Shown here: in pieces, positions 1-64,000 of the stretch
Position numbering within the stretch: position 1 is the first letter of the stretch
How the letters are laid out: the number at the start of each line of letters is the position of its first letter
Assembly: GCF_039645975.1 (NCBI RefSeq)
Contig: NZ_CP147918.1
Span: forward strand, 1,302,001-1,366,000
Source: Sulfurimonas sp. HSL-1716
Lineage (GTDB): Bacteria > Campylobacterota > Campylobacteria > Campylobacterales > Sulfurimonadaceae
Length of the DNA stretch: 64,000 bases
Reading direction: 5' to 3'
Position numbers and translations under genes: made by a program
Notes under the pieces: generated by a model
Seen by the model: only the letters and a program-made list of their open reading frames with translations
Databases searched by the model: none
What the model was told of the DNA's origin: nothing

Positions 1-2065
1 ACTCCATCGGTCCCGGACGATACAGCGCCAAGACCGCGATCAGGTCTTCGAAACTGTCAGGCATCAGACGACGGTTAAGATCCTGCATACCCGATGACTC
101 TATCTGAAACATCCCGATCGTGTCTCCGCCGCGTATGACATCATAAACTTTCGGATCGTTCTCGTCGATCTCATGCCAGTTGATCTCTTTGTTGTAGCGC
201 GCTTTTACAAGCTTGATGGCATTGTCGATAACGTCAAGGGTTTTAAGTCCCAAGAAGTCGAACTTGATAAGATCGACGTCTTCGAGATAGTTAAGAGAAT
301 ACTGCGTGACAAATGTCTCTTCGCCTGATGGTTTATAGATAGGCGTCTTTTTCCAAAGCTCTTCGTTGGAGATGACAACGCCCGCGGCATGCATACCCGA
401 GTTGCGTTTGAGTCCTTCAAGTTTTTTGGAAAACTCCCAGACGCGTGCGGCCTGAGGATCCGTTTCAATGAGTTCCGCAAGCTTAGGCTCTTTTTGGTAC
501 GCACCGTCGATGAATTCGCCCTTTTTGCTTTTACCGTTTAGCGTGATACCAAGCTCGTCGGGGATCAGTTTTGCCATATTGTCGGCTTGACTTAGCGGCA
601 TGTCTAATACACGCGCAACATCGCGAATGACCCCTTTTGCCAAAAGTGAACCAAAAGTGATGATCTGTGCGACCTGATTGCGTCCGTATTTTTTTACGAC
701 GTAGTCGATGATCTCGCCGCGGCGCGCCTGCATGAAGTCCATATCGATATCGGGCATACTTACACGCTCAGGATTCAAAAAACGCTCGAAAAGCAGGTCA
801 TATTTCATAGGATCGATATCGGTTATCTCCAGACTGTAAGCCACCAGACTCCCTGCCGCCGAACCGCGTCCCGGCCCTACGGCGATACCCATATTTTTGG
901 CTTCCTTGACGAAATCCCAGACTATAAGCATATACCCCGGAAATTTCATACCGTTGATGACCTCTATCTCGAACTCAAGTCTGTCTCTATACTCCTGATG
1001 ACGCTCTTGGGGTACGTGTACCAGTCTATTTTCCAGCCCTGCACGGCAGCGGTGGATAAAATACTCGGCATCGTTTTTATCCATAGCGCTTCTGCGCTCT
1101 TTCTCAGGCACGCTTTCATCATCATCCGTATTGTCTATTCCCAACCCCTCTTTTTGCGCATACTCTTTGGTGAACTTAAAGTTCGGCGGAGTCGGGTTTC
1201 CCAGATTGAGCTCAAGCTGACACTTTTCGACTATCTCCTGTGTGTGTTCGAGCGCTTCGGGGATATCGGCAAAAAGACGCGCCATCTGCTCGGGAGATTT
1301 CAGGTAGAATTCGTGTACCGAGTGGCGCATACGGTTGGGATCGTCATAGAGTTTGTTCATTCCGATACACATAAACGCTTCATGGTACTGCGCATCGTCT
1401 GGATATGTGTAGTGCGTATCGTTTGTAGCCACTACTTTGATGTCTAGTTCTTTAGCCAGAGAAAGTACCTGCTCGTCTATAAACATCTGGTCGCTTATCC
1501 CGTGACGCATAAGCTCAAGATAAAAATCCTCGCCAAACATCTCTTTGTATTCAAGTGCGGCTTTTTTAGCACCTTCATACCCAAGAGCACCGTTTTTAAC
1601 GTTGCGCTCGCTTTGGGTGTTCAAATGCCAGTTCACTTCGCCCTGCAGACATGCAGAGGTACAGATCAGCCCCTCGGAGTGTTCACGGAGCTCTTTTTTG
1701 TTGATGCGCGGAAAATAGTAAAAGCCGTCTATGAACGCTTTTGAGGAGAGATACATAAGATTTTTGTATCCTACCTCGTTCTTTGCAAAAAGACAGATAT
1801 GAAAACGCTGCTTTGTGGACTTGTCGTCTATCTCTTCGCCGTTATGGATGTAGCCCTCCATACCGATGATGGGTTTTAATCCCGCACCCTTTGCTTGATG
1901 ATAAAAATCTATGGCTCCGAACATATTGCCGTGATCGGTCATAGCCACGGAACTCATACCGAGCTCTTTTGTACGCTCTACTAGATTTGATATTTTGTTC
2001 GCACCGTCTAAAAGTGAATATTCCGTATGAAGATGAAGGTGTGTAAATGCCGGTTTTTTGCTCAA
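1..2065 (-). CDS. dnaE: DNA polymerase III subunit alpha (5' part, runs off the window)
   Basis: Catalytic alpha subunit of the replicative DNA polymerase III holoenzyme. About 688 N-terminal codons are present and the rest lies beyond base 1. The PHP domain begins at once (HLHLHTEYSLLDG), and the palm motif PDIDMDF with its catalytic aspartates is visible near residue 450, followed by finger-region sequence such as GPGRGSAAGSL. The start is TTG (read from 2065 downward, giving MSKKPAFTHLHLH), preceded by AGG about 8 bases upstream. No frameshift is seen in the visible part. It is divergently arranged from the two-component regulator at 2153. The identification rests on colinear PHP and polymerase motifs and is secure; only the exact start is uncertain. 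Confidence 0.97.
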   Translation of the reverse strand, partial: MSKKPAFTHLHLHTEYSLLDGANKISNLVERTKELGMSSVAMTDHGNMFGAIDFYHQAKGAGLKPIIGMEGYIHNGEEIDDKSTKQRFHICLFAKNEVGYKNLMYLSSKAFIDGFYYFPRINKKELREHSEGLICTSACLQGEVNWHLNTQSERNVKNGALGYEGAKKAALEYKEMFGEDFYLELMRHGISDQMFIDEQVLSLAKELDIKVVATNDTHYTYPDDAQYHEAFMCIGMNKLYDDPNRMRHSVHEFYLKSPEQMARLFADIPEALEHTQEIVEKCQLELNLGNPTPPNFKFTKEYAQKEGLGIDNTDDDESVPEKERRSAMDKNDAEYFIHRCRAGLENRLVHVPQERHQEYRDRLEFEIEVINGMKFPGYMLIVWDFVKEAKNMGIAVGPGRGSAAGSLVAYSLEITDIDPMKYDLLFERFLNPERVSMPDIDMDFMQARRGEIIDYVVKKYGRNQVAQIITFGSLLAKGVIRDVARVLDMPLSQADNMAKLIPDELGITLNGKSKKGEFIDGAYQKEPKLAELIETDPQAARVWEFSKKLEGLKRNSGMHAAGVVISNEELWKKTPIYKPSGEETFVTQYSLNYLEDVDLIKFDFLGLKTLDVIDNAIKLVKARYNKEINWHEIDENDPKVYDVIRGGDTIGMFQIESSGMQDLNRRLMPDSFEDLIAVLALYRPGPME

Positions 2066-2098
2066 AATGACTGCCTGTATAAAAAGTAAATTATTTTT

Positions 2099-2104
2099 AT
2101 TATA
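2099..2104 (-). promoter_or_regulatory. -10 box for dnaE
   Basis: A perfect TATAAT on the minus strand, about 34 bases upstream of the dnaE TTG, in an AT-rich divergent gap. No clear -35 is seen, as is usual for Campylobacterota sigma-70 promoters. A weaker TAAAAT on the plus strand at 2117-2122 could serve the response regulator. Confidence 0.45.
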
Positions 2105-2152
2105 GTATCTTGTTGATAAAATCTAGTTTTAAACAAAAAGAATGGAAGAGAA

Positions 2153-2815
2153 TTGAAAATACTGATCATAGAAGACGATGATAACATCACCTCTTTTATC
2201 GTAAGAGGACTGCGTGAAAACGGGCATATCCTCCAGAGTGCCCAAAACGGTGACGAAGGCGAATACCTTGCCCTTACGCACGATTACGATGTGATCATTC
2301 TCGACTGGATGCTTCCGCAGAAAAGTGGAATAGACGTGCTGCACTCTTTAAGAGAGAAGCATATCTCTACACCCGTACTTATGCTCAGTGCAAAAGGCGA
2401 CGTAAAAGACAAAATAACAGGTCTCAAACAAGGAGCCGACGATTATCTCGGCAAGCCTTTTTCGTTCGATGAACTCGAAGCGCGCATTGAAGCTTTGTAC
2501 AGAAGATCTCTCGGTACGAGCGGCGATCATGTAACAGTGGGCGGTATCGTCATCGATCCGGCTAAAAAGCAGGTCACGAAAGATTCCCAAACGATCAGTT
2601 TGACATCCAAAGAGTACGAACTGCTGCTTTTTTTACTTAAACACCGGGGAAATCTTGTTTCCAACGCCATGATCGAAGAACAGCTGTGGACAGACGAAGA
2701 GTTTTTAAACAGCAACGTCATACAGGTGACTATGTACAATCTAAAAAAGAAAATCGGCAAAGAACTCATCAAAAACCATAGAGGACTGGGGTATACACTT
2801 GAAGACAAAGCTTAA
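2153..2815 (+). CDS. OmpR/PhoB-family response regulator
   Basis: Cytoplasmic DNA-binding response regulator of 220 residues. The receiver domain (about 1-115) has the acidic pocket EDDD at 7-10, phospho-acceptor D51 in ILDWMLP, and the conserved K101 in GKPF. The C-terminal winged helix (about 125-218) has the family pattern LTSKEYELL and ends RGLGYTLE. The start is TTG with GGAAGAG just upstream. The last codons overlap the histidine kinase start by 17 bases, so the two are almost certainly translated together. Position ahead of an RND efflux operon suggests it controls that operon (inference), possibly through the TTCAT repeats at 4102-4130. Confidence 0.93.
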   Translation: MKILIIEDDDNITSFIVRGLRENGHILQSAQNGDEGEYLALTHDYDVIILDWMLPQKSGIDVLHSLREKHISTPVLMLSAKGDVKDKITGLKQGADDYLGKPFSFDELEARIEALYRRSLGTSGDHVTVGGIVIDPAKKQVTKDSQTISLTSKEYELLLFLLKHRGNLVSNAMIEEQLWTDEEFLNSNVIQVTMYNLKKKIGKELIKNHRGLGYTLEDKA

Positions 2816-4097
2816 AAGAAAACTTCTTCTTTGGTTCGGAGGCGTCAGCGCTTTTATCCTTCTTTTGTTCAGCATCTTCTTTTACTATTTTCTCAGTAAC
2901 AGCATAAACGATAATATTAAGACAAAATTGGAGCATCAAGCAGCCGATATTGAAAAAGCTCTGATATCCAGAGAGTTTCCTCATACCGCTTTTGCGGTTT
3001 TGGACAAAGACCGTACTTTGATATATAAAACCGCGGACTTTACTATTGCGGACATAAATGAATACATAAAAAAAGATCAGAATTTTTTTATATTGGATAA
3101 TGAGGAAAGTCTTGAAAACATCGATGCTCTTTATGTATACAAGGGGAAAAAGAACTTCATCATGGTATATAAAAAGAATATTGACAACAAAGTGGAAGAT
3201 ATCGTGAGCACGCTCGTTGTCTTAAATCCCATTTTGTTCTTTTCCATCCTGTTTATGGCATCTAAGATGATAGACAAGATCCTCATCCCCATCAACAACC
3301 TGATAAAAGCCGCCAAAGATATATCCGTAAACAATTTTTCCACCACCATCCCAAGACCCGATGAGGATGACGAGATAAAAGAACTCGTCGATTCGTTCAA
3401 TGCGATGATAAAAAGATTAAAAGAGGGAGTCGATTCACTGGACAGATTCAACTCAGACGTATCTCATGAACTCAAAACCCCCTTGACCGTGATCCTCGGC
3501 GAGATAGACGTGACTCTGCGAAAAACAAGAGAGAGCCGTGAATATGAAAAGAGTATGAGTACCATACGTCAAGAAGCAAAACAGATGCAAAAGATCGTAG
3601 AGAGTCTGCTGCTGCTTACAAGATATACAAAGGAGAATATTCAAGCCTCCTTTGAAGTATGCAGGCTTGACGAGATGCTTTTAGCGGTGATAGACAAGTA
3701 TTCACTTCAATTGCAGGCAAAAAATATCAGACTGCATAAAAAGATCGAAAATGTTTCTATGTCCGCAAATCTCCTGCTTCTCAATCTGATATTTTCAAAT
3801 CTTCTGGACAATGCGGTCAAATACAGTGAAGACGATACCGATATTTACATATCGCTCCAAGATAAAAAAGGAGAAGGCATACTCTTTGAGATCATAGACG
3901 AAGGAATAGGCATAGACGGAGCCGATATTGCAAAGATAACCGAGCGGTTTTACCGGGTCGATAAATCGAGAAATAAAAAAACAGAGGGCTTCGGACTCGG
4001 ATTGTCTCTCGTAAAATACAGTGTGGATCTTCATAATGCAAAAATGTCCATAAAGTCGAGCATGGGAAAAGGAACGGATATAAAAATCGTTTTTTAG
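2799..4097 (+). CDS. Membrane sensor histidine kinase
   Basis: Partner kinase of the upstream regulator, 432 residues, TTG start inside the regulator gene. One membrane helix near residues 11-32, a short periplasmic region of about 120 residues, a second helix near 140-160, then HAMP, a HisKA domain with the phospho-acceptor H223 in DVSHELKTP, and a HATPase domain with N box (NLLDNAVKYS), G1 (DEGIGI) and G2 (GFGLGLSLV). All catalytic boxes are intact. The small periplasmic sensor, followed by tolC/adaptor/RND genes, recalls envelope- or metal-stress kinases such as CusS. I cannot name the signal from sequence. Confidence 0.92.
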   Translation: MKTKLKRKLLLWFGGVSAFILLLFSIFFYYFLSNSINDNIKTKLEHQAADIEKALISREFPHTAFAVLDKDRTLIYKTADFTIADINEYIKKDQNFFILDNEESLENIDALYVYKGKKNFIMVYKKNIDNKVEDIVSTLVVLNPILFFSILFMASKMIDKILIPINNLIKAAKDISVNNFSTTIPRPDEDDEIKELVDSFNAMIKRLKEGVDSLDRFNSDVSHELKTPLTVILGEIDVTLRKTRESREYEKSMSTIRQEAKQMQKIVESLLLLTRYTKENIQASFEVCRLDEMLLAVIDKYSLQLQAKNIRLHKKIENVSMSANLLLLNLIFSNLLDNAVKYSEDDTDIYISLQDKKGEGILFEIIDEGIGIDGADIAKITERFYRVDKSRNKKTEGFGLGLSLVKYSVDLHNAKMSIKSSMGKGTDIKIVF

Positions 4098-4101
4098 CGA
4101 T

Positions 4102-4130
4102 TTCATTTAAAATTCATTTTCATATTTCAT
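4102..4130. promoter_or_regulatory. TTCAT repeat array, possible response-regulator operator
   Basis: In the 66-base gap between the histidine kinase and the efflux genes, TTCAT occurs at 4102, 4113, 4119 and 4126. The first two are 11 bases apart, about one helical turn, which is the spacing expected for tandem binding by OmpR/PhoB-type dimers. Function is inferred from spacing and position only. Confidence 0.35.
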
Positions 4131-4163
4131 AATCTCTTATCTTAATTAGACTTGGAGATAGTC

Positions 4164-4853
4164 ATGAAATATATACTCACGCTGATCACGGTTTTTCTTT
4201 TATGCACCTCTTTAAACGCTTCACCTTTAAACGGTTCCAACGAAGATGGCACTTCTCAATATATGGATCGTGCTTCTATGCTCGGTCTGCTGGAAAACGT
4301 TTCCTCTCCTTTTGAAGACATGACGCAATACGCACTTGCAGATAACGATAACGGCTTGCAAAACTCGATAAAGGATATACAAAACAAAATAGAAGATCTC
4401 ACCTTCAATGATTCGTTTCCTTTGGCAAACTATATCGTATTTAGGGTGAAGTTGGATCGATTGAAAAACTATATCCATGCTAAAGACTATAAGAAGACCG
4501 CTTTATTATCGGCGGAAATATTTCATGACAATATAAAAAATTTCAAATATTCCCGCTCCGTAAAAGAGCAGATCATAGTGGAGGACTTGGATTATATGGG
4601 AGTCAAAACTTTGGCGCTTTTAAACCAGGACAGAGTCGATTACGCACAATTATACGCCCTCAAAGCAGAGACCAAACAGCTTTGGAAACAATTAAAATCG
4701 AAAATAAAAGATACGCATATCGTCGATTCTTTTGATTCTATGTTTCAGGGACTCGACGCAAGCACAGAGAAAAAAGATATAAAAAATGCAATGACTTATG
4801 CATCTTTGGATCTGGCTTTGGTAGATATGCTGGAAAAGCAGTTTCAAGAATAG
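4164..4853 (+). CDS. Predicted periplasmic helical protein of an efflux operon, unknown function
   Basis: I do not recognise this family. It encodes 229 residues starting with a clear signal peptide (KYILTLITVFLLCTSLNAS, cleavage after about residue 19-20); the mature part is about 210 residues, rich in charged amphipathic helix and without cysteine or obvious metal motifs. The ATG at 4164 is chosen over an in-frame TTG at 4152 because GGAG lies immediately ahead of it and the signal peptide begins there. The stop abuts the TolC-like start (TAG then ATG), so it is the first gene of the efflux transcription unit. It may be a periplasmic accessory or ligand-sensing protein for the two-component system or pump (inference). 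Confidence 0.75.
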   Translation: MKYILTLITVFLLCTSLNASPLNGSNEDGTSQYMDRASMLGLLENVSSPFEDMTQYALADNDNGLQNSIKDIQNKIEDLTFNDSFPLANYIVFRVKLDRLKNYIHAKDYKKTALLSAEIFHDNIKNFKYSRSVKEQIIVEDLDYMGVKTLALLNQDRVDYAQLYALKAETKQLWKQLKSKIKDTHIVDSFDSMFQGLDASTEKKDIKNAMTYASLDLALVDMLEKQFQE

Positions 4854-6050
4854 ATGCTAAAAAAGATCGTTTTATCGACCCTTGTCACGTTTAGTCTGCA
4901 GGCGAGTGAAACCGTTGTAGACTTTTACAGGTCTGCCCTTGAGAACCTGCACTACAACCAAAAAGAACAGCTTTTACGCCAAGCAGGCGATTTGGAAAAA
5001 AAAGCGCTGAATCTAAACAGGTTCGCCGATTTTTCCTTGGATGCCGGATATTCCTCTACAAAAGCAGACAGACTTCCAAGTTCCTTTAATACCACCGATG
5101 TATCTTTTACCGATACGATCGACATCTTTGGAAAAGACACTTACAAGATCGATGAGCTCAAGCTAAACTTAAAAGAACAGAAGACTCTGTTAAAAAAGCA
5201 GAAAGAGGAACTGTTCGTGTCACTAACAGAGATGATAAGCGCCTACCGCCAAACACAAGAGCAACTTGCTCTGCACACGGACTTTTTAAACGGCCAGCTA
5301 AATATACTTGATAAGATAAAACGTCTAAACAGTTCGGGAACTGTTTCTGACATGGATTATTTAAGACTTAAAAACAGCGTCACTCTCTTTAAGACACAGA
5401 TAACGGACGAAACGAACCGGGTAAAAAGGATGCAAGAACAGCTGATGCTGTATACGGCTCAAAGCATCCCGTCTTTTGATAAAAACGAAACGCTTCATTG
5501 CTCACAAAAAGCGTATCTCAAGAGCGATCCAAACACCCAGCTCAACTCCATAGCAGCAGCACAGCTTGCAAATCAGGCGAATGTGCTCTCTCACAGCTAT
5601 GTTCCGCGGCTCACAGCCGGTACCTCCTACCAAAAGATAGACGACCCTACGGCAAACGGCGACAACTACTCCTTTCATGTAGGCATAAGCATACCTTTAA
5701 AGAGCGGCGATCTCAAGCAGAGTGAAGCGTTAAGGGTACGGTCGCTGCGAGTGAGCTTTGATGCGGCCAAATATAGGCTTCAAAGAAAAAAAGAGTATAT
5801 TCAAAGGATGCAAAGTATCACAAATGCGGTCCAGCAGCTGCGTATCTTAAAAGAGAGCCTTGACGATTCTCTAAAAAGCAAAAAAATCATACAGGAAGCC
5901 TTTTTGAAAAAATATGTGGATTTTAACACCTACGTTCAAGTCGTTTCTCAGACACTGACGCTGCAAGAGCAGATCATAAAAATGAGATACCTAAAAGATA
6001 CGCAAACTGCCATATTAAACACACTGTCCTCAGGAGCCCTTTATGAATAA
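4854..6050 (+). CDS. TolC-family outer-membrane efflux protein
   Basis: Outer-membrane channel component of a tripartite efflux system, 398 residues. It has a signal peptide (about 1-17), then long helical coiled-coil stretches with the internal duplication typical of TolC/CusC (two halves, each with long helices separated by strand-forming sequence such as FSLDAGYSSTKA and LTAGTSYQKI). It is slightly shorter than E. coli TolC or CusC. The ATG follows directly on the preceding stop and the 3' end overlaps the adaptor gene by 8 bases, so the four efflux genes are translationally linked. Family assignment is firm; substrate is unknown. Confidence 0.85.
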   Translation: MLKKIVLSTLVTFSLQASETVVDFYRSALENLHYNQKEQLLRQAGDLEKKALNLNRFADFSLDAGYSSTKADRLPSSFNTTDVSFTDTIDIFGKDTYKIDELKLNLKEQKTLLKKQKEELFVSLTEMISAYRQTQEQLALHTDFLNGQLNILDKIKRLNSSGTVSDMDYLRLKNSVTLFKTQITDETNRVKRMQEQLMLYTAQSIPSFDKNETLHCSQKAYLKSDPNTQLNSIAAAQLANQANVLSHSYVPRLTAGTSYQKIDDPTANGDNYSFHVGISIPLKSGDLKQSEALRVRSLRVSFDAAKYRLQRKKEYIQRMQSITNAVQQLRILKESLDDSLKSKKIIQEAFLKKYVDFNTYVQVVSQTLTLQEQIIKMRYLKDTQTAILNTLSSGALYE

Positions 6051-7077
6051 GATATTTTTGATCATCGGTCTGCTCACCTCACTTTATGCTTTTGGCGCCG
6101 AAGACGACGACAGAGTGCCGCCAGTACGGGAAAATCATGTCAAAGTCAGCGTAGTTATACCCAAAAAAGCCGACATGAACATTCCCATAGAAGTGCAGGG
6201 AACGACCGAAGCAGTGGCAAAACATATACTAAATGCGCCTTTTGAAGGGATACTGCACACAAAGGTCACAAATACACAGAAGGTAAACAAAGGTGCCGTT
6301 ATCGCAATAATCCAAAACCAGACGCTCTTTAACAGAGTAAATCGTCTAAGCTATGATCTCACTCTTTACAAAGAGCAGCTCATACTGGAGACAAAAAAAC
6401 TGCAAAGCATCGATGAGATGCTGCAGATGGGGCTTATAAGCAAAAATGACTATTTGACGCAGCGATCACTTGTAAATGAAAAAAAGCTGCTTCTCTCAAA
6501 TACGCAAAACGAACTTGACGACCTAAAGCAAAGAAAAGCAAGAGGCGTCATACACTCGCCGGTTGAAGGTTACATCTCCGACCTGCAGGCAGAGGGCAGT
6601 TATCTTACATATGCAGCTCCCATATGCAGGGTCGATGACGCAAACGCATACGTGAGGCTGTTCATCCCCGCTCTTTATGCAAAAAACATACAAAAAGGAC
6701 AGAATGTCGTCATACATCTGCAAGGCTCATCCGTAAAAGCCGTGATATCGCAGATATTGCCAAACACGACAAATAATCTCGTAGAAGCGATAGCCGCCGC
6801 CAAGACCCCTCTTTCCCTAGGGCTTAATGTCCAAGCCGATATTCAGACAAAGAACAAACATGGATGGATACTTCCAAAAGAAGCTATCGTCCTCGTACAG
6901 AACCGCCCTGCCGTTTTTATCATAAAAAACGATGTCGCCCATGTCCACTTTATAGATGTGCAGAAAGATATGATAGACAAGGTACTTGTCACGGACAACC
7001 TGAGCGAAGATGACCGTATCGCATATAAAAATGCTTATATGCTCGAAGAAAACTCCGTTGTCGAGGTCACACGATGA
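6043..7077 (+). CDS. RND efflux periplasmic adaptor (membrane-fusion protein)
   Basis: Periplasmic adaptor joining the RND pump to the TolC-like channel, 344 residues. Signal peptide about 1-18. Lipoyl/barrel-sandwich halves flank a short coiled-coil hairpin (about 95-165); the second lipoyl half reads ARGVIHSPVEGYISDLQ, followed by a beta-barrel region and membrane-proximal domain. No lipobox cysteine, so probably soluble or held by its partners. It overlaps the TolC-like gene by 8 bases and the pump by 4 (ATGA). The N-terminus is not His- or Met-rich, so there is no direct sign of a metal-chaperone function. Confidence 0.87.
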   Translation: MNKIFLIIGLLTSLYAFGAEDDDRVPPVRENHVKVSVVIPKKADMNIPIEVQGTTEAVAKHILNAPFEGILHTKVTNTQKVNKGAVIAIIQNQTLFNRVNRLSYDLTLYKEQLILETKKLQSIDEMLQMGLISKNDYLTQRSLVNEKKLLLSNTQNELDDLKQRKARGVIHSPVEGYISDLQAEGSYLTYAAPICRVDDANAYVRLFIPALYAKNIQKGQNVVIHLQGSSVKAVISQILPNTTNNLVEAIAAAKTPLSLGLNVQADIQTKNKHGWILPKEAIVLVQNRPAVFIIKNDVAHVHFIDVQKDMIDKVLVTDNLSEDDRIAYKNAYMLEENSVVEVTR

Positions 7078-10000
7078 AAGGACGAAGTTTTTTTCTGTAC
7101 ATTCTAAAAAATAAACTGGCCATTTTGCTTGTCATTTTTTTGCTTGCCGGCATCGGTTACAAACTCTCATTCTCATTGCCAAAAGGCGTTTTACCCAATG
7201 TCTTTTTTCCTCGCATAGAGGTGAGCATAGAAAACGGTTACTCCCCGATACGGCAGATGCTCTTCTCCGTCACAAAACCTAGCGAAGAAGCATTAAAGAC
7301 CGTTCAGGACGTTCAAAAGATCGTATCTAGCACTTCGATAGGCTCTACGGACATAAGCCTCTATTTCAACTGGAACATCGACCCTTATCTGGCGTATCAG
7401 CTGGTCCAATCCCGTATCGCCGATATTAAGAGCCGCATCCCAAGCGATGCGGTGATAACGATACGCCAGGCGACTCCGAGCATCTATCCCGTAGCCATCT
7501 ACTCCATCGGTTCGGATACGCTCTCCCGCACGCAGCTCAGCGAAAAACTTTACTATGAGCTCAAACCTCTTTTTCTTTCCATCGACGGAGTCTACGACAT
7601 TCAGATAAAAGCGCCTGCATGGAGCGAATACAAACTGCTGCTCGATGCCAAAAAGATACGCGCTTACGATCTTGACGTTCAAGCGATCATAGAGAGGCTC
7701 AAGGCACAAAATCTCATAGATTTTTTGGGACTTATCAAAGATTATCACCGTCAGTATGTTCTCTCACTTTATCAAAAGAGCCAAGACAGTTCCAAACTGC
7801 TGAATCTGGATATCGGTCTCTCAAACGGAAGGTCGGTCAAACTGGGAGACATCGCCTTGCTGGTAAAAAAGACGAATCCTATCAAAACACTGAGCGCCAC
7901 GAAAGGCTTTAAAAACAGCGTCGTATTTAATCTTTTGCGTCAGCCAAAAGCAAATGCGGTGGATGTCGTCAAAAGGTTCAATGACAAACTTCAAGAACTT
8001 GCTCCAAAACTTAAAAAAGAGCAGATCGAAATAAAAAACTATTATGACGGCACGGAGTTTGTAAACCAAGCCATCAAAAGCGTTACCGACGCCATCCTTA
8101 TGGGCGGTATTATCGCCGTTTTGATCGTATTCTTTTTTCTCAGAAAACTAAAACTTTCGCTGATATCCCTTTTTATCATCCCCATCACGTTTCTCATCAC
8201 CGTCATCGGAATGAAACTGGCGAATATAGACCTCAATATATTCTCGCTTGCCGGTATGGCCGCAGCCTTAGGCGGACTCATCGATCAGATGATAATCGTC
8301 ATAGAAAACATTGAACGCCATTTTAAAAAAGGCCTCTCAAAAAAAGAAGCGGTCATAGAGGGTTCCAAAGAGATACTCCCCATCATGGCCATTGCAACGT
8401 TTTTAGCCATTCTTATCTTCATTCCGCTTTTACTCGTCAGCGGCATCGTAGGACTTTTTTTCAAACAGCTTGCTTTCGTCCTTGTCGTGACCTATTTCAT
8501 ATCACAGCTGATCGCTGTTTTTTTGACTCCCGTTATCGCCTATGTCGCACTGCCAAAAAGCGAAGATGAGAAACCGGATATTTTAGAATCGCTGATCAGT
8601 AGATATAAAGTGTTTTTGCTTAAATCGATGCGCTATGCCTGGGTTTCTGTTCCGATCATCTTAGGCGGTTTTGTTCTTAGCTGGTATCTTTATGAGCATA
8701 TCCCCTCGACCTTTCTCCCAAAATGGGACGAAGGAAATATCGTCGTAGACCTCGTACTTCCTCCGGGAACATCATTAGAACAGAGCGGTGATGAGTTTAA
8801 GGCCGTAGGAGATATTTTAGACAGGACGCCGGAGGTCAAAGGGTGGACCATGCGTATCGGCACGGCTTTAGGACAGATTAGCACACAATCAAATCAAGGA
8901 GATTTTCTGGTAACACTCAAGCATGACAGGGACAAAAGCTCTTTTGAAGTTATAAAAGAGCTTAGAAAGCAGATAGAATCTCAAATCCCCAACCTTGAAG
9001 AGCTCGGACTTTCTCAGGTGCTAGAAGACAGACTCGGAGATATCATGGGGGCCGACGCACCGATCTCGGTCATGCTCTTTGGTTCAGACCCCGATAAACT
9101 CATAAAAGAGGGATACCGCTTGAGAGATTCTCTGAAATCGATCAAAAACATAGAGGAGGTCAATGTCCTGACATCGTATGCATCGCCTTCTATTAACGTG
9201 CGTTTAAAACCCGATGCCTCAGCTCTTTACGGCATCGATGAGAACACACTGATCTCACAGATCAGAAGTATGTATTACGGAGAGGTAGTAGCTTCTGTTG
9301 CAGAGGGGGAAAAGCTCATCAACATACGGGTGCTTATGGATCGTCCGCGCCGGGATCCTATCGCCTATCTTCAAAAAGAGCTTCTTATATATTCTGTTAA
9401 ATATAAAAAAAACATCCCTCTTTCAAGCGTCGCAGACATATCTTATCAAAACAAGGTTGCTGAGGTCACACATTATAACCTTTCTCCCGTATGCGTTCTG
9501 GGGATCAGGTTTAACGGCAACGATATGTCCCAGGCCGTGAAAGATATCAGACAAACGATAGACAATTCATCTCTGCCTTCTGACATCACGACCGATATAA
9601 ACGGTTTTTACAAAGAGCAGCAGAGATCGTTTCAGGAGATGAGCTATGTCGTCTTGTTTGCCGTCATGATAATCTTCATAGGCCTGCTGCTGAATTTCAG
9701 TAGTCTCAAGATCGCTTTTAATATCCTTGTTGCTCTGCTTTTTACGCTTACGGGCGTCTTCATAGCGCTGAAACTCACAGGAAAACCTCTTGATATTACC
9801 GCTTTTATGGGAATGCTCATTGTACTCAGTATAGTCATTAACAATAATGTTCTGATATATAATCTTTATCAGACGAACTTTTCGAAATACGACGATGAAA
9901 AGAGCAGGATCATCCATGCCGTGTCCGTACGCATCCGCCCCGTTCTTATGACGATGTTCTCGAATGCTTTCGCACTTCTTCCGATCGCTTTGGCCATAGG

Positions 10001-10142
10001 TAGCGGAACTCAGATCATACAGGATCTGGCCATCGCGATCATGGGTGGATTATTTTTCGCGATTATAGTAAACTTATACGTTATGCCTCTGTTTTTTTAT
10101 TTTATGCAAAAAAGGATGAAAAATGGACATCAAATACGCTGA
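7074..10142 (+). CDS. RND-superfamily efflux pump, inner-membrane subunit
   Basis: Proton-driven inner-membrane transporter of 1022 residues with the usual 12-helix duplicated layout: TM1 near 12-30, a large periplasmic loop, TM2-6 about 335-490, TM7 near 520, a second large loop, TM8-12 about 850-1010. In TM4 the proton-relay motif reads GGLIDQMIIVIEN, with D404 present but Q405 where AcrB has a second Asp; CusA-type pumps also keep only one Asp there. The equivalent of the AcrB TM10 lysine region reads INNNVLIYN. This places it nearer heavy-metal/HME-like pumps than AcrB, but the substrate cannot be read from sequence. Overlaps its neighbours at both ends. Confidence 0.9.
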   Translation: MKGRSFFLYILKNKLAILLVIFLLAGIGYKLSFSLPKGVLPNVFFPRIEVSIENGYSPIRQMLFSVTKPSEEALKTVQDVQKIVSSTSIGSTDISLYFNWNIDPYLAYQLVQSRIADIKSRIPSDAVITIRQATPSIYPVAIYSIGSDTLSRTQLSEKLYYELKPLFLSIDGVYDIQIKAPAWSEYKLLLDAKKIRAYDLDVQAIIERLKAQNLIDFLGLIKDYHRQYVLSLYQKSQDSSKLLNLDIGLSNGRSVKLGDIALLVKKTNPIKTLSATKGFKNSVVFNLLRQPKANAVDVVKRFNDKLQELAPKLKKEQIEIKNYYDGTEFVNQAIKSVTDAILMGGIIAVLIVFFFLRKLKLSLISLFIIPITFLITVIGMKLANIDLNIFSLAGMAAALGGLIDQMIIVIENIERHFKKGLSKKEAVIEGSKEILPIMAIATFLAILIFIPLLLVSGIVGLFFKQLAFVLVVTYFISQLIAVFLTPVIAYVALPKSEDEKPDILESLISRYKVFLLKSMRYAWVSVPIILGGFVLSWYLYEHIPSTFLPKWDEGNIVVDLVLPPGTSLEQSGDEFKAVGDILDRTPEVKGWTMRIGTALGQISTQSNQGDFLVTLKHDRDKSSFEVIKELRKQIESQIPNLEELGLSQVLEDRLGDIMGADAPISVMLFGSDPDKLIKEGYRLRDSLKSIKNIEEVNVLTSYASPSINVRLKPDASALYGIDENTLISQIRSMYYGEVVASVAEGEKLINIRVLMDRPRRDPIAYLQKELLIYSVKYKKNIPLSSVADISYQNKVAEVTHYNLSPVCVLGIRFNGNDMSQAVKDIRQTIDNSSLPSDITTDINGFYKEQQRSFQEMSYVVLFAVMIIFIGLLLNFSSLKIAFNILVALLFTLTGVFIALKLTGKPLDITAFMGMLIVLSIVINNNVLIYNLYQTNFSKYDDEKSRIIHAVSVRIRPVLMTMFSNAFALLPIALAIGSGTQIIQDLAIAIMGGLFFAIIVNLYVMPLFFYFMQKRMKNGHQIR

Positions 10143-10575
10143 AATATATAATGTGCTTTCAAAGGAAAGAAAAAGCATCGAAAAACTGATCGAACCTTTT
10201 TGGTACAGGTTTTCACGCTACAAACTACAGTTTTGTCTGCTAATAATCTATGCTAAAAATCTGGATGAAAACTATTTCAATCTCCATATAAGACAGACGG
10301 ATGAAGCCGTTATACTCGATAAAAACCTGATCTGCATCGTGTTTGAATCCAATAATGACAGGCAGATGACAGAAGGGATCGAAAAACTCCTTTACAACCA
10401 AGACGGAGATTTTCACAAGTCGGACAACTACTATTACAGTTCAATGGTCTGCTCATCGGAAAGTGAAGGTCTTGACGCAAATATAATAAACAGAAGTTTT
10501 ATGATCCTGGAGTATGCTTTTGAATATCAAAAAACCAACGAGGTGTTAAATTATAGCGCCATCTTTACAAAATAA
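10123..10575 (+). CDS. Small cytosolic protein, unknown, last gene of the efflux operon
   Basis: 150 residues, not recognised. It starts inside the last 20 bases of the RND gene, with GGATG close upstream, and therefore belongs to the same transcript. No signal peptide or membrane segment. It is a mixed alpha/beta protein with a central hydrophobic strand (NLICIVFES) that loosely recalls a degenerate GGDEF or response-regulator-like fold, but none of the catalytic residues of those families are present. A role as an efflux accessory or regulator is only inferred from the overlap. Confidence 0.7.
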   Translation: MDIKYAEIYNVLSKERKSIEKLIEPFWYRFSRYKLQFCLLIIYAKNLDENYFNLHIRQTDEAVILDKNLICIVFESNNDRQMTEGIEKLLYNQDGDFHKSDNYYYSSMVCSSESEGLDANIINRSFMILEYAFEYQKTNEVLNYSAIFTK

Positions 10576-10595
10576 CGCGTCATCTCTAAGTTGTC

Positions 10596-11153
10596 TTACT
10601 CGCAATAATCTGCTAAAAGTCCGCCTTTTGCTTTCTCTTTCGCATCGTCTCCAAGCAGTATCTTTATGATCTCGAGTCCAAAGCAGATAGCCGTTCCCGG
10701 ACCGCGTGAAGTAAGGATATTTTTATCGCTCACCACTTTTTTAGTGGCATCATATCCTTTATGATCTATATCTGCTTCAACAGACGGATAACAGGTAAAC
10801 TTCTCTTTTAGCACACCCGCTTTGCCCAGTGCAAACGGAGCGGCACAGATGGCTCCTATCTGCTTACCTTTTTGATCCATCTCTTTTAAAAGGGATTGTA
10901 CTTTCAGATCTTCGGCTAAGATTTTTGTTCCGCCCCAGCCTCCGGGAAGCACAATCATGTCGATATCATCGGCACTTATATTTTTTATACTTGTATCTGT
11001 TTTCACGGTTATACCGTGTCCACCTTGTACATCGGCATTTCCATCGACTGAAGCCACAATGACCTCTATGGAAGAGCGTCTTACAGTATCGATGATCGAT
11101 ACCGCCTCGATCTCTTCAAATCCGGCTGCTAAAGGTACTAAAACAGTTGCCAT
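10596..11153 (-). CDS. DJ-1/PfpI family protein
   Basis: 185-residue cytosolic protein of the DJ-1/YajL branch, involved in other bacteria in oxidative or carbonyl stress handling (deglycase activity is debated). Visible hallmarks: start VLVPLAAGFEEIEA with the conserved Glu, the loop VLPGGWGG, and the nucleophilic-elbow cysteine C103 in GAICAAP, followed by the SRGPGTA stretch. Start ATG with AAAGGAG just upstream. It is downstream of efp in the same direction with a 19-base gap, so possibly co-transcribed. Its exact reaction cannot be told from sequence. Confidence 0.9.
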   Translation of the reverse strand: MATVLVPLAAGFEEIEAVSIIDTVRRSSIEVIVASVDGNADVQGGHGITVKTDTSIKNISADDIDMIVLPGGWGGTKILAEDLKVQSLLKEMDQKGKQIGAICAAPFALGKAGVLKEKFTCYPSVEADIDHKGYDATKKVVSDKNILTSRGPGTAICFGLEIIKILLGDDAKEKAKGGLLADYCE

Positions 11154-11172
11154 AATATCTCCTTTAAAAAGA

Positions 11173-11739
11173 TTATTTTACTTTTTCCAGATACTCGCCC
11201 TCTACCGTGTTTACTTTGATGGTATCGCCCTCTAAGATATGGTAAGGTACTTGAATCACAGCACCAGTCTCTAAAGTCGCAGGCTTTTTGCTTCCGCTTG
11301 AAGTATCGCCTTTGAAGTTGGGAGGAGTGTCGGTCACGACAAGCTCCATAGTTTCAGGTGCGCTTACGGAGATAGCAGAGCCTTTATAAAAGATCATATC
11401 GACGGTAGTGCCGTCTTTTAACCATTTCATAGCATCATCGCACTGATCGTAAGTAAGACCTATCTGATCGTAAGTGTCGTTATCCATGAACTGCAGCATC
11501 TCACCGTCGTCATAAAGGTACTGCATGGTCTTGTATTCAATCACGGGAACTTCGAACTTATCACCTGCGTGAACTGTCTTTTCTATGACCTTTCCGTTTA
11601 AAAAGCTTTTTACCTTCATACGTACGAAAGCCGCGCCTTTGCCCGGTTTTACGTGTTGAAACTCGACTACTTTGTACGGTACGTCAGAGATCTCCAAACG
11701 TACATTTTTTTTGATATCACCCATACCTATTGTTGCCAT
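11173..11739 (-). CDS. efp: Translation elongation factor P
   Basis: EF-P relieves ribosome stalling at polyproline stretches. 188 residues, the normal length, with KOW-like N-domain and two OB domains. The tip loop KPGKGAAF carries K34, the lysine that is modified in many bacteria. The reading frame stays open far upstream (to 11937) but the real start is the ATG at 11739: it begins MATIGMGDIKKN as in the family, and AAGGTCAGG lies just ahead. The extension crosses the repeat element and is not coding. No modification enzyme (epmAB/earP) is visible nearby. Confidence 0.96.
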   Translation of the reverse strand: MATIGMGDIKKNVRLEISDVPYKVVEFQHVKPGKGAAFVRMKVKSFLNGKVIEKTVHAGDKFEVPVIEYKTMQYLYDDGEMLQFMDNDTYDQIGLTYDQCDDAMKWLKDGTTVDMIFYKGSAISVSAPETMELVVTDTPPNFKGDTSSGSKKPATLETGAVIQVPYHILEGDTIKVNTVEGEYLEKVK

Positions 11740-11767
11740 ATACCTGACCTTATAAAAAATTTGTGCA

Positions 11768-11773
11768 ATTTTA
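11768..11773 (-). promoter_or_regulatory. -10-like box for efp
   Basis: TAAAAT on the minus strand about 29 bases upstream of the efp ATG, between the gene and the repeat element. One mismatch from consensus and no clear -35. Confidence 0.3.
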
Positions 11774-11789
11774 CCGCAAAGAACCTTAC

Positions 11790-11948
11790 ATTGTAAAGAG
11801 ACGTAAAATGAGCAAAGCCCATTTTTACTACGCTGGCCGCTTTGGCACAAAACAAGGGAACCGCTCGCCATAGCGATGTTTCCTCGAAACGCTTGCCTCT
11901 GTCGAGGCAGATTACATAAAGAGACGCAAATGGGCAAAGCCCATTTTA
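11790..11948. repeat. Repeat-flanked element between efp and the SQR-like gene
   Basis: Two imperfect direct copies of about 35 bases (11790-11827 and 11911-11948; shared core AAAGAGACG and GCAAAGCCCATTTT) flank about 83 bases. The second copy contains an 8-bp hairpin (AAATGGGC-AAA-GCCCATTT, 11928-11946), and the middle contains a GCCTC/GAGGC hairpin near 11895-11909. The middle looks more GC-rich than the flanking spacer. It has no supportable gene. It looks like a small dispersed repeat unit or solo remnant rather than ordinary spacer; the hairpin could also end transcription of the SQR-like gene. Confidence 0.5.
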
Positions 11949-11958
11949 AAAAGACTTT

Positions 11959-13386
11959 CTAAAAGAGTCCCGTGAGCATCAAGTGCCAGTACATCGGCTC
12001 TAGCATATAGCGGTCGAACTCCCACCACATCCATCTTGGTTTTTCATAATCTAAAAATGGGAGAGTCGGCTTTGATCCGTAGTAATTGAACTCTGCCATA
12101 ATGATCTTACCGTACTGAGTCTTGAGCGGACATACCGTATAGCCGTCAAACTTCTCTTTTAGTTCTTTTTTTTGCATAGCAAAGATAAGATTTGCCGTCA
12201 GGATCGGACCGTGATGTCTGGCGCTTCCTCCGGTTTTTCCCATAGGGATGCCGCAAACGTCGCCGATACCAAATACATTCTTGTATCTGTTGTGCTGCAG
12301 CGTATGTTTGTCTACATCAAGCCATCCATCACCATTGACAAGTTTTGATTTTAAAAGGGCATCGGGCGGCGTCATAGGCGGTACGACATGGATAAAATCG
12401 TATTTCACGACAACCTCATCGGCAAAACTTTGCATCATTTTATCACCGAAATCCGGATCGATCACCTCTTTTTCGTATGCATGAATGAAAGTGGCTTTTT
12501 TTGCTTTTACGTCTATGGAGCGTAAAAAGTGAGAAAATTTCGTCTCGATCTTATCATAGCGCTTTTGGACTTTGGTCAGCTCCTCATCCACTTTAGGCAG
12601 ATGAAACAGTTTTTTTAAACCCGTATAAAAATAGTAATCCGCTCCAAGCCCGTCACGTTTGAGATAATCGGCACTGAGATAAAGCATCTTTTGCGGAGCA
12701 CCGCCGCATTTTATTGGAGTGTCCGGCTGTGTATATAATACTGTCGGTCTTTTGGTCTTTGCCGCAGATTTAAGTTCATTGTACCAATCCCATGTGGCAG
12801 TCGCTCCGCGGGCCGTACCATGTTCGAGATCGCTTAGGTAAACGCTGGTGATCCCGTTGGTTCCTATATCTTCCTCTTTTAACCCCTGTATCTTGTCAAA
12901 ACGGTTTACGACGCCCGTAGCGACTATTAGATAATCATACGGCACTTTTTTACCGCCGCGCGTAGTAACGGTATTGTTATCCGCATCGAAGCCGCCTACT
13001 TCGTCTTTGATCCACTTCACCTCTTTTGTGATGTAGTCGCTGTTAGGTTTTTGAAGGTCTGCTTGTTTCATAAGTCCCGCAGCCACGAATATCTGTCCCG
13101 GCTGATACAGATGTATCTCGTTTGGAGCGATGACGGTGATATCCGGGTCTGATATAGCGCGTTTTAATCTTGCCAAAGCCATGATAGCGCCGCTGCCGCC
13201 TCCGACTATGAGTATCTTTCCTTTTACGTCAGCAGCCTCCGCCTCGGTGATGCTTCCGCTTCCCGCAGATGCTAGAACAGATGCAGCGATAGGAGATATC
13301 CCGAGCAGCTTGATCGCTTCACGTCTTGACATCTGCCCTTTGGCGGCACCTGTTTTAAATAACTCGATCAAGTTGTCGTTTTTCAT
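11959..13386 (-). CDS. Sulfide:quinone oxidoreductase-like flavoprotein with Tat signal
   Basis: 475-residue FAD enzyme of the SQR/flavocytochrome c sulfide dehydrogenase group, which oxidises sulfide and passes electrons to quinone or a cytochrome. N-terminal Tat-type signal (SRREAIKLLG, residues 20-29, then a hydrophobic stretch), so probably exported. FAD motif VGGGSG at 61-66. Redox cysteines: C227 in IKCGGAPQK, the type II SQR pattern, and C378 in GDVCGIP; a third SQR cysteine is not evident. Start ATG with AAAGGATAGG upstream and a good -10 at 13415. No cytochrome partner is adjacent, which favours quinone as acceptor (inference). The subtype needs a phylogeny. Confidence 0.83.
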   Translation of the reverse strand: MKNDNLIELFKTGAAKGQMSRREAIKLLGISPIAASVLASAGSGSITEAEAADVKGKILIVGGGSGAIMALARLKRAISDPDITVIAPNEIHLYQPGQIFVAAGLMKQADLQKPNSDYITKEVKWIKDEVGGFDADNNTVTTRGGKKVPYDYLIVATGVVNRFDKIQGLKEEDIGTNGITSVYLSDLEHGTARGATATWDWYNELKSAAKTKRPTVLYTQPDTPIKCGGAPQKMLYLSADYLKRDGLGADYYFYTGLKKLFHLPKVDEELTKVQKRYDKIETKFSHFLRSIDVKAKKATFIHAYEKEVIDPDFGDKMMQSFADEVVVKYDFIHVVPPMTPPDALLKSKLVNGDGWLDVDKHTLQHNRYKNVFGIGDVCGIPMGKTGGSARHHGPILTANLIFAMQKKELKEKFDGYTVCPLKTQYGKIIMAEFNYYGSKPTLPFLDYEKPRWMWWEFDRYMLEPMYWHLMLTGLF

Positions 13387-13414
13387 CTACCTATCCTTTT
13401 TTTGATTTGAAAAC

Positions 13415-13420
13415 ATTATA
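13415..13420 (-). promoter_or_regulatory. -10 box for the SQR-like gene
   Basis: Perfect TATAAT on the minus strand, 29 bases upstream of the ATG at 13386 and just downstream of the terminator of the preceding gene. This suggests the SQR-like gene has its own promoter. Confidence 0.5.
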
Positions 13421-13424
13421 ACAA

Positions 13425-13463
13425 AGAAAAAAATGATTGTATTTAAAATACTGAGTAATCATT
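13425..13463 (-). terminator. Rho-independent terminator of the PAS/GGDEF/EAL gene
   Basis: Read on the minus strand: AATGATT pairs with AATCATT (13457-13463 with 13432-13438), with an inner GTATT/AATAC stem, followed directly by a run of seven T. The stem overlaps the stop codon of the upstream gene at 13459. Confidence 0.6.
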
Positions 13464-16400
13464 CATTTTTTTTGATTTTTACTCTTGATCCGACAAATGC
13501 CTCGAACTCTTTTGAAGGCAGAGGCTTGCTGAAATAGTATCCCTGTATCTCGTCGCATCTGCTTTGCCGCAGCAGTTCGAGCTGATCTTTTGTCTCGACT
13601 CCTTCGGCAATTGTCTTCATATTGAGATTGTGAGCCATATTGATGATGGTTTTTACTATCATCCTGTCATCGAGGTTATGGGTTATCTCCTGTATGAAAG
13701 AGCGGTCTATCTTAAGCTTGTGCACGCTGAATTTTTTTAGATAGCTCATCGAAGAGTATCCCGTTCCAAAATCATCGATCGCCATACGAATCTTGTTTTG
13801 ATGAAACTCGTTCATGATATCTATCGCCTTAAGAGGGTTTTCCATCGCCACCCCCTCTGTGAGTTCCAGTTCAATACTCTCAGGAGGAAGCCCGAACTCT
13901 TGCAGTATATCGAGCACAGATGAGACAAGTTTGGGATGGCGGAACTGTATCGCAGAGATATTGATGGCCATGACAAAAGGCTCGATTCCGTTTTCTATCC
14001 ACTCTTTTAGCTGTCTTAAGGCTGTACGAAGCACCCATTCGCCTATGGCTATGATCTGCCCTCCGTTTTCGGCTATGGGTACAAACTCTGCAGGCGAAAT
14101 CATACCGAGCTTAGGATGTCTCCACCTGATCAATGCTTCGGCTCCGACAAGGCGGTTCGTACCGAGTTGTATTTGCGGTTGATAATGGAGCTCGAACTCA
14201 TTTCTCTCCAGCGCATGACGCAGACCGTTTTCCAGTTCCAGATTGCGGGCCGCGCGCGACTGTATCTCGGAAGTAAAGAAACGGTAACAGTTGCGTCCGT
14301 CATGCTTTGCATGGTACATGGCAGCGTCCGCAGACTGAAACAGCGTTTGAAAATCTTCACCGTCTATAGGATACATAGCTATGCCGATCGAAGGTGTTAT
14401 ATAGAGTTCCTGATGTTTGATACGGTATGGCCGGGAGATGACTTCGGTTATTTTTTCCGCGACATGGGCCGCTCCGTCTGCATCCGTACCCGGAAGCAGC
14501 ATGATAAACTCATCTCCACCCTGTCTTGAAAGAGTATCTTCCTCTCTCATTACGGATTTTATACGCGAAGAGACCTCGACAAGCAGCAAGTCGCCTATAT
14601 CATGCCCTAAGGTATCGTTTATATTTTTAAAGTTATCAAGATCTAAAGAGAGTACGGAAAGCGGATTGTTCATACGCTGTGCGATCTTGATAGAATGCTG
14701 AACCCTGTCATTGAACAAAGCTCTGTTTGGAAGTTCGGTCAAAGCGTCAAAGTGCGCCAGCCACTGTATCCTCTCCTGTGCGGTTTTTTGGATCGTAATA
14801 TCCTGCATAGAACCGCGGATACGGACGACTTTCTCCTTTTTTATCACGGGCGTGCCTATCACTCTTACCCATTTTTCATTGCCTTTGAGAGTCGTCATTT
14901 TCAGTTCCAAATCATATGATATACCGTATTTCACCGCTTTGTCGATCGCATCTTGAATCTTTTTTAAATGCACATCGTCATAAACGCTCAGTCCCATCTC
15001 TTTTGAGGTCGGATCATCCGGGTCCATGTCATGGATACGTGCAACCTCTGCCGTCCACTCCCCTGCACCTGTTTGCGGATCAAAGTCCCACCCTCCTATG
15101 TGAGCAACCTGGCTCATATCCTCAAGAAGCTTTTCCGTTTTTTTCAATCGGTTTTCGGATTCTTTGCGTTTGGCTTCGCGTTCAAAGTTTTCCATAGCGA
15201 AACTGACATCCATCGCTATCTCTTCTATCAGTTTTTGACTCATCGGATCAAATCCGTTTTTGATCTTGGAATACAGCGTAAAAGCTCCGATCACTTCGCC
15301 GCCTTTGCGTATCGGAAGAGATGCCGAAGATTTCCAGCCCATCCTCTCGCCTTTTTCATGCCACGGTTTCGTAGACGGATCGTTCATAAAATCCTGACAC
15401 CATACAGGATGATCTTCCCGAATGGAAATACCTGTCGGCCCTACTCCCGAAAGACTGTTTTTATCTACCGAGATTTCAATACCTTTAAGATAACGGTTTT
15501 CATCTCCATGCGATGCTACCGGGTGCACCATCTTGGTCTCTTTGTCAATGATACCTATCCAAGCCATGCTCATGTCTCCAAGTTCCACAGCATTTTTACA
15601 GATCTTTTCAAAGAGTTCATCGGCATTTGTAGAGTGCACGATATCCATGTTGCATTGACTGAGCGTCGCATATATGCGGTTAAGCCGTTTTATGTGCTCT
15701 TGATTTTCGTATCGCTCGGTGATGTCCCTTGCGATCCCAAGTACGCCTATGAGATCATGTTTATCGTCATACATAGGAGTTTTTATCGTCTCCAGCAGTG
15801 ATTTGTGCCCGTCATCGGCAAAGGTGACCCACTCCTCATTGATGTTCGGCTTATCCGAGCTCATCGCCAATTTGTCTTTTTCCCTAAAGAGATCCGCGAG
15901 CTCTTTGTCTACGAAATCATAATCGGTCTTTCCGATTATAACCTCTTCCTTGGCTCCGACAAACCGTTCAAATACGGGATTGCACACAAGAAATACGCCC
16001 TCTTTGTCCTTTAACCAGACAAGATCGGGTATGGTGTCCAAAAGCGTATGGAGCTGCAGCATAGTCTGTCTATGCGACACCTGTTCCGTGACATCTTCAA
16101 AGATGCCGAAGATCCCTATTACATGCCCGTTATGATCGCAAAACGGCGTTTTGAACGTACGCACTATCGAAGTTTTGCCATCCAGAACATAGGGTTCTTC
16201 AAAGGTCTGCGATCTTCTTTCTTTGATAATACGCAGATCATCAAAACGGTATTTTTTGGCGATCTCTTTGGTATGAAAATCCATATCGTCTTTTCCTACG
16301 ATCAGCTCGGGCGAGGCGAGCTTGAGATCATCTGCGTAATATTTGTTGCAAAAAAGATATTTTAGATTGAGGTCTTTTATAAATATTTTTTGGGGAATGT

Positions 16401-16752
16401 GGTTTAAGATCGTAAGTATCTGCGGCGAGAAGATGATCTTTTCAAGAACATGGATAAAGACCGGAGCGGCGATATCGGGAAGCTTGAATTTCAACGCCCG
16501 GCTTAAGTAGGAGTGATTATCGAAAATCACGGTCTCGCTGTTCTCGTAATCATCATCGCTGTCAAGCTCCTTGAGACATCCTTTAAAAGGAGCTTCTTGC
16601 AGGGGCAGGATTTTATAATAAGGCCGTCCTGCGACCTCTTCGAGTTTTTTTCCGCAGAGTCTTAAATAGGCATTGTTTGCAAACACTATTTTATATTCGC
16701 TATCATGTATGAATACCAAATCATTTATAAGATTTAAAGCATGCAAGTACAT
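13459..16752 (-). CDS. Multi-PAS/GAF sensor with GGDEF and EAL domains
   Basis: Large cytosolic c-di-GMP enzyme of 1097 residues. Several PAS-type domains (NDLVFIHDSEYKIVFANNAY at the N-terminus and two similar ones before about residue 370), a GAF domain (about 390-540), a further PAS (about 560-680), then GGDEF (RQGGDEF intact) and EAL (GAEALIRW, DDFGTGYSS, ELTEG intact). Both diguanylate cyclase and phosphodiesterase activity are possible. An ATG at 16812 is in frame, but I chose 16752: AAAGGACAG sits just ahead, and the likely -10 at 16790-16795 would begin transcription downstream of 16812. No membrane segment. Signal unknown, possibly redox or a small ligand via PAS. Confidence 0.9.
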   Translation of the reverse strand: MYLHALNLINDLVFIHDSEYKIVFANNAYLRLCGKKLEEVAGRPYYKILPLQEAPFKGCLKELDSDDDYENSETVIFDNHSYLSRALKFKLPDIAAPVFIHVLEKIIFSPQILTILNHIPQKIFIKDLNLKYLFCNKYYADDLKLASPELIVGKDDMDFHTKEIAKKYRFDDLRIIKERRSQTFEEPYVLDGKTSIVRTFKTPFCDHNGHVIGIFGIFEDVTEQVSHRQTMLQLHTLLDTIPDLVWLKDKEGVFLVCNPVFERFVGAKEEVIIGKTDYDFVDKELADLFREKDKLAMSSDKPNINEEWVTFADDGHKSLLETIKTPMYDDKHDLIGVLGIARDITERYENQEHIKRLNRIYATLSQCNMDIVHSTNADELFEKICKNAVELGDMSMAWIGIIDKETKMVHPVASHGDENRYLKGIEISVDKNSLSGVGPTGISIREDHPVWCQDFMNDPSTKPWHEKGERMGWKSSASLPIRKGGEVIGAFTLYSKIKNGFDPMSQKLIEEIAMDVSFAMENFEREAKRKESENRLKKTEKLLEDMSQVAHIGGWDFDPQTGAGEWTAEVARIHDMDPDDPTSKEMGLSVYDDVHLKKIQDAIDKAVKYGISYDLELKMTTLKGNEKWVRVIGTPVIKKEKVVRIRGSMQDITIQKTAQERIQWLAHFDALTELPNRALFNDRVQHSIKIAQRMNNPLSVLSLDLDNFKNINDTLGHDIGDLLLVEVSSRIKSVMREEDTLSRQGGDEFIMLLPGTDADGAAHVAEKITEVISRPYRIKHQELYITPSIGIAMYPIDGEDFQTLFQSADAAMYHAKHDGRNCYRFFTSEIQSRAARNLELENGLRHALERNEFELHYQPQIQLGTNRLVGAEALIRWRHPKLGMISPAEFVPIAENGGQIIAIGEWVLRTALRQLKEWIENGIEPFVMAINISAIQFRHPKLVSSVLDILQEFGLPPESIELELTEGVAMENPLKAIDIMNEFHQNKIRMAIDDFGTGYSSMSYLKKFSVHKLKIDRSFIQEITHNLDDRMIVKTIINMAHNLNMKTIAEGVETKDQLELLRQSRCDEIQGYYFSKPLPSKEFEAFVGSRVKIKKNE

Positions 16753-16789
16753 AAACTGTCCTTTTGCAAAACAATTGGAATAATCCTCT

Positions 16790-16795
16790 ATTGTA
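16790..16795 (-). promoter_or_regulatory. -10 box for the PAS/GGDEF/EAL gene
   Basis: TACAAT on the minus strand, 38-43 bases upstream of the chosen ATG at 16752. Its position between the two possible start codons supports the shorter protein. Confidence 0.4.
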
Positions 16796-16870
16796 TCACA
16801 GCTTTTTATCATTCTTTATTTTACTTTTTTTTATATCTGAATTTAAAAGTTATTTTAAACAGTTCTCATC

Positions 16871-16876
16871 TATAAT
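16871..16876 (+). promoter_or_regulatory. -10 box for the hox operon
   Basis: Perfect TATAAT, 28 bases before the hoxE ATG, in the divergent gap with the GGDEF/EAL gene. The upstream sequence is T/A-rich with no clear -35. GTTC and GAAC half-sites flank it but are too short to call an operator. Confidence 0.5.
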
Positions 16877-16903
16877 GGAACAGTTTGAATCAAAGAGAGT
16901 TCC

Positions 16904-17377
16904 ATGACCGATGCGGCTGACAACAGATATAAACTGATCGAACAGACCATGAAAAAGCTCGGATACGACAAAAGCGCGCTCATCGAGACGCTTCATGTCG
17001 CCCAAGAGAGTTTTGGTTATCTGCAAAAAGATGTGTTGAAGTTTATTGCAAAGCGGCTCAAAGCTCCCTACTCCAAAGTGTACGGCGTCGCCACTTTTTA
17101 TCATCATTTTACGCTCAAACCTCAAGGAAAACACAGTGTGATCGTCTGTCTGGGAACGGCTTGCTACATCAAAGGCTCAAAAAAGATACTTGAGAGCATA
17201 GAGGAAAGATTCGGCGTCAAAGTCGGTCAGACGACGCCTGATGGCATACTGTCGCTGCTGAGTGCCAGATGCGTCGGTTCTTGTTCCATCGCTCCCGTAG
17301 CCATTTACGACAACAAGGTAAAGGGCAGACTGTCCATAGAAGAATCGTTAGAAAAGATAGAGGAGATACTCCGATGA
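16904..17377 (+). CDS. hoxE: Bidirectional NiFe hydrogenase diaphorase subunit HoxE
   Basis: NuoE-like thioredoxin-fold subunit of the NAD(H)-linked bidirectional hydrogenase, 157 residues, carrying one 2Fe-2S cluster. The four ligand cysteines are visible in two pairs: CLGTAC and CVGSC. The N-terminus (LHVAQESFGYL) is as in NuoE/HoxE. First gene of hoxEFUYHW; its stop overlaps hoxF by ATGA. Called HoxE rather than NuoE because it is followed by hoxF, hoxU, hoxY and hoxH with no other Nuo genes. Confidence 0.93.
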   Translation: MTDAADNRYKLIEQTMKKLGYDKSALIETLHVAQESFGYLQKDVLKFIAKRLKAPYSKVYGVATFYHHFTLKPQGKHSVIVCLGTACYIKGSKKILESIEERFGVKVGQTTPDGILSLLSARCVGSCSIAPVAIYDNKVKGRLSIEESLEKIEEILR

Positions 17378-18993
17378 TTACCTCGATCCAAGAGCTTCAA
17401 AAGGTTGCCGAAAATAGAAAATGCAGCGAAGAGAATATCCCGCAGGAGCTCAGAGTCTGTATAGGCAGCAGCTGTCTTTCACAGGGTTCTGATGCGATCC
17501 AAAAAGATCTCGAAGAAGCGGTCAAAGCAAAAGGTCTGCAAAACAGATGCAGGGTAAAAGGCGTGGGATGCAACGGTCTTTGCGCCAACGGCACCTTAGT
17601 GTCGCACTGCGACAGCTCCAAAAAAGAGCAGACGCTTTATGAAAAGGTCACCGCATCCGACATCAAAGAACTCGTCAAATGCGTAGAAGATCACTCCGTC
17701 TATAAAGAAAAGCGGTGCGACACGAATCAGCCCTTTTTTACAAAACAGAACAAAGTTGTTTTGCAAAATGCGGGAGTGATCGATCCAAACGAGATCGAAG
17801 ACTATATTGCCCATGGCGGGTATTCGGCTTTGTTTCATGTCTTAAAGGAGATGTCGTGTACCGACGTCATTGACGAAGTAAAGAGCAGCGGGCTTCGAGG
17901 CAGAGGCGGAGGCGGATTCCCTACGGGGCTCAAATGGGAAAGCGTCTACAAAGTCCAAAGCGACCAAAAGTACATAGTCTGTAACGGCGATGAGGGAGAT
18001 CCGGGCGCGTTTATGGACAGAGCCCTGATGGAAGCCGATCCCCACAAGATCATAGAGGGAATGGCTATCGCAGGATATGCCTGCGGAGCAAATATGGGAT
18101 ACATCTATGTACGCGCGGAGTATCCTCTTGCGGTAGAAAAACTGGATCATGCCATCAAACAGGCAAAAAGACTCGGACTTTTAGGCAACAAAATCGCTCA
18201 CAGCGGCTTTGATTTTGATATCGAGATAAGGCTGGGTGGAGGTGCTTTCGTATGCGGAGAAGCGACCGCACTCATAACTTCCATAGAGGGCAACCGCGGC
18301 AATCCAAGACAAAAACCGCCCCATCTCAGCGATTACGGGCTCTGGGGAGAGCCTACGATACTAAATAACGTCGAGACACTGGCAAACGTACCGACCATCA
18401 TAAAAAAAGGTGCGCAGTGGTTTAAGAGCGTAGGGACAACCGCTTCAAGCGGAACAAAGATATTTGCGCTGACGGGGCACATCAAAAATACGGGGCTTGT
18501 CGAAGTACCGATGGGGATCACTCTTCGCGAACTCATCTATGAGATCGGCGGCGGAGTGAGCGATGGCAGAGAGTTAAAAGCGATTCAGACGGGAGGCCCA
18601 AGCGGAGGCTGCATCCCTGTAGAATATCTTGACCTGCCCATAGATTACGATTCGCTCAAAAGCATCGGCACGATCATGGGAAGCGGCGGAATGATCGTCA
18701 TCGACGACAGTTCAAACATGGTAGAGATCGCGCACTTCTTTATGGATTTTTGCAAGAGCGAATCCTGTGGAAAATGTACTCCCTGCCGTGTGGGTACCAC
18801 CCAGCTCACGCTTCTGCTTGAAAAATTCATCAATAAAGAAGCAAGCAAAGCCGATCTTGAGCTTTTAAAACAGATGTCTGAGATCGTAAAGAGCGCGAGC
18901 CTCTGCGGACTCGGACAGACCGCGCCGAATCCGGTCTTAAGCACTGTCAGATATTTTGAGAACGAATATCTCGAGGGGATCAAAGATGATTAA
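17374..18993 (+). CDS. hoxF: NAD(H)-binding diaphorase subunit HoxF
   Basis: Flavin- and NAD-binding subunit, 539 residues. The N-terminal thioredoxin-like domain holds a 2Fe-2S cluster (CIGSSC and CNGLC). Next come the NADH/FMN-binding region (GLRGRGGGGFPTGLKW; NGDEGDPGAFMDR) and the C-terminal 4Fe-4S motif CGKCTPC with a fourth Cys in SLCGLG. The ATG at 17374 overlaps the hoxE stop (ATGA); an in-frame extension to 17269 lies within hoxE and is not coding. The length matches cyanobacterial-type HoxF. Oxidises or reduces NAD(P) in exchange with the HoxYH hydrogenase via iron-sulfur clusters. Confidence 0.95.
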   Translation: MITSIQELQKVAENRKCSEENIPQELRVCIGSSCLSQGSDAIQKDLEEAVKAKGLQNRCRVKGVGCNGLCANGTLVSHCDSSKKEQTLYEKVTASDIKELVKCVEDHSVYKEKRCDTNQPFFTKQNKVVLQNAGVIDPNEIEDYIAHGGYSALFHVLKEMSCTDVIDEVKSSGLRGRGGGGFPTGLKWESVYKVQSDQKYIVCNGDEGDPGAFMDRALMEADPHKIIEGMAIAGYACGANMGYIYVRAEYPLAVEKLDHAIKQAKRLGLLGNKIAHSGFDFDIEIRLGGGAFVCGEATALITSIEGNRGNPRQKPPHLSDYGLWGEPTILNNVETLANVPTIIKKGAQWFKSVGTTASSGTKIFALTGHIKNTGLVEVPMGITLRELIYEIGGGVSDGRELKAIQTGGPSGGCIPVEYLDLPIDYDSLKSIGTIMGSGGMIVIDDSSNMVEIAHFFMDFCKSESCGKCTPCRVGTTQLTLLLEKFINKEASKADLELLKQMSEIVKSASLCGLGQTAPNPVLSTVRYFENEYLEGIKDD

Positions 18994-19708
18994 ACAAAAG
19001 GTCAGGGTAAAAACGTTTAAGATCGACGATATCACTGTTACGGGACAATCGGATCAGACCGTCTTGGAAGTGGCAAGAGAGCATAATATCTACATCCCTA
19101 CCCTATGTTATCTCGAAGGCCTCAGTTGTGTAGGCTCATGCAGAATGTGCCTTGTCGAGATAAAAGGATGCCGCGAACTTGCTCCCGCGTGCACGTCAAA
19201 GATCAAAGAGGGAATGGAGGTCGTCACAACCTCGCCCGATATCCAAGCGCACAGAAATATGATACTCTCCATGCTTTTTAGCGAAAGGACCCATACCTGC
19301 AGCGTCTGTGTGGTAAACGGCAATTGCGAGCTTCAAGACAAAACGGTGGAATTGGGACTTGAACACTCTTTAGTGCCCTATTTGGAGCAGAGGTTCGAGA
19401 TCGATGCTTCACATAAAAACTTTGTTCATGATCCAAACAGATGTATCTTGTGCACCAGATGCGTCCGCGTATGCGATGAGATCGAAGGTGCCCATGCTCT
19501 CGACCTTGTAGACAGAGGCATAAACACGAGGATCATACACGATATGGACGAGCCGTGGGCAGACTCGCAAAGCTGTACGAGCTGTGGCAAATGCGTCTAT
19601 GTCTGTCCGACGGGTGCACTTTACGAAAAAGATATCAGTACCGAGGAGAAACTTAAAAAAACCGATATCATCCTCAATCTTATAAAAAGCAGAAAAAAAG
19701 ATGACTAA
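18986..19708 (+). CDS. hoxU: Iron-sulfur diaphorase subunit HoxU
   Basis: NuoG-N-like electron-transfer subunit, 240 residues. It has a plant-type 2Fe-2S domain (CYLEGLSCVGSCRMC), a His-Cys ligated cluster region (HTCSVCVVNGNCELQ), and a ferredoxin-like double 4Fe-4S domain (CILCTRCVRVC and CTSCGKCVYVC). The start at 18986 gives MIKQKVRVKTFKID and overlaps hoxF by 8 bases; upstream in-frame codons lie in hoxF. Carries electrons between HoxF and the hydrogenase small subunit HoxY. Confidence 0.95.
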   Translation: MIKQKVRVKTFKIDDITVTGQSDQTVLEVAREHNIYIPTLCYLEGLSCVGSCRMCLVEIKGCRELAPACTSKIKEGMEVVTTSPDIQAHRNMILSMLFSERTHTCSVCVVNGNCELQDKTVELGLEHSLVPYLEQRFEIDASHKNFVHDPNRCILCTRCVRVCDEIEGAHALDLVDRGINTRIIHDMDEPWADSQSCTSCGKCVYVCPTGALYEKDISTEEKLKKTDIILNLIKSRKKDD

Positions 19709-20240
19709 GATACGATTAGCGACCATCTGGCTTGACGGCTGTTCGGGTTGTCACATGTCTTTTTTGGATATGGACGAAAGGCTCATAGAGCTCGCACCCT
19801 ATTTTGACCTTGTCTACAGTCCCTACGTCGATGCAAAAGAGTTTCCAAAAGAGGTAGATCTGAGCATAGTAGAAGGTGCCGTGAGCAGCGACCATGATCT
19901 AGAGATGATAAAAAAAATAAGAGCAAATTCCAAGACGATACTTGCTCTTGGAGACTGTGCGGTGACGGGAAACGTGTCTGCGTTAAAAAACCTCTACGGC
20001 ACGGATGCGGTGCTGCAAAGAGGCTATTTTGAACTTGCGGATATCAACAAAAACAAAAGATATCCGTCTCAGATAGTCCCAAAACTCCTGGACAAAGTGA
20101 TACCTCTTCACGAAGCGGTAAAAATAGACTATTTTCTCCCCGGATGCCCTACGCCTGCGGATGCTGTCTACGAGACGATAAAAGCGCTCATAGAGGGAAG
20201 AGAAATAAATGTAAACGAATTGACGAGATTTGGAAAATGA
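19701..20240 (+). CDS. hoxY: NAD-linked NiFe hydrogenase small subunit HoxY
   Basis: Short small subunit of 179 residues, as in group 3d enzymes: it holds only the proximal 4Fe-4S cluster and has no Tat signal, so the enzyme is cytoplasmic. Cluster ligands are in LDGCSGCHMS, GDCAVTGN and PGCPTPAD. Overlaps hoxU by 8 bases and hoxH by 4 (ATGA), which fits fixed stoichiometry of the subunits. Confidence 0.95.
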   Translation: MTKIRLATIWLDGCSGCHMSFLDMDERLIELAPYFDLVYSPYVDAKEFPKEVDLSIVEGAVSSDHDLEMIKKIRANSKTILALGDCAVTGNVSALKNLYGTDAVLQRGYFELADINKNKRYPSQIVPKLLDKVIPLHEAVKIDYFLPGCPTPADAVYETIKALIEGREINVNELTRFGK

Positions 20241-21661
20241 AGACGATCACGATCGCTCCCGTAACACGCATAGAGGGGCATGCAAAGATAACCATCGATC
20301 TGGATAAAGCCGGCAAAGTAAGCGATGCCCGTCTGCATGTGACGCAATACCGCGGCTTTGAAAAATTCTGTGAAGGAAGGTTTTATACCGAGATGCCCTC
20401 TCTTACCGCCAGAACATGCGGGATATGCCCCGTCAGCCATGTCATAGCCTCTTCAAAAGCATGCGACGTTCTCTTGTCTCTCACTCCGCCGCAAGCTGCC
20501 CTAAACATAAGAAAGATCATCAATCTGGCTCAGCTCTTACAATCCCATGCACTGAACTTTTACCATCTCAGCAGTCCTGATTTCGTGTATGGTTTTGATG
20601 CGCTTAAAGAGGACAGGAATATCTTTAAGCTGATGCAAACACATCCCCAGATGGCAAAGGACGGAATAGAGCTCAGAGCTTTTGGACAGAAAATCATAGA
20701 ACTCCTCGGAGGGAAAAAAATACATCCGGAGGGAATAATCCCGGGCGGAGTCAGCCGTAAACTTGAAGACGATGTCAAAAAAAACATCCTCAGCCAAATA
20801 CCTCGGGCAATGGAGATCGCAAAAAGCACACTGAAATATTTTAAAGAGAACATGCACAAGTTTCAAAAAGAGATAGACACCTTTGCCGTTTTTCCTTCTC
20901 TTTTTATGGCGCTTGTAAACAAAGACGGAACTCTGGAGCATTACGACGGCGTCCTGCGTTTTATCGACAGCGAAGGGAACATACTCGAAGATGCAGTAGA
21001 TCCGCAAAGATACAAAGAGTTCATAGGAGAAGCCGCCGAAGAGGACAGCTACTTAAAATCACCCTATTACAAACCGCTCGGATATCCCGATGGGATGTAC
21101 AGGGTAGGTGCGCTGGCACGACTTAACATCGCTTCGTCATGCGGGACTCCGCTGGCAGACGAAGAGCTTAAAAATTTCAAAGCGTTAAACGGCGGAAAAC
21201 CCGTGCTTAATTCGTTTTACTACCATTATGCAAGGATCATAGAGATCATCTATGCCATAGAAAAGATAGAAGAGCTTTTAAATGACGAAGCATCCTTGAG
21301 CGAAGATATAAAAGCCGATGGAAAGATCAACAAAACCGTGGGAGTGGGATGTTCCGAAGCACCCAGAGGAACGCTTTTTCATGAGTACAGGGTCGATGAA
21401 AACGGAGTGATAGAAAAAGTCAACCTTATCATAGCTACGGGAAACAACAATCTTGCGATGAACGCAGGCGTCAAACAAGTTGCTGCAGCTTTTGTGGATG
21501 CAAACGACATAACCGACGGCGCGCTTAACCGCGTCGAAGCGGTAATACGCTGTTTTGACCCGTGTCTAAGCTGTTCTACACATGCTCTTGGCATCGTTTC
21601 CTCGACGATCCAACTGCGGGATCATGACAAAAAGATCATAAAGATCATCGAGCGGAATTGA
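20237..21661 (+). CDS. hoxH: NAD-linked NiFe hydrogenase large subunit HoxH
   Basis: Catalytic subunit carrying the NiFe(CN)2CO centre, 474 residues. The two metal-binding motifs are intact: RTCGICPVSH (C61, C64, H68) and DPCLSCSTH (C443, C446, H449). A 25-residue tail follows H449 and is expected to be cut off by the maturation protease, which is encoded next (hoxW). Group 3d (bidirectional, NAD-linked) by association with hoxEFUY. The start at 20237 overlaps the hoxY stop; an upstream in-frame extension into hoxY is not coding. Confidence 0.96.
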   Translation: MKTITIAPVTRIEGHAKITIDLDKAGKVSDARLHVTQYRGFEKFCEGRFYTEMPSLTARTCGICPVSHVIASSKACDVLLSLTPPQAALNIRKIINLAQLLQSHALNFYHLSSPDFVYGFDALKEDRNIFKLMQTHPQMAKDGIELRAFGQKIIELLGGKKIHPEGIIPGGVSRKLEDDVKKNILSQIPRAMEIAKSTLKYFKENMHKFQKEIDTFAVFPSLFMALVNKDGTLEHYDGVLRFIDSEGNILEDAVDPQRYKEFIGEAAEEDSYLKSPYYKPLGYPDGMYRVGALARLNIASSCGTPLADEELKNFKALNGGKPVLNSFYYHYARIIEIIYAIEKIEELLNDEASLSEDIKADGKINKTVGVGCSEAPRGTLFHEYRVDENGVIEKVNLIIATGNNNLAMNAGVKQVAAAFVDANDITDGALNRVEAVIRCFDPCLSCSTHALGIVSSTIQLRDHDKKIIKIIERN

Positions 21662-21664
21662 CAT

Positions 21665-22072
21665 TTGAGAGCTATCATCGGTTATGGAAACGAGTTACGC
21701 GGAGAGGACGCGTTTGGCATTGATGTCATAAAAGAGCTTCAAAAATTTGAAATAAAAGACACCAGACTCATCTCGGCTTTCGGGTTGACCCCCGAGGTGG
21801 TCCTAGAACTTCTCGATACGGATGAAGTCATCTTCGTCGATGCGGCTTTTAGCAAAGAGGGAGATTACGCACTTGCCTGCAGCATAAATAAAGAGAGCAC
21901 GCATCTAAGCCACAGTATTCTGCCTCACACGATCATCTCCATACTCGAAAATGTCTATAAAAAGCATCCGACGTATCAGATATATTCGATGTTGACAAAC
22001 AGTTTTGAAAATATAGACGATGCAAAAAAATATAGAGAAAATATTGCCAAGGTCGCCTCGTTTTTATGCTAA
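21665..22072 (+). CDS. hoxW: HoxH maturation endopeptidase
   Basis: Hydrogenase maturation protease of the HybD/HycI/HoxW family, 135 residues; it removes the C-terminal tail of HoxH after nickel insertion. Hallmarks: GYGNELRGEDAFG at the N-terminus (nickel-sensing acidic residue) and FVDAA in the central strand. TTG start three bases after the hoxH stop. It is the only protease gene of this type in the window. Whether it also processes HydB of the other hydrogenase is unknown; such proteases are usually specific. Confidence 0.88.
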   Translation: MRAIIGYGNELRGEDAFGIDVIKELQKFEIKDTRLISAFGLTPEVVLELLDTDEVIFVDAAFSKEGDYALACSINKESTHLSHSILPHTIISILENVYKKHPTYQIYSMLTNSFENIDDAKKYRENIAKVASFLC

Positions 22073-22080
22073 AATGAGAT

Positions 22081-22767
22081 ATGCAATGGTTGAACAGATG
22101 TATATATTGCGATCATAAACTCTATCATCTGAGTGACGGGATGCTCAAATGTTCTTTGTGCAAAAGAAAATACAGCCCCAAACGTATAAATAAGATACTC
22201 ACTCTTATAGACTCGTTTTGTGAGAATGAGAACGCGCTTCAAACTTCAAAACGTCTCAGTCTCTCTTACGTTTCCATACACAAATATTATGATATTTTCA
22301 GATTTTACTGTGCGCATATCTGCGAAAACGAATATGAGCATGCAAGACACAAACCCTGTGAATATGAAGAATATTTTTATCTCGAACAAAGTAAACGCCA
22401 TGACAGACTAGCCATATTCGACGCACACAATTTTCTTACCTTTGATTATGAAAATCACATATATACCGTGGTCATGCCGACTCTGCAAAAATATAAACAG
22501 CAATTTATAAATGATGATCTGGAAAAGGTTTACAATAGCGAATTTGCCAGATTTAAACGAAAAAGCAGGATCATCAAAGTCTCGAAACATCTAAATAAAA
22601 TAGTGGATTTTTGGGAGTATTTTGAAAAATTCATACTCAGCTACAAAGGCATCTCCACGGAAAATTTTCCGCTGTATCTCAAAGAAGCGGAGTTTAAGTT
22701 CAATCATCCTTTGGAGACACAAAAAAAATTACTGCAAAAACAGTATTTTACGGACGAATATAAATAA
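22081..22767 (+). CDS. IS1595/ISXO2-like transposase-derived protein, probably domesticated
   Basis: 228 residues. N-terminal zinc ribbon with C7, C10, C24 and C27, a helix-turn-helix (about 45-68), then a DDE-like domain ending in NKIVDFWEYFE and LKEAEFKFNHP, the typical IS1595/ISXO2 C-terminal pattern (N.iE.FW then LKE.EfrfN). The usual catalytic DE pair appears as EYEEY and the third acidic position as Asp rather than Glu, so catalysis may be lost. No terminal inverted repeats or target duplications are visible. It lies 8 bases after hoxW in the same direction and is probably on the hox transcript. It may now bind DNA or be a passenger. Confidence 0.7.
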   Translation: MQWLNRCIYCDHKLYHLSDGMLKCSLCKRKYSPKRINKILTLIDSFCENENALQTSKRLSLSYVSIHKYYDIFRFYCAHICENEYEHARHKPCEYEEYFYLEQSKRHDRLAIFDAHNFLTFDYENHIYTVVMPTLQKYKQQFINDDLEKVYNSEFARFKRKSRIIKVSKHLNKIVDFWEYFEKFILSYKGISTENFPLYLKEAEFKFNHPLETQKKLLQKQYFTDEYK

Positions 22768-22784
22768 AAATATCTTGATATACT

Positions 22785-25058
22785 CTATGTGTGCCCCGCC
22801 CGCCATAATTGCCCCAAAGAGACGGAGGCGTCGTTAACCGGGGTTTTCTCTTGTATGTAGTACCTGATCTTTCTTTCTTCGAAGACCTCGATAAGGTTGT
22901 CTACCAGCACCCTGTTTTGAAACACGCCTCCGCACAGTACTACGGGAAACTTCGGATATCTTTGTACTATATCCAATATAATATTTACAATCGTTGAGAT
23001 GAGCATACCCGCACCCCTCTTTGCATCTTGAAGCCGTGTTATCTCTTTTATCATCTGCGAAATATCGATCGCTTTATCCTCTATCGTGTAGCCGAACTTC
23101 TTCTTTTTATCCACACTCTCGGTGATACTCTCTAAAAGCAGACCGCTGTGCCCCTCGTAATCAAGCTTTTGTATCACCCCCAGCAAAGAAGCCGCCGCAT
23201 CGAACACTCTTCCCATGGAGCTGGTATACGGGGAGTTGATCCCTTTTTGCCACACCCTGTGAAGGTTCCTTATCTCTTCGGGCGTAAAGCTTTTTACCGT
23301 CTCGTTCTCAAGAGCAAGCACCTCTTCTAAGCCATAGCATTCAAACAGCAGGGAGAGTGCGGCGCGTCTTGGTTCTTTTACCGCCCTGCTTCCGCCGATC
23401 AGACGAAACTCCTTTAGGTGATGGACCCGCTCATAGCCCTGCGTATCTGCTATGAGGATCTCTCCTCCCCAGATCGTTCCATCGTCTGCGTATCCCGTAC
23501 CGTCAAAGCAAAAAGCCAGCACCTTTTCATCCAAAGAGTACTCCGCCATGCAGGCAAGGGCATGGGCGTAATGGTGCTGTACCTCTATAAGCTCTATATT
23601 TGGATTCTCTTTTATCATCTGCTTCGCCCATTTACTCGTTTCGTATTCCGGATGCTTGTCGCAGACGATGATGTCGGGCATAAAGTCATAGAACCTCTTA
23701 AAGGTCTCCAGCGTTCTTGTAAAATATTCAAACGCATCAAGAGAGTCCAGGTCTCCGATATGGGGAGAAAGGATGATATGATCGCCAAACGCCAAGGCAA
23801 GAGTGTTCTTCTGGTTCGCACCCACCGCGAGTATCCTCTTGTTGCTTTTCTTTGGGAGCAGAAAGCTCTTTGGGGCGTACCCTCTTGCAAGACGCATAAA
23901 GAGGTTCTTATCTCTAACCGTCTGCGCTACGCTGTCATCGCATCCGTTTACGATCTCTCTGTCATACGAGAGCACGGCGTCTATCACACCGCCCAGTTTT
24001 TTGAAGATATCCTTCTCATCCGTGATGATAGGCGCATCGCTCAGGTTCGCGCTGGTGGCTACCATGGGTTTTTTGAGCTGTTTTAACAGAAGGATATGCA
24101 GCGGTGTATAGGGCAGAAACACTCCCACTCTGTCAATATCGGGCGCCACATACTTACTAAGAGTGCCGCGGGGATGTTTGGCGACTATTACTATGGGGTG
24201 TTCTTTAGAGAGGATAAGTCTTTGCTGTACATCGTCGATGAGAGCCTCTTTTCTTATCGCTTGGATATCTTCAAACATCACCGCCAGAGGTTTGTTCGGG
24301 CGTTTTTTTCTCTCTCTTAGAGCCGATACCGCTTCATCACTTGAAGCGTCGCACACCAGATGAAACCCTCCGAGTCCTTTTAGGGCCAGTATCTTCCCCT
24401 CATTTATGAGCTTTGCAGCGAGTGAAATTGCCTCGGAGCCCTCTGCCGTCCTGTTAGCCTCTTTGTCTAAAAGATAAAGCCTCGGGCCGCAGTCTGGGCA
24501 GCTTATGGGCTGGGCGTGGTAGCGTCTGTTTGCGGGGTCGTCATACTCTTTTTTACATGCTTCACACATCTTAAAGCTGTTCATAGAGGTATAGGGTCTG
24601 TCGTAGGGAAGCTCTTTGATGATGGAGTATCTCGGCCCGCAGTCGGTACAGTTGATAAAGGGGTAAGCATATCTGCGATTGGCAGGATTGCTCATCTCCT
24701 CTTTGCATTTTTCGCACACGGCGATATCTGGCGAGACCATCGTAAGCTTTGAGAGCTTTTCATCCGAATGCTCTATACGAAAGCCGCTTGTGTCTTTAAG
24801 GGGAATATCCCCGCTTGCCACGCTCTCTACTTTTGAAAGTACGGGAGACTCCTCGCTGAGCTTTTTTATGAACAAAGCAAGAGAGGTCTCTTCTCCCTGC
24901 ACCTCTATCAGGACACCATGGGCATCGTTACGCACGAAGCCTTCAAGAGAATGTTTTAAAGCCAGCTGATAGACAAACGGACGAAACCCGACCCCCTGGA
25001 CCACCCCTTTGACCCTGATGCGCGCTCTTTTAGAGATAGGCTCCGCCGACAACGGCAT
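22785..25058 (-). CDS. hypF: Carbamoyltransferase HypF
   Basis: Makes the carbamoyl adenylate that becomes the CN ligands of the NiFe site and transfers it to HypE. 757 residues, full length. In order: acylphosphatase domain (VKGVVQGVGFRPFVY), two zinc-finger units (CEKC/CTDC and CEAC/CPDC), YrdC-like domain (LKGLGGFHLVCD), and Kae1-like carbamoyltransferase domain with the metal-binding HHYAH and FDGTGYADDGTIWGGE. Start ATG at 25058 lies inside the 3' end of the upstream HypF-like gene (29-base overlap). Last gene of the hyd cluster; hypABCDE are not in the window. Probably serves both hydrogenases. Confidence 0.96.
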   Translation of the reverse strand: MPLSAEPISKRARIRVKGVVQGVGFRPFVYQLALKHSLEGFVRNDAHGVLIEVQGEETSLALFIKKLSEESPVLSKVESVASGDIPLKDTSGFRIEHSDEKLSKLTMVSPDIAVCEKCKEEMSNPANRRYAYPFINCTDCGPRYSIIKELPYDRPYTSMNSFKMCEACKKEYDDPANRRYHAQPISCPDCGPRLYLLDKEANRTAEGSEAISLAAKLINEGKILALKGLGGFHLVCDASSDEAVSALRERKKRPNKPLAVMFEDIQAIRKEALIDDVQQRLILSKEHPIVIVAKHPRGTLSKYVAPDIDRVGVFLPYTPLHILLLKQLKKPMVATSANLSDAPIITDEKDIFKKLGGVIDAVLSYDREIVNGCDDSVAQTVRDKNLFMRLARGYAPKSFLLPKKSNKRILAVGANQKNTLALAFGDHIILSPHIGDLDSLDAFEYFTRTLETFKRFYDFMPDIIVCDKHPEYETSKWAKQMIKENPNIELIEVQHHYAHALACMAEYSLDEKVLAFCFDGTGYADDGTIWGGEILIADTQGYERVHHLKEFRLIGGSRAVKEPRRAALSLLFECYGLEEVLALENETVKSFTPEEIRNLHRVWQKGINSPYTSSMGRVFDAAASLLGVIQKLDYEGHSGLLLESITESVDKKKKFGYTIEDKAIDISQMIKEITRLQDAKRGAGMLISTIVNIILDIVQRYPKFPVVLCGGVFQNRVLVDNLIEVFEERKIRYYIQEKTPVNDASVSLGQLWRAGHT

Positions 25059-26955
25059 TCTCCTTGCCTATGGGATAGTTGACGTTCATAAAAAAAGGCG
25101 TCTGTTTGAGGTTTCTGTGCATACGGCTGAAAAGGGAGAGGTTGGCGAAGTGGCTGCCGCAGAGGATGACGTTCTTTGCTTTGGTCTTTGTCTTTATCTC
25201 CTGTATCAGCTCGCTGAAATAATCCCCGAGGGATTCGAATATGGAGTAGCTCAAAAGCACGCTCTCTACACCGCCGAGCTGATAGCTCACTATGCTCGAG
25301 AGAAACGCGATATGATCGAAGCGGTTGTCTTTGACATGGGTGTCTATCTGGATACCCCCTTTGCCGATGAACTTCAGCGCCTCTTTGGTGACACCGCGCA
25401 TGTTCTGCTCATCAAGCCCCAGTATGACGGCCGTGGCTTCAAAGAGGTCTATGCTGCCCCTCTCTTGGAGAAGCTCGAGTTTTTGATACACGGCGGGAAG
25501 TTTGGCTTTGAGGTTATTCACCAGACGCTCGGACCCCTCCCGTAAAGCAGCCATCCTCTCTAAAAGATCAGCAGCGTTAAAGTCGCGGGGAGGAACGACG
25601 CGTATCACTTTCTTACCGTCATAGTATAAAAAAGAGGCCTCCTCGTCGAAGTATGTCCCCACGCAGCTTGTGCCAAATAGACCGTGTTCTGCGATCACCG
25701 ACATAAAAGAGGCTTCATCCTGATGCATAGAGGTCTGCTCGGAGTGCCACCGCTCTTTATCCTCTCCTTCAAGGACGACCGCTTTTGAGACATGGGCGGA
25801 TTTGAAATGCTCCATCTTGTCAAAGAGCATCTCATCTCCCTCTTTTATGCCTATAAGCTCATGGGCGATGCTCAGAGTATCGGTTGCGGGAAAAAGTGCA
25901 GAGGGGAAGGATACCCGCTCTCCTTCGGCGATGAAGCGGATATCCTTGTCGATAAAGAGCCGCAGCTCTTTTTGGGGCGTCACCTCCAGATCATGATCCA
26001 TCACCATGTCACAAGGAGTATCGCTGAGGGCCTCTTCGTAGCAGATATGATCCGTACCCAGTGTTTGCAGCTCTTTTGCAAGCAGGACGGTAAAGCCTTC
26101 GTCGGGGTATTTGACATCGGCGGTGTTTCCCAGTGCTCTTTTTAACCCCTCCTCTTTTAGGGCCATATGCAGGATCGGCCGCTCGATGCAAAGCAGCGCG
26201 TTGAACTCCTGATCTATCAGGGAGAGATACTCCGTGATCTTTTTGGCATTGATCATCATAAGGATCGAACTCTTGTGTGCATGTTCGCTCTTATAAAAGA
26301 GTCTGTACCCCATGGCCGTCTTGACGAGGAGGCGTTTATCGTCAAGCAGCGCTTTTGCCGCGACCTCAAACATCGTCCTAAAACTTCCCGCGTCGTTTGC
26401 GTAGCGCTCTTTGCCTTTATGCACCAGCCTCACGGGTACGCCGCATTTATGGCAGCTGTTGATCCTATGGGCTTCTCTGATCCCCACGCCGTTTATCTCA
26501 GACTCGCACTCCCCGCAGGCCTGAAAGAACTTAAAAGAGGTGTTCTTGCGCTCATAGGGAAAGCCCGTAAAAAATCCGTACTGTCCTGCGCAGTGGCTGC
26601 AGGAGGTGAAGGGGTAATAATATCTGCGCGAAGAGGGATCGAAGATCTCTTTTTGGCAGGAGGGGCACAGGCCAAGACCCAGCGGATAGCGTATCTCGTA
26701 TGAGGGAAGGCTTTGCGGTTCCTCCTTTGTTTCATAGTGCGCACTGCCCGTTAAGAAACAGGATGCCGGCAGACGCCGTGCTATCGCATCGACACAACCT
26801 TGCAGGTCCTTATGTCCCGATGCCAGAGCACAGACGATCTTTCCCGCCTCTTTATGTACGGAAGCTTTTATTCCGTGTTCTCTGATGATACTGATGATAT
26901 AGTTTTTGATATAGTCTTGAGAAGAGCTTGTCTTTAATTCCAGCACGAATGCCAT
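25030..26955 (-). CDS. Degenerate HypF paralogue (HydE-like) in the hyd operon
   Basis: 641 residues, clearly related to HypF but altered. The zinc-finger block is kept (CPSC, CSHC, CGEC, CHKC with RRYYYPF). The N-terminal region lacks the acylphosphatase signature VxGxVQGVGFR, and the HHxxH metal motif of the Kae1-like domain is replaced by SMHQDEA. The C-terminal part is alignable with HypF (PxGKENAVVGGAYL versus PVNDASVSLGQLW). Catalysis is therefore doubtful. Start at 26955 is chosen for the AAGGA just upstream; an in-frame start at 26985 is less likely. H. pylori hydE occupies a similar place after hydABCD; equivalence is from memory and unproven. Confidence 0.75.
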   Translation of the reverse strand: MAFVLELKTSSSQDYIKNYIISIIREHGIKASVHKEAGKIVCALASGHKDLQGCVDAIARRLPASCFLTGSAHYETKEEPQSLPSYEIRYPLGLGLCPSCQKEIFDPSSRRYYYPFTSCSHCAGQYGFFTGFPYERKNTSFKFFQACGECESEINGVGIREAHRINSCHKCGVPVRLVHKGKERYANDAGSFRTMFEVAAKALLDDKRLLVKTAMGYRLFYKSEHAHKSSILMMINAKKITEYLSLIDQEFNALLCIERPILHMALKEEGLKRALGNTADVKYPDEGFTVLLAKELQTLGTDHICYEEALSDTPCDMVMDHDLEVTPQKELRLFIDKDIRFIAEGERVSFPSALFPATDTLSIAHELIGIKEGDEMLFDKMEHFKSAHVSKAVVLEGEDKERWHSEQTSMHQDEASFMSVIAEHGLFGTSCVGTYFDEEASFLYYDGKKVIRVVPPRDFNAADLLERMAALREGSERLVNNLKAKLPAVYQKLELLQERGSIDLFEATAVILGLDEQNMRGVTKEALKFIGKGGIQIDTHVKDNRFDHIAFLSSIVSYQLGGVESVLLSYSIFESLGDYFSELIQEIKTKTKAKNVILCGSHFANLSLFSRMHRNLKQTPFFMNVNYPIGKENAVVGGAYL

Positions 26956-27006
26956 TTGATTCCTTTTAGCAAAGAGGAAGAGCACTTCCTCTTCTGCCGT
27001 GTCATA

Positions 27007-27708
27007 TTAGTTCTCTTTGACGAATTTGCTGCCGCCAAACACAATGGCGATATCGCCCTCTTTCCAGAATACGGTGCGCCATATCTGATAATAGATATGA
27101 AACATCACCCACGCGACGATATACCACATGCTGTAGTGATGCGCGATACGGACATCCATGATCGTCCCTCCCGTCACGACGAGCGTCCAGTCGGTCGTCA
27201 GATGCAGCATCCACGGCCACCAGTTCCCTATCGAGCTTATCCCCGATTCAAGCCCCGAGACGTACAGCTGCAGTCCTGTAAAGAGCATCCACACCAAAAG
27301 CAGGTGGAAGATGAGAAAGTAGACGGAATTAAAACTGTCCGTATGCGCGGAATCGAACTTTTTACGTCTGTTGAGCGTCACGAGGTTTAAAAACACTTCG
27401 AAAAACTCCGAGACGTTCTTTGCTGTGGGAATCACCTTCTTGTACGCTTTTTCAAATCTGCTGAAGAAGTAGAGATACGCGATCACCACCGAGGTGACGT
27501 CAAAGATGATGGCCACGATGAAGTGCCCCCATCTGTTCCATGCCATCACATACTTGTCCACCGCGCCATCGGCGATGAGTGTCTGGTAATAGGGATGCCC
27601 TATATACAGACCCGTTATGATCGCAACGACCATCGAGATCGCATTCGCCCAGTGGATGATGCGTCCCGCACTCGTCATGCGTCTTACCTGTTTATGTTCA
27701 GAGTTCAT
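27007..27708 (-). CDS. hydC: Ni/Fe-hydrogenase b-type cytochrome subunit
   Basis: Di-haem cytochrome b that anchors the hydrogenase to the inner membrane and passes electrons to quinone. 233 residues, four hydrophobic helices with haem-ligand candidate histidines in RIIHWANAIS, WGHFIVAI, YFLIFHLLLV and RIAHHYSMWY/WVMFHIYY. The start at 27708 is chosen because AGGAGG lies just ahead; an in-frame extension to 27732 overlaps hydB. Third gene of hydABC. The usual next gene in relatives (maturation protease hydD) is absent; the HypF-like gene begins after about 50 bases. Confidence 0.94.
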   Translation of the reverse strand: MNSEHKQVRRMTSAGRIIHWANAISMVVAIITGLYIGHPYYQTLIADGAVDKYVMAWNRWGHFIVAIIFDVTSVVIAYLYFFSRFEKAYKKVIPTAKNVSEFFEVFLNLVTLNRRKKFDSAHTDSFNSVYFLIFHLLLVWMLFTGLQLYVSGLESGISSIGNWWPWMLHLTTDWTLVVTGGTIMDVRIAHHYSMWYIVAWVMFHIYYQIWRTVFWKEGDIAIVFGGSKFVKEN

Positions 27709-27719
27709 GATAGGCCTCC

Positions 27720-29498
27720 TTAGACACTGCACTGCGTGTCTATCTTATAGACGCCCAGCTCTTTGCCCTTCGTATCGAGCACATGCACCGCACAGGCGAT
27801 ACACGGGTCGAAGCTGTGGATGGTGCGGATGATCTCCAAAGGCTGCTGCGGGTCGGCCACTTTCGTGCCGATGAGGCTTGCCTCGTACGCACCCATCCTT
27901 CCTTTATAATCACGCGGTCCGGCGTTCCAGGTAGAAGGGACCACGGCCTGATAGTTGGCGACCTTGCCGTCTGCTATTTTTACCCAGTGTCCCAAAGCAC
28001 CGCGGGGCGCTTCTGCAAGTCCCATACCTTTGGTCTTTACGCTCACTTTATCAAAGTCAAACTCCGTCCAGGTGCGAAGATCGCCCGCTGCTGCGTTTGC
28101 GGCGAGTTCATCCGCCCACTCGACGAGCATATCGGCCATCAGCTCCGTCTCCACGGCGCGCGCCGCGGTTCTTCCTACGGTACTAAAGAGCACGGAGACC
28201 GGAAGGTTTCCGCGTTTTAAGAAGTTCATCACGTATTTGGTGATCCTCTCGTCTTTTCTTGCCACTCCCACGATCATACGCGCAAGCGGTCCCACTTCTA
28301 CGCGGGTATCGTTGTAGATAGGAGATTTTATCCAGCTGTATTTCTCATTCGTCTTCAGGTAGGCGATACCGTCTGAGCGTTTGTCAAGACCTGTATATTT
28401 AGGAATGGTCTGACCGTCGTAAGGGTGTAGAGGTTTGCTTCCCTCATACCAGGCATGCGTGACGTCCTCTGCGATCTTTTGAGGGTCCACATCCTGTACT
28501 TTGGAGATATCGCCGCCGTACACTATGCCGCTGGGAAAAAGCAGAGCGGATTTATAAAAGCCGGTATCGTCCAGACGAAAATCCCCGTAGCTCATATAGT
28601 TAAGCAGACCGCCTCCCGTTCCGCCTACGCCTTTGCCCTCCATCAGCTCGCTGAAGGTGGCTTTTGAATCGGTCGCCTCATCGGCGTACATCGTCCCCGC
28701 CATGTAAACATCGGGAAGGTATGCCTCTTTTACGAATCTCGTACCGTCTGAGAGCAGCTGTTTGAACAGGGCTATACGCGCAGGGTTCTCGATATCCTGC
28801 ACACAGGTCACACCGCCCACCACGATGGACTGTGGATGCGGGTTCTTTCCGCCGAATATCGCCTGCATCTTCGCCAGGTCGCGCTGAATATCCAGCGCCT
28901 TTAGGTAGTGCGCCACGCCTATGAGGTTCTGTTCGGGGGTCAGTTTATAGTGTTTGTTGCCCCAGTACCCGTTGCCAAATATTCCAAGGCGTCCCTGTTT
29001 TACGAACTTGGCGACACGGTCCTGGATCTCCTTGAACTCGCCTTGACCGTCGGTATACGGGTTCACGCCCGCGACACCTGCCCACTTTCTGGCTTCTGCG
29101 GCGGTTTTTGCGGGATCTGCCGAGAGTGCGGAGACCACATCCACGAAATCAAGTGCATGCAGATGGTAGAAGTGTACGAGATGGTCATGGACATAGAGCG
29201 ATCCCTGAATCAGGTTGCGCACGATACGCGCGTTTTTAGGGATGGTGATATCAAATGCATCTTCGACGGCCTCGATGGATCTCTGGTAATGCGTACCCGT
29301 ACACACGCCGCAGATACGCATAGCCAAGAGTCCGCAGTCGCGCGGATCGCGCCCCTGCAGGATGGTCTCTATCCCGCGGAACATCGTCGATGCGCTGTAT
29401 GCGTCTACTATGGTGTTGTTCTCGTCTATGACCGCCTCGATCCTCAGATGCCCCTCTATACGTGTTATAGGATCCACTACGATATGTTTCTTGCTCAT
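27720..29498 (-). CDS. hydB: Membrane-bound NiFe uptake hydrogenase large subunit
   Basis: Catalytic subunit of a group 1 hydrogenase, 592 residues. Metal motifs RICGVCTGTH (C63, C66, H70) and DPCIACAVH (C566, C569, H572) are intact. A 20-residue C-terminal tail after H572 awaits proteolytic removal. It has no signal peptide of its own; it is exported with HydA through Tat. The start overlaps the hydA stop by one base (TAATG). H2 oxidised here feeds quinones via HydC. The protein resembles Wolinella/Helicobacter HydB in layout. Confidence 0.97.
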   Translation of the reverse strand: MSKKHIVVDPITRIEGHLRIEAVIDENNTIVDAYSASTMFRGIETILQGRDPRDCGLLAMRICGVCTGTHYQRSIEAVEDAFDITIPKNARIVRNLIQGSLYVHDHLVHFYHLHALDFVDVVSALSADPAKTAAEARKWAGVAGVNPYTDGQGEFKEIQDRVAKFVKQGRLGIFGNGYWGNKHYKLTPEQNLIGVAHYLKALDIQRDLAKMQAIFGGKNPHPQSIVVGGVTCVQDIENPARIALFKQLLSDGTRFVKEAYLPDVYMAGTMYADEATDSKATFSELMEGKGVGGTGGGLLNYMSYGDFRLDDTGFYKSALLFPSGIVYGGDISKVQDVDPQKIAEDVTHAWYEGSKPLHPYDGQTIPKYTGLDKRSDGIAYLKTNEKYSWIKSPIYNDTRVEVGPLARMIVGVARKDERITKYVMNFLKRGNLPVSVLFSTVGRTAARAVETELMADMLVEWADELAANAAAGDLRTWTEFDFDKVSVKTKGMGLAEAPRGALGHWVKIADGKVANYQAVVPSTWNAGPRDYKGRMGAYEASLIGTKVADPQQPLEIIRTIHSFDPCIACAVHVLDTKGKELGVYKIDTQCSV

Positions 29499-30733
29499 TA
29501 TTCTGCTCCTCCGTCTTCTTTTTTACCGCCGATTGCACTGGCGATCGCATGAATACCTATACCTATACCCGCTGCGGTGAGCAGTCCCAGACCGAACTCA
29601 TCGACGCTTTTCTCGACTCCGCCCGCCGGCGCTTTTATCTTCGCGTTTGCCATCGGGCGTTCATATGCGTATTTATCCCAGAAATCGGGTTCCGAACAGC
29701 CGATACATCCGCGTCCGACCCCGATCGGCCAGTTCACCGCTTCGTTATAGCGTATGATGGAGCAGTTGTTAAACGTCATCGGGCCTTTACATCCCATCTT
29801 GTACAGACAAAAATTGTTCTTCGCTCCCTCGTCGCCCCACTCTTCCACATACTCTCCCGCATCGAAGTGCGCGCGTCTTTCGCAGTTGTCATGGATACGG
29901 TATCCAAAGGCGAATTTCGGACGCAGCAGGGAATCGAGTTCGGGAAGCTGTCCCGTGAGGATATAGTGGATAACGACCCCTACCATGTTGGCCGGGTTTG
30001 CCGGACAGGCGGGGATGTTAATGAGGGGTTTGCCTTTTACGACGTCCATGACGCCCACGGCCTGTGTCGGGTTGGGAGCAGCCGCGGGAATACCGCCGAA
30101 TGTCGCGCACGCGCCTACTGCCACGACTGCCGCAGCATCTTTGGAGACACGCATCAGGTGATCGTAAAAGGTCTCCGCGCCTGCACCTATGGTGCCGTAC
30201 TGGCCGTTCATCCCCATAGGCACCGAGCCTTCTACAAAGAGCAGGTATTTGCCTTTAAAGGTCTTGATCGCGTCTTCGAGCTGTTTTTCCGCCTGAAAGC
30301 CCGCTGCGGCCTGAAGCGTTTCATGGAACTCCAAAGAGATGATATCCAAGACGATCTCGTCAATCTTGGGCCCGTCAGAACGCAAAAGCGCTTCGGAGTT
30401 GCCCGCGCAGTCTTGGAGTTCCAGCCAGATGACCGGAGCGCGGTTCATAAGCTCCGCGGCTTCGGCCACTAAAGGGGAGAACATCGGAGGAAGCATAAGC
30501 ATCGCCGTCGTCGCGCTCACCCATTTCATAAAATCGCGTCTGTCGACGCCGTTGTTACTTAACACTTCGCTGAAATCCAGCCGGTCGTTTGCAGGCTGTG
30601 ATACGCGCAGTTCCCGTAATCGTGTCTGACACCTCTCAAACAGATCGTTGTAATAAGACTCACCTTTGTTCGTCTCGACTCGAGCGCTCCTTGAGGTAAA
30701 CAACTTCTTCACCCCTTCGATTCTATCCGGCAT
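29498..30733 (-). CDS. hydA: Membrane-bound NiFe uptake hydrogenase small subunit
   Basis: Electron-transfer subunit, 411 residues, with a long Tat leader (twin arginines R65-R66 in DRRDFMKW, hydrophobic region to about residue 93) and a C-terminal membrane anchor (about 380-400). Distal cluster ligands are seen in HDNC and FCLYKMGC; medial-cluster ligands in FNNC and GCIGC. The proximal cluster motif is unusual: DCAGNSE (C109, N112) where most group 1 enzymes have CxxC. The other proximal cysteines (GACATFGG, PACPANP) are present. Strong AAGGAG before the ATG. First gene of hydABC. Confidence 0.96.
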   Translation of the reverse strand: MPDRIEGVKKLFTSRSARVETNKGESYYNDLFERCQTRLRELRVSQPANDRLDFSEVLSNNGVDRRDFMKWVSATTAMLMLPPMFSPLVAEAAELMNRAPVIWLELQDCAGNSEALLRSDGPKIDEIVLDIISLEFHETLQAAAGFQAEKQLEDAIKTFKGKYLLFVEGSVPMGMNGQYGTIGAGAETFYDHLMRVSKDAAAVVAVGACATFGGIPAAAPNPTQAVGVMDVVKGKPLINIPACPANPANMVGVVIHYILTGQLPELDSLLRPKFAFGYRIHDNCERRAHFDAGEYVEEWGDEGAKNNFCLYKMGCKGPMTFNNCSIIRYNEAVNWPIGVGRGCIGCSEPDFWDKYAYERPMANAKIKAPAGGVEKSVDEFGLGLLTAAGIGIGIHAIASAIGGKKEDGGAE

Positions 30734-30791
30734 ACCAAACTCCTTGAAAGTGAATGTGTGTATACCATACTAACCCAGCAGAACTTAAACA

Positions 30792-30797
30792 ATTATA
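30792..30797 (-). promoter_or_regulatory. -10 box for hydABC
   Basis: Perfect TATAAT on the minus strand, about 60 bases upstream of the hydA ATG, within a very AT-rich 122-base gap (30734-30855). This is the only gap in the hyd cluster large enough for the operon promoter. No operator is recognised. Confidence 0.45.
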
Positions 30798-30855
30798 ATA
30801 TATATTTATACAATCTTAAAAATATAATTTCTTATTTAATTTAAGGACTAAACGA

Positions 30856-31464
30856 TCAATGCTCTTTTGTAGAAGATTTTTCTACCCAAAGTTCTTTTTC
30901 TTTTGCCGGTACCCAGACTCTGTCTATAAAATAGCCCGTTATTTTTATCCAATCACCTTTTTTTATATAGGAGGTAAAACTTGTATCTTTACTCCATATC
31001 TCGATCTTTTTTCCTTCGGGACCGTCATATATGTAACTATCTTCTTTGAGCCTGAAAGAGCTTGCTTCAAAATATGTTACGTTGTTGTCTTTTTTATCGT
31101 ATTCATCTTTCATAATCAGCTTGGGCAGAGTGTTGTCGGGAGTCTGCATACTCTTTATTTTCGCTTTTAGGCTTTTGATATCTTTATCTTTGAGCTTCAA
31201 AAGTTTTTTGCTCTCTTCTACACTCTTTTTCAGATCTTCTATCTCTTTTACATACGGTTCTTTATTTCTGGAGTTCAGCTCCTCCATAGAACTTATTTCC
31301 GTTTTTAAGACACTGTTCTTCTCTTTAACGTCAGTCAGTTCTTTCATGCAGGTTTCATAATTGACTCTCAATTTCGAAATATCGTTTACGATATCGTCAA
31401 TTCTGTCTATCTCATCGGCATTTAGAGACAATACTATTAAAAATATCAGCGTTAAGATCTTCAT
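30856..31464 (-). CDS. Exported coiled-coil protein with SH3-like C-terminus
   Basis: 202 residues; signal peptide (about 1-16), a long heptad-rich coiled coil (about 20-110), then a C-terminal domain of about 70 residues with SH3-like pattern (RLKEDSYIYDGPEGKKIEIW ... KKGDWIKITGYF). Such SH3-like domains often bind cell wall. The start overlaps the trmA stop by one base (TAATG), so it is the last gene of the run beginning at motA. No family name is recognised; a role at the cell envelope or wall is inferred from architecture. Confidence 0.75.
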   Translation of the reverse strand: MKILTLIFLIVLSLNADEIDRIDDIVNDISKLRVNYETCMKELTDVKEKNSVLKTEISSMEELNSRNKEPYVKEIEDLKKSVEESKKLLKLKDKDIKSLKAKIKSMQTPDNTLPKLIMKDEYDKKDNNVTYFEASSFRLKEDSYIYDGPEGKKIEIWSKDTSFTSYIKKGDWIKITGYFIDRVWVPAKEKELWVEKSSTKEH

Positions 31465-32576
31465 TATCGACCCCTTTTTATAAGTTTAACACCCATCTCC
31501 AGGTGGTGTGTATACGGAAACTGATCGAACACGGCCATCTTTTGCACCTCATGCGTTTTTGAGAGATACTTCAAGTCCCTATACAGAGTTTCCGGATTGC
31601 AGGAGATATACAAGATGTTCTCATGTCTTGCGGCAAATTCACAAGATGCTTCATCCATGCCCGCACGCGGAGGATCGACGAAAATAGTCTTAAGTGCATA
31701 AGAGCTTATATCTACTTCACCCATACGGCGGAACTCTCTGACTCCGTCAAGAGCTTGAACAAACTCTTCAGAGCTCATCCTGACAAACTCTATATTGGAG
31801 ACGTCGTTTAAAAGCATATTGTTTTTCGCAGCTGCAATGGATGATTTTGATATCTCCGTTGCAAGAACTTTATCGAATTTCGAAGAAAACGGGATAGTGA
31901 AGTTTCCGGCGCCGCAGTAAAGCTCCAGCAAATCACCACTAAGACCTTCGAACTGGTTTAGCGCCCAAGATATCATCTGCTCGTTCACTCTTGGATTTGG
32001 CTGAGTGAAACTGTTTTCTATCTGCATGAACTTATAATCGATATCCTGTACATGAAGTGTCTCGGTTATGTGATCTTTTCCTATGGTCACTTTTTGCTTT
32101 CTGCTTCTTCCGATTATGGATATGCCAAGCTCTTGAGACAGCTCTTTTGCTTTTTCTTCCCACTCCCCGTCCAGTTTTCTGTGATACAAGAGAGAGACCG
32201 CTATTTCGCCTCTCAAAGAGGAAAGAAAGTCTGCACCAAAAAGCTTTTTATCCATCTTCTTCTCTTTTATGGATTGTAGCAGTTTTGGCATAAGGTCCAT
32301 GATATACACGTTTACCTGCGGACACTCCTCGATGATGACTACGCCTTTGTGCTCAAGTGCGTTCATAGCATAATGTATCTCATCGCCTATATGCCAGATC
32401 TTGAACTCTGCTCTTGCCCTGTATCCGCTTTGGGGTGACCGGCATATATCCATGTCACCTTTATAAAGATCTGCAAAACGTTTCTTGTTCGACTCCACTT
32501 TATTTAGAAGCTGTGTCTCGTATCCGCCTTCATAATCACGGCAGCTTCCGCATTCGCCAAAATATTTACAATTCAA
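31464..32576 (-). CDS. trmA: tRNA (uracil-5-)-methyltransferase TrmA
   Basis: Methylates U54 of tRNA to ribothymidine with S-adenosylmethionine. 370 residues; colinear with E. coli TrmA (SGYRARAEFKIWH; QIENSFTQPN; DLLELYCGAGNF SAM motif; VDPPRAGMD; catalytic Cys in YISCNPETL; terminal FDQFPYTHHLE). The N-terminus adds CKYFGECGSC, a Cys-x5-Cys-x2-Cys pattern like the 4Fe-4S motif of RlmD/RumA and not found in E. coli TrmA. TTG start. Lies 9 bases after the GGDEF/EAL gene and overlaps the next gene by one base. Confidence 0.93.
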   Translation of the reverse strand: MNCKYFGECGSCRDYEGGYETQLLNKVESNKKRFADLYKGDMDICRSPQSGYRARAEFKIWHIGDEIHYAMNALEHKGVVIIEECPQVNVYIMDLMPKLLQSIKEKKMDKKLFGADFLSSLRGEIAVSLLYHRKLDGEWEEKAKELSQELGISIIGRSRKQKVTIGKDHITETLHVQDIDYKFMQIENSFTQPNPRVNEQMISWALNQFEGLSGDLLELYCGAGNFTIPFSSKFDKVLATEISKSSIAAAKNNMLLNDVSNIEFVRMSSEEFVQALDGVREFRRMGEVDISSYALKTIFVDPPRAGMDEASCEFAARHENILYISCNPETLYRDLKYLSKTHEVQKMAVFDQFPYTHHLEMGVKLIKRGR

Positions 32577-32585
32577 AAAAATCCC

Positions 32586-34583
32586 TTAATTATTTGTTTT
32601 TAAAACCAACTCTTCAAATTCTCTGATCGGCAGCGGTCTTGAGCAATAGTACCCCTGATAGACATTGCACTCCACCTCTTTTAAGAACTCCAACTGCTCT
32701 TTTGTCTCTACGCCTTCGGCTATCAGTTTTATCCCCAGAGAATGTCCCATCTTTATTATCGTATCTATATAGACTTTACCCGATTTGGAACTGTAGTCAT
32801 CTATAAAGCTCTTATCTATCTTTATAACGTCAAAAGAGAATTTTTTGAGATATGACAAAGATGAATAGCCCGTACCAAAGTCATCCAAGGATATGGTAAA
32901 ACCCAGACTGTGAAAAAGGTTGACTATCTCAAAAGCCTCCTTTACACTGTTTATGAATACGGATTCTGTAAGTTCGATCTCCAAGTTGTTCGAATCTGCA
33001 CCGCTGTTTTCATATATGGTTTTAAATCTTTGCATGAACTTTTCATTTGCGATCTGTTTGGCCGAAACATTGACGGACAAAAGCATCTCTTTAAACATAT
33101 CGCTCATCGACCATCTTTTTTGCTGCTCGAAAGCCGTCTTGAATATCCATTCTCCAAGCTCGACGATAAACCCGCTGTTTTCTGCGATGGGAATAAACTC
33201 GTTTGGAGAGATCAAACCGTTTTTTGGAGAGTTCCATCTGATGAGCGCTTCTGCTCCGATGATCTTTGAAGTCGCAATATCGACTTTTGGCTGATAATAG
33301 AGTTCGAACTCCTCGTTTTTAAGAGCTTCGCGCATCCTATTGTTCGTCTCTATCTCGTTTATAATCTTTTTGTTCAGCTCCTGAGTAAAGAAGTTGAATC
33401 TTGCCCTTCCTTTGTTCTTGGCTTCAAACAAAGCGATATCCGAGTTTTTCAACAGGCTCTCTATATCCATACCGTCTTTTGGATAAAAAGCGACACCCAT
33501 ACTTGCCGATATATTAACCTTATGATTGTTTACCGTCCACTCCGAACTTATGATATCCAGCACGTTTTGTAAAATATTTGTCAGGTCCATAAGCGATTTG
33601 TATTCGCTGATGACAAGCACAAACTCATCTCCACCTATTCTGGCTACGATATCATTTATTTTCACTGTAGCGGGAAGTTTTTTGGAAACGTCGACAAGCA
33701 GATTATCGCCTATCGTATGTCCCAAAAGATCGTTGACGTCTTTAAAATGATCGATATCCATAAACACGAAAGCAAACTCTTTTTTGTCCCTGTCGGATTT
33801 GGCAATAAGCCTGGTCAGTCGCTCTTCAAGATGGTTTCTGTTTGAAAGACCGCTCAACTCGTCTGTGATCGAGGACATATAAAGCTTCTCTTTTTCTATC
33901 TCCAAACGGGTAAAGGTTTGAAGCATGGAGGAGCGTATATACTCCAACTCTTTTATCATGAACATGGGAGGTATGGCAGAATTATAATACGCATACTGGC
34001 GAAGCTTCTCAAGAGGAAAGATCACATATTTATCGATCACTTTCCATAAAAACAGATAGATAAATACGAAGATCAGCCCATAGATGATCAAAAAGTTCGT
34101 CTTCAGATCTAAAAAGTTCTGTTTTATCAGATCATGATTCAAGATCAAAAGAAGATTTAACTTTATGGGTTTGTCCTGCTCATAAATATAGATATCTGTT
34201 TGAAACCCTTTCTTGTTCAACAAATCATAAAACGAGATATGTTTCAGATCGCTTGAAATCCGATCTTTTTTAGGAAGTTTTACATCGCCTACCTTGCTGC
34301 TTAAGATCGGTGTTTGATTTTTCAAGACCAAGAAGTCGTCTACGATCTCGTTGGATGCGACCCTGCGGTCTATCATAGGCTCCAAAACGGAGATATTTTT
34401 CGTACTGTCTAAAACTTTTGAAGCGTAATAACCGACTTCCAGAAGATTTTTTTGTATATCGCCTGCTATGAGATCGACCATCTTTTCTCTTTGAGAAACG
34501 TACATAAAAACAGATAATGACGTAAATACAACTATGATGATCGCATATAAGATCAGATTGAACTCTTTTATTGAGAGTTTCAT
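32586..34583 (-). CDS. Membrane GGDEF/EAL protein with periplasmic sensor region
   Basis: 665 residues. TM1 at about 10-28, a periplasmic loop of about 130 residues, TM2 at about 165-185, then cytoplasmic GGDEF (ARIGGDEF intact) and EAL (GAEALIRW, ELTES, LDDFGTGYSS intact). It may make or degrade c-di-GMP. Its ATG overlaps the stop of the upstream periplasmic binding protein by 4 bases, so the binding protein is a likely partner that reports a ligand to the periplasmic loop (inference, by analogy to NspS-MbaA). Member of the run that includes motA, motB and fliP. Confidence 0.92.
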   Translation of the reverse strand: MKLSIKEFNLILYAIIIVVFTSLSVFMYVSQREKMVDLIAGDIQKNLLEVGYYASKVLDSTKNISVLEPMIDRRVASNEIVDDFLVLKNQTPILSSKVGDVKLPKKDRISSDLKHISFYDLLNKKGFQTDIYIYEQDKPIKLNLLLILNHDLIKQNFLDLKTNFLIIYGLIFVFIYLFLWKVIDKYVIFPLEKLRQYAYYNSAIPPMFMIKELEYIRSSMLQTFTRLEIEKEKLYMSSITDELSGLSNRNHLEERLTRLIAKSDRDKKEFAFVFMDIDHFKDVNDLLGHTIGDNLLVDVSKKLPATVKINDIVARIGGDEFVLVISEYKSLMDLTNILQNVLDIISSEWTVNNHKVNISASMGVAFYPKDGMDIESLLKNSDIALFEAKNKGRARFNFFTQELNKKIINEIETNNRMREALKNEEFELYYQPKVDIATSKIIGAEALIRWNSPKNGLISPNEFIPIAENSGFIVELGEWIFKTAFEQQKRWSMSDMFKEMLLSVNVSAKQIANEKFMQRFKTIYENSGADSNNLEIELTESVFINSVKEAFEIVNLFHSLGFTISLDDFGTGYSSLSYLKKFSFDVIKIDKSFIDDYSSKSGKVYIDTIIKMGHSLGIKLIAEGVETKEQLEFLKEVECNVYQGYYCSRPLPIREFEELVLKTNN

Positions 34584-35461
34584 CTTATGATATCCGCCGT
34601 TGAAAATCGTATGGAATCAAGTTTTTTTTCTAACTCTTTAGAGAGATTTTTATTTATCCATTCAATTTGGTTCAAAGAAACGATGAACTCATCGTAGGTA
34701 TACCCTTTTAAGTAGGGTTTAACTACCCGGTAATACTCTTTTGGGTTTTTTTGGACAACCGTTACTGCATCGTCTATAATCTTTTTCAGTGCTAAAAACT
34801 GTTTTTTATGAGCACCGAATATCTCTTTATCGGCATATAAAGCGTCTATTACGACCAGAGTCAATCCGTTTTTCGTACAAGCCACTTCATGAAAACCGTT
34901 TTTTTTCAATTTGGCGTCATATGGGCTGTAAGTGACAAGAAGCACCGTTTTAGACGAGAATTTTTTGCTTTGTAGAGTCTCTATGACCGCCTGATCCTTG
35001 TTTATATAGTTTATCCTGCTTTTATCGATCTTATATTTTTCTATAAAGTATTTGAGTAAAAGATTGTTTACGGAGTTCATCTCAAGATATGCATCTATCT
35101 TTTCGTTTGAATTTTGCATCTCTTTAATGCTTTTGTTGCTAAATATCATATCACCTCCGAACGATCTGTCCAGAAGTATGATCGGCATAAGGGTTTTGTC
35201 CTTGTTTTTCATCAACGAGTACTCATATTGCGTTCCCGTAAACGCATCAGATCTCCCGACATCGTACAAACCCATATTTTCACCCAGAGAGACGACATTG
35301 ACAAGTTTTATATCCAGCTTGTCGAGCCACCCTTTCTCTTTTGCATAATAAAGCGGCGAATATCCTATCCACTCATTGCACGATATGATGAGAGTATCTT
35401 TTTTAGCCGGTCCGCAGCCGATAAAAAGAAGAGAGATAAAAATGATAAGCAGCGATCTCAT
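34580..35461 (-). CDS. Periplasmic substrate-binding lipoprotein paired with a c-di-GMP enzyme
   Basis: 293 residues; lipoprotein signal with lipobox cysteine in LLFIGC (about residue 16), then a type 2 periplasmic binding fold of the NMT1/THI5/SsuA-like group (LIISCNEWIGYSPLYYAKEKGW; GRSDAFTGTQYEYSLM). No ABC permease or ATPase is adjacent. Instead its last 4 bases overlap the membrane GGDEF/EAL gene. This suggests a sensory rather than transport role. Ligand unknown: relatives bind sulfonates, nitrate or thiamine precursors, but binding residues cannot be assigned here. Confidence 0.82.
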   Translation of the reverse strand: MRSLLIIFISLLFIGCGPAKKDTLIISCNEWIGYSPLYYAKEKGWLDKLDIKLVNVVSLGENMGLYDVGRSDAFTGTQYEYSLMKNKDKTLMPIILLDRSFGGDMIFSNKSIKEMQNSNEKIDAYLEMNSVNNLLLKYFIEKYKIDKSRINYINKDQAVIETLQSKKFSSKTVLLVTYSPYDAKLKKNGFHEVACTKNGLTLVVIDALYADKEIFGAHKKQFLALKKIIDDAVTVVQKNPKEYYRVVKPYLKGYTYDEFIVSLNQIEWINKNLSKELEKKLDSIRFSTADIIR

Positions 35462-35483
35462 AAAACTCTTTCCCCCTCCCTCT

Positions 35484-36218
35484 CTATTTTATGCTGGCGA
35501 TTAGATTTCCGATAAGAAGATTCCAGCCGTCAATAAGGACAAAGACGAGTATTTTAAACGGCAGCGATATCATAACCGGCGGAAGCATCATCATACCCAT
35601 CGACATAAGGATGGAAGCGACAACCATGTCTATGATCAAAAACGGCAGGAATATCAAAAAGCCGATCTCAAAAGCGGTTTTGAGTTCACTGATGATAAAC
35701 CCGGGAATGACAACCGAAAGCGGCACTTCTTCAATGCTCTTTGGGTTTTGCAGATGGCGGATACGGACAAAAAGAGCAAGATCTTTCTCTCTTGTATTTC
35801 TGATCATAAAGTTTTTAAAAGGCTGAGCCGTCTTGGTAAACGCTTCTTCATATCCTATCTTTTTTTCCAAATAGGGTTTTATGCCTGCGTCATAAGCTTT
35901 TTGTCCTACCGGTTCCATGACAAATATAGTAAGGATGAGTGCGAGCATCACCATCAACTGTGTCGGCGGAACCTGCTGTGTGCCGAGCGCCTGACGCAAA
36001 AAACCGAAAACTATGACGAACCTCGTAAACGTCGTCATAACAAGAACGATGCTCGGAGCCAGGAACAAAAGCGTCAAAGCCACTAAGACGTTGAGCGAAC
36101 TTACCAGCTGCTGAGGAGTGTCCGGAGCGGACAATGAAAAATTGACAGTAGGAATAACTGCATTTGCCGCAAATACGGAAGACGCCAGAAAAAATAGGAT
36201 CAGTATAGCTCTTATCAT
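35484..36218 (-). CDS. fliP: Flagellar export apparatus protein FliP
   Basis: Core membrane protein of the flagellar type III export gate, 244 residues. Signal-like N-terminus, then the conserved stretch TLLFLAPSIVLVMTTFTRFV, GTQQVPPTQ and the C-terminal helices (FKILVFVLIDGWNLLIGNL) as in the family. Starts 4 bases inside the motB 3' end. The co-location of fliP with the stator genes rather than with fliQR is worth noting. Strong family match. Confidence 0.95.
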   Translation of the reverse strand: MIRAILILFFLASSVFAANAVIPTVNFSLSAPDTPQQLVSSLNVLVALTLLFLAPSIVLVMTTFTRFVIVFGFLRQALGTQQVPPTQLMVMLALILTIFVMEPVGQKAYDAGIKPYLEKKIGYEEAFTKTAQPFKNFMIRNTREKDLALFVRIRHLQNPKSIEEVPLSVVIPGFIISELKTAFEIGFLIFLPFLIIDMVVASILMSMGMMMLPPVMISLPFKILVFVLIDGWNLLIGNLIASIK

Positions 36219-36994
36219 TTAGATACGGCTGCCTTGTCCAATATATTTTTTTTGATGCTATCGCTTTTGGCCGTTTTTTTACCGTAGAAACTGATCTCGA
36301 CACGCCTATTTTGCTCGCGTCCTTCTGCTGTCGCATTGGTGGCCATCGGGCTATATTCCGCATATCCCGCGGCATTGATCCTGTTTGGTTTGACCCCGTC
36401 ATCGATAAGCTCTTTAAGTACGGAAATAGCACGCGCAGACGAGAGTTCCCAGTTGTCCTTATACGGCGAATTTTTTCCCGGAGCCGTGTTGTCGGTATAC
36501 CCTTTTACCGTAATATCCATTTCATTAGGCAGTTCTTCTATGATCAAAGCTATACGTTTTAAAAAAAGCAGTGCGTCTTCATTCTCTATCTTCGCGCTGC
36601 CGATTTTAAAAAGAAGCGACGAAGGAAGATTTATGACAAACCCCTCTTCTGCCTCTTCGACGGAGATCGTCGGACCATGACCTTTTTGCATCATTTCGTT
36701 TGCGTCTATGATAGCCTGGCTTACCCTGTTTACCGTTTGGCTCGATTCGTTTTGCTTTTCAATAGGAGTCGATTCTTGAATACGCATCTTTGATATCTCG
36801 GTTTTTGTACCGCCTTCAAGGACACTCATCGCACCCGAAAGAGAACCGATGGCTTCAGACACCTTTTTCGCATCCATGCTCGACATGGAGAGCAGAAGAA
36901 CAAAGAAACAAAGCAAAAGACTCATCAAGTCCCCAAATGCAGCCAGCCACTCCGGCATACATTCAGGACAGTCGGGACATTTTTCTTTAGCCAT
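36215..36994 (-). CDS. motB: Flagellar stator protein MotB (PomB-like)
   Basis: 259 residues. One transmembrane helix at about 18-40 with the ion-binding Asp (D22 in AFGDLMSLLLCFFVLLLS); an OmpA-like peptidoglycan-binding domain at about 120-245 (TDNTAPG; ELSSARAISVL; NRRVEI). The Cys/Pro-rich N-terminus (CPDCPECMPEW) and the LMSLLLCFFVLLLS helix resemble Vibrio PomB, suggesting sodium coupling, but this is inference. Overlaps motA by one base and fliP by 4. Confidence 0.93.
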   Translation of the reverse strand: MAKEKCPDCPECMPEWLAAFGDLMSLLLCFFVLLLSMSSMDAKKVSEAIGSLSGAMSVLEGGTKTEISKMRIQESTPIEKQNESSQTVNRVSQAIIDANEMMQKGHGPTISVEEAEEGFVINLPSSLLFKIGSAKIENEDALLFLKRIALIIEELPNEMDITVKGYTDNTAPGKNSPYKDNWELSSARAISVLKELIDDGVKPNRINAAGYAEYSPMATNATAEGREQNRRVEISFYGKKTAKSDSIKKNILDKAAVSK

Positions 36995-37758
36995 TAGTCA
37001 AACTGGCTTTCACGATTTGCAGGAGGAAGATAGCTAAGCAGTTTTCCTTCCAGTGTTCTTGGATTATCGCCGGCCTGAATCGACATGATTCCCTCAACGA
37101 TCATCTGCATCACAAGCATCTCGTCATCATTGCGGATATTTAATATATTGGCGACAGGATTTCCGAAGATATTACCGATCATCGCGCCGTACATGGTCGT
37201 AAGCAAAGCGACCGCCATCGAAGGACCGATCGCCGAAGGATCCGCCATATTCAAAAGCATCGCGACCAAACCGATCAGTGTACCGATCATCCCCATCGCA
37301 CCGGCAAGCCCGGACCAGTTGCTAAAGATCGCGGAATTGCTTTTATGACGGCTGCTTGTCTGCTCCATCTCTATTTCCAGAAGATCACGGATAGTATCGG
37401 GTTCATTTCCGTCTACCGCCATTGAAAGCCCTTTTTTCAAAAATTCGTTCTCTTCGTTATTCGCGGCTGTTTCAAGGGCCAAGATACCGTCTCTACGGGC
37501 TTGGGTGGCATAATCGACAAGTTTTTTTATGAGTTCGGGGACATCTTGCTGCGGAGGTTTGACGGCGATCATAAATATCTTGACGAAGTTCTTCATCTGC
37601 TCCATTTTAAATGAGACCAGAAGAGCTCCTACCGAACCGCCTATAACGATTAAGACTGAGGGTATATCGATATAAGCACCTATACCGACACCCATCGCCA
37701 TAGCACCAAAAAGAAGTGCCAAGACCAAGACTAAACCTATGACCGTACCTAAATCCAT
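36994..37758 (-). CDS. motA: Flagellar stator protein MotA (PomA-like)
   Basis: 254 residues, four membrane helices, with a cytoplasmic loop (about 80-145). The C-terminal half has the conserved GLAGAMGMIGTLIGLVAML and IGPSMAVALLTTMYG segments containing the family prolines. The short cytoplasmic loop and DLGTVIGLVL start recall PomA-type stators. ATG preceded by AAGGTGAG. It is the first gene of a seven-gene minus-strand run extending to 30856. Promoter in the 196-base divergent gap is not certain (TATCAT candidates only). Confidence 0.95.
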   Translation of the reverse strand: MDLGTVIGLVLVLALLFGAMAMGVGIGAYIDIPSVLIVIGGSVGALLVSFKMEQMKNFVKIFMIAVKPPQQDVPELIKKLVDYATQARRDGILALETAANNEENEFLKKGLSMAVDGNEPDTIRDLLEIEMEQTSSRHKSNSAIFSNWSGLAGAMGMIGTLIGLVAMLLNMADPSAIGPSMAVALLTTMYGAMIGNIFGNPVANILNIRNDDEMLVMQMIVEGIMSIQAGDNPRTLEGKLLSYLPPANRESQFD

Positions 37759-37921
37759 TCACTCACCTTAACAAGCATGAAAAACACTTTTAAATCTTAA
37801 ATTAAGTTTATTATGTCCAACCACTTAACGTCTATATATTTTTGGCTTATGATACCACAACTTTCATTAGCCGCTACATTAATCAACAGATTTTTAAGTA
37901 TAATTTTGAAATTTTACAAAC

Positions 37922-37927
37922 TATAAT
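37922..37927 (+). promoter_or_regulatory. -10 box for the glycan cluster
   Basis: Perfect TATAAT 28 bases before the GT39 ATG; a second TATAAT is at 37899-37904. Either could drive the plus-strand cluster. The rest of this 196-base gap is AT-rich and holds no gene I can support. Confidence 0.45.
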
Positions 37928-37954
37928 GCAACTGAAACGGATATAAATCAAGCT

Positions 37955-39349
37955 ATGAAAACGACTCTCTATGACAACCCGACAAAAAATGCTTATCTGC
38001 TGATTATCTTTTTAGCGATCTTCAGTGCCATTTACAACGCTTTTTTGCCTTTGCACGGTGATGAAGCGTACTATTGGGTCTGGAGCAGACATCTTCAAGC
38101 CGGATATTATGACCATCCTCCTATGATCGCTTTTATGCTGTATCTAACTAATTTTATCTCCCAAAACGAATGGGGTGTCCGGCTGGTAAACGTCTTTAGC
38201 ATGAGCATCGCCGCATTGTACATATTTAAGCTCACAAAAATGCTCTCCGATGAGAAAACCGCATTAAACGCCCTCATAATATTCTCCTCGGTGATACTCA
38301 CTCATGCTGGTTATATCATAACCACTCCCGACTCGCCGCTGATCCTGTTTTGGAGCGTATCCATGTATTATACTTACAGGGCTCTTTTCATCGGAGAGAA
38401 AAAAGATTTTATCCTTACGGGTCTTTTTTTAGGTCTGCTGATGCTGAGCAAATATACGGCAATATTATATATAGCAGGCGTGGTCATATTTATGCTTTTA
38501 AAAAGGCGCGATCTTTTTTTAAACCCTTATATGTATCTTTCCATGGCAATAGCCGCTCTTGTCGTATCTCCGATGCTTTTTTGGAACTATAAGCATGACT
38601 GGATAAGTTTTACTTTTCAGCTGCATCATGGATCCACCTCCTCATACGAAATATATCCCCATCTCTTTTTTGATTTTTTCGGCGGACAGTTCGGAATATT
38701 TTCTCCTGTTTTTACGGCCGTACTGTTTTTCTTTTTGATAAAAGACAGGCTCTATTTTAAAGACGACAAACTCTTCTTCATCTCGCTCAGCATCGTCGTC
38801 ACACTTCTCTTTTTTATGTATAAAAGTCTCTATACAAGAATGGCGCTGAACTACTCGGCACCTGCATATATCGCTGCAGCAGTGCTTTTAGCCGTTATCA
38901 TCTCAAAATATGAGATGAAAAAGACTTTTAAAGCAGGTCTCATCGTAGCTTTGATCTTTACGATTCTAGGAAGGATCGCTTTTTTGTTTTTTCTCCCTTA
39001 TGTACAAGAGAGAATGTATGGAAACAAAGAAGCAGTAGAATTGCTTGCCAAACATGCGAAAAAAGGAGATTCATTTTACGGAGACCATCTCACCATAGCC
39101 GCGTATCTGACATATTATCTGCCGGGTCATCCCGATGCCGATCTGGCACTTCCCTCAAGATACAGCCAGTATGATATGTGGAGAAAAAAAGGGTATCTCA
39201 AAGACGGTCTTGTGCTGACAAGAGATCCCGAAGAAACAAGGCTCAAGCAGGTATACAAAGATGTCAAAGAGGTAGACACTTTAACCGTTACAAACGGACT
39301 GCATTCTACAAAAACGTTTCATATCTACCGCGTTAAAGAGCATTATTAG
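37955..39349 (+). CDS. GT39-family membrane glycosyltransferase (ArnT/PMT-like), first copy
   Basis: 464 residues, about 11-12 membrane helices. The first periplasmic loop carries HGDEAYYWVWSRH, the acidic motif of GT39 enzymes, and YYDHPPMIAF follows. These enzymes take a sugar from a polyprenyl-phosphate carrier and add it to lipid A, LPS core or protein on the periplasmic side. A paralogue lies at 41525 with the flippase-like and GT9 genes between. Acceptor and sugar unknown. Called with good confidence at family level. Confidence 0.85.
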   Translation: MKTTLYDNPTKNAYLLIIFLAIFSAIYNAFLPLHGDEAYYWVWSRHLQAGYYDHPPMIAFMLYLTNFISQNEWGVRLVNVFSMSIAALYIFKLTKMLSDEKTALNALIIFSSVILTHAGYIITTPDSPLILFWSVSMYYTYRALFIGEKKDFILTGLFLGLLMLSKYTAILYIAGVVIFMLLKRRDLFLNPYMYLSMAIAALVVSPMLFWNYKHDWISFTFQLHHGSTSSYEIYPHLFFDFFGGQFGIFSPVFTAVLFFFLIKDRLYFKDDKLFFISLSIVVTLLFFMYKSLYTRMALNYSAPAYIAAAVLLAVIISKYEMKKTFKAGLIVALIFTILGRIAFLFFLPYVQERMYGNKEAVELLAKHAKKGDSFYGDHLTIAAYLTYYLPGHPDADLALPSRYSQYDMWRKKGYLKDGLVLTRDPEETRLKQVYKDVKEVDTLTVTNGLHSTKTFHIYRVKEHY

Positions 39350-39393
39350 TATTATTTCGATAAAATATCGTCTATTTTAAATATTGGCTGTCG

Positions 39394-40314
39394 ATGAAAA
39401 ACGTCTTAAAACTACTTATTACTATCGCTATTTTTTACTATCTGTTCCAATATATAGACTTTTACGCCCTTATAACAGTCCTTTCAAAAAGCCACGGCGG
39501 CGATATTCTCATAGCTCTTGTATTTCAGATGGGAAGTACCTATCTCGCGGCTTACAGATGGCGTGCGATCAGCAAACTTCTTGTGTTTGACGAACCGCTT
39601 TCCTTTTATGTCAACAGTTATTTTAAAGGCAGTTTTTTCAACCAGGTTCTACCCAGCAGTATCGGCGGTGACGCCGTGCGCGTACTGGATCTTACATCCC
39701 ACGGATACGACAAAAAAGAAGCATTTTACGGAGTGTTTGTCGACAGAGTCGTCGGACTTGTGGGTCTTTTGGTCCTCAATCTTTTCTCCACTATCTTCTT
39801 TTTCGGAACGTTTAAAGACAGCTTTTCATATCTCATCATCTTGATCTCTTTGGCGGGAATATCCGGCTTTACCCTGCTGTTTTTTCTTAACAAGATCCAT
39901 TTTTTACAGCATTATAAATTTTTAAATCTCTTTTACAGACTGGCAAACAGACTTAACTCTTTATACAAAAACAAAACGATACTTTTAAAACATATAGGTA
40001 TCTCGGTAGGAGTCCATCTCTTAACGCTCATGGCGATATTTGCCATCGCACTGAGCATCGACGTCAAACTCGATTTTCAGATATTTCTCATCGCTATACC
40101 GCCCGTATTTTTACTTATGATAGTCCCTCTTTCCCTTGCAGGATGGGGAATCCGCGAAGGTGCCATGGTCGGGATACTGATGCTTGTTTACGAGGATAAA
40201 ACAAAGATACTCGCAATATCGATCCTCTACGGACTGCTGCTGATCATCAGCGCATTGCCGGGTTCGTACTTTTGGATAAAAGGCATCTCAAAAAAAACTA
40301 AAAAGATAGGATAG
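39394..40314 (+). CDS. Lysylphosphatidylglycerol synthase TM-like / flippase-like protein (UPF0104)
   Basis: 306 residues, about seven to eight membrane helices. The pattern LAAYRWRAI, GSFFNQVLPSSIGGDAVR and the later PLSLAGWGIREGA is typical of the UPF0104/LPG-synthase TM family, whose members act as lipid or lipid-linked-sugar flippases or accessory proteins. The soluble synthase domain of MprF is absent. A CGATA-AAA-TATCG hairpin lies in the short gap before it (39359-39371). Probable role with the adjacent GT39 and GT9 genes in moving or building a lipid-linked sugar (inference). Confidence 0.8.
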   Translation: MKNVLKLLITIAIFYYLFQYIDFYALITVLSKSHGGDILIALVFQMGSTYLAAYRWRAISKLLVFDEPLSFYVNSYFKGSFFNQVLPSSIGGDAVRVLDLTSHGYDKKEAFYGVFVDRVVGLVGLLVLNLFSTIFFFGTFKDSFSYLIILISLAGISGFTLLFFLNKIHFLQHYKFLNLFYRLANRLNSLYKNKTILLKHIGISVGVHLLTLMAIFAIALSIDVKLDFQIFLIAIPPVFLLMIVPLSLAGWGIREGAMVGILMLVYEDKTKILAISILYGLLLIISALPGSYFWIKGISKKTKKIG

Positions 40315-40317
40315 ACA

Positions 40318-41541
40318 GTGAACGTTGATTTAATGAGAAAAATAGATTATTACGTAGGTGTTCCGCTGACATTTATCGGTACGATCATGGACAAGACCAT
40401 GAAGATATTTTCTTCCGGCAAAAAAGTCAAACCGAAGAACGTCCTCTTGATAGAACTCTCCGAAATGGGAAGCGCCATCATCGTCGATCCCGCTATGAGA
40501 AAACTCAAAGCAAACATACAGGGCGAACTCTTTTTTGTCATCTTCAGCAAGAACAAAGTAAGCCTTGACCTTTTAAAGACCGTAAAAAACCAAAACATAT
40601 ATACACTTGATGAAAGCAGTCTCATCTCACTTATCGTAAGTGCCATAAAATTTATATTCTGGTGCAGAAAGAACAAAATAGACTCCACGATAGATCTGGA
40701 GCTTTTTTCCAGGGTTACGGCTCTTTTATCGTTTGTAAGCGGTGCAAAGAACCGTGTCGGTTTTCACAGTTTTCATAACGAAGGGTTGTACCGCGGCGAT
40801 TTTTTGAGCAAAAAAGTAGCGTATAACCCGCATCAGCACATCGCAAAGAGTTTCGTTGCACTAGTCGACGCGCTTCTCAGCGAAAAAGATGAGATCCCAT
40901 TTACCAAACGTGTCATCCCAGACGAAGAGATCCGTATCGCAAAAGCCGTCATTGACGAAACGGATCAAAGAGAAGTGTTGGAGATCATCTCAAAAATGTA
41001 CAGTGGATTCGATGAAAAAACAAACCCTGTCATACTGGTCAATTCAAATGCTTCGGATCTGCTTCCTCAGCGCAGATGGGATAGAAAAAACTACTGCGAG
41101 GTTATTAAAAAGATTCTTGCGTACAATGACAAAGCCCTCATACTCCTGACGGGAGCGCCTGCCGAGTTTGAAGGTGCGCAAGCCCTTGCGGACTGCGTTA
41201 ACAATGCGAGATGTATCAATTTTGCGGGCGGAGTCAAGTTCTTGCAGCTCCCTACTCTGTACTCTCTCAGTGCGTTCATGCTCACAAACGACTCGGGTCC
41301 TGCACACTTCGCTTCTATTACCGATATGCATACTTTTGTGATCTTCGGCCCGGAAACTCCTGCACTTTACGGCTCTTTGGGACCGACGACTCCTATCTTT
41401 GCGGGTATGGCGTGCAGTCCTTGCGTCAGTGCGGCTAACCATAGAAAAACACCGTGTACGGACAACCAGTGCATCCAAGTCATCACGCCTGACTGGGTGT
41501 TCAATACTCTCAAATTTAAACTAGATGAAATTGCTAAATAA
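40318..41541 (+). CDS. GT9-family glycosyltransferase (heptosyltransferase-like)
   Basis: 407 residues, cytoplasmic GT-B fold. N-terminal VLLIELSEMGSAIIVDP resembles the WaaF/WaaC start, but the heptosyltransferase GD pair is replaced by EM. The C-terminal donor site has LLTGAPAEFEGAQ and TNDSGPAHFASI, then FGPETPALYG, as in the ADP-heptose family. Possible LPS-core or other surface glycan transferase. GTG start at 40318 with AGGATAG ahead; ATG at codon 6 is an alternative. Overlaps the second GT39 gene by 17 bases. Confidence 0.83.
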   Translation: MNVDLMRKIDYYVGVPLTFIGTIMDKTMKIFSSGKKVKPKNVLLIELSEMGSAIIVDPAMRKLKANIQGELFFVIFSKNKVSLDLLKTVKNQNIYTLDESSLISLIVSAIKFIFWCRKNKIDSTIDLELFSRVTALLSFVSGAKNRVGFHSFHNEGLYRGDFLSKKVAYNPHQHIAKSFVALVDALLSEKDEIPFTKRVIPDEEIRIAKAVIDETDQREVLEIISKMYSGFDEKTNPVILVNSNASDLLPQRRWDRKNYCEVIKKILAYNDKALILLTGAPAEFEGAQALADCVNNARCINFAGGVKFLQLPTLYSLSAFMLTNDSGPAHFASITDMHTFVIFGPETPALYGSLGPTTPIFAGMACSPCVSAANHRKTPCTDNQCIQVITPDWVFNTLKFKLDEIAK

Positions 41542-42964
41542 AGAGCACTATCCGCTTTTTTACTTCATCGCTTCAGTAGCCGTGATAAGGCTGCTTTTAT
41601 CCGCGCATGTCGGTCTTGGGGTCGATGAGGCCCACTACGTACTATACGGTCTCAATCTCAACTGGAGCTATTTTGACCATCCTCCGCTCGTAGGGTGGAC
41701 GGAAGCGTTTTTTACGTCCATATTCGGCGTAAACGAGTTTGGTGCAAGGATCGGTGCCGTTCTTATCGGCTTTTTTACATCCCTGTTCGTATACAAGCTC
41801 ATTTACGAGATAAGCAAAAGCTCTTCGACCGCTTTTTTTGCCGTTCTTGCACTGCATGCATCGTTCTTGTTCAATGCTCTGTTCATTATGCTTCTGCCCG
41901 ATACGTTTTTATTTTTACTTGTCATTCCTATCATATTTACCGTTGTGAAAGTAGAAAAAACGGGCTCTCTTTCATCGTGGATACAGTTGGGAATATTACT
42001 CGGTCTGGGCGGGCTTGCAAAATATACCGCCGTTTTGTTCATAATCCCCATAATCCTCTATGTCCTGATCAAAAGACGCTGGGACATGATCTTTACTTTC
42101 AAGATCATTCCCGCCGTCTTCATCGCACTCGTTTTGATCTCGCCGGTGATCTACTGGAATATAGAGCATGATTGGATAAGCTTCACCTACCAAAGTGGTC
42201 ATGTCGTAGGGGAAAGCCGCATCGACTGGAAAGGGTTTTTCGGCTCAATCGCTGCGCAGTTTGGAGCATACAACCCTCTGCTCTTTCCCGTAGCCTTTTT
42301 CGGTCTCTACAAAGCGCTTAAAAGCAAAGACGATACGATCTTTCTTTCGGGACTTTTTGGCCTTGTGCTTATCTCGTTCTTTACGTATGCGTCGCTGCAT
42401 AAACCTGCCCTGCCTCACTGGAGTGCGCTTTTTTATCTGCTTTTCATTCCTATGGGAACATACTATATGCTCGAACTTGCAAACGGATACAAAAAATATT
42501 TGCGTGCAGCTGTTTGGTTCGGGCTTGTTGTCTCGGCTCTGGCATACGCCGAACTCGGCTTTAAAATGATCCCCCTGCCTGATTACCAATCGCTTCACCG
42601 TGATATATACGGCTGGGACACAATCCTAAAAGAGGCAAACGGCTTTGTCAAAGACAAAGAAAAAGACGCCATAGCCGTGACAAACTGGACACTGGCATCG
42701 CGTGCCATCTTTTACGATCAAAAATATAAAAGCAAGGTCTATCTGATAGACGACAGGTACGACCAGTTCGACATCTGGCAAAAAGGCTCGCCGATAGGAA
42801 AAAATCTGGTAATCATAGATACCCATTTTTTCCATAAAGACATAAGCAAATATATGAAATGCGACAGCATCGTAGAAGATAAAAGTTTCGATATCATGTT
42901 AAACTCTCACAAAGTAAACACCGTAAACCTGTTTACATGCAAGAACTACCAAGGACTCAAATGA
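41525..42964 (+). CDS. GT39-family membrane glycosyltransferase (ArnT/PMT-like), second copy
   Basis: 479 residues, paralogue of the enzyme at 37955. GVDEAHYVLYGLNLNWSYFDHPP holds the acidic catalytic motif region; many membrane helices then a C-terminal periplasmic domain of about 110 residues. It differs from the first copy in the motif (VDEAHY versus GDEAYY) and in the C-terminal domain, so donor or acceptor probably differs. It begins inside the GT9 gene and its stop overlaps the PAP2 start (ATGA). Confidence 0.85.
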   Translation: MKLLNKEHYPLFYFIASVAVIRLLLSAHVGLGVDEAHYVLYGLNLNWSYFDHPPLVGWTEAFFTSIFGVNEFGARIGAVLIGFFTSLFVYKLIYEISKSSSTAFFAVLALHASFLFNALFIMLLPDTFLFLLVIPIIFTVVKVEKTGSLSSWIQLGILLGLGGLAKYTAVLFIIPIILYVLIKRRWDMIFTFKIIPAVFIALVLISPVIYWNIEHDWISFTYQSGHVVGESRIDWKGFFGSIAAQFGAYNPLLFPVAFFGLYKALKSKDDTIFLSGLFGLVLISFFTYASLHKPALPHWSALFYLLFIPMGTYYMLELANGYKKYLRAAVWFGLVVSALAYAELGFKMIPLPDYQSLHRDIYGWDTILKEANGFVKDKEKDAIAVTNWTLASRAIFYDQKYKSKVYLIDDRYDQFDIWQKGSPIGKNLVIIDTHFFHKDISKYMKCDSIVEDKSFDIMLNSHKVNTVNLFTCKNYQGLK

Positions 42965-43647
42965 TCTTTTTGAAAAAACGGTATCTTTTTACGATCTCTC
43001 TTACCCTCTTGTTTATCATCTTTGCCTATCTTTATCTCGATAAAAACATAGCACGGTATTTTTTAGCACGAGCCTCGACCTACGAAGCGGCGGGTGATTT
43101 TATCAGTATCTTCGGCGAATCTTACTGGTATATCGGAGCAGCGCTTATCGGATTTCTATTTTTCGGATTTTTTAAGAAAAACGAGCTTTACAAACAGAGA
43201 TTTCTGTTTCTGCTCTACACCAATCTTTTCTCCGGACTTCTCAGCATCATACTTAAAAACATCTTCGGCAGAATACGTCCATGGGGATTGCGAAAAGGCG
43301 GCGACGAGTATGGGTTTTTACTGTTTCAAAACTTCGATATGGGATTTGTCGAAAAGATGAAATACCATTTTGTCACGCTTGCCGACGCACCTACGACCTA
43401 CACCTCGTTTCCTTCGGGCCACTCGACTACCGTATTTGCCGTATTTACCTATCTTATTCTTCTTTTTCCAAGATATCTCTATCTCTGGCTCGGTATCTCC
43501 GTTATCTTGGTCAGCGGAAGGATAATGGACAGCGATCATTTTTTAAGCGATATCACCGCCGGTGCGCTGCTTGGTACCCTCTCCACCCTGTTCTTATATT
43601 CAAAACTCAAAGAAAAAATATTCAAGCAAGCGGATGGTACTGCCTGA
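42961..43647 (+). CDS. PAP2-family membrane phosphatase
   Basis: 228 residues, about six membrane helices. The three PAP2 catalytic motifs are intact: KNIFGRIRP, SFPSGHSTT and SGRIMDSDHFLSD. Members remove phosphate from undecaprenyl pyrophosphate, lipid A or phosphatidylglycerophosphate. At the end of a cluster of polyprenyl-phosphate-using glycosyltransferases, recycling of the polyprenyl carrier or lipid A dephosphorylation is plausible. Start at 42961 by ATGA overlap with the upstream stop, preferred to an in-frame start at 42937. The 3' end overlaps the convergent Xer gene by 26 bases. Confidence 0.88.
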   Translation: MIFLKKRYLFTISLTLLFIIFAYLYLDKNIARYFLARASTYEAAGDFISIFGESYWYIGAALIGFLFFGFFKKNELYKQRFLFLLYTNLFSGLLSIILKNIFGRIRPWGLRKGGDEYGFLLFQNFDMGFVEKMKYHFVTLADAPTTYTSFPSGHSTTVFAVFTYLILLFPRYLYLWLGISVILVSGRIMDSDHFLSDITAGALLGTLSTLFLYSKLKEKIFKQADGTA

Positions 43648-44437
43648 CCGTGTCTTGAAGGTTTTGCTTTTGGACATGCGTATATATCTGAGTCGTCAGT
43701 AAAGAAGCGTGCCCCAGCAGTTCCTGAACAACTCTCAGATCCGCTCCCCCGATGATAAGCGAAGTCGCGTAAGAGTGTCTTAAAACATGCGGAGAAACCC
43801 CCAGATACTTCTGCGTAATCTTATATGCAGATATGCGGCTGAGAGGCTTGCCTTGATAGTTGAGCCAGATATCGTCCTTTTCAAAAGGGATCTCATTCAG
43901 ATATGCGTCTATCGCTTTTAAAGAGATATCGGCTATCGGCACAATGCGTTCTTTGTCGCCTTTTCCATGTCTGATATGCAGCCATTCACCCTCGATATCT
44001 TCGCGTCTAAGTGCTAAAGCCTCGCTTATCCTTGTACCGCTGGCATATAAAAAAAGAATGAGCGCGTAATCACGCAGTCCTATCCACGACGATCTGTCTA
44101 TAAGCGACAATGCTTTTTTGACGTCATTAAAAGATAAAAATTTCGGAAGAGTTTTTGGTATCTTTGAAAGTTTAAAACGGTTTTTCTCGTCTGCAAACCG
44201 ACTCTTGTAGCAAAAATCGAAAAATGCGTTTACAGAAGAGAGTTTGCGGTTTAACGTACGCTTGTTGGCGTACTCGCTCAGAAAATTTAGAACCTCGTTT
44301 GAATCAAGCTTAATAAGAGGTTTTTTTAAAGCATCCTCTATATGCTTCAGATCGTTCTTATACGCTTCTATGCTTCTTTTGCTTAACGCTTTTGTGACCG
44401 TGATATACTCTATAAACGCTTCAAGTTCGTTCGACAT
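43622..44437 (-). CDS. Xer-type tyrosine recombinase
   Basis: 271-residue site-specific recombinase. SAM-like core-binding domain about 1-95, catalytic domain about 100-271. The complete active set is present: R136 (GTRISEA), K159 (HGKGDKE), H217 and R220 (SPHVLRHSY), H243 (LGHASL) and the nucleophile Y252 (QIYTHV). It is shorter than XerC/D (about 300) and XerH (about 350). It is probably the chromosome-dimer recombinase or a related housekeeping enzyme; no att site or phage gene is near, which argues against a mobile-element integrase. No dif site is seen in the window. Overlaps the BamB-like gene by one base. Confidence 0.88.
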   Translation of the reverse strand: MSNELEAFIEYITVTKALSKRSIEAYKNDLKHIEDALKKPLIKLDSNEVLNFLSEYANKRTLNRKLSSVNAFFDFCYKSRFADEKNRFKLSKIPKTLPKFLSFNDVKKALSLIDRSSWIGLRDYALILFLYASGTRISEALALRREDIEGEWLHIRHGKGDKERIVPIADISLKAIDAYLNEIPFEKDDIWLNYQGKPLSRISAYKITQKYLGVSPHVLRHSYATSLIIGGADLRVVQELLGHASLLTTQIYTHVQKQNLQDTVRQYHPLA

Positions 44438-45441
44438 TATTTTATGGAGAAATACTCGTCATCCACGTAAAACGCTTTATCTCCGACATAGACGTAGCTG
44501 TCTTTGCTTATACTTACGTCATACAGATCGTAAGATGAGAGATCTTTAGTAAGGGAGATGATATAGCCCTGCTTCTCGAGCAGATATACTCTTTTATCCG
44601 TTACTATCATCCCCAAAAAGTGGGCAAAAGGGAATTTTGTCTTTGCTTTTACCTGAAGAGACGGCGTCAGATTGACGACTTCACCCTGCTTTGTAGCTAT
44701 ATATATGCCGTCCTTGTCATATTTCATGTTGCGTATCTCATAAGGTTCGCGTATCTCTTTGTTCGTCAGCGACAGTATCTTGTATCCCGTCGCGGCAACA
44801 AGGTTGTCGTTGACTACGCTAAAAGCGGTTATATTGTTGAAATTTTCCGCACTGCTTACGATAATGGATCTAAGCACTTTTTTTTCTTTGGAGTTGACGA
44901 TGACTATTCTTCCGTCAAGCGTCAAGAACAGAACAAGATCATCCAAAAAATAGGGATTGACGATCTTTGCATTGACGATGAGAGGAGCATTTCCCTGCGA
45001 ATGAAAGATTATCTTTTTGGTTTTTACGGAATATATCGCCAACTCGTTGCTTGCAAAAAGCACGGCCAGAAGATCACCCTTTACACTGGCGGCGGCTACC
45101 GTTTTTTTGAGCTCGAAAATATCTTTGAGGGTTTTGTCGCTTTTAGATATAAGGGTCAGATTGCCGTCTATCTCCGATGTGATTATCCATTTATCGCTTA
45201 CCCCGATGAGTCTCTCTTTGTCTATCGAAATACCCATGTCGATGACATTGTCTTTGACGATCACGCTTCCGTTTTGTAAAAGAGCCCCGTTTGAAGTAAC
45301 GTCTACGATCGAGTCTTTCAGATCATTTTTATATTTCCACGAACCGACAGTGTCTTTCGCAGGTTCAAATACTTGTTTGCTGCTGCATCCGCCTAATACC
45401 AGTAAACTGAACAGGGCTGTAATATATAAAAAAGTTTTCAC
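44437..45441 (-). CDS. Outer-membrane lipoprotein, beta-propeller type (BamB-like)
   Basis: 334 residues; lipobox LVLGGC at about 14-19. The remainder is regular beta-rich repeats of about 40 residues (IITSEIDGNLTLISKSDK; LLAVLFASNELAIYSVKT; IYIATKQGEVVNLTPS) in the style of PQQ/WD propellers. Next to a YfgM-like gene, as BamB is in proteobacteria (yfgM-bamB), so a role in outer-membrane protein assembly is likely but not proved. PQQ-type repeat motifs are degenerate. Confidence 0.68.
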   Translation of the reverse strand: MKTFLYITALFSLLVLGGCSSKQVFEPAKDTVGSWKYKNDLKDSIVDVTSNGALLQNGSVIVKDNVIDMGISIDKERLIGVSDKWIITSEIDGNLTLISKSDKTLKDIFELKKTVAAASVKGDLLAVLFASNELAIYSVKTKKIIFHSQGNAPLIVNAKIVNPYFLDDLVLFLTLDGRIVIVNSKEKKVLRSIIVSSAENFNNITAFSVVNDNLVAATGYKILSLTNKEIREPYEIRNMKYDKDGIYIATKQGEVVNLTPSLQVKAKTKFPFAHFLGMIVTDKRVYLLEKQGYIISLTKDLSSYDLYDVSISKDSYVYVGDKAFYVDDEYFSIK

Positions 45442-45444
45442 GTT

Positions 45445-46041
45445 TTACTTTACACCATAATGCATCAACGACATCGCTGCAGGATAAACCGGTGAAGAGG
45501 ATGAGATCAGTGCGAGTTTTCTATGTGCCTGATCCAGCTTTTTTTCCTGCATAAGCAAAACGGCACTTTGCAAAGCAGACATATCTCTGTATATAGAATC
45601 CTCGTTATTTGTATAACTGTTCAGGTCAGCCTGTTTTTTCTCCAGAGACGCGATCTGATACGAAGCGAGATCGGACACGGCTAAAGCTTTTGAAGATCGC
45701 AGCTCCTTAAGCTTGCTTACATCTCCTTTTTCGATCGCCGTCGAGAGCATGTACAGATCATAAAGATTAGGATTTTTATCTTTTAATACAGCTAAAGCCT
45801 CTTTGTTGCCTGCATCTTTTTTCAAGATCATAAGGGCAGCGTTTGAAGCCTCTGCTTCGCTGTTTTTTATATATTCATAAACGATGTTTGCTCCGATGAT
45901 CACGGCTGCGGCAACGGCCAGACCTATCAGCTTCGTCTTATACTTTTTTACAAAACGCTCAGTCTTAACGGCATTTTCAAAAAACTTCTCTTCTGCGTTA
46001 AGTTCATCTCTTACCATAGATATATTCTCTTTTAAGCTCAA
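45445..46041 (-). CDS. YfgM-like membrane-anchored TPR protein
   Basis: 198 residues. A cytoplasmic N-terminus (about 40 residues), one membrane helix (LIGLAVAAAVIIGANIVYEYI), then a periplasmic helical-repeat domain. Architecture and position before a BamB-like lipoprotein match YfgM (tetratricopeptide-like, ancillary to the Sec/periplasmic chaperone network). TTG start with GGAG ahead. The 5' gap of 110 bases holds divergent promoters with gatC. Confidence 0.7.
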   Translation of the reverse strand: MSLKENISMVRDELNAEEKFFENAVKTERFVKKYKTKLIGLAVAAAVIIGANIVYEYIKNSEAEASNAALMILKKDAGNKEALAVLKDKNPNLYDLYMLSTAIEKGDVSKLKELRSSKALAVSDLASYQIASLEKKQADLNSYTNNEDSIYRDMSALQSAVLLMQEKKLDQAHRKLALISSSSPVYPAAMSLMHYGVK

Positions 46042-46120
46042 AAATTATCTCCGTCTATTTAAATTGTCAATAATGATAGCAAATAGATTGTTAAAGTTTT
46101 GTGAAACAGCTTTTTTTTGT

Positions 46121-46126
46121 TACAAT
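46121..46126 (+). promoter_or_regulatory. -10 box for gatC
   Basis: TACAAT, 26-31 bases before the gatC ATG, preceded by a T8 tract. One mismatch from consensus; no clear -35. Confidence 0.35.
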
Positions 46127-46151
46127 CTCCTATATAAAACAAGGGAGCCCA

Positions 46152-46442
46152 ATGCAAGTCGATAATGCACTTTTAACACGTTTGGAAAAACTGTCATACC
46201 TCAAAGTATCCGATGAAAAAAGAGAGGAGATCATCGCTCAGCTTTCAGAAATCGTCTCGTTCGTCGATAACCTAAACGAACTGAATACGGATAATGTCGA
46301 TGACAAGTTTTTTATGAACGATCAGGCTACGTTCACACGTGAAGATACAGAAAAATGCAATCGCAGCGTCAATGACGATATCTTAAAACACGCACCTGAT
46401 GCTCAGGATCATTTTTTCATAGTTCCTAAAATCATAGAGTGA
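46152..46442 (+). CDS. gatC: Asp-tRNA(Asn)/Glu-tRNA(Gln) amidotransferase subunit C
   Basis: Small stabilising subunit of the GatCAB amidotransferase that makes Gln-tRNA and Asn-tRNA by transamidation. 96 residues with the family pattern LLTRLEKLSYLKVSDEKR, LSEIVSFVDNLNELNTDNV and terminal DHFFIVPKII. Start at 46152 with AAGGGAG directly upstream; the longer in-frame start at 46101 lies before this site and is rejected. Followed by an ArsC-like gene and pilT. gatA and gatB are not in the window. Confidence 0.93.
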   Translation: MQVDNALLTRLEKLSYLKVSDEKREEIIAQLSEIVSFVDNLNELNTDNVDDKFFMNDQATFTREDTEKCNRSVNDDILKHAPDAQDHFFIVPKIIE

Positions 46443-46449
46443 TTTTTTT

Positions 46450-46791
46450 ATGATCGTTGTAAACGGAATAAAAAATTGCGACAGCGTAAAAAAAGCCCTC
46501 AAATTTTTAAAAGACAACAATATAGAGTTCACCTTTAGAGATTTCAAAACAAAGAGTGCAGACTGCGACGAAATCTCGGCATGGCTGAAAAATGTAGATA
46601 TAGATAAACTTTTTAACGCCAAAAGTACGACATATAGAAAATTAAACTTAAAAAAGCTAAACTTAGAGCAGACCGACAAGATCGATTGGCTGTGCAGAGA
46701 GAATCTTTTAATAAAAAGACCTGTAATACAATATCCGGGTGGTATAATAGTCGGATACGATAAAGAGATTTATGAAATGGAGTTTCTATGA
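46450..46791 (+). CDS. ArsC/Spx-family thioredoxin-fold protein
   Basis: 113-residue protein of the ArsC/YffB/Spx family. Begins IVVNGIKNCDSVKKAL, with the single N-terminal cysteine of YffB-like members (not the Spx CxxC), and later LNLEQTDKIDWLCRENLLIKR and the conserved RPV (KRPVIQYPG). YffB-like members are glutathione- or redox-linked and their function is unclear; arsenate reduction cannot be claimed. The stop overlaps the pilT ATG by 4 bases. Confidence 0.88.
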   Translation: MIVVNGIKNCDSVKKALKFLKDNNIEFTFRDFKTKSADCDEISAWLKNVDIDKLFNAKSTTYRKLNLKKLNLEQTDKIDWLCRENLLIKRPVIQYPGGIIVGYDKEIYEMEFL

Positions 46792-47867
46792 GTCAAGAAG
46801 TTCAAAAACTAGACATAAAAAAACTTTTGAAAAGTGTTGTCGCCTATAAGGCTTCCGACCTTCACCTTGTCGCCAATTCCGAGCCTCAGATCCGCAGGGA
46901 CGGAAGGCTTGTCGCTTTAAATCTTCCCGTTTTAGACGGTGACATGATCACCGATATGGCCTATTCGCTGTTATCGGAAAAACAAAAAAAGGATTTTGAG
47001 GAGTTCAACGAGCTCGATTTTGCGATAATGATCCCCGATGTCGGACGTTTTCGTTCCAACTATTACAAGACGATGGGCGATATAGCATGTGCTTTTCGTA
47101 TCATCCCGACAGACATCCCTTCGCTTGACGATCTCAATGCCAAAAAGATATTTAAAGAACTCGTAAAGCGCGAAAAGGGCCTTATTCTTGTGACCGGTCC
47201 GACAGGTAGCGGTAAATCGACGACTCTAGCGGCTATGTTAAACGAGATAAACGAAACGGAGAAGAAACATGTTATCACCGTCGAAGACCCGGTCGAGTTC
47301 GTTCATAAAAATAAAAAATCCCTCTTTTCACAAAGAAACGTGGGAACCGATACGAACGGATTCCACACGGCGCTCAAATATGCACTGCGTCAAGATCCCG
47401 ACGTTATCCTGATCGGTGAGATGCGTGACAAAGAAACCATCGGAGCGGCTTTGACCGCAGCAGAAACGGGACACCTCGTCTTTGGAACGCTGCACACCAA
47501 TTCTGCACCGCAGACGATAAACCGTATCATCGACGTTTTCGGCGGAGATGAACAGCCGCAAGTAAGAGCACAGCTCTCGACTTCGCTGATCGCGGTTATC
47601 TCTCAAGCGCTTATCCCCCGCATAGGCGGCGGCCGTATCGCTGCACAGGAGCTGCTCGTCGTAAATCCTGCGATCGCAAACCTTATCCGCGAAGACAAGG
47701 TTCATCAGCTCTATTCTCAAATGCAGTTGAACCAACAGTCTACGAGTATGACCACACAAACACAGGAGATCATAGAGTTCTTAAGAAAAAAGATCATTTC
47801 AAAAGAAAACGCTATCGGTTTCTCAAACCGTCCAGAAGAGCTTATAAAGATGATAGAAGGTCTGTAA
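46788..47867 (+). CDS. pilT: PilT-type twitching/secretion ATPase
   Basis: Hexameric ATPase that retracts type IV pili, 359 residues. Walker A GPTGSGKST at 137-145, Asp box, Walker B with DPDVILIGEMRD, His box TGHLVFGTLHTNSA, and the PilT signature AIANLIRE (usually AIRNLIRE) near residue 300. Type IV pilus structural genes are not in the window. The enzyme may serve twitching, surface sensing or DNA uptake. Overlaps the ArsC-like gene by 4 bases. Confidence 0.93.
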   Translation: MSQEVQKLDIKKLLKSVVAYKASDLHLVANSEPQIRRDGRLVALNLPVLDGDMITDMAYSLLSEKQKKDFEEFNELDFAIMIPDVGRFRSNYYKTMGDIACAFRIIPTDIPSLDDLNAKKIFKELVKREKGLILVTGPTGSGKSTTLAAMLNEINETEKKHVITVEDPVEFVHKNKKSLFSQRNVGTDTNGFHTALKYALRQDPDVILIGEMRDKETIGAALTAAETGHLVFGTLHTNSAPQTINRIIDVFGGDEQPQVRAQLSTSLIAVISQALIPRIGGGRIAAQELLVVNPAIANLIREDKVHQLYSQMQLNQQSTSMTTQTQEIIEFLRKKIISKENAIGFSNRPEELIKMIEGL

Positions 47868-47893
47868 CAAAAAAGAATTTTATACGAAATGCC

Positions 47894-47934
47894 GAGCTGC
47901 TAGAAGTAGCTTAAAGGGGTATTTTATTATCCCC
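47894..47934. other. Two consecutive hairpins downstream of pilT
   Basis: GAGCTGCT-AGA-AGTAGCTT (47894-47912, eight pairs with two wobbles) and GGGG...CCCC (47916-47934). With the terminator at 47952 this makes three stem-loops in under 90 bases. It could be a complex 3' end of the pilT transcript or a small RNA; there is no direct evidence of either. Confidence 0.35.
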
Positions 47935-47951
47935 CCAAGCGAACAAATTAT

Positions 47952-47980
47952 GAAGAAGCTCTTACTTTTGAGCTTCTTTT
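47952..47980 (+). terminator. Rho-independent terminator for the gatC-pilT unit
   Basis: AAGAAGCTC pairs with GAGCTTCTT around an 8-base loop, followed by TTTT on the plus strand. It overlaps the end of the convergent DAHP synthase gene and may also act, more weakly, on the minus strand. Confidence 0.55.
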
Positions 47981-49311
47981 AACGTATCTGCGATCAAAAA
48001 TGCAAGTTCGAGCGCTTGATCCGCATTTAAGCGCGGGTCGCAGTGCGTATGGTAACGAGAACTCAAATCCTCTTCCGTGACGACAAAAGAACCGCCTATA
48101 CACTCAGTGACGTTCCTGCCCGTCATCTCCAGATGCACACCGCCTCCAAAAGTACCTTCCGATTTATGTACCTGGAAAAACTGTTTCATCTCTGTCAAAA
48201 TAGAGTCGACCGGACGAGTTTTAAAGTTGTTTGACGATTTTATCGTATTGCCGTGCATCGGATCACAGCTCCAGACCACTTTCATACCTTCGCGTTCAAT
48301 GGCGCGGATAAGTTTAGGCATACCTTCACCCACTTTATCTGCACCCATTCTGACGATGATATTTAAACGTCCCGCTTCATTTTGAGGGTTCAATGCATTT
48401 ACAAGTCTGATCAGATCATCGGGATCGGTCGACGGTCCCGCTTTGACACCGATAGGGTTTTTGATCCCCTTCATGTACTCTATATGCGCGCCGTCAAGCT
48501 GACGTGTTCTGTCTCCTATCCAAAGCATATGTGCAGAGGTATCGTACCATTCTCCGGTAAGTGAATCCTGTCTTGTGAACGCCTCTTCGTACGGAAGCAA
48601 AAGCGCTTCATGAGAGGTATAAAAATCCGTTTCACGCAAGGTTCTGTATGTACTTGACGTAATGCCGCATGCCGCCATAAACTTCAATGAAGTGCCGATA
48701 TCTTCTGCGAGCTCCTCATATTTTTTGCTTATCTCGTTTTGCTGGGCAAAATCGAGTGTCCATTTATGAACCTGATGAAGATCTGCCAAGCCGCCCGATG
48801 CGAACGCTCTCAGCAGATTGAGCGTCGCTGCCGATTGGTTGTATGCTTTGATCATTCTTTCAGGGTCCGGAACGCGCGCTTGGGCTGTAAAGTCGACGCC
48901 GTTTATAATATCGCCCCTGTAAGAGTCCAATGTTACGCCGTCTATCGTCTCCGTATCGCTCGAGCGAGGTTTTGCGAATTGACCGCCAAGACGTCCGACC
49001 TTAACTACCGGCAGACCACCTGCATACGTCATGACTACGGACATCTGAAGTATGACTTTGAACGTATCTCTGATGTTTTGTGCATGAAATTCTGAAAAAC
49101 TCTCCGCACAGTCTCCGCCTTGAAGTAAAAAAGCACGCCCGTTCGCGACTTCTGCCAATTGTGCTTTTAATGAACGCGCTTCTCCTGCAAAAACAAGCGG
49201 CGGATATTTTTTAAGTTCGCTTAAAACACGGTTTAGATGCTCCTGATCCGGATATACCGGCTGCTGCAGGATCGGTTTTCCTCTCCAGCTTGATGGATTC
49301 CAATTACTCAT
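47962..49311 (-). CDS. Class II 3-deoxy-7-phosphoheptulonate synthase
   Basis: First enzyme of the shikimate pathway (phosphoenolpyruvate + erythrose-4-phosphate to DAHP). 449 residues, class II (plant/Mycobacterium type): [52 protein letters not shown] and a terminal [19 protein letters not shown] later step (aroE) and trpE are encoded about 6-8 kb away on the other strand. Has its own probable promoter; ATG with AAGG ahead. Confidence 0.95.
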
Positions 49312-49332
49312 TTTTAAACCTTATTTACAATT

Positions 49333-49338
49333 ATTATA
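49333..49338 (-). promoter_or_regulatory. -10 box for the DAHP synthase gene
   Basis: Perfect TATAAT on the minus strand, 22-27 bases upstream of the ATG at 49311. A short leader of about 15 bases leaves little room for an attenuator. The rest of this 201-base gap is AT-rich; no tRNA or leader peptide is seen. Confidence 0.45.
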
Positions 49339-49489
49339 TAAAGGAAATAGTAGCTTTACATAAATACTATTTGATTACAAATTGCGTGATTTTACTAAAA
49401 AGTTCCTAAAATACCTCTGATTTTAAATTTTAAACGATCCAATTTCAAATATCATACCTCCTTAAAAGATATTTTTATACTTAAAAATG

Positions 49490-49495
49490 TATAAT
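49490..49495 (+). promoter_or_regulatory. -10 box for the diguanylate cyclase-cvpA-fur run
   Basis: Perfect TATAAT, 18-23 bases before the ATG at 49513. If the later ATG at codon 6 is used, the leader is longer. No Fur box was recognised around it. Confidence 0.45.
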
Positions 49496-49512
49496 GACAT
49501 CACTATTAAAAA

Positions 49513-50454
49513 ATGAAAGTCAAAAAGATGAATAAATCTAATGCAAAAAAAATATTGGAAGAGTTATATAACGATATCACTTCAAAAATAGATGGCCAGG
49601 ACGGCATAATATCAAAAGACCATCTTCTTGACTTGATGAGATCAACGGTCGACATGATTTCGAACCTGGATTTCGAACTGCCCGACGCACTTGACAGCTT
49701 AAGAAGATCCCTTGATGACGGCTTTAAGGACCTGGCAAAAGAGAGCATAAAACATTATGACGACACGAATAAAAAATTTGAAGAGCTCGCATTTAAGCAC
49801 AAACAGACCATAGACGACTGCCAGGACCCTTTGATAAGCATAGAGGATATAACCGATAAGTTCAGCAGTATTCAAATGCATATGATCGAAGAGGTAAGCA
49901 AAGCGAACAATCTTATCTCGGATCTGACCAAAAAAGTAGAAAGACTTGAAAAGACTTCGCAGATCGATCATCTTACAAAAGTTTATAACCGCAAGATGCT
50001 CTCCGAACACCTTGCGAACATCTGTAAGAACCTGCATCATACAAATGACATTCATCTTTTTATGATCGATATCGACGACTTTAAGATCATCAACGACACC
50101 TACGGGCATGTGGTCGGCGACAAGGTTCTGATATTTTTAGCGAATATTTTGAGAAAGACCCTTCGAGACGGCGACAGGATATACAGATACGGCGGAGAAG
50201 AGTTCGTCGTTATTTTAAACCGTATCCAAAAGACCGAATGTGCGAACGTGGCAAACAGGATCGTTTCTTTGATGCAGACCAACAAGCTCATATATAAAGA
50301 GCTCAACATCAACGTCACGGTAAGTCTGGGTGCAACCACATTGCGAAATACCGATACCCCGGACACTCTGATCTCAAGAGCGGACAAAGCGCTTTACAAA
50401 GCAAAGAAAGACGGTAAAAATAGAATAGTATTGGATGAGAAAGATGGAAATTAG
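49513..50454 (+). CDS. Cytosolic diguanylate cyclase
   Basis: 313 residues; N-terminal helical/coiled-coil region (about 1-150) without membrane segment or recognised sensor domain, then a GGDEF domain with the active form GGEEF (RYGGEEFVVIL) and FMIDIDDFKIINDTYGH. Makes c-di-GMP from two GTP. No clear RxxD inhibitory site five residues before GGEEF (the residues there are DGDRIYR). Its 3' end overlaps cvpA by 11 bases, so it heads the cvpA-fur-lysS run. ATG at 49513 or at codon 6. Confidence 0.9.
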   Translation: MKVKKMNKSNAKKILEELYNDITSKIDGQDGIISKDHLLDLMRSTVDMISNLDFELPDALDSLRRSLDDGFKDLAKESIKHYDDTNKKFEELAFKHKQTIDDCQDPLISIEDITDKFSSIQMHMIEEVSKANNLISDLTKKVERLEKTSQIDHLTKVYNRKMLSEHLANICKNLHHTNDIHLFMIDIDDFKIINDTYGHVVGDKVLIFLANILRKTLRDGDRIYRYGGEEFVVILNRIQKTECANVANRIVSLMQTNKLIYKELNINVTVSLGATTLRNTDTPDTLISRADKALYKAKKDGKNRIVLDEKDGN

Positions 50455-51136
50455 TTATTTTGACATCATAGTCGGAGCGATCATACTGCTCCTAGGTTTA
50501 AAAGGAATAATAAACGGCTTTTTTAAAGAACTCTTTGGGCTCATAGGTATAATAGGCGGTGTCTTTGTCGCTTCACGCGCAGGCGGCAGTATCGGTCAGA
50601 TGCTGAGCGATTCTCTGCTGCATATTCAAAATCAGACCGCTATAAATTTTACGGGCTTTTTAGTGACGCTTGCCGTTTTTTGGCTGGTCATGGTCGGTGT
50701 CGGATTTGCGTTTAAAAAACTAAGCAAGCTGAGCGGGCTGGGTCCTGTAGATAAAATAATGGGGTTTGTCGTAGGTGCGGGAAAATTCTTTTTGATCATC
50801 GCTGTTATCGCATATGCGGTCTACAATATCAAAGTCATCAAAACAAATATGCAAGACACGATGAAAAGCAGTATCCTCTTTCCTGTCTTGGTGGAAACGG
50901 GTGGTTTTATCATGAAGCTTGACACTACCCAAGTCTCAAAAGATATTAACGAGACCGTCACTAAAAAACAAGAAGAGATGCAGACGCAGATAGAAAAAAC
51001 CATAGCCGAAAGTAAAGACAAAGTCTTAAAAGACGTATCAGATCAGATCCAAAAGAACGAAGAAAATATGACAAATGAAGTCAAAGAGAAAATAAAAGAC
51101 GCAATGCCAGAAGATATGAAAAAGAGAGTTAACTAA
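50444..51136 (+). CDS. cvpA: CvpA-family membrane protein
   Basis: 230 residues; four membrane helices in the first 130 residues (FDIIVGAIILLLGLKGIING..FGLIGIIGGVFVASRAG pattern of CvpA), then a charged coiled-coil C-terminal tail of about 80 residues. CvpA proteins affect envelope homeostasis and biofilm; the mechanism is unsettled. The start at 50444 is preferred to 50435 because a GGA lies about 8 bases ahead. Followed by fur after 3 bases, the order also found in C. jejuni. Confidence 0.85.
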   Translation: MEISYFDIIVGAIILLLGLKGIINGFFKELFGLIGIIGGVFVASRAGGSIGQMLSDSLLHIQNQTAINFTGFLVTLAVFWLVMVGVGFAFKKLSKLSGLGPVDKIMGFVVGAGKFFLIIAVIAYAVYNIKVIKTNMQDTMKSSILFPVLVETGGFIMKLDTTQVSKDINETVTKKQEEMQTQIEKTIAESKDKVLKDVSDQIQKNEENMTNEVKEKIKDAMPEDMKKRVN

Positions 51137-51139
51137 GAT

Positions 51140-51607
51140 ATGAACACATCGACAGATTTTACGGAGAGAACGGTAGAATACGAAAAGCTGCTTAACGATT
51201 TTAAAAACCTGCTCAAAAAAAACCATTTAAAATTCACTATTCAGCGTGAAGTCATCTTAGAAACCCTGTATAACTCGGATGAACATCTTTCACCGGAATC
51301 TCTATACAATCTGATCCAGGAAAAGTATCCCCAGTTAAACACGGGAATAGCTACCATCTACCGTACGTTGACGCTTCTGGAAGAATCGGAGATCGTCACT
51401 TCGCTCTCATTTGGCACCCAAGGCAAAAAATATGAACTGGGAGCCAAAGACCATCATGATCATATGATATGCACAAAATGCGGACATATCACCGAGTTTG
51501 TCGATGAAGAGATCGAAAAACGCCAGCAGACCATTGCCAAAGAACTCGATTTCAAAATGACAGACCATTCGATGCAGATATACGGCATCTGCAAAAACTG
51601 CCAATAA
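51140..51607 (+). CDS. fur: Ferric uptake regulator
   Basis: Iron-responsive repressor, 155 residues. Winged helix ([26 protein letters not shown]), dimer domain with [16 protein letters not shown], and a C-terminal CKNC; the two CxxC pairs form the structural zinc site. Placed between cvpA and lysS as in C. jejuni. It could in principle control iron-linked genes such as the hydrogenases, but I see no convincing Fur box in the window. Confidence 0.93.
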
Positions 51608-51629
51608 CAACTTTACAAGGAACTCTAAA

Positions 51630-53156
51630 TTGCCATTTAAGAACAAATATATTCAGCAACGTATAGAAAAAGCAAACCAGCTTAAAGAGCTGGGATACAA
51701 CCCGTACTCGAACGAATCACACAGAAACACTACGATCTTAAAATATATGAATGTCAACTCCGACGTGCAGCATCTTGAGAACAGACGCGATGAGAACCGC
51801 AGCTACACCCTTAGCGGACGTATCAAGTTTTTCCGTATCATGGGAAAAGCAAGCTTTATAAAAATAGAAGACGAAAGCGGGATGCTGCAAGTCTACGTGG
51901 CACGCGACAATCTTCCTGAGGGTTATTACAATGATATCTTTAAAAAGATGATAGAAGTCGGCGATATCATCGAAGTAAGCGGCTACCCTTTTGTCACGAA
52001 CCAAGGCGAGCTCTCTTTGCATGCAGATTCTCTAAAACTGCTTACAAAAGCGATCTCACCGCTTCCTGAAAAGTTTCACGGTGTCACAGACAAAGAGATA
52101 AGATACCGTCAGCGCTATCTTGATCTTATCATGAACAGCGAGATAAGAAAAACGTTTCAAACCCGTTCAAAGATCATCTCGCTTACGCGCAGATTCTTTG
52201 AAGACAAAGGATTCTTAGAGGTCGAGACACCTATGATGCATCCTATCGCGGGAGGAGCGAATGCCAAACCGTTCGTGACACATCATAACGCTCTTGGGAT
52301 CGACAGATATCTCCGCATCGCACCTGAACTTTATCTAAAAAGATTGATCGTCGGCGGATTTGAAGCGGTATTTGAGATAAACAGAAACTTTAGAAACGAG
52401 GGGATGGACGCAACGCACAATCCTGAATTTACGTCGATAGAGTTTTACTGGGCATACAAGACGTACAAAGATCTGATCAGGATCACAAAAGAGTACTTCG
52501 AATATCTTTTTGACCATCTAAATCTGCCGACCGTTCTTCCTTACGGAGATCTCAAAGTTGATTTCGGTGACTTCAAAGAGATACCGCTTATCACGTCACT
52601 CTCTGAGATCGGCGGAGTACCCGAGGAGATCGTAAACGATAAAGAAAAAATACTGGAGTTTTTAAGAGCGAACAGCCTTGAAGCAAAAGAGTCCATGAAC
52701 CTTGGACAGCTTCAAGGAGAGCTTTTCGACGAGTTTGTCGAAGCCAAACTGATCAATCCGACGTTTATCACGGAGTATCCTGTAGAGATATCTCCTTTGG
52801 CAAGAAGAAGCGACGAACATCCTGAGATAACGGAGAGATTCGAACTTTTCATCGCAGGCCGCGAGATCGCAAACGCTTTTAGCGAGTTAAACGATCCCGT
52901 CGATCAGCTTTCACGTTTTGAATCGCAGATGAGCGCAAAAGACGCAGGAGACGATGAAGCGCATGAGATGGATGTGGATTTCGTCAACGCACTTAGCTAC
53001 GGAATGGCTCCAACTGCAGGCCAGGGTATAGGTATCGACCGACTTGTGATGCTTCTTACCAACGAACATTCCATTAGAGATGTACTGCTCTTCCCGGCGA
53101 TGAAGCCTATACACAATGAGATAAAAGAGAGCGATGACTCTCAAAATGAAGAATAA
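51630..53156 (+). CDS. lysS: Lysyl-tRNA synthetase, class II
   Basis: 508 residues. N-terminal OB-fold anticodon-binding domain ([19 protein letters not shown]), then the class II catalytic core with motif 2 ([17 protein letters not shown]) and motif 3 ([14 protein letters not shown]). TTG start 22 bases after fur with AAGGAAC upstream. Essential translation enzyme; same place as in C. jejuni (fur-lysS-glyA). Confidence 0.97.
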
Positions 53157-53187
53157 TTGAAGTTTAAATCATAAAAAGGATCAAAAG

Positions 53188-54435
53188 ATGAGTTTTTTAA
53201 AAGAGTTTGACAGTGAAATATATGAGTTATGCGAAAAAGAGTTAGAACGCCAGACCGACCATTTGGAGATGATCGCGAGTGAAAACTTCACTCTTCCTGC
53301 GGTCATGGAAGCTATGGGAAGCGTGTTTACGAACAAATATGCCGAGGGTTACCCGCAAAAACGCTACTACGGCGGTTGTGAATACGCCGACGGTGTTGAA
53401 CAACTGGCTATAGACAGAGCATGCGAGCTTTTTGGATGTAACTTTGCAAACGTACAACCGCATTCGGGAAGCCAGGCCAACGGTGCCGTTTATGCAGCAC
53501 TTTTGACAGCGGGCGACAAGCTTCTTGGTATGGATCTAAGCCACGGCGGACATTTGACCCACGGCTCAAAAGTAAGCTTTTCCGGAAAGAACTACCATTC
53601 GTTTACTTACGGCGTGGAGCTTGACGGGCGCATCAACTATGAACGCGTTATGGATATCGCCAAGATCGTGCAGCCGAAGATCATCGTATGCGGTGCTTCC
53701 GCTTACGCCAGAGAGATCGACTTCAAAAAATTCCGCGAGATCGCAGATGCCGTAGGAGCGATCCTTTTTGCAGATATCGCACATATCGCGGGTCTTATCG
53801 CTGCGGGCGAGCACCCAAGCCCGTTCCCTTATGCCGATGTCGTAACTACAACAACCCACAAGACTTTAGCAGGTCCTAGAGGCGGTATGATCATGACAAA
53901 CGACGAAGAGATCGCCAAAAAGATAAACTCTGCAATCTTCCCCGCGCTTCAAGGCGGACCTTTAGTGCATGTAATCGCCGCAAAAGCTGTCGGATTCAAA
54001 CACAACCTCTCGCCTGCATGGAAAGAGTACGCAGTACAAGTGAAGAAAAACGCTTCCGTCTTGGCTGACGTATTGATGAAACGCGGATACGACGTAGTAA
54101 GCGGGGGTACGGACAATCATCTTGTACTTGTAAGCTTTATCAATAAAGATTTCAGCGGAAAAGATGCCGACGCGGCTCTTGGACGTGCGGGTATCACGGT
54201 AAACAAAAACACCGTTCCCGGCGAAACGAGAAGCCCTTTCGTGACTTCGGGTATCCGTATCGGAAGTCCCGCTCTTACTTCACGTGGTATGAAAGATGCT
54301 GAGTTTGAACTGATCGCAAACCGTATCGCGGATGTCCTGGACGATATCAACAATGAGTCCCGTCAAGCCGAAATAAAAGAGGAACTAAAAGCCTTAGCGA
54401 AGAATTTCGTAATATATAACCAACCGACATATTAA
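53188..54435 (+). CDS. glyA: Serine hydroxymethyltransferase
   Basis: 415 residues, PLP enzyme converting serine and tetrahydrofolate to glycine and methylene-THF. PLP lysine K225 in [13 protein letters not shown], substrate loop [12 protein letters not shown] and [10 protein letters not shown] are all present. Full length. ATG with AAAGGA upstream. Confidence 0.97.
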
Positions 54436-54453
54436 GACAAAAGGACAGAGATA

Positions 54454-54996
54454 ATGACTGCAATGGATTTAAAACTTATAAAAATGGTGACGACCCATTA
54501 TTGGCAAAAATGCGACAGGGTCGTCGACAAAATAAGTTTTAAAGGCAGAACATTTTTCAACAAGTTCGAAAAGGTGAACAAAACATTAACACAGTCCGTG
54601 ATAAACGAGCATCTAAAAGGTAATATAACCGTTGCTCATTCACTCGTCAACGCCAGAGGTATCGTTGAAAACATCGTCATCGATTACAATGGCCGCGATC
54701 CCGAAAGATTTTACCATAAAGCTCAGCTTCTGCTGCGTGAAGAGGGATATATAAACTTCACCGCTTTTAAAACAAAAACGGAGGGACACCTGCATGTTTA
54801 CGTACATAAAGGGCATACCACTTTACAAGAGGCTATACAACTTGGTAAAATGATTTCTATGAAATTAGCGGCGAAACAGCCCAAGCAATGGAAGATGTTT
54901 CCGAGTGACGATATGCCGCCGGAATACAACATATTGACGCTACCATATGAACTTTATGCCAAAGAGCGCGGGGCTTCTTGGTCAAAGCATATGTAA
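54454..54996 (+). CDS. DUF1882 conserved protein of Campylobacterota
   Basis: 180 residues, soluble, no signal. From memory it corresponds to the DUF1882 protein that follows glyA in C. jejuni (Cj0403 region). Sequence has a mixed alpha/beta pattern ([29 protein letters not shown], in which long strands and [10 protein letters not shown] stand out) that loosely recalls primase/RepB-like small domains, but no catalytic triad can be identified. Function unknown. ATG with AAAGGA upstream; the next gene follows after 13 bases. Confidence 0.75.
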
Positions 54997-55009
54997 CAAA
55001 GGAGCTATT

Positions 55010-55690
55010 ATGGAAGAGAGAAACGAATTAAACGATATTATCCTCAACAAGGGTAATGATGCAGCAAGTTCAAGCAAGAAAGTTATTCTGGTCGTCGCTA
55101 TATTGACGATTATTCTAATAGTCGTAGTAATGATCATGAAAAATTCAGGATCAAGTACCGTTGAAAACCTTCCTCAAGCTCAAGATACGGCAAAGACGAA
55201 TCTGCCTCCAGAACCGCCGTCTCCTCAAGCAGACGCACAACAAAACAGTTCGCTTTTCGAACCTGTCGAAATTGTAAAAGAGGATAAGAAAACAGATGAC
55301 GACCTTGACAAAATAGCTAAAAAACTAAAACAGGAAAGTTTGACTCAAAACGAGATGAAACCTGTACAAGAGACAGCAAAACCTTCCGTTAAACCGAGTT
55401 CAAGCGAGGCAAAAGCAAAAAAACCTACAAAAGCACCTGCTGCTAAAACCACAGGTACAAAAAAGATATATGTCCAAGTCGGCTCTTTTGCAAAATATGA
55501 ACCGGATAAAAAGTTCCTGGCATCGATTAAAAAACTCGGTTATGAATACAGCTATCATAAAGTCCAAAGAAACGGTAAAACCATTAACAAGGTCTTGGTA
55601 GGTCCATTTACAGGAGAAGCGGATGCAAGAGAAGCTTTAAAAAATATACGTAAGAATATAGAGCCGGGTGCTTTTATTACAAAAAAATAG
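55010..55690 (+). CDS. Membrane-anchored SPOR-domain protein
   Basis: 226 residues: short cytoplasmic part, one membrane helix (VILVVAILTIILIVVVMIM, about 24-43), a Pro/Lys/Ala-rich linker of about 90 residues, then a C-terminal SPOR domain (IYVQVGSFAKYEPDKKF ... VLVGPFTGEADAREAL). SPOR domains bind denuded septal peptidoglycan, so the protein probably acts at the division site. Start at 55010 with AAAGGAG ahead; the in-frame extension to 54947 overlaps DUF1882 and is rejected. Confidence 0.88.
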   Translation: MEERNELNDIILNKGNDAASSSKKVILVVAILTIILIVVVMIMKNSGSSTVENLPQAQDTAKTNLPPEPPSPQADAQQNSSLFEPVEIVKEDKKTDDDLDKIAKKLKQESLTQNEMKPVQETAKPSVKPSSSEAKAKKPTKAPAAKTTGTKKIYVQVGSFAKYEPDKKFLASIKKLGYEYSYHKVQRNGKTINKVLVGPFTGEADAREALKNIRKNIEPGAFITKK

Positions 55691-55715
55691 AGATATGTTT
55701 ATATAAGGGCCTTTC

Positions 55716-57119
55716 TTGATTCATCATACACAGTTCACACTTGATCAGTTCGCACCGATTGCCGTTTATCATAAGCTCAAAGAGATTTTTACGAACGAAG
55801 TAAGTTATCTTTTTGAGAGCGCCGGAAAAAGCGAAGGAAACTACAGCTTCATTATGATAGGAGCAAGAGAGAGGCTTCAATACAAAGACGACGTCACTGT
55901 CTACACCAATGCTTTGCAGGAAAAAGAGATAAAAGAGATCTCACCGTTTCAGTTCTTAAAAGAGTACTATAAAAATATCGATACAAACATATACAAATCT
56001 GCATGCAAAGAACTCAATATCGGATATGTCGACGGATTTATCGGTTATATCGGATATGATATGGTAAAAGTGTTCGAACCAAAACTCAAAAGCAGTATGA
56101 AGCACTTAAAAGATGAACTCAACACCCCTGATCTCGATCTCATTCTGCCAAAGCTCGTAATCGTATATTCGCACAAGAATAATGTCATCTCTCTGGTTTC
56201 CGTACTTGATGAGATGAAAGAAAGATTCGGCGAACTTGAATCTGCATTAAAAAGTTCGTACAACTATGTACCTATGATAAAAAACAAAGGAGACGACACA
56301 GGTTCTTTCGCCTTTAGCAAAGAGCAGTTTTTCTCGATGGTTGAGAGATCAAAAGAGATGATAAGAAGCGGCGACGTTTTTCAGATCCTTATGACGAATC
56401 GTTTCACAAGAAATATACAGGTTGATCCGTTTAGTTTCTACCGTATCCTTAGAACAAAGAATCCTTCGCCCTACATGTTCTTGATGAATTATGAAGAGTT
56501 TAACATCGTCGGAAGTTCTCCTGAGGTCATGGTAAGGCTTACAGACGGCGAGATACTTCTACGCCCTATCGCTGGAACAAGAAAACGCGGCAACACCAAG
56601 CAAAGGGATAAAGAGCTTGAAAACGAGCTGTTAGAAGACCCAAAAGAGCTTGCTGAGCACCTCATGCTCATAGATTTGGGACGTAACGACGTCGGACGCG
56701 TGGCACGTACAGGAACCGTAAAAGTGGAAGATATGATGCATATAGAGCGTTTTTCTCATGTCATGCATATAGTCTCGGACGTTGTAGCCGAGCTTCGCGA
56801 AGACAAAGATATGTTCGACCTTTTTATGTCGACGTTTACAGCAGGGACGATGACGGGAGCACCGAAGATAAGAGCTATGGAACTCATTGCAGAGTTTGAA
56901 GGTCTCAAACGCGGTTTTTACAGCGGAAGCATCGGCTACTTCGGGTTTGACGGCAATATGGACAGTGCCATTACCATAAGAACGGCGATGGTAAAACCTG
57001 AAAAAATAATTCTTCAAGCCGGAGCAGGTATCGTGGCGGATTCCATCAATGAACTCGAGTACTTAGAAGTTGTAAACAAACTTGGCGCACTTACGAGTTC
57101 GCTAAAAGACCTCGACTGA
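55716..57119 (+). CDS. trpE: Anthranilate synthase component I
   Basis: 467 residues; converts chorismate and ammonia/glutamine to anthranilate. The signature PIAGTRKRG favours TrpE over PabB (PIKGTRPR); also FQILMTNRF, GSSPEVMVRL, LIDLGRNDVG, GTMTGAPKIRAM and GSIGYFGFDGNMDSAI. TTG start with AAGGG ahead. No trpG, trpD or leader peptide follows; the gene stands between the SPOR and aroE genes. Its stop overlaps the aroE start (TGATG). Confidence 0.92.
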   Translation: MIHHTQFTLDQFAPIAVYHKLKEIFTNEVSYLFESAGKSEGNYSFIMIGARERLQYKDDVTVYTNALQEKEIKEISPFQFLKEYYKNIDTNIYKSACKELNIGYVDGFIGYIGYDMVKVFEPKLKSSMKHLKDELNTPDLDLILPKLVIVYSHKNNVISLVSVLDEMKERFGELESALKSSYNYVPMIKNKGDDTGSFAFSKEQFFSMVERSKEMIRSGDVFQILMTNRFTRNIQVDPFSFYRILRTKNPSPYMFLMNYEEFNIVGSSPEVMVRLTDGEILLRPIAGTRKRGNTKQRDKELENELLEDPKELAEHLMLIDLGRNDVGRVARTGTVKVEDMMHIERFSHVMHIVSDVVAELREDKDMFDLFMSTFTAGTMTGAPKIRAMELIAEFEGLKRGFYSGSIGYFGFDGNMDSAITIRTAMVKPEKIILQAGAGIVADSINELEYLEVVNKLGALTSSLKDLD

Positions 57120-57913
57120 TGTCAAAACTTTATGCCATCTTCGGAGACCCCGTGTCCCACTCGCGCTCTCCGCTTATGCACAACTTCCTTTTTAAGACTC
57201 TGCATGTAGACTCTTGCTATACCAGAGTGCATCTTCATGACGGTTCAAAACTAAGAGAAACATTTTTAAAGCTCGGCCTCAGCGGCGCGAACATCACCGT
57301 ACCTCACAAAGAAGCGGCATTTAACGCATGTGATGAGATCCGGGGTTTTGCAAAGAGCGTCGGCGTTGTCAATACCATCATCAATGAAAACGGCAGACTC
57401 ATCGGTTACAATACCGATGCAGACGGTTTTATGGAAGCTATAAAACCCTTTGGAGAGATAAAAAGGGTATTAATACTTGGAGCCGGAGGAACGGCTAAAG
57501 CTCTGGCAAACCGCTTTATTCAAGACGACTCACACGTAAGCGTATTAAACAGAGGTGAAGAGAGACTCTCTTACTTTAAGGAACTCGGTCTGACATGTAT
57601 GAACTGGGATAATTTTATATGCGACAATTACGACCTTGTCGTAAACACTACGAGCGCAGGTCTGAAAGATGACGCCTACCCTGCACCTAAACAGATAACA
57701 GACGAGATACTTTCTCATTCTGCATACGCAGCAGATGCCGTCTACGGAAAGCTCACTCCTTTTTTAAAGCTTGCCAAAGACAAGGGCATACCATGCAAAG
57801 ACGGAACAGATATGCTTTTATATCAGGGAGTCCTTGCAAACCACCTTTTTTGCGATAAAAAATATGATCTGAAAACTACCGCGGGGATAATGCAAAAGAG
57901 CTTCAGCCTTTAA
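57119..57913 (+). CDS. aroE: Shikimate dehydrogenase
   Basis: 264 residues; NADPH-dependent reduction of 3-dehydroshikimate. Shikimate-binding SRSPLMHN and NITVPHKE (catalytic Lys), NADP-binding GAGGTAKAL. Last gene of the run that starts at 49513. ATG overlaps the trpE stop. Confidence 0.95.
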   Translation: MSKLYAIFGDPVSHSRSPLMHNFLFKTLHVDSCYTRVHLHDGSKLRETFLKLGLSGANITVPHKEAAFNACDEIRGFAKSVGVVNTIINENGRLIGYNTDADGFMEAIKPFGEIKRVLILGAGGTAKALANRFIQDDSHVSVLNRGEERLSYFKELGLTCMNWDNFICDNYDLVVNTTSAGLKDDAYPAPKQITDEILSHSAYAADAVYGKLTPFLKLAKDKGIPCKDGTDMLLYQGVLANHLFCDKKYDLKTTAGIMQKSFSL

Positions 57914-57930
57914 ATAGTATATGACAAAAA

Positions 57931-57936
57931 TATAAT
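57931..57936 (+). promoter_or_regulatory. -10 box for the SulP gene
   Basis: Perfect TATAAT in the 85-base gap between aroE and the SulP transporter, about 63 bases before its ATG. Confidence 0.4.
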
Positions 57937-57998
57937 TTTGATGTATACTTCCAAAATCATGAAAAAATTATATTTACTCAGCAAAGGATGCTGAAAAC

Positions 57999-59693
57999 AT
58001 GAAAAACTTTTTTGAAATATTCTCTCCAAAATCACTTATCGTCTTGCAAGAGGGATATAAACGCTCCTACTTTATGCCCGACCTGGTCGCAGGGATCACC
58101 GTCGGCGTCGTCGCTCTTCCGCTTGCCATGGCATTTGCAATCGCCAGCGGACTCGGACCTGAAAAAGGGCTCTATACCGCCATAGTTGCCGGCATACTCA
58201 TCTCGCTTCTTGGCGGAAGCCGTTTTCAGATCGGAGGGCCGACGGGAGCTTTTGTAGTCATCATCTACGACATCGTGATGCGTCACGGATATGAGGGGCT
58301 GGCGGTCGCGACATTGATGGCAGGCCTGCTTCTCATCGTTATGGGTCTGCTTCGTTTTGGCGCAATCATCAAATATATCCCCTATCCCGTCATTACCGGA
58401 TTTACAAGCGGGATAGCTCTTATCATCTTCACATCGCAGATAAATGATTTTTTAGGTTTGAAGATACATTCGCTGCCTTCGGATTTTCTTCTAAAGTGGG
58501 AGACCTATTTTAAATATATAGATCATATAAACCCTTACAACCTCGCACTTGCTTTTGTCTCTATAGTCATTATCCTGACGGTCAAACGATACTTTCCGAG
58601 GATACCGGGTCCGATAATAGCCGTCATCTTCGGCGCCGTTGCGGTATCTGTGTTTCATCTGCCCGTAGATACGATCCAGTCGCGCTTTGGCGATATTCCG
58701 CGTACGCTTCCTTCTCCGTCACTGCCCGTATTTGATTTTGCTCTTATAAAATCTCTCATTCCCGATGCTTTGACCATTGCCCTGCTTGCAGCGATCGAAT
58801 CACTGCTCAGTGCAGTGGTTGCCGACGGTATGACGGGACGTACTCATAAGTCCGATACGGAGCTTATAGCGCAAGGTGCGGCGAACATCGGCTCAATCTT
58901 TTTCGGGGGTATCCCTGCGACCGGTGCGATCGCCAGAACCGCCACCAATATAAAATCCGGTGCCAAAACACCGCTTGCCGGAATCGTCCACGGCATAGTC
59001 ATCGCTTTGTTTATGTTCTTGTTCGCCGAATGGATCATAAAAGTGCCGATGGCCGTTATGGCGGCGATACTCGTTATCATCGCCTGGAATATGAGCGAAA
59101 TACATCATTTTAAACATATACTTCAAGGGCCAAAGAGCGATGCGATGGTTCTTGTGACGACATTCGTGCTAACGGTTTTGGTGGACCTGACCGTTGCCGT
59201 TCAGGTTGGCGTCGTGCTTGCATCGCTGCTTTTTATCAAACGTGTGATCGAAGTAACGCAGGTACAAAGCAGCAGATTCAAATTAAGCGGTTTTGAAACC
59301 GACAAAGAGGAAAATCTTGACGATCCCGATATGCTTACAAAAAAGAATATCCCCGAATATACCGAAATATATGAGATAGACGGACCGTTTTTCTTTGGTG
59401 TCGCGGACAGCTTGAAAAGGGTTTTGGAAACACTCGGCTATACGCCAAAAGTTTTCATTCTCAGAATGCGCAAAGTTCCCGTAGTAGACGCTACGGGGAT
59501 GCATGCTCTTGAAGAGTTCTATCTGCGCTGTAAAAAACAAAATACGAGATTTATCCTCTCGGGAGTAAATCCAAATCTGGAAAGTATGTTAAAAAAATTC
59601 GGCTTTTACGCGATGATAGGCGAAGAGAATGTTTTTGATCATATAGACAAAGCCATCAATGCAGCAGAAGAGGAGATCTTAAAGCCTATTTAA
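57999..59693 (+). CDS. SulP-family anion transporter with STAS domain
   Basis: 564 residues, inner-membrane secondary transporter for sulfate, bicarbonate or related anions. About 12-14 helices including GLYTAIVAGILISLLGG and FQIGGPTGAF (family core) and GTAIARTA-like GAIARTATNIKSG; cytoplasmic STAS domain about 445-555 (FGVADSL, DATGMHALEEF). In autotrophic Campylobacterota bicarbonate uptake (BicA-like) is plausible, as is sulfate export in a sulfur oxidiser; sequence alone does not decide. Confidence 0.9.
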   Translation: MKNFFEIFSPKSLIVLQEGYKRSYFMPDLVAGITVGVVALPLAMAFAIASGLGPEKGLYTAIVAGILISLLGGSRFQIGGPTGAFVVIIYDIVMRHGYEGLAVATLMAGLLLIVMGLLRFGAIIKYIPYPVITGFTSGIALIIFTSQINDFLGLKIHSLPSDFLLKWETYFKYIDHINPYNLALAFVSIVIILTVKRYFPRIPGPIIAVIFGAVAVSVFHLPVDTIQSRFGDIPRTLPSPSLPVFDFALIKSLIPDALTIALLAAIESLLSAVVADGMTGRTHKSDTELIAQGAANIGSIFFGGIPATGAIARTATNIKSGAKTPLAGIVHGIVIALFMFLFAEWIIKVPMAVMAAILVIIAWNMSEIHHFKHILQGPKSDAMVLVTTFVLTVLVDLTVAVQVGVVLASLLFIKRVIEVTQVQSSRFKLSGFETDKEENLDDPDMLTKKNIPEYTEIYEIDGPFFFGVADSLKRVLETLGYTPKVFILRMRKVPVVDATGMHALEEFYLRCKKQNTRFILSGVNPNLESMLKKFGFYAMIGEENVFDHIDKAINAAEEEILKPI

Positions 59694-59707
59694 GACCTCT
59701 TAAAGCT

Positions 59708-61471
59708 CTATTCATCGGTAATAATTCTGTTTTTGCCGTTTTCTTTGGCATTGTACAGTGCCAGATCGGCTCTTTTTATAAATGCCTCTTTTGTTTCATC
59801 TTTTCTGTAAGTGACCAGACCGATGCTGACGGTGAGATGACCTACCTCCTCGAATATATGCTCCGAGATGCTTTTTCTTATTCTTTCGACGATCAAAGAA
59901 GAGGTTTCCTGCACCGTTTTAGGCAGGATTATCATAAATTCCTCTCCTCCGTATCTTGCAAATATATCGCTGCTGCGAAGATATTTGCGTACTATCTCCG
60001 TAACGGTTTTCAATACGACATCTCCGACATCATGCCCGTATGTATCGTTTACCTCTTTGAAATTATCGATATCAAACATACATAATGAGAACGAAAGGTC
60101 ATATCTGTTGGACCTGTTGATCTCCTTTTGCAGGGCATCGTTAAAAAAGTATCTGTTATATATCTTGGTCAGAGCATCCTTGACGGCGATCTCTTTCATA
60201 TCATGGTAGGCTTTATGCAGCTCTTGCGTTCTTTCGTCTACTATCTTTTCCAAAGATATATTGAGGTTCGTCAGCTCATTGTTCTTTTCCTTGATCTCTT
60301 TGGAGTACTCCGTCAGCCTTTTTTTCAGTGAAACGGATATAAGATAGGAGACAAACAGCGACAAAACAATCAATACAAAAGAGAAGAACAGGATTCTAAG
60401 ATACTGCTTTTTATACATCTCTTGAAGAGATGCCGCTTTTTTTTGCAGACGGTCGTTAAAAAAGTTATAGTAAAATCCGCTTCCGACTATCCAATCGGTT
60501 CCCAAAACCTTCTTGACATACGAGAATTTTTCTTCTACCTTGCCCGTAAGCGGATTTTTTAATTTATACGATACGAAATAGGATTCTTTCGAATCGGAAC
60601 TTTTTATCAGCTCTTTGACAAACTCTTTTCCATCCGTATCTTTTAAAGAGAGTATATTGGTGTTTTTTGGAAAAAGGTCCTGCCCGTTCATTATGTTGTT
60701 GCCGTATTTGTCGATGACGAAAAAATATTTGCTGTGATTTAAAAACATATTTCTTAAAGTGTTTAAAGAGTGCTCATGCATCTGCGCCATTGTCGTATCC
60801 AAATACTCCGCCGTACCCAAATACCAGTTAAAATGGTTAAATCGCTTGACATATGCAAGCTGTTTGTACTGTTTATGGAGATCGTCGTTCGGACGTGTAA
60901 AAGTATCCCAAAGATATCCTTCGTTTTTTTCCTTTGCCAGCGCTATCTCTTCTTTCACGACATATCTTTTATGTGCGTCCTGCAGATCAAGGATACTTTT
61001 TCCTTCAAAATGCCTCAGATATGATGGAGAAAGCCGCGAGATACCGTTAAAGTCGACGATAAAGATATAACTTTCGCCATTGTTCCAAAGAAGAGGTCTG
61101 AGCGAATCGATAATTATCTTTTGGACCTCTTTTTTGGTATGGCTCTTGATATTTTGGTCATAGATATTTTTAGCTATGGAATACGCCGTGTTGACTCTGT
61201 TTTTGAGTTTCTCTTTTAGTATGTCCGTCGTAACAGATTCATTATATTGAAGCAGCTTGGAAGCGATATCGACTTTTGAGATGGTCTTGTTTTTTTGCGC
61301 TTCGACATATACTGTTTCCATATCTTTGAGAGAATCTTGATACTGAAGCTCGGTCAAATGCAGCAAAAACATCGAAATCATCGTTATGACGAAGGGTATG
61401 AAGATAAACGGACCGTACGCGATTAAAGAGACTAAATTTTTTTCACTCAAAAAATCAAGCAAATTCTTCAT
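59708..61471 (-). CDS. Cache-domain transmembrane diguanylate cyclase
   Basis: 587 residues. TM1 about 14-36; a periplasmic region of about 330 residues with two Cache-like units (ESYIFIVDFNGISRLSP ... NWYLGTAEYLD, and KYFFVIDKYGNN ... DWIVGSGFYY); TM2 about 360-380; a coiled coil; GGDEF with RYGGEEF intact. Probably makes c-di-GMP in response to a small periplasmic ligand. Start at 61471 preferred to the TTG at 61489, since TATGAT at 61502-61507 would give a leader of only a few bases for the latter. The last 3' bases converge on SulP. Confidence 0.9.
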   Translation of the reverse strand: MKNLLDFLSEKNLVSLIAYGPFIFIPFVITMISMFLLHLTELQYQDSLKDMETVYVEAQKNKTISKVDIASKLLQYNESVTTDILKEKLKNRVNTAYSIAKNIYDQNIKSHTKKEVQKIIIDSLRPLLWNNGESYIFIVDFNGISRLSPSYLRHFEGKSILDLQDAHKRYVVKEEIALAKEKNEGYLWDTFTRPNDDLHKQYKQLAYVKRFNHFNWYLGTAEYLDTTMAQMHEHSLNTLRNMFLNHSKYFFVIDKYGNNIMNGQDLFPKNTNILSLKDTDGKEFVKELIKSSDSKESYFVSYKLKNPLTGKVEEKFSYVKKVLGTDWIVGSGFYYNFFNDRLQKKAASLQEMYKKQYLRILFFSFVLIVLSLFVSYLISVSLKKRLTEYSKEIKEKNNELTNLNISLEKIVDERTQELHKAYHDMKEIAVKDALTKIYNRYFFNDALQKEINRSNRYDLSFSLCMFDIDNFKEVNDTYGHDVGDVVLKTVTEIVRKYLRSSDIFARYGGEEFMIILPKTVQETSSLIVERIRKSISEHIFEEVGHLTVSIGLVTYRKDETKEAFIKRADLALYNAKENGKNRIITDE

Positions 61472-61544
61472 AAGGCAACTTTCTGACAATAACTTTATAC
61501 TATCATACCCAATAAATATAGAAATAACAAAACAATGAGAATTT

Positions 61545-62114
61545 TTATACTTTTACTCTGTCTTGCAATGCCCTTGTAAGAGAAAGGATATCGATATTTT
61601 CAAGACTGACTCCTGTGGGTACCCCTTGAGCAATTTTTGTGAATCTGACATTATACTCACGCAGTTTGTCCTCTATGTAAAGGATCACGGCATCGTTTTG
61701 GATCGAAGGAGTAAGTGCGAATATCACTTCGCTTACCCCGCTTGAGACGATGTCTTGAAGATGAGAAACATCCAGATGTTCCAAAGAATCGAGTACAAAA
61801 TATCTTCCTTCAAAAAGCCCGTTCTCTTCAAAAGTCAGTATATCTTTGGCGTTTTCGACGATGCACAGCACTTCGATATCTCTTGAAGTATCGCTGCAGA
61901 TCGCACAAAGTTCGTCCTCGCTCATCCCGCCGCAGGAGATGCATTTTTTGAGGCTTCCGACCGCATTTTCTATGGCATGTGCCAGTTTTATAGCGTTAAA
62001 ACTCTCTTTCATCACCATATGGTATGCAAGCCTGACGGCTGACTTTTTACCTATCGTAGGGAGTTCTTCCAAGCATTCGACAAGACGGTTGAATTTTTCC
62101 AGTGATCTTTTCAT
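61545..62114 (-). CDS. recR: Recombination protein RecR
   Basis: 189 residues; loads RecA with RecFO at gaps. Helix-hairpin-helix ELPTIGKKSAVRLAYH, zinc finger CISCGGMSEDELCAIC, Toprim domain LCIVENAKD, and the Walker B-like region near the C-terminus. Start overlaps the mltA stop by 4 bases, so it is the last gene of a uvrA-mltA-recR unit. Confidence 0.96.
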   Translation of the reverse strand: MKRSLEKFNRLVECLEELPTIGKKSAVRLAYHMVMKESFNAIKLAHAIENAVGSLKKCISCGGMSEDELCAICSDTSRDIEVLCIVENAKDILTFEENGLFEGRYFVLDSLEHLDVSHLQDIVSSGVSEVIFALTPSIQNDAVILYIEDKLREYNVRFTKIAQGVPTGVSLENIDILSLTRALQDRVKV

Positions 62115-63193
62115 CTGACATTCACTTTAGGCAAGAATATCCACATTTTCAGTTTTGCTTTGAGATTTCCGGCGATATCGAGAGCCTCGTCGCCAAAACC
62201 CGTAAACAGATCGGCTCTTATAGCGGATTTTATGGCAGCTCCTCTGTCTTGAGCAAATACGATCCGGTCTATATTATGATACATATCTTTTGCATCGATA
62301 TAAAGCATGCTTCCAAGCGGTATATATTTGCTGTCTACCGCAGCGGAGCGCATCGGCGTCAAAGGGATGCCCAAAGAACCTCTTACTTCTGTCATGACCT
62401 TCTTTTTAAAGTACACGACCCTTGGATTATGGTTTAAGACATCATCGACCTTTTTCGGGTTTTCCGCTGCCCATTTTTTTATGTTCTTAAGGGACATGTC
62501 TTTCCTATCGATAATGCCGTTTGAGATCATATATTTTCCGACAGAGGTGTATTTTTGTCCGTTATTTCCGCCGTATCCGATATATATGGTGTCATTGTTG
62601 TCGAGTTTGACACGACCTGAACCCTGTATCTCCAAAAAGAAAGCGTCTATTTTATTGTCAACATAACAGATGGCAGAAGCGTTTATGTCTTTTTGCTGGG
62701 CTCTTGTATAGTACGGGACTATTTTATTTCCTTCGATCCTGCCTTTGAGGTTATATTTTTTAAGTTCTGGGTAAAGAGTGCTGAAATCGATATCGTACAT
62801 ATCTTGCGGTTTTTCGTAAAGTGGATAGATATACTTGTCATGCCTGCTGAGAGAACCGTGAAGCTCCGGTTCGTAATACCCGGTCAACATCCCCGTATCG
62901 CCCTCTTTGCCGACTATTTGGTAAAGTTCGAAGTTCTCTTCTACGAACTCTTTTTTGTCGTCTACATGCAAAGCTTCCTGACAGAGCACGCCGTACATTT
63001 CCTGCGTTTTTTTAGTTTTGCAGTTTTGCAAGAATCCCTCTACGACCTCATCGAAGTTCTCATCTTCAAATCCCTGCAGATCGGAAATATCTGCTTTTTG
63101 CAACGTAGTATCCGGCATCGCCGGTACAGTGAGCTTATTGGAGCATCCCGCAAAAAAAACGATCATAATAAAAGGTAAAAAAAACCGCATCAC
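62111..63193 (-). CDS. mltA: Membrane-bound lytic transglycosylase A
   Basis: 360-residue lipoprotein (lipobox FFAGC, about 13-17); cleaves peptidoglycan glycan strands. MltA beta-barrel region ([22 protein letters not shown]) and the 3D domain ([22 protein letters not shown]) with the catalytic Asp. Overlaps uvrA and recR by 4 bases each. Confidence 0.93.
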
Positions 63194-64000
63194 TCTCTGT
63201 CCAACTCTTTTTTAAGATACTCTCCCGTATAGCTTCCCGTTTTCTTATAATCTCGTGCAAGCTCTTCTGGTGTTCCCACGGCGATAATATCTCCACCGCC
63301 GCTTCCGCCTTCTGGCCCCATGTCTATGATATAATCGGCATTTTTGACCATATCGAGATTATGTTCGATCACAAGCACGCTATTTCCGAGTTCCACAAAG
63401 TTATGCAAGACTTTTGTCAGACGGTTCACATCGTCAAAATGAAGCCCCGTCGTAGGTTCGTCAAGGATATACAGAGTCTTTCCTGTGTCTTTGCGGCTTA
63501 ACTCTTTAGAGAGCTTGATACGCTGCGCTTCACCGCCTGAGAGCGTCGTTGCGTTCTGTCCCAGAGTGATGTACCCAAGACCCACGTCAAAAAGCGTTTG
63601 TATCTTGATCTTGATCTTGGGGATCGCTTCAAAAAATTCCAAAGCTTCGCTCACGCTCATCTTTAAGACATCGGAGATGCTTTTGCCTTTGTAATGCACC
63701 TCTAAAGTCTGTGCATTGTACCTTGTGCCTTTACACGCGTCGCACTTGACCATGATGTCGGGCAGGAAATGCATCTCTATCTTTATTTCACCCTCGCCCT
63801 GACATTTCTCACAGCGTCCGCCTTTGACGTTAAAACTAAACCTTGAGGAGCTATATCCGCGTATATTCGCCTCTTTCGTCTTTGCAAAAAGCGCACGTAT
63901 CTCGTCCATGACTCCCGTATATGTCGCAGGATTGGATCTCGGAGTTCTGCCTATCGGACTTTGATCGAGGTAGATGACTTTGTCCACATGCTCCAAGCCG
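63190..64000 (-). CDS. uvrA: Excinuclease ABC subunit A (3' part, runs off the window)
   Basis: C-terminal about 270 residues of UvrA, the DNA-damage-recognition ATPase of nucleotide excision repair. Present: the zinc finger [29 protein letters not shown] signature [11 protein letters not shown], Walker [13 protein letters not shown], and the C-terminal [21 protein letters not shown]. The gene continues past base 64000. Overlaps mltA by 4 bases. Confidence 0.96.

Follow-up and report, generated by a model that had tools for sequence, protein, structure and literature searches.

A conserved gene pair of an NMT1-type binding lipoprotein and a GGDEF-EAL membrane protein as a probable two-protein periplasmic sensor

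In the stretch of Sulfurimonas sp. HSL-1716 DNA analysed here (64,000 nucleotides, hereafter the window), the gene of a periplasmic binding lipoprotein overlaps that of a membrane GGDEF/EAL protein. We consider it highly probable that the two form a conserved two-protein periplasmic sensor, most likely one that works like NspS-MbaA with another binding-protein family and a PAS/Cache-like receptor domain. An NspS-MbaA-like working is favored because the coupling of the two genes is conserved, no transporter accompanies them, the outputs vary and the binding proteins group in a clade of their own, distinct from their transporter-linked relatives. The source genome is complete, on a single contig of 2.26 Mb, and the features of the pair in the window are as follows.

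34580-35461, minus strand: binding-protein gene for a 293-aa lipoprotein with NMT1/SsuA-type fold (ORF, weak NMT1 match, structure model)
32586-34583, minus strand: membrane sensor gene, 665 aa, with GGDEF and EAL domains (ORF, Pfam, alignment of 30 homologues)
34580-34583, minus strand: overlap of the two genes, ATGA, 4 bases (sequence)
35417-35461, minus strand: predicted lipoprotein signal peptide, residues 1-15, MRSLLIIFISLLFIG-C (sequence)
35150-35170, minus strand: putative cleft motif DRSFGGD, residues 98-104, of the form DxSxGxD (family alignment)
34104-34490, minus strand: predicted periplasmic receptor domain, PAS/Cache-like, about residues 32-160 (model and structure comparison)
33402-33869, minus strand: GGDEF domain with intact active-site motif (Pfam, 145.5 bits)
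32634-33341, minus strand: EAL domain with intact catalytic motifs (Pfam, 255.1 bits)

The 4-base overlap that the preliminary description had reported is present as described, with both ORFs on the minus strand. The pair lies in a tight minus-strand run (30856-37758) of motA, motB, fliP, the binding-protein gene, the GGDEF/EAL gene, a trmA-type methyltransferase gene and a gene for a small coiled-coil protein, and may therefore be co-transcribed with flagellar genes in the source organism. Elsewhere in the window, two ORFs at 27720-30733 read, by eye only, as the large and small subunits of a [NiFe] hydrogenase.

Of the 151 genomes of the bacterial family, 64 contain a match to the binding protein when distant matches are counted as well. 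A sample of 397 genomes from across the phylum gave 39 with a match at E ≤ 1e-15, and these include six further families of the order; three gammaproteobacterial records also carry a homologue. A downstream membrane signalling gene adjoins the homologous binding-protein gene in 77 of the 78 loci with context (among the 80 close-family loci inspected, the two genes abut at 76, and also at L153 if another start is taken; two loci end at a contig edge, and at L158 the genes do not abut). The spacing is -4, i.e. a 4-base overlap, in 55 of the 76 loci measured. The pairing of binding protein and signalling gene is not due to chance.

The signalling partner itself is swapped within the family. Class A comprises two-TM GGDEF-EAL proteins like the one in the window; in class B the output consists of GAF, a degenerate GGDEF and EAL, and the binding protein carries an N-terminal membrane anchor instead of a lipobox. 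Further outputs are PAS-GGDEF proteins and large hybrid histidine kinases with a Cache-like domain, and the more distant binding proteins are partnered by other GGDEF-EAL proteins or by HAMP kinases. The tree places the close binding proteins in one clade (100/100) that is separated from transporter-linked relatives by a long branch, and inside which the proteins of hybrid kinases form one subgroup and those of class B another. A reverse search with a profile of the receptor domain returned mostly sensors adjoining a binding protein, the exceptions being an orphan (L167), an amtB-linked lineage and a sensor whose partner is a Peripla_BP_4 protein. The existence of receptor-fold sensors without a binding protein, namely L167 and the amtB-linked lineage, is a point against the two-protein sensor.

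Some individual arrangements were observed in the course of this comparison. The amtB-linked sensors, L168-L174, match the receptor-domain profile, come from the same family of bacteria, have no binding protein and lie beside ammonium transporter genes (amtB). At L175:2672-6002 the Peripla_BP_4 binding protein overlaps a PAS-GGDEF sensor, giving the same layout with another binding-protein family, and at L143:3969-7377 a transposase-like ORF interrupts the sensor gene, leaving the binding-protein gene intact.

The assignment of the binding protein to the NMT1 type is weak by sequence and clear by fold. Its NMT1 match (E 7.7e-4, 19.9 bits) stays below the Pfam cut-off of 20.5 bits, and at E ≤ 1 an NMT1 match is obtained for 43 of the 66 homologues in the alignment; searches of solved structures by sequence gave nothing informative with the single protein and only weak NMT1-type matches with a profile. 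The AlphaFold2 model (pLDDT 94.4) has the SsuA/TauA/ThiY-type fold of the NMT1/THI5-like superfamily, its nearest solved structures being SsuA, TauA, CmpA, PqqT, ThiY and Thi5 (Z about 20-24 over about 260 residues). The lipobox reads FIGC, with the lipid-attachment residue Cys16 directly after the signal peptide, and a lipobox-like start is common to most class A homologues. The tether is short and, since the +2 residue is not Asp, an outer-membrane location is possible; both points count against the two-protein sensor.

For the sensor, the preliminary description of a two-TM GGDEF/EAL protein with a 130-residue periplasmic loop was borne out by two hydrophobic segments, at about residues 1-32 and 157-189, that enclose a loop of about 130 residues, and by good GGDEF and EAL domains. 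No Pfam family matched the receptor domain. Its model (pLDDT 89.6) resembles the extracellular domain of WalK (Z 9.3, rmsd 3.1 over 123 residues) and a CdgS9/LapD-type output domain (Z 8.1), which suggests a PAS/Cache-like domain, Z values of 8-10 pointing to a fold class and not to a family. Across 30 class A sensors, the window included, the GG[DE]EF motif is found in 29 and the EAL and DDFGTGY motifs in all 30; the I-site RxxD of the window GGDEF domain is not intact (KIND). With both active-site motifs intact, the sensor would by its motifs rank among the bifunctional GGDEF-EAL enzymes.

Evolutionary distances of 29 class A pairs showed a partial correlation of 0.45 between binding protein and receptor domain (Mantel p 0.001), as compared to 0.31 for EAL, 0.14 for the linker and 0.09 for GGDEF. 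The binding protein thus appears to diverge along with the receptor domain to a degree that the catalytic domains do not account for, which is supportive of an interaction but not proof of it, because co-inherited neighbours correlate anyway.

In the mechanism that we propose, the membrane-anchored binding protein would close on a small extracellular ligand and, in its liganded state, would dock on the sensor at its PAS/Cache-like periplasmic domain. TM2 and a conserved helical linker would then transmit the signal, which would shift the balance between c-di-GMP synthesis by GGDEF and breakdown by EAL. The sensor presumably acts as a dimer, and the response could have either sign.

An importer-type fold would also suit a binding protein that serves a distant ABC transporter, its place beside a c-di-GMP gene being incidental or a matter of co-regulation only. 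No permease or ATPase gene adjoins the binding-protein gene, and the complete genome encodes only five PF00528 permeases, which the gene surroundings identify as ModB, PstC, PstA and two of the Dpp/Opp type; a permease of the kind that an NMT1 binding protein would serve is absent from the single contig. The protein is thus an orphan, as had been claimed at the outset, and on this genome-wide survey we reject the distant transporter, the very finding that the preliminary description had named as speaking against its proposal; given also that the coupling of the genes persists across genera and families, we regard it as very improbable. Each remaining NMT1 match in the genome is part of a protein that has a kinase or GGDEF/EAL domain as well. 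Three of these matches are good NMT1 domains, whereas the fourth is more aptly called a phosphonate-type binding domain. It thus seems that this organism employs NMT1-type proteins for sensing alone. Another reading is that the protein has lost small-molecule binding and persists as a structural co-receptor, the cue of the sensor being mechanical, redox or a protein partner as for WalK-type domains. The long branch between the family and the transporters and the WalK-like receptor domain are in its favor. Against it, the putative cleft residues are among the most conserved positions although overall identity falls to about 33%, and retained ligand binding is therefore favored. No substitution occurs at eleven residues (W31, G33, P36, T77, D98, S100, D104, E127, Y178, P180 and D206) in any of the 57 close homologues, and at position 80 all 57 have an acidic residue. 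These residues sit at strand ends of the model, and we infer that they line the ligand cleft of such folds. We judge the loss of binding unlikely.

A third alternative keeps the two-protein sensor and assigns it a sulfonate, a pyrimidine or another classic NMT1 ligand, as the preliminary description had guessed; SsuA and TauA are indeed closest in overall fold. The DxSxGxD motif is absent from both E. coli proteins, which score 13-19 bits on the family profile, whereas binding proteins of guanidine and guanylurea importers reach about 86-142 bits and share the acidic motif, so that this guess is not supported. Moreover, the positions with the same residue in at least 90% of the family include five acidic ones (E80, D98, D104, E127 and D206) and no basic one. 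We regard a classic ligand as slightly less probable even than a lost binding site. Of the 66 aligned family members 62 have the motif, as do all 12 of the binding proteins encoded directly behind guanidine-I riboswitches within this bacterial family. It is missing from all of 29 further NMT1 proteins from the phylum; most of these are fused sensors, so that few transporter proteins serve as control. Among importer proteins, the profile scored a plasmid protein beside an annotated agmatinase at 168 bits and one beside an isochorismatase-type hydrolase on the plasmid of a metformin strain at 142 bits; the corresponding hydrolase of Pseudomonas mendocina MET was shown to act on guanylurea (PMC9800807). 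An importer protein behind a guanidine-I riboswitch, with guanidine-carboxylase genes, scored 118 bits and other guanidine importers about 86-119 bits. Further relatives at 122-138 bits are H4, found with a dimethylformamidase-like gene, and H5, H9 and H40 in unclear operons.

Because these importer relatives score high on the family profile and share the cleft motif, our best lead for the ligand is a small guanidino-type or similar nitrogen-rich cation. This assignment is tentative. It is not proven, as the importer relatives are distant and neither a guanidine-I riboswitch nor an SMR exporter nor an arginase-family gene was found in the source genome. The guanidine importer proteins also differ at three of the invariant positions, with Tyr for W31, Trp for Y178 and a non-acidic residue for E127, and the long branch leaves room for a change of specificity. 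At most a mild tendency was seen for the binding protein to occur in genomes with guanidine-I riboswitches (12 of 22 such genomes as compared to roughly a third of the rest), and the surroundings of class A pairs differ by genus and offered no conserved metabolic neighbour as a clue. In a single genome (L096:6104-13101) a guanidine-I riboswitch, together with an importer operon of the guanidine type, lies one gene downstream of a class B pair. A broader proposal, which we advance with somewhat greater reserve, is that the family could be a dedicated set of periplasmic sensors whose ligand is guanidine or a guanidino compound akin to it (guanylurea, methylguanidine, agmatine) and which control c-di-GMP and, via swapped partners, histidine kinases. 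If true, this would tie guanidine biology to lifestyle decisions, beyond export and nitrogen use alone.

Among known systems, NspS-MbaA offers the closest layout. There, nspS lies directly upstream of mbaA and overlaps it, and liganded NspS acts on the MbaA periplasmic domain to set c-di-GMP (PMC8079147, PMC9993111). The systems of Vibrio cholerae and Sinorhizobium meliloti share with the window pair the overlapping upstream binding-protein gene, the two-TM sensor with periplasmic domain, GGDEF and EAL, and the lack of a transporter in the operon. However, NspS is a PotD-type polyamine protein and the window protein is of the NMT1 type, MbaA carries SGDEF and EVL in place of GGDEF and EAL, and the window family, unlike NspS-MbaA, also feeds kinases and degenerate enzymes. 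The pair is thus NspS-MbaA-like in layout and not a member of that system, because its binding protein falls outside the PotD family. The analogy with NspS-MbaA through another binding-protein family, drawn in the preliminary description, is strongly supported by the conserved coupling, the lack of a transporter, the swapped outputs and the co-divergence with the receptor domain.

The guanidine-I-riboswitch ABC importer has a binding protein (annotated as 'putative urea ABC transporter substrate-binding protein') that belongs to the same superfamily and has DxSxGxD and equivalents of T77, P180 and D206, but it comes with permease and ATPase partners and a guanidine riboswitch and is separated by the long branch; with no adjoining permease or ATPase and no such riboswitch in the genome, the window protein is not a member of this group and has only the motif in common. 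Fusions of NMT1 domains with histidine kinases or GGDEF domains, as in the three good ones of the source genome, likewise use the broad fold for sensing, but they are covalent, involve no separate binding protein and do not have the acidic cleft motif.

That binding proteins act on receptor domains is already known as a principle, since a 2022 survey found at least 13 binding-protein families that bind receptor domains (PMC9602780). We found no paper that links NMT1 and GGDEF with periplasmic binding proteins, nor one that links solute-binding proteins and GGDEF with Campylobacterota, and neither NMT1 nor guanidin- occurs in the text of a review of c-di-GMP sensory input (PMC8846402). As far as the literature examined shows, the binding-protein family, the swapped outputs and the ligand lead are new. 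Very few systems are known experimentally in which binding proteins drive c-di-GMP control, and to these the family would add a system that uses a different binding-protein fold, is spread across Campylobacterota and has a single catcher re-wired to several outputs. Since the cleft is conserved and has a counterpart in importers whose context is known, the list of ligands is short, and what feeds an entire class of c-di-GMP enzymes becomes directly testable.

A related arrangement occurs in Ilyobacter polytropus, on plasmid pILYOP01 (L225:3760-6392), where an NMT1-type protein (150 bits) directly precedes a signalling-type gene, again with no permease. It differs from the window pair in that an HD-domain phosphohydrolase replaces the GGDEF-EAL protein, a c-di-GMP-I riboswitch lies upstream, the motif is not conserved and the host belongs to the Fusobacteriota; it is possibly an independent pairing of a binding protein with c-di-GMP signalling, with feedback.
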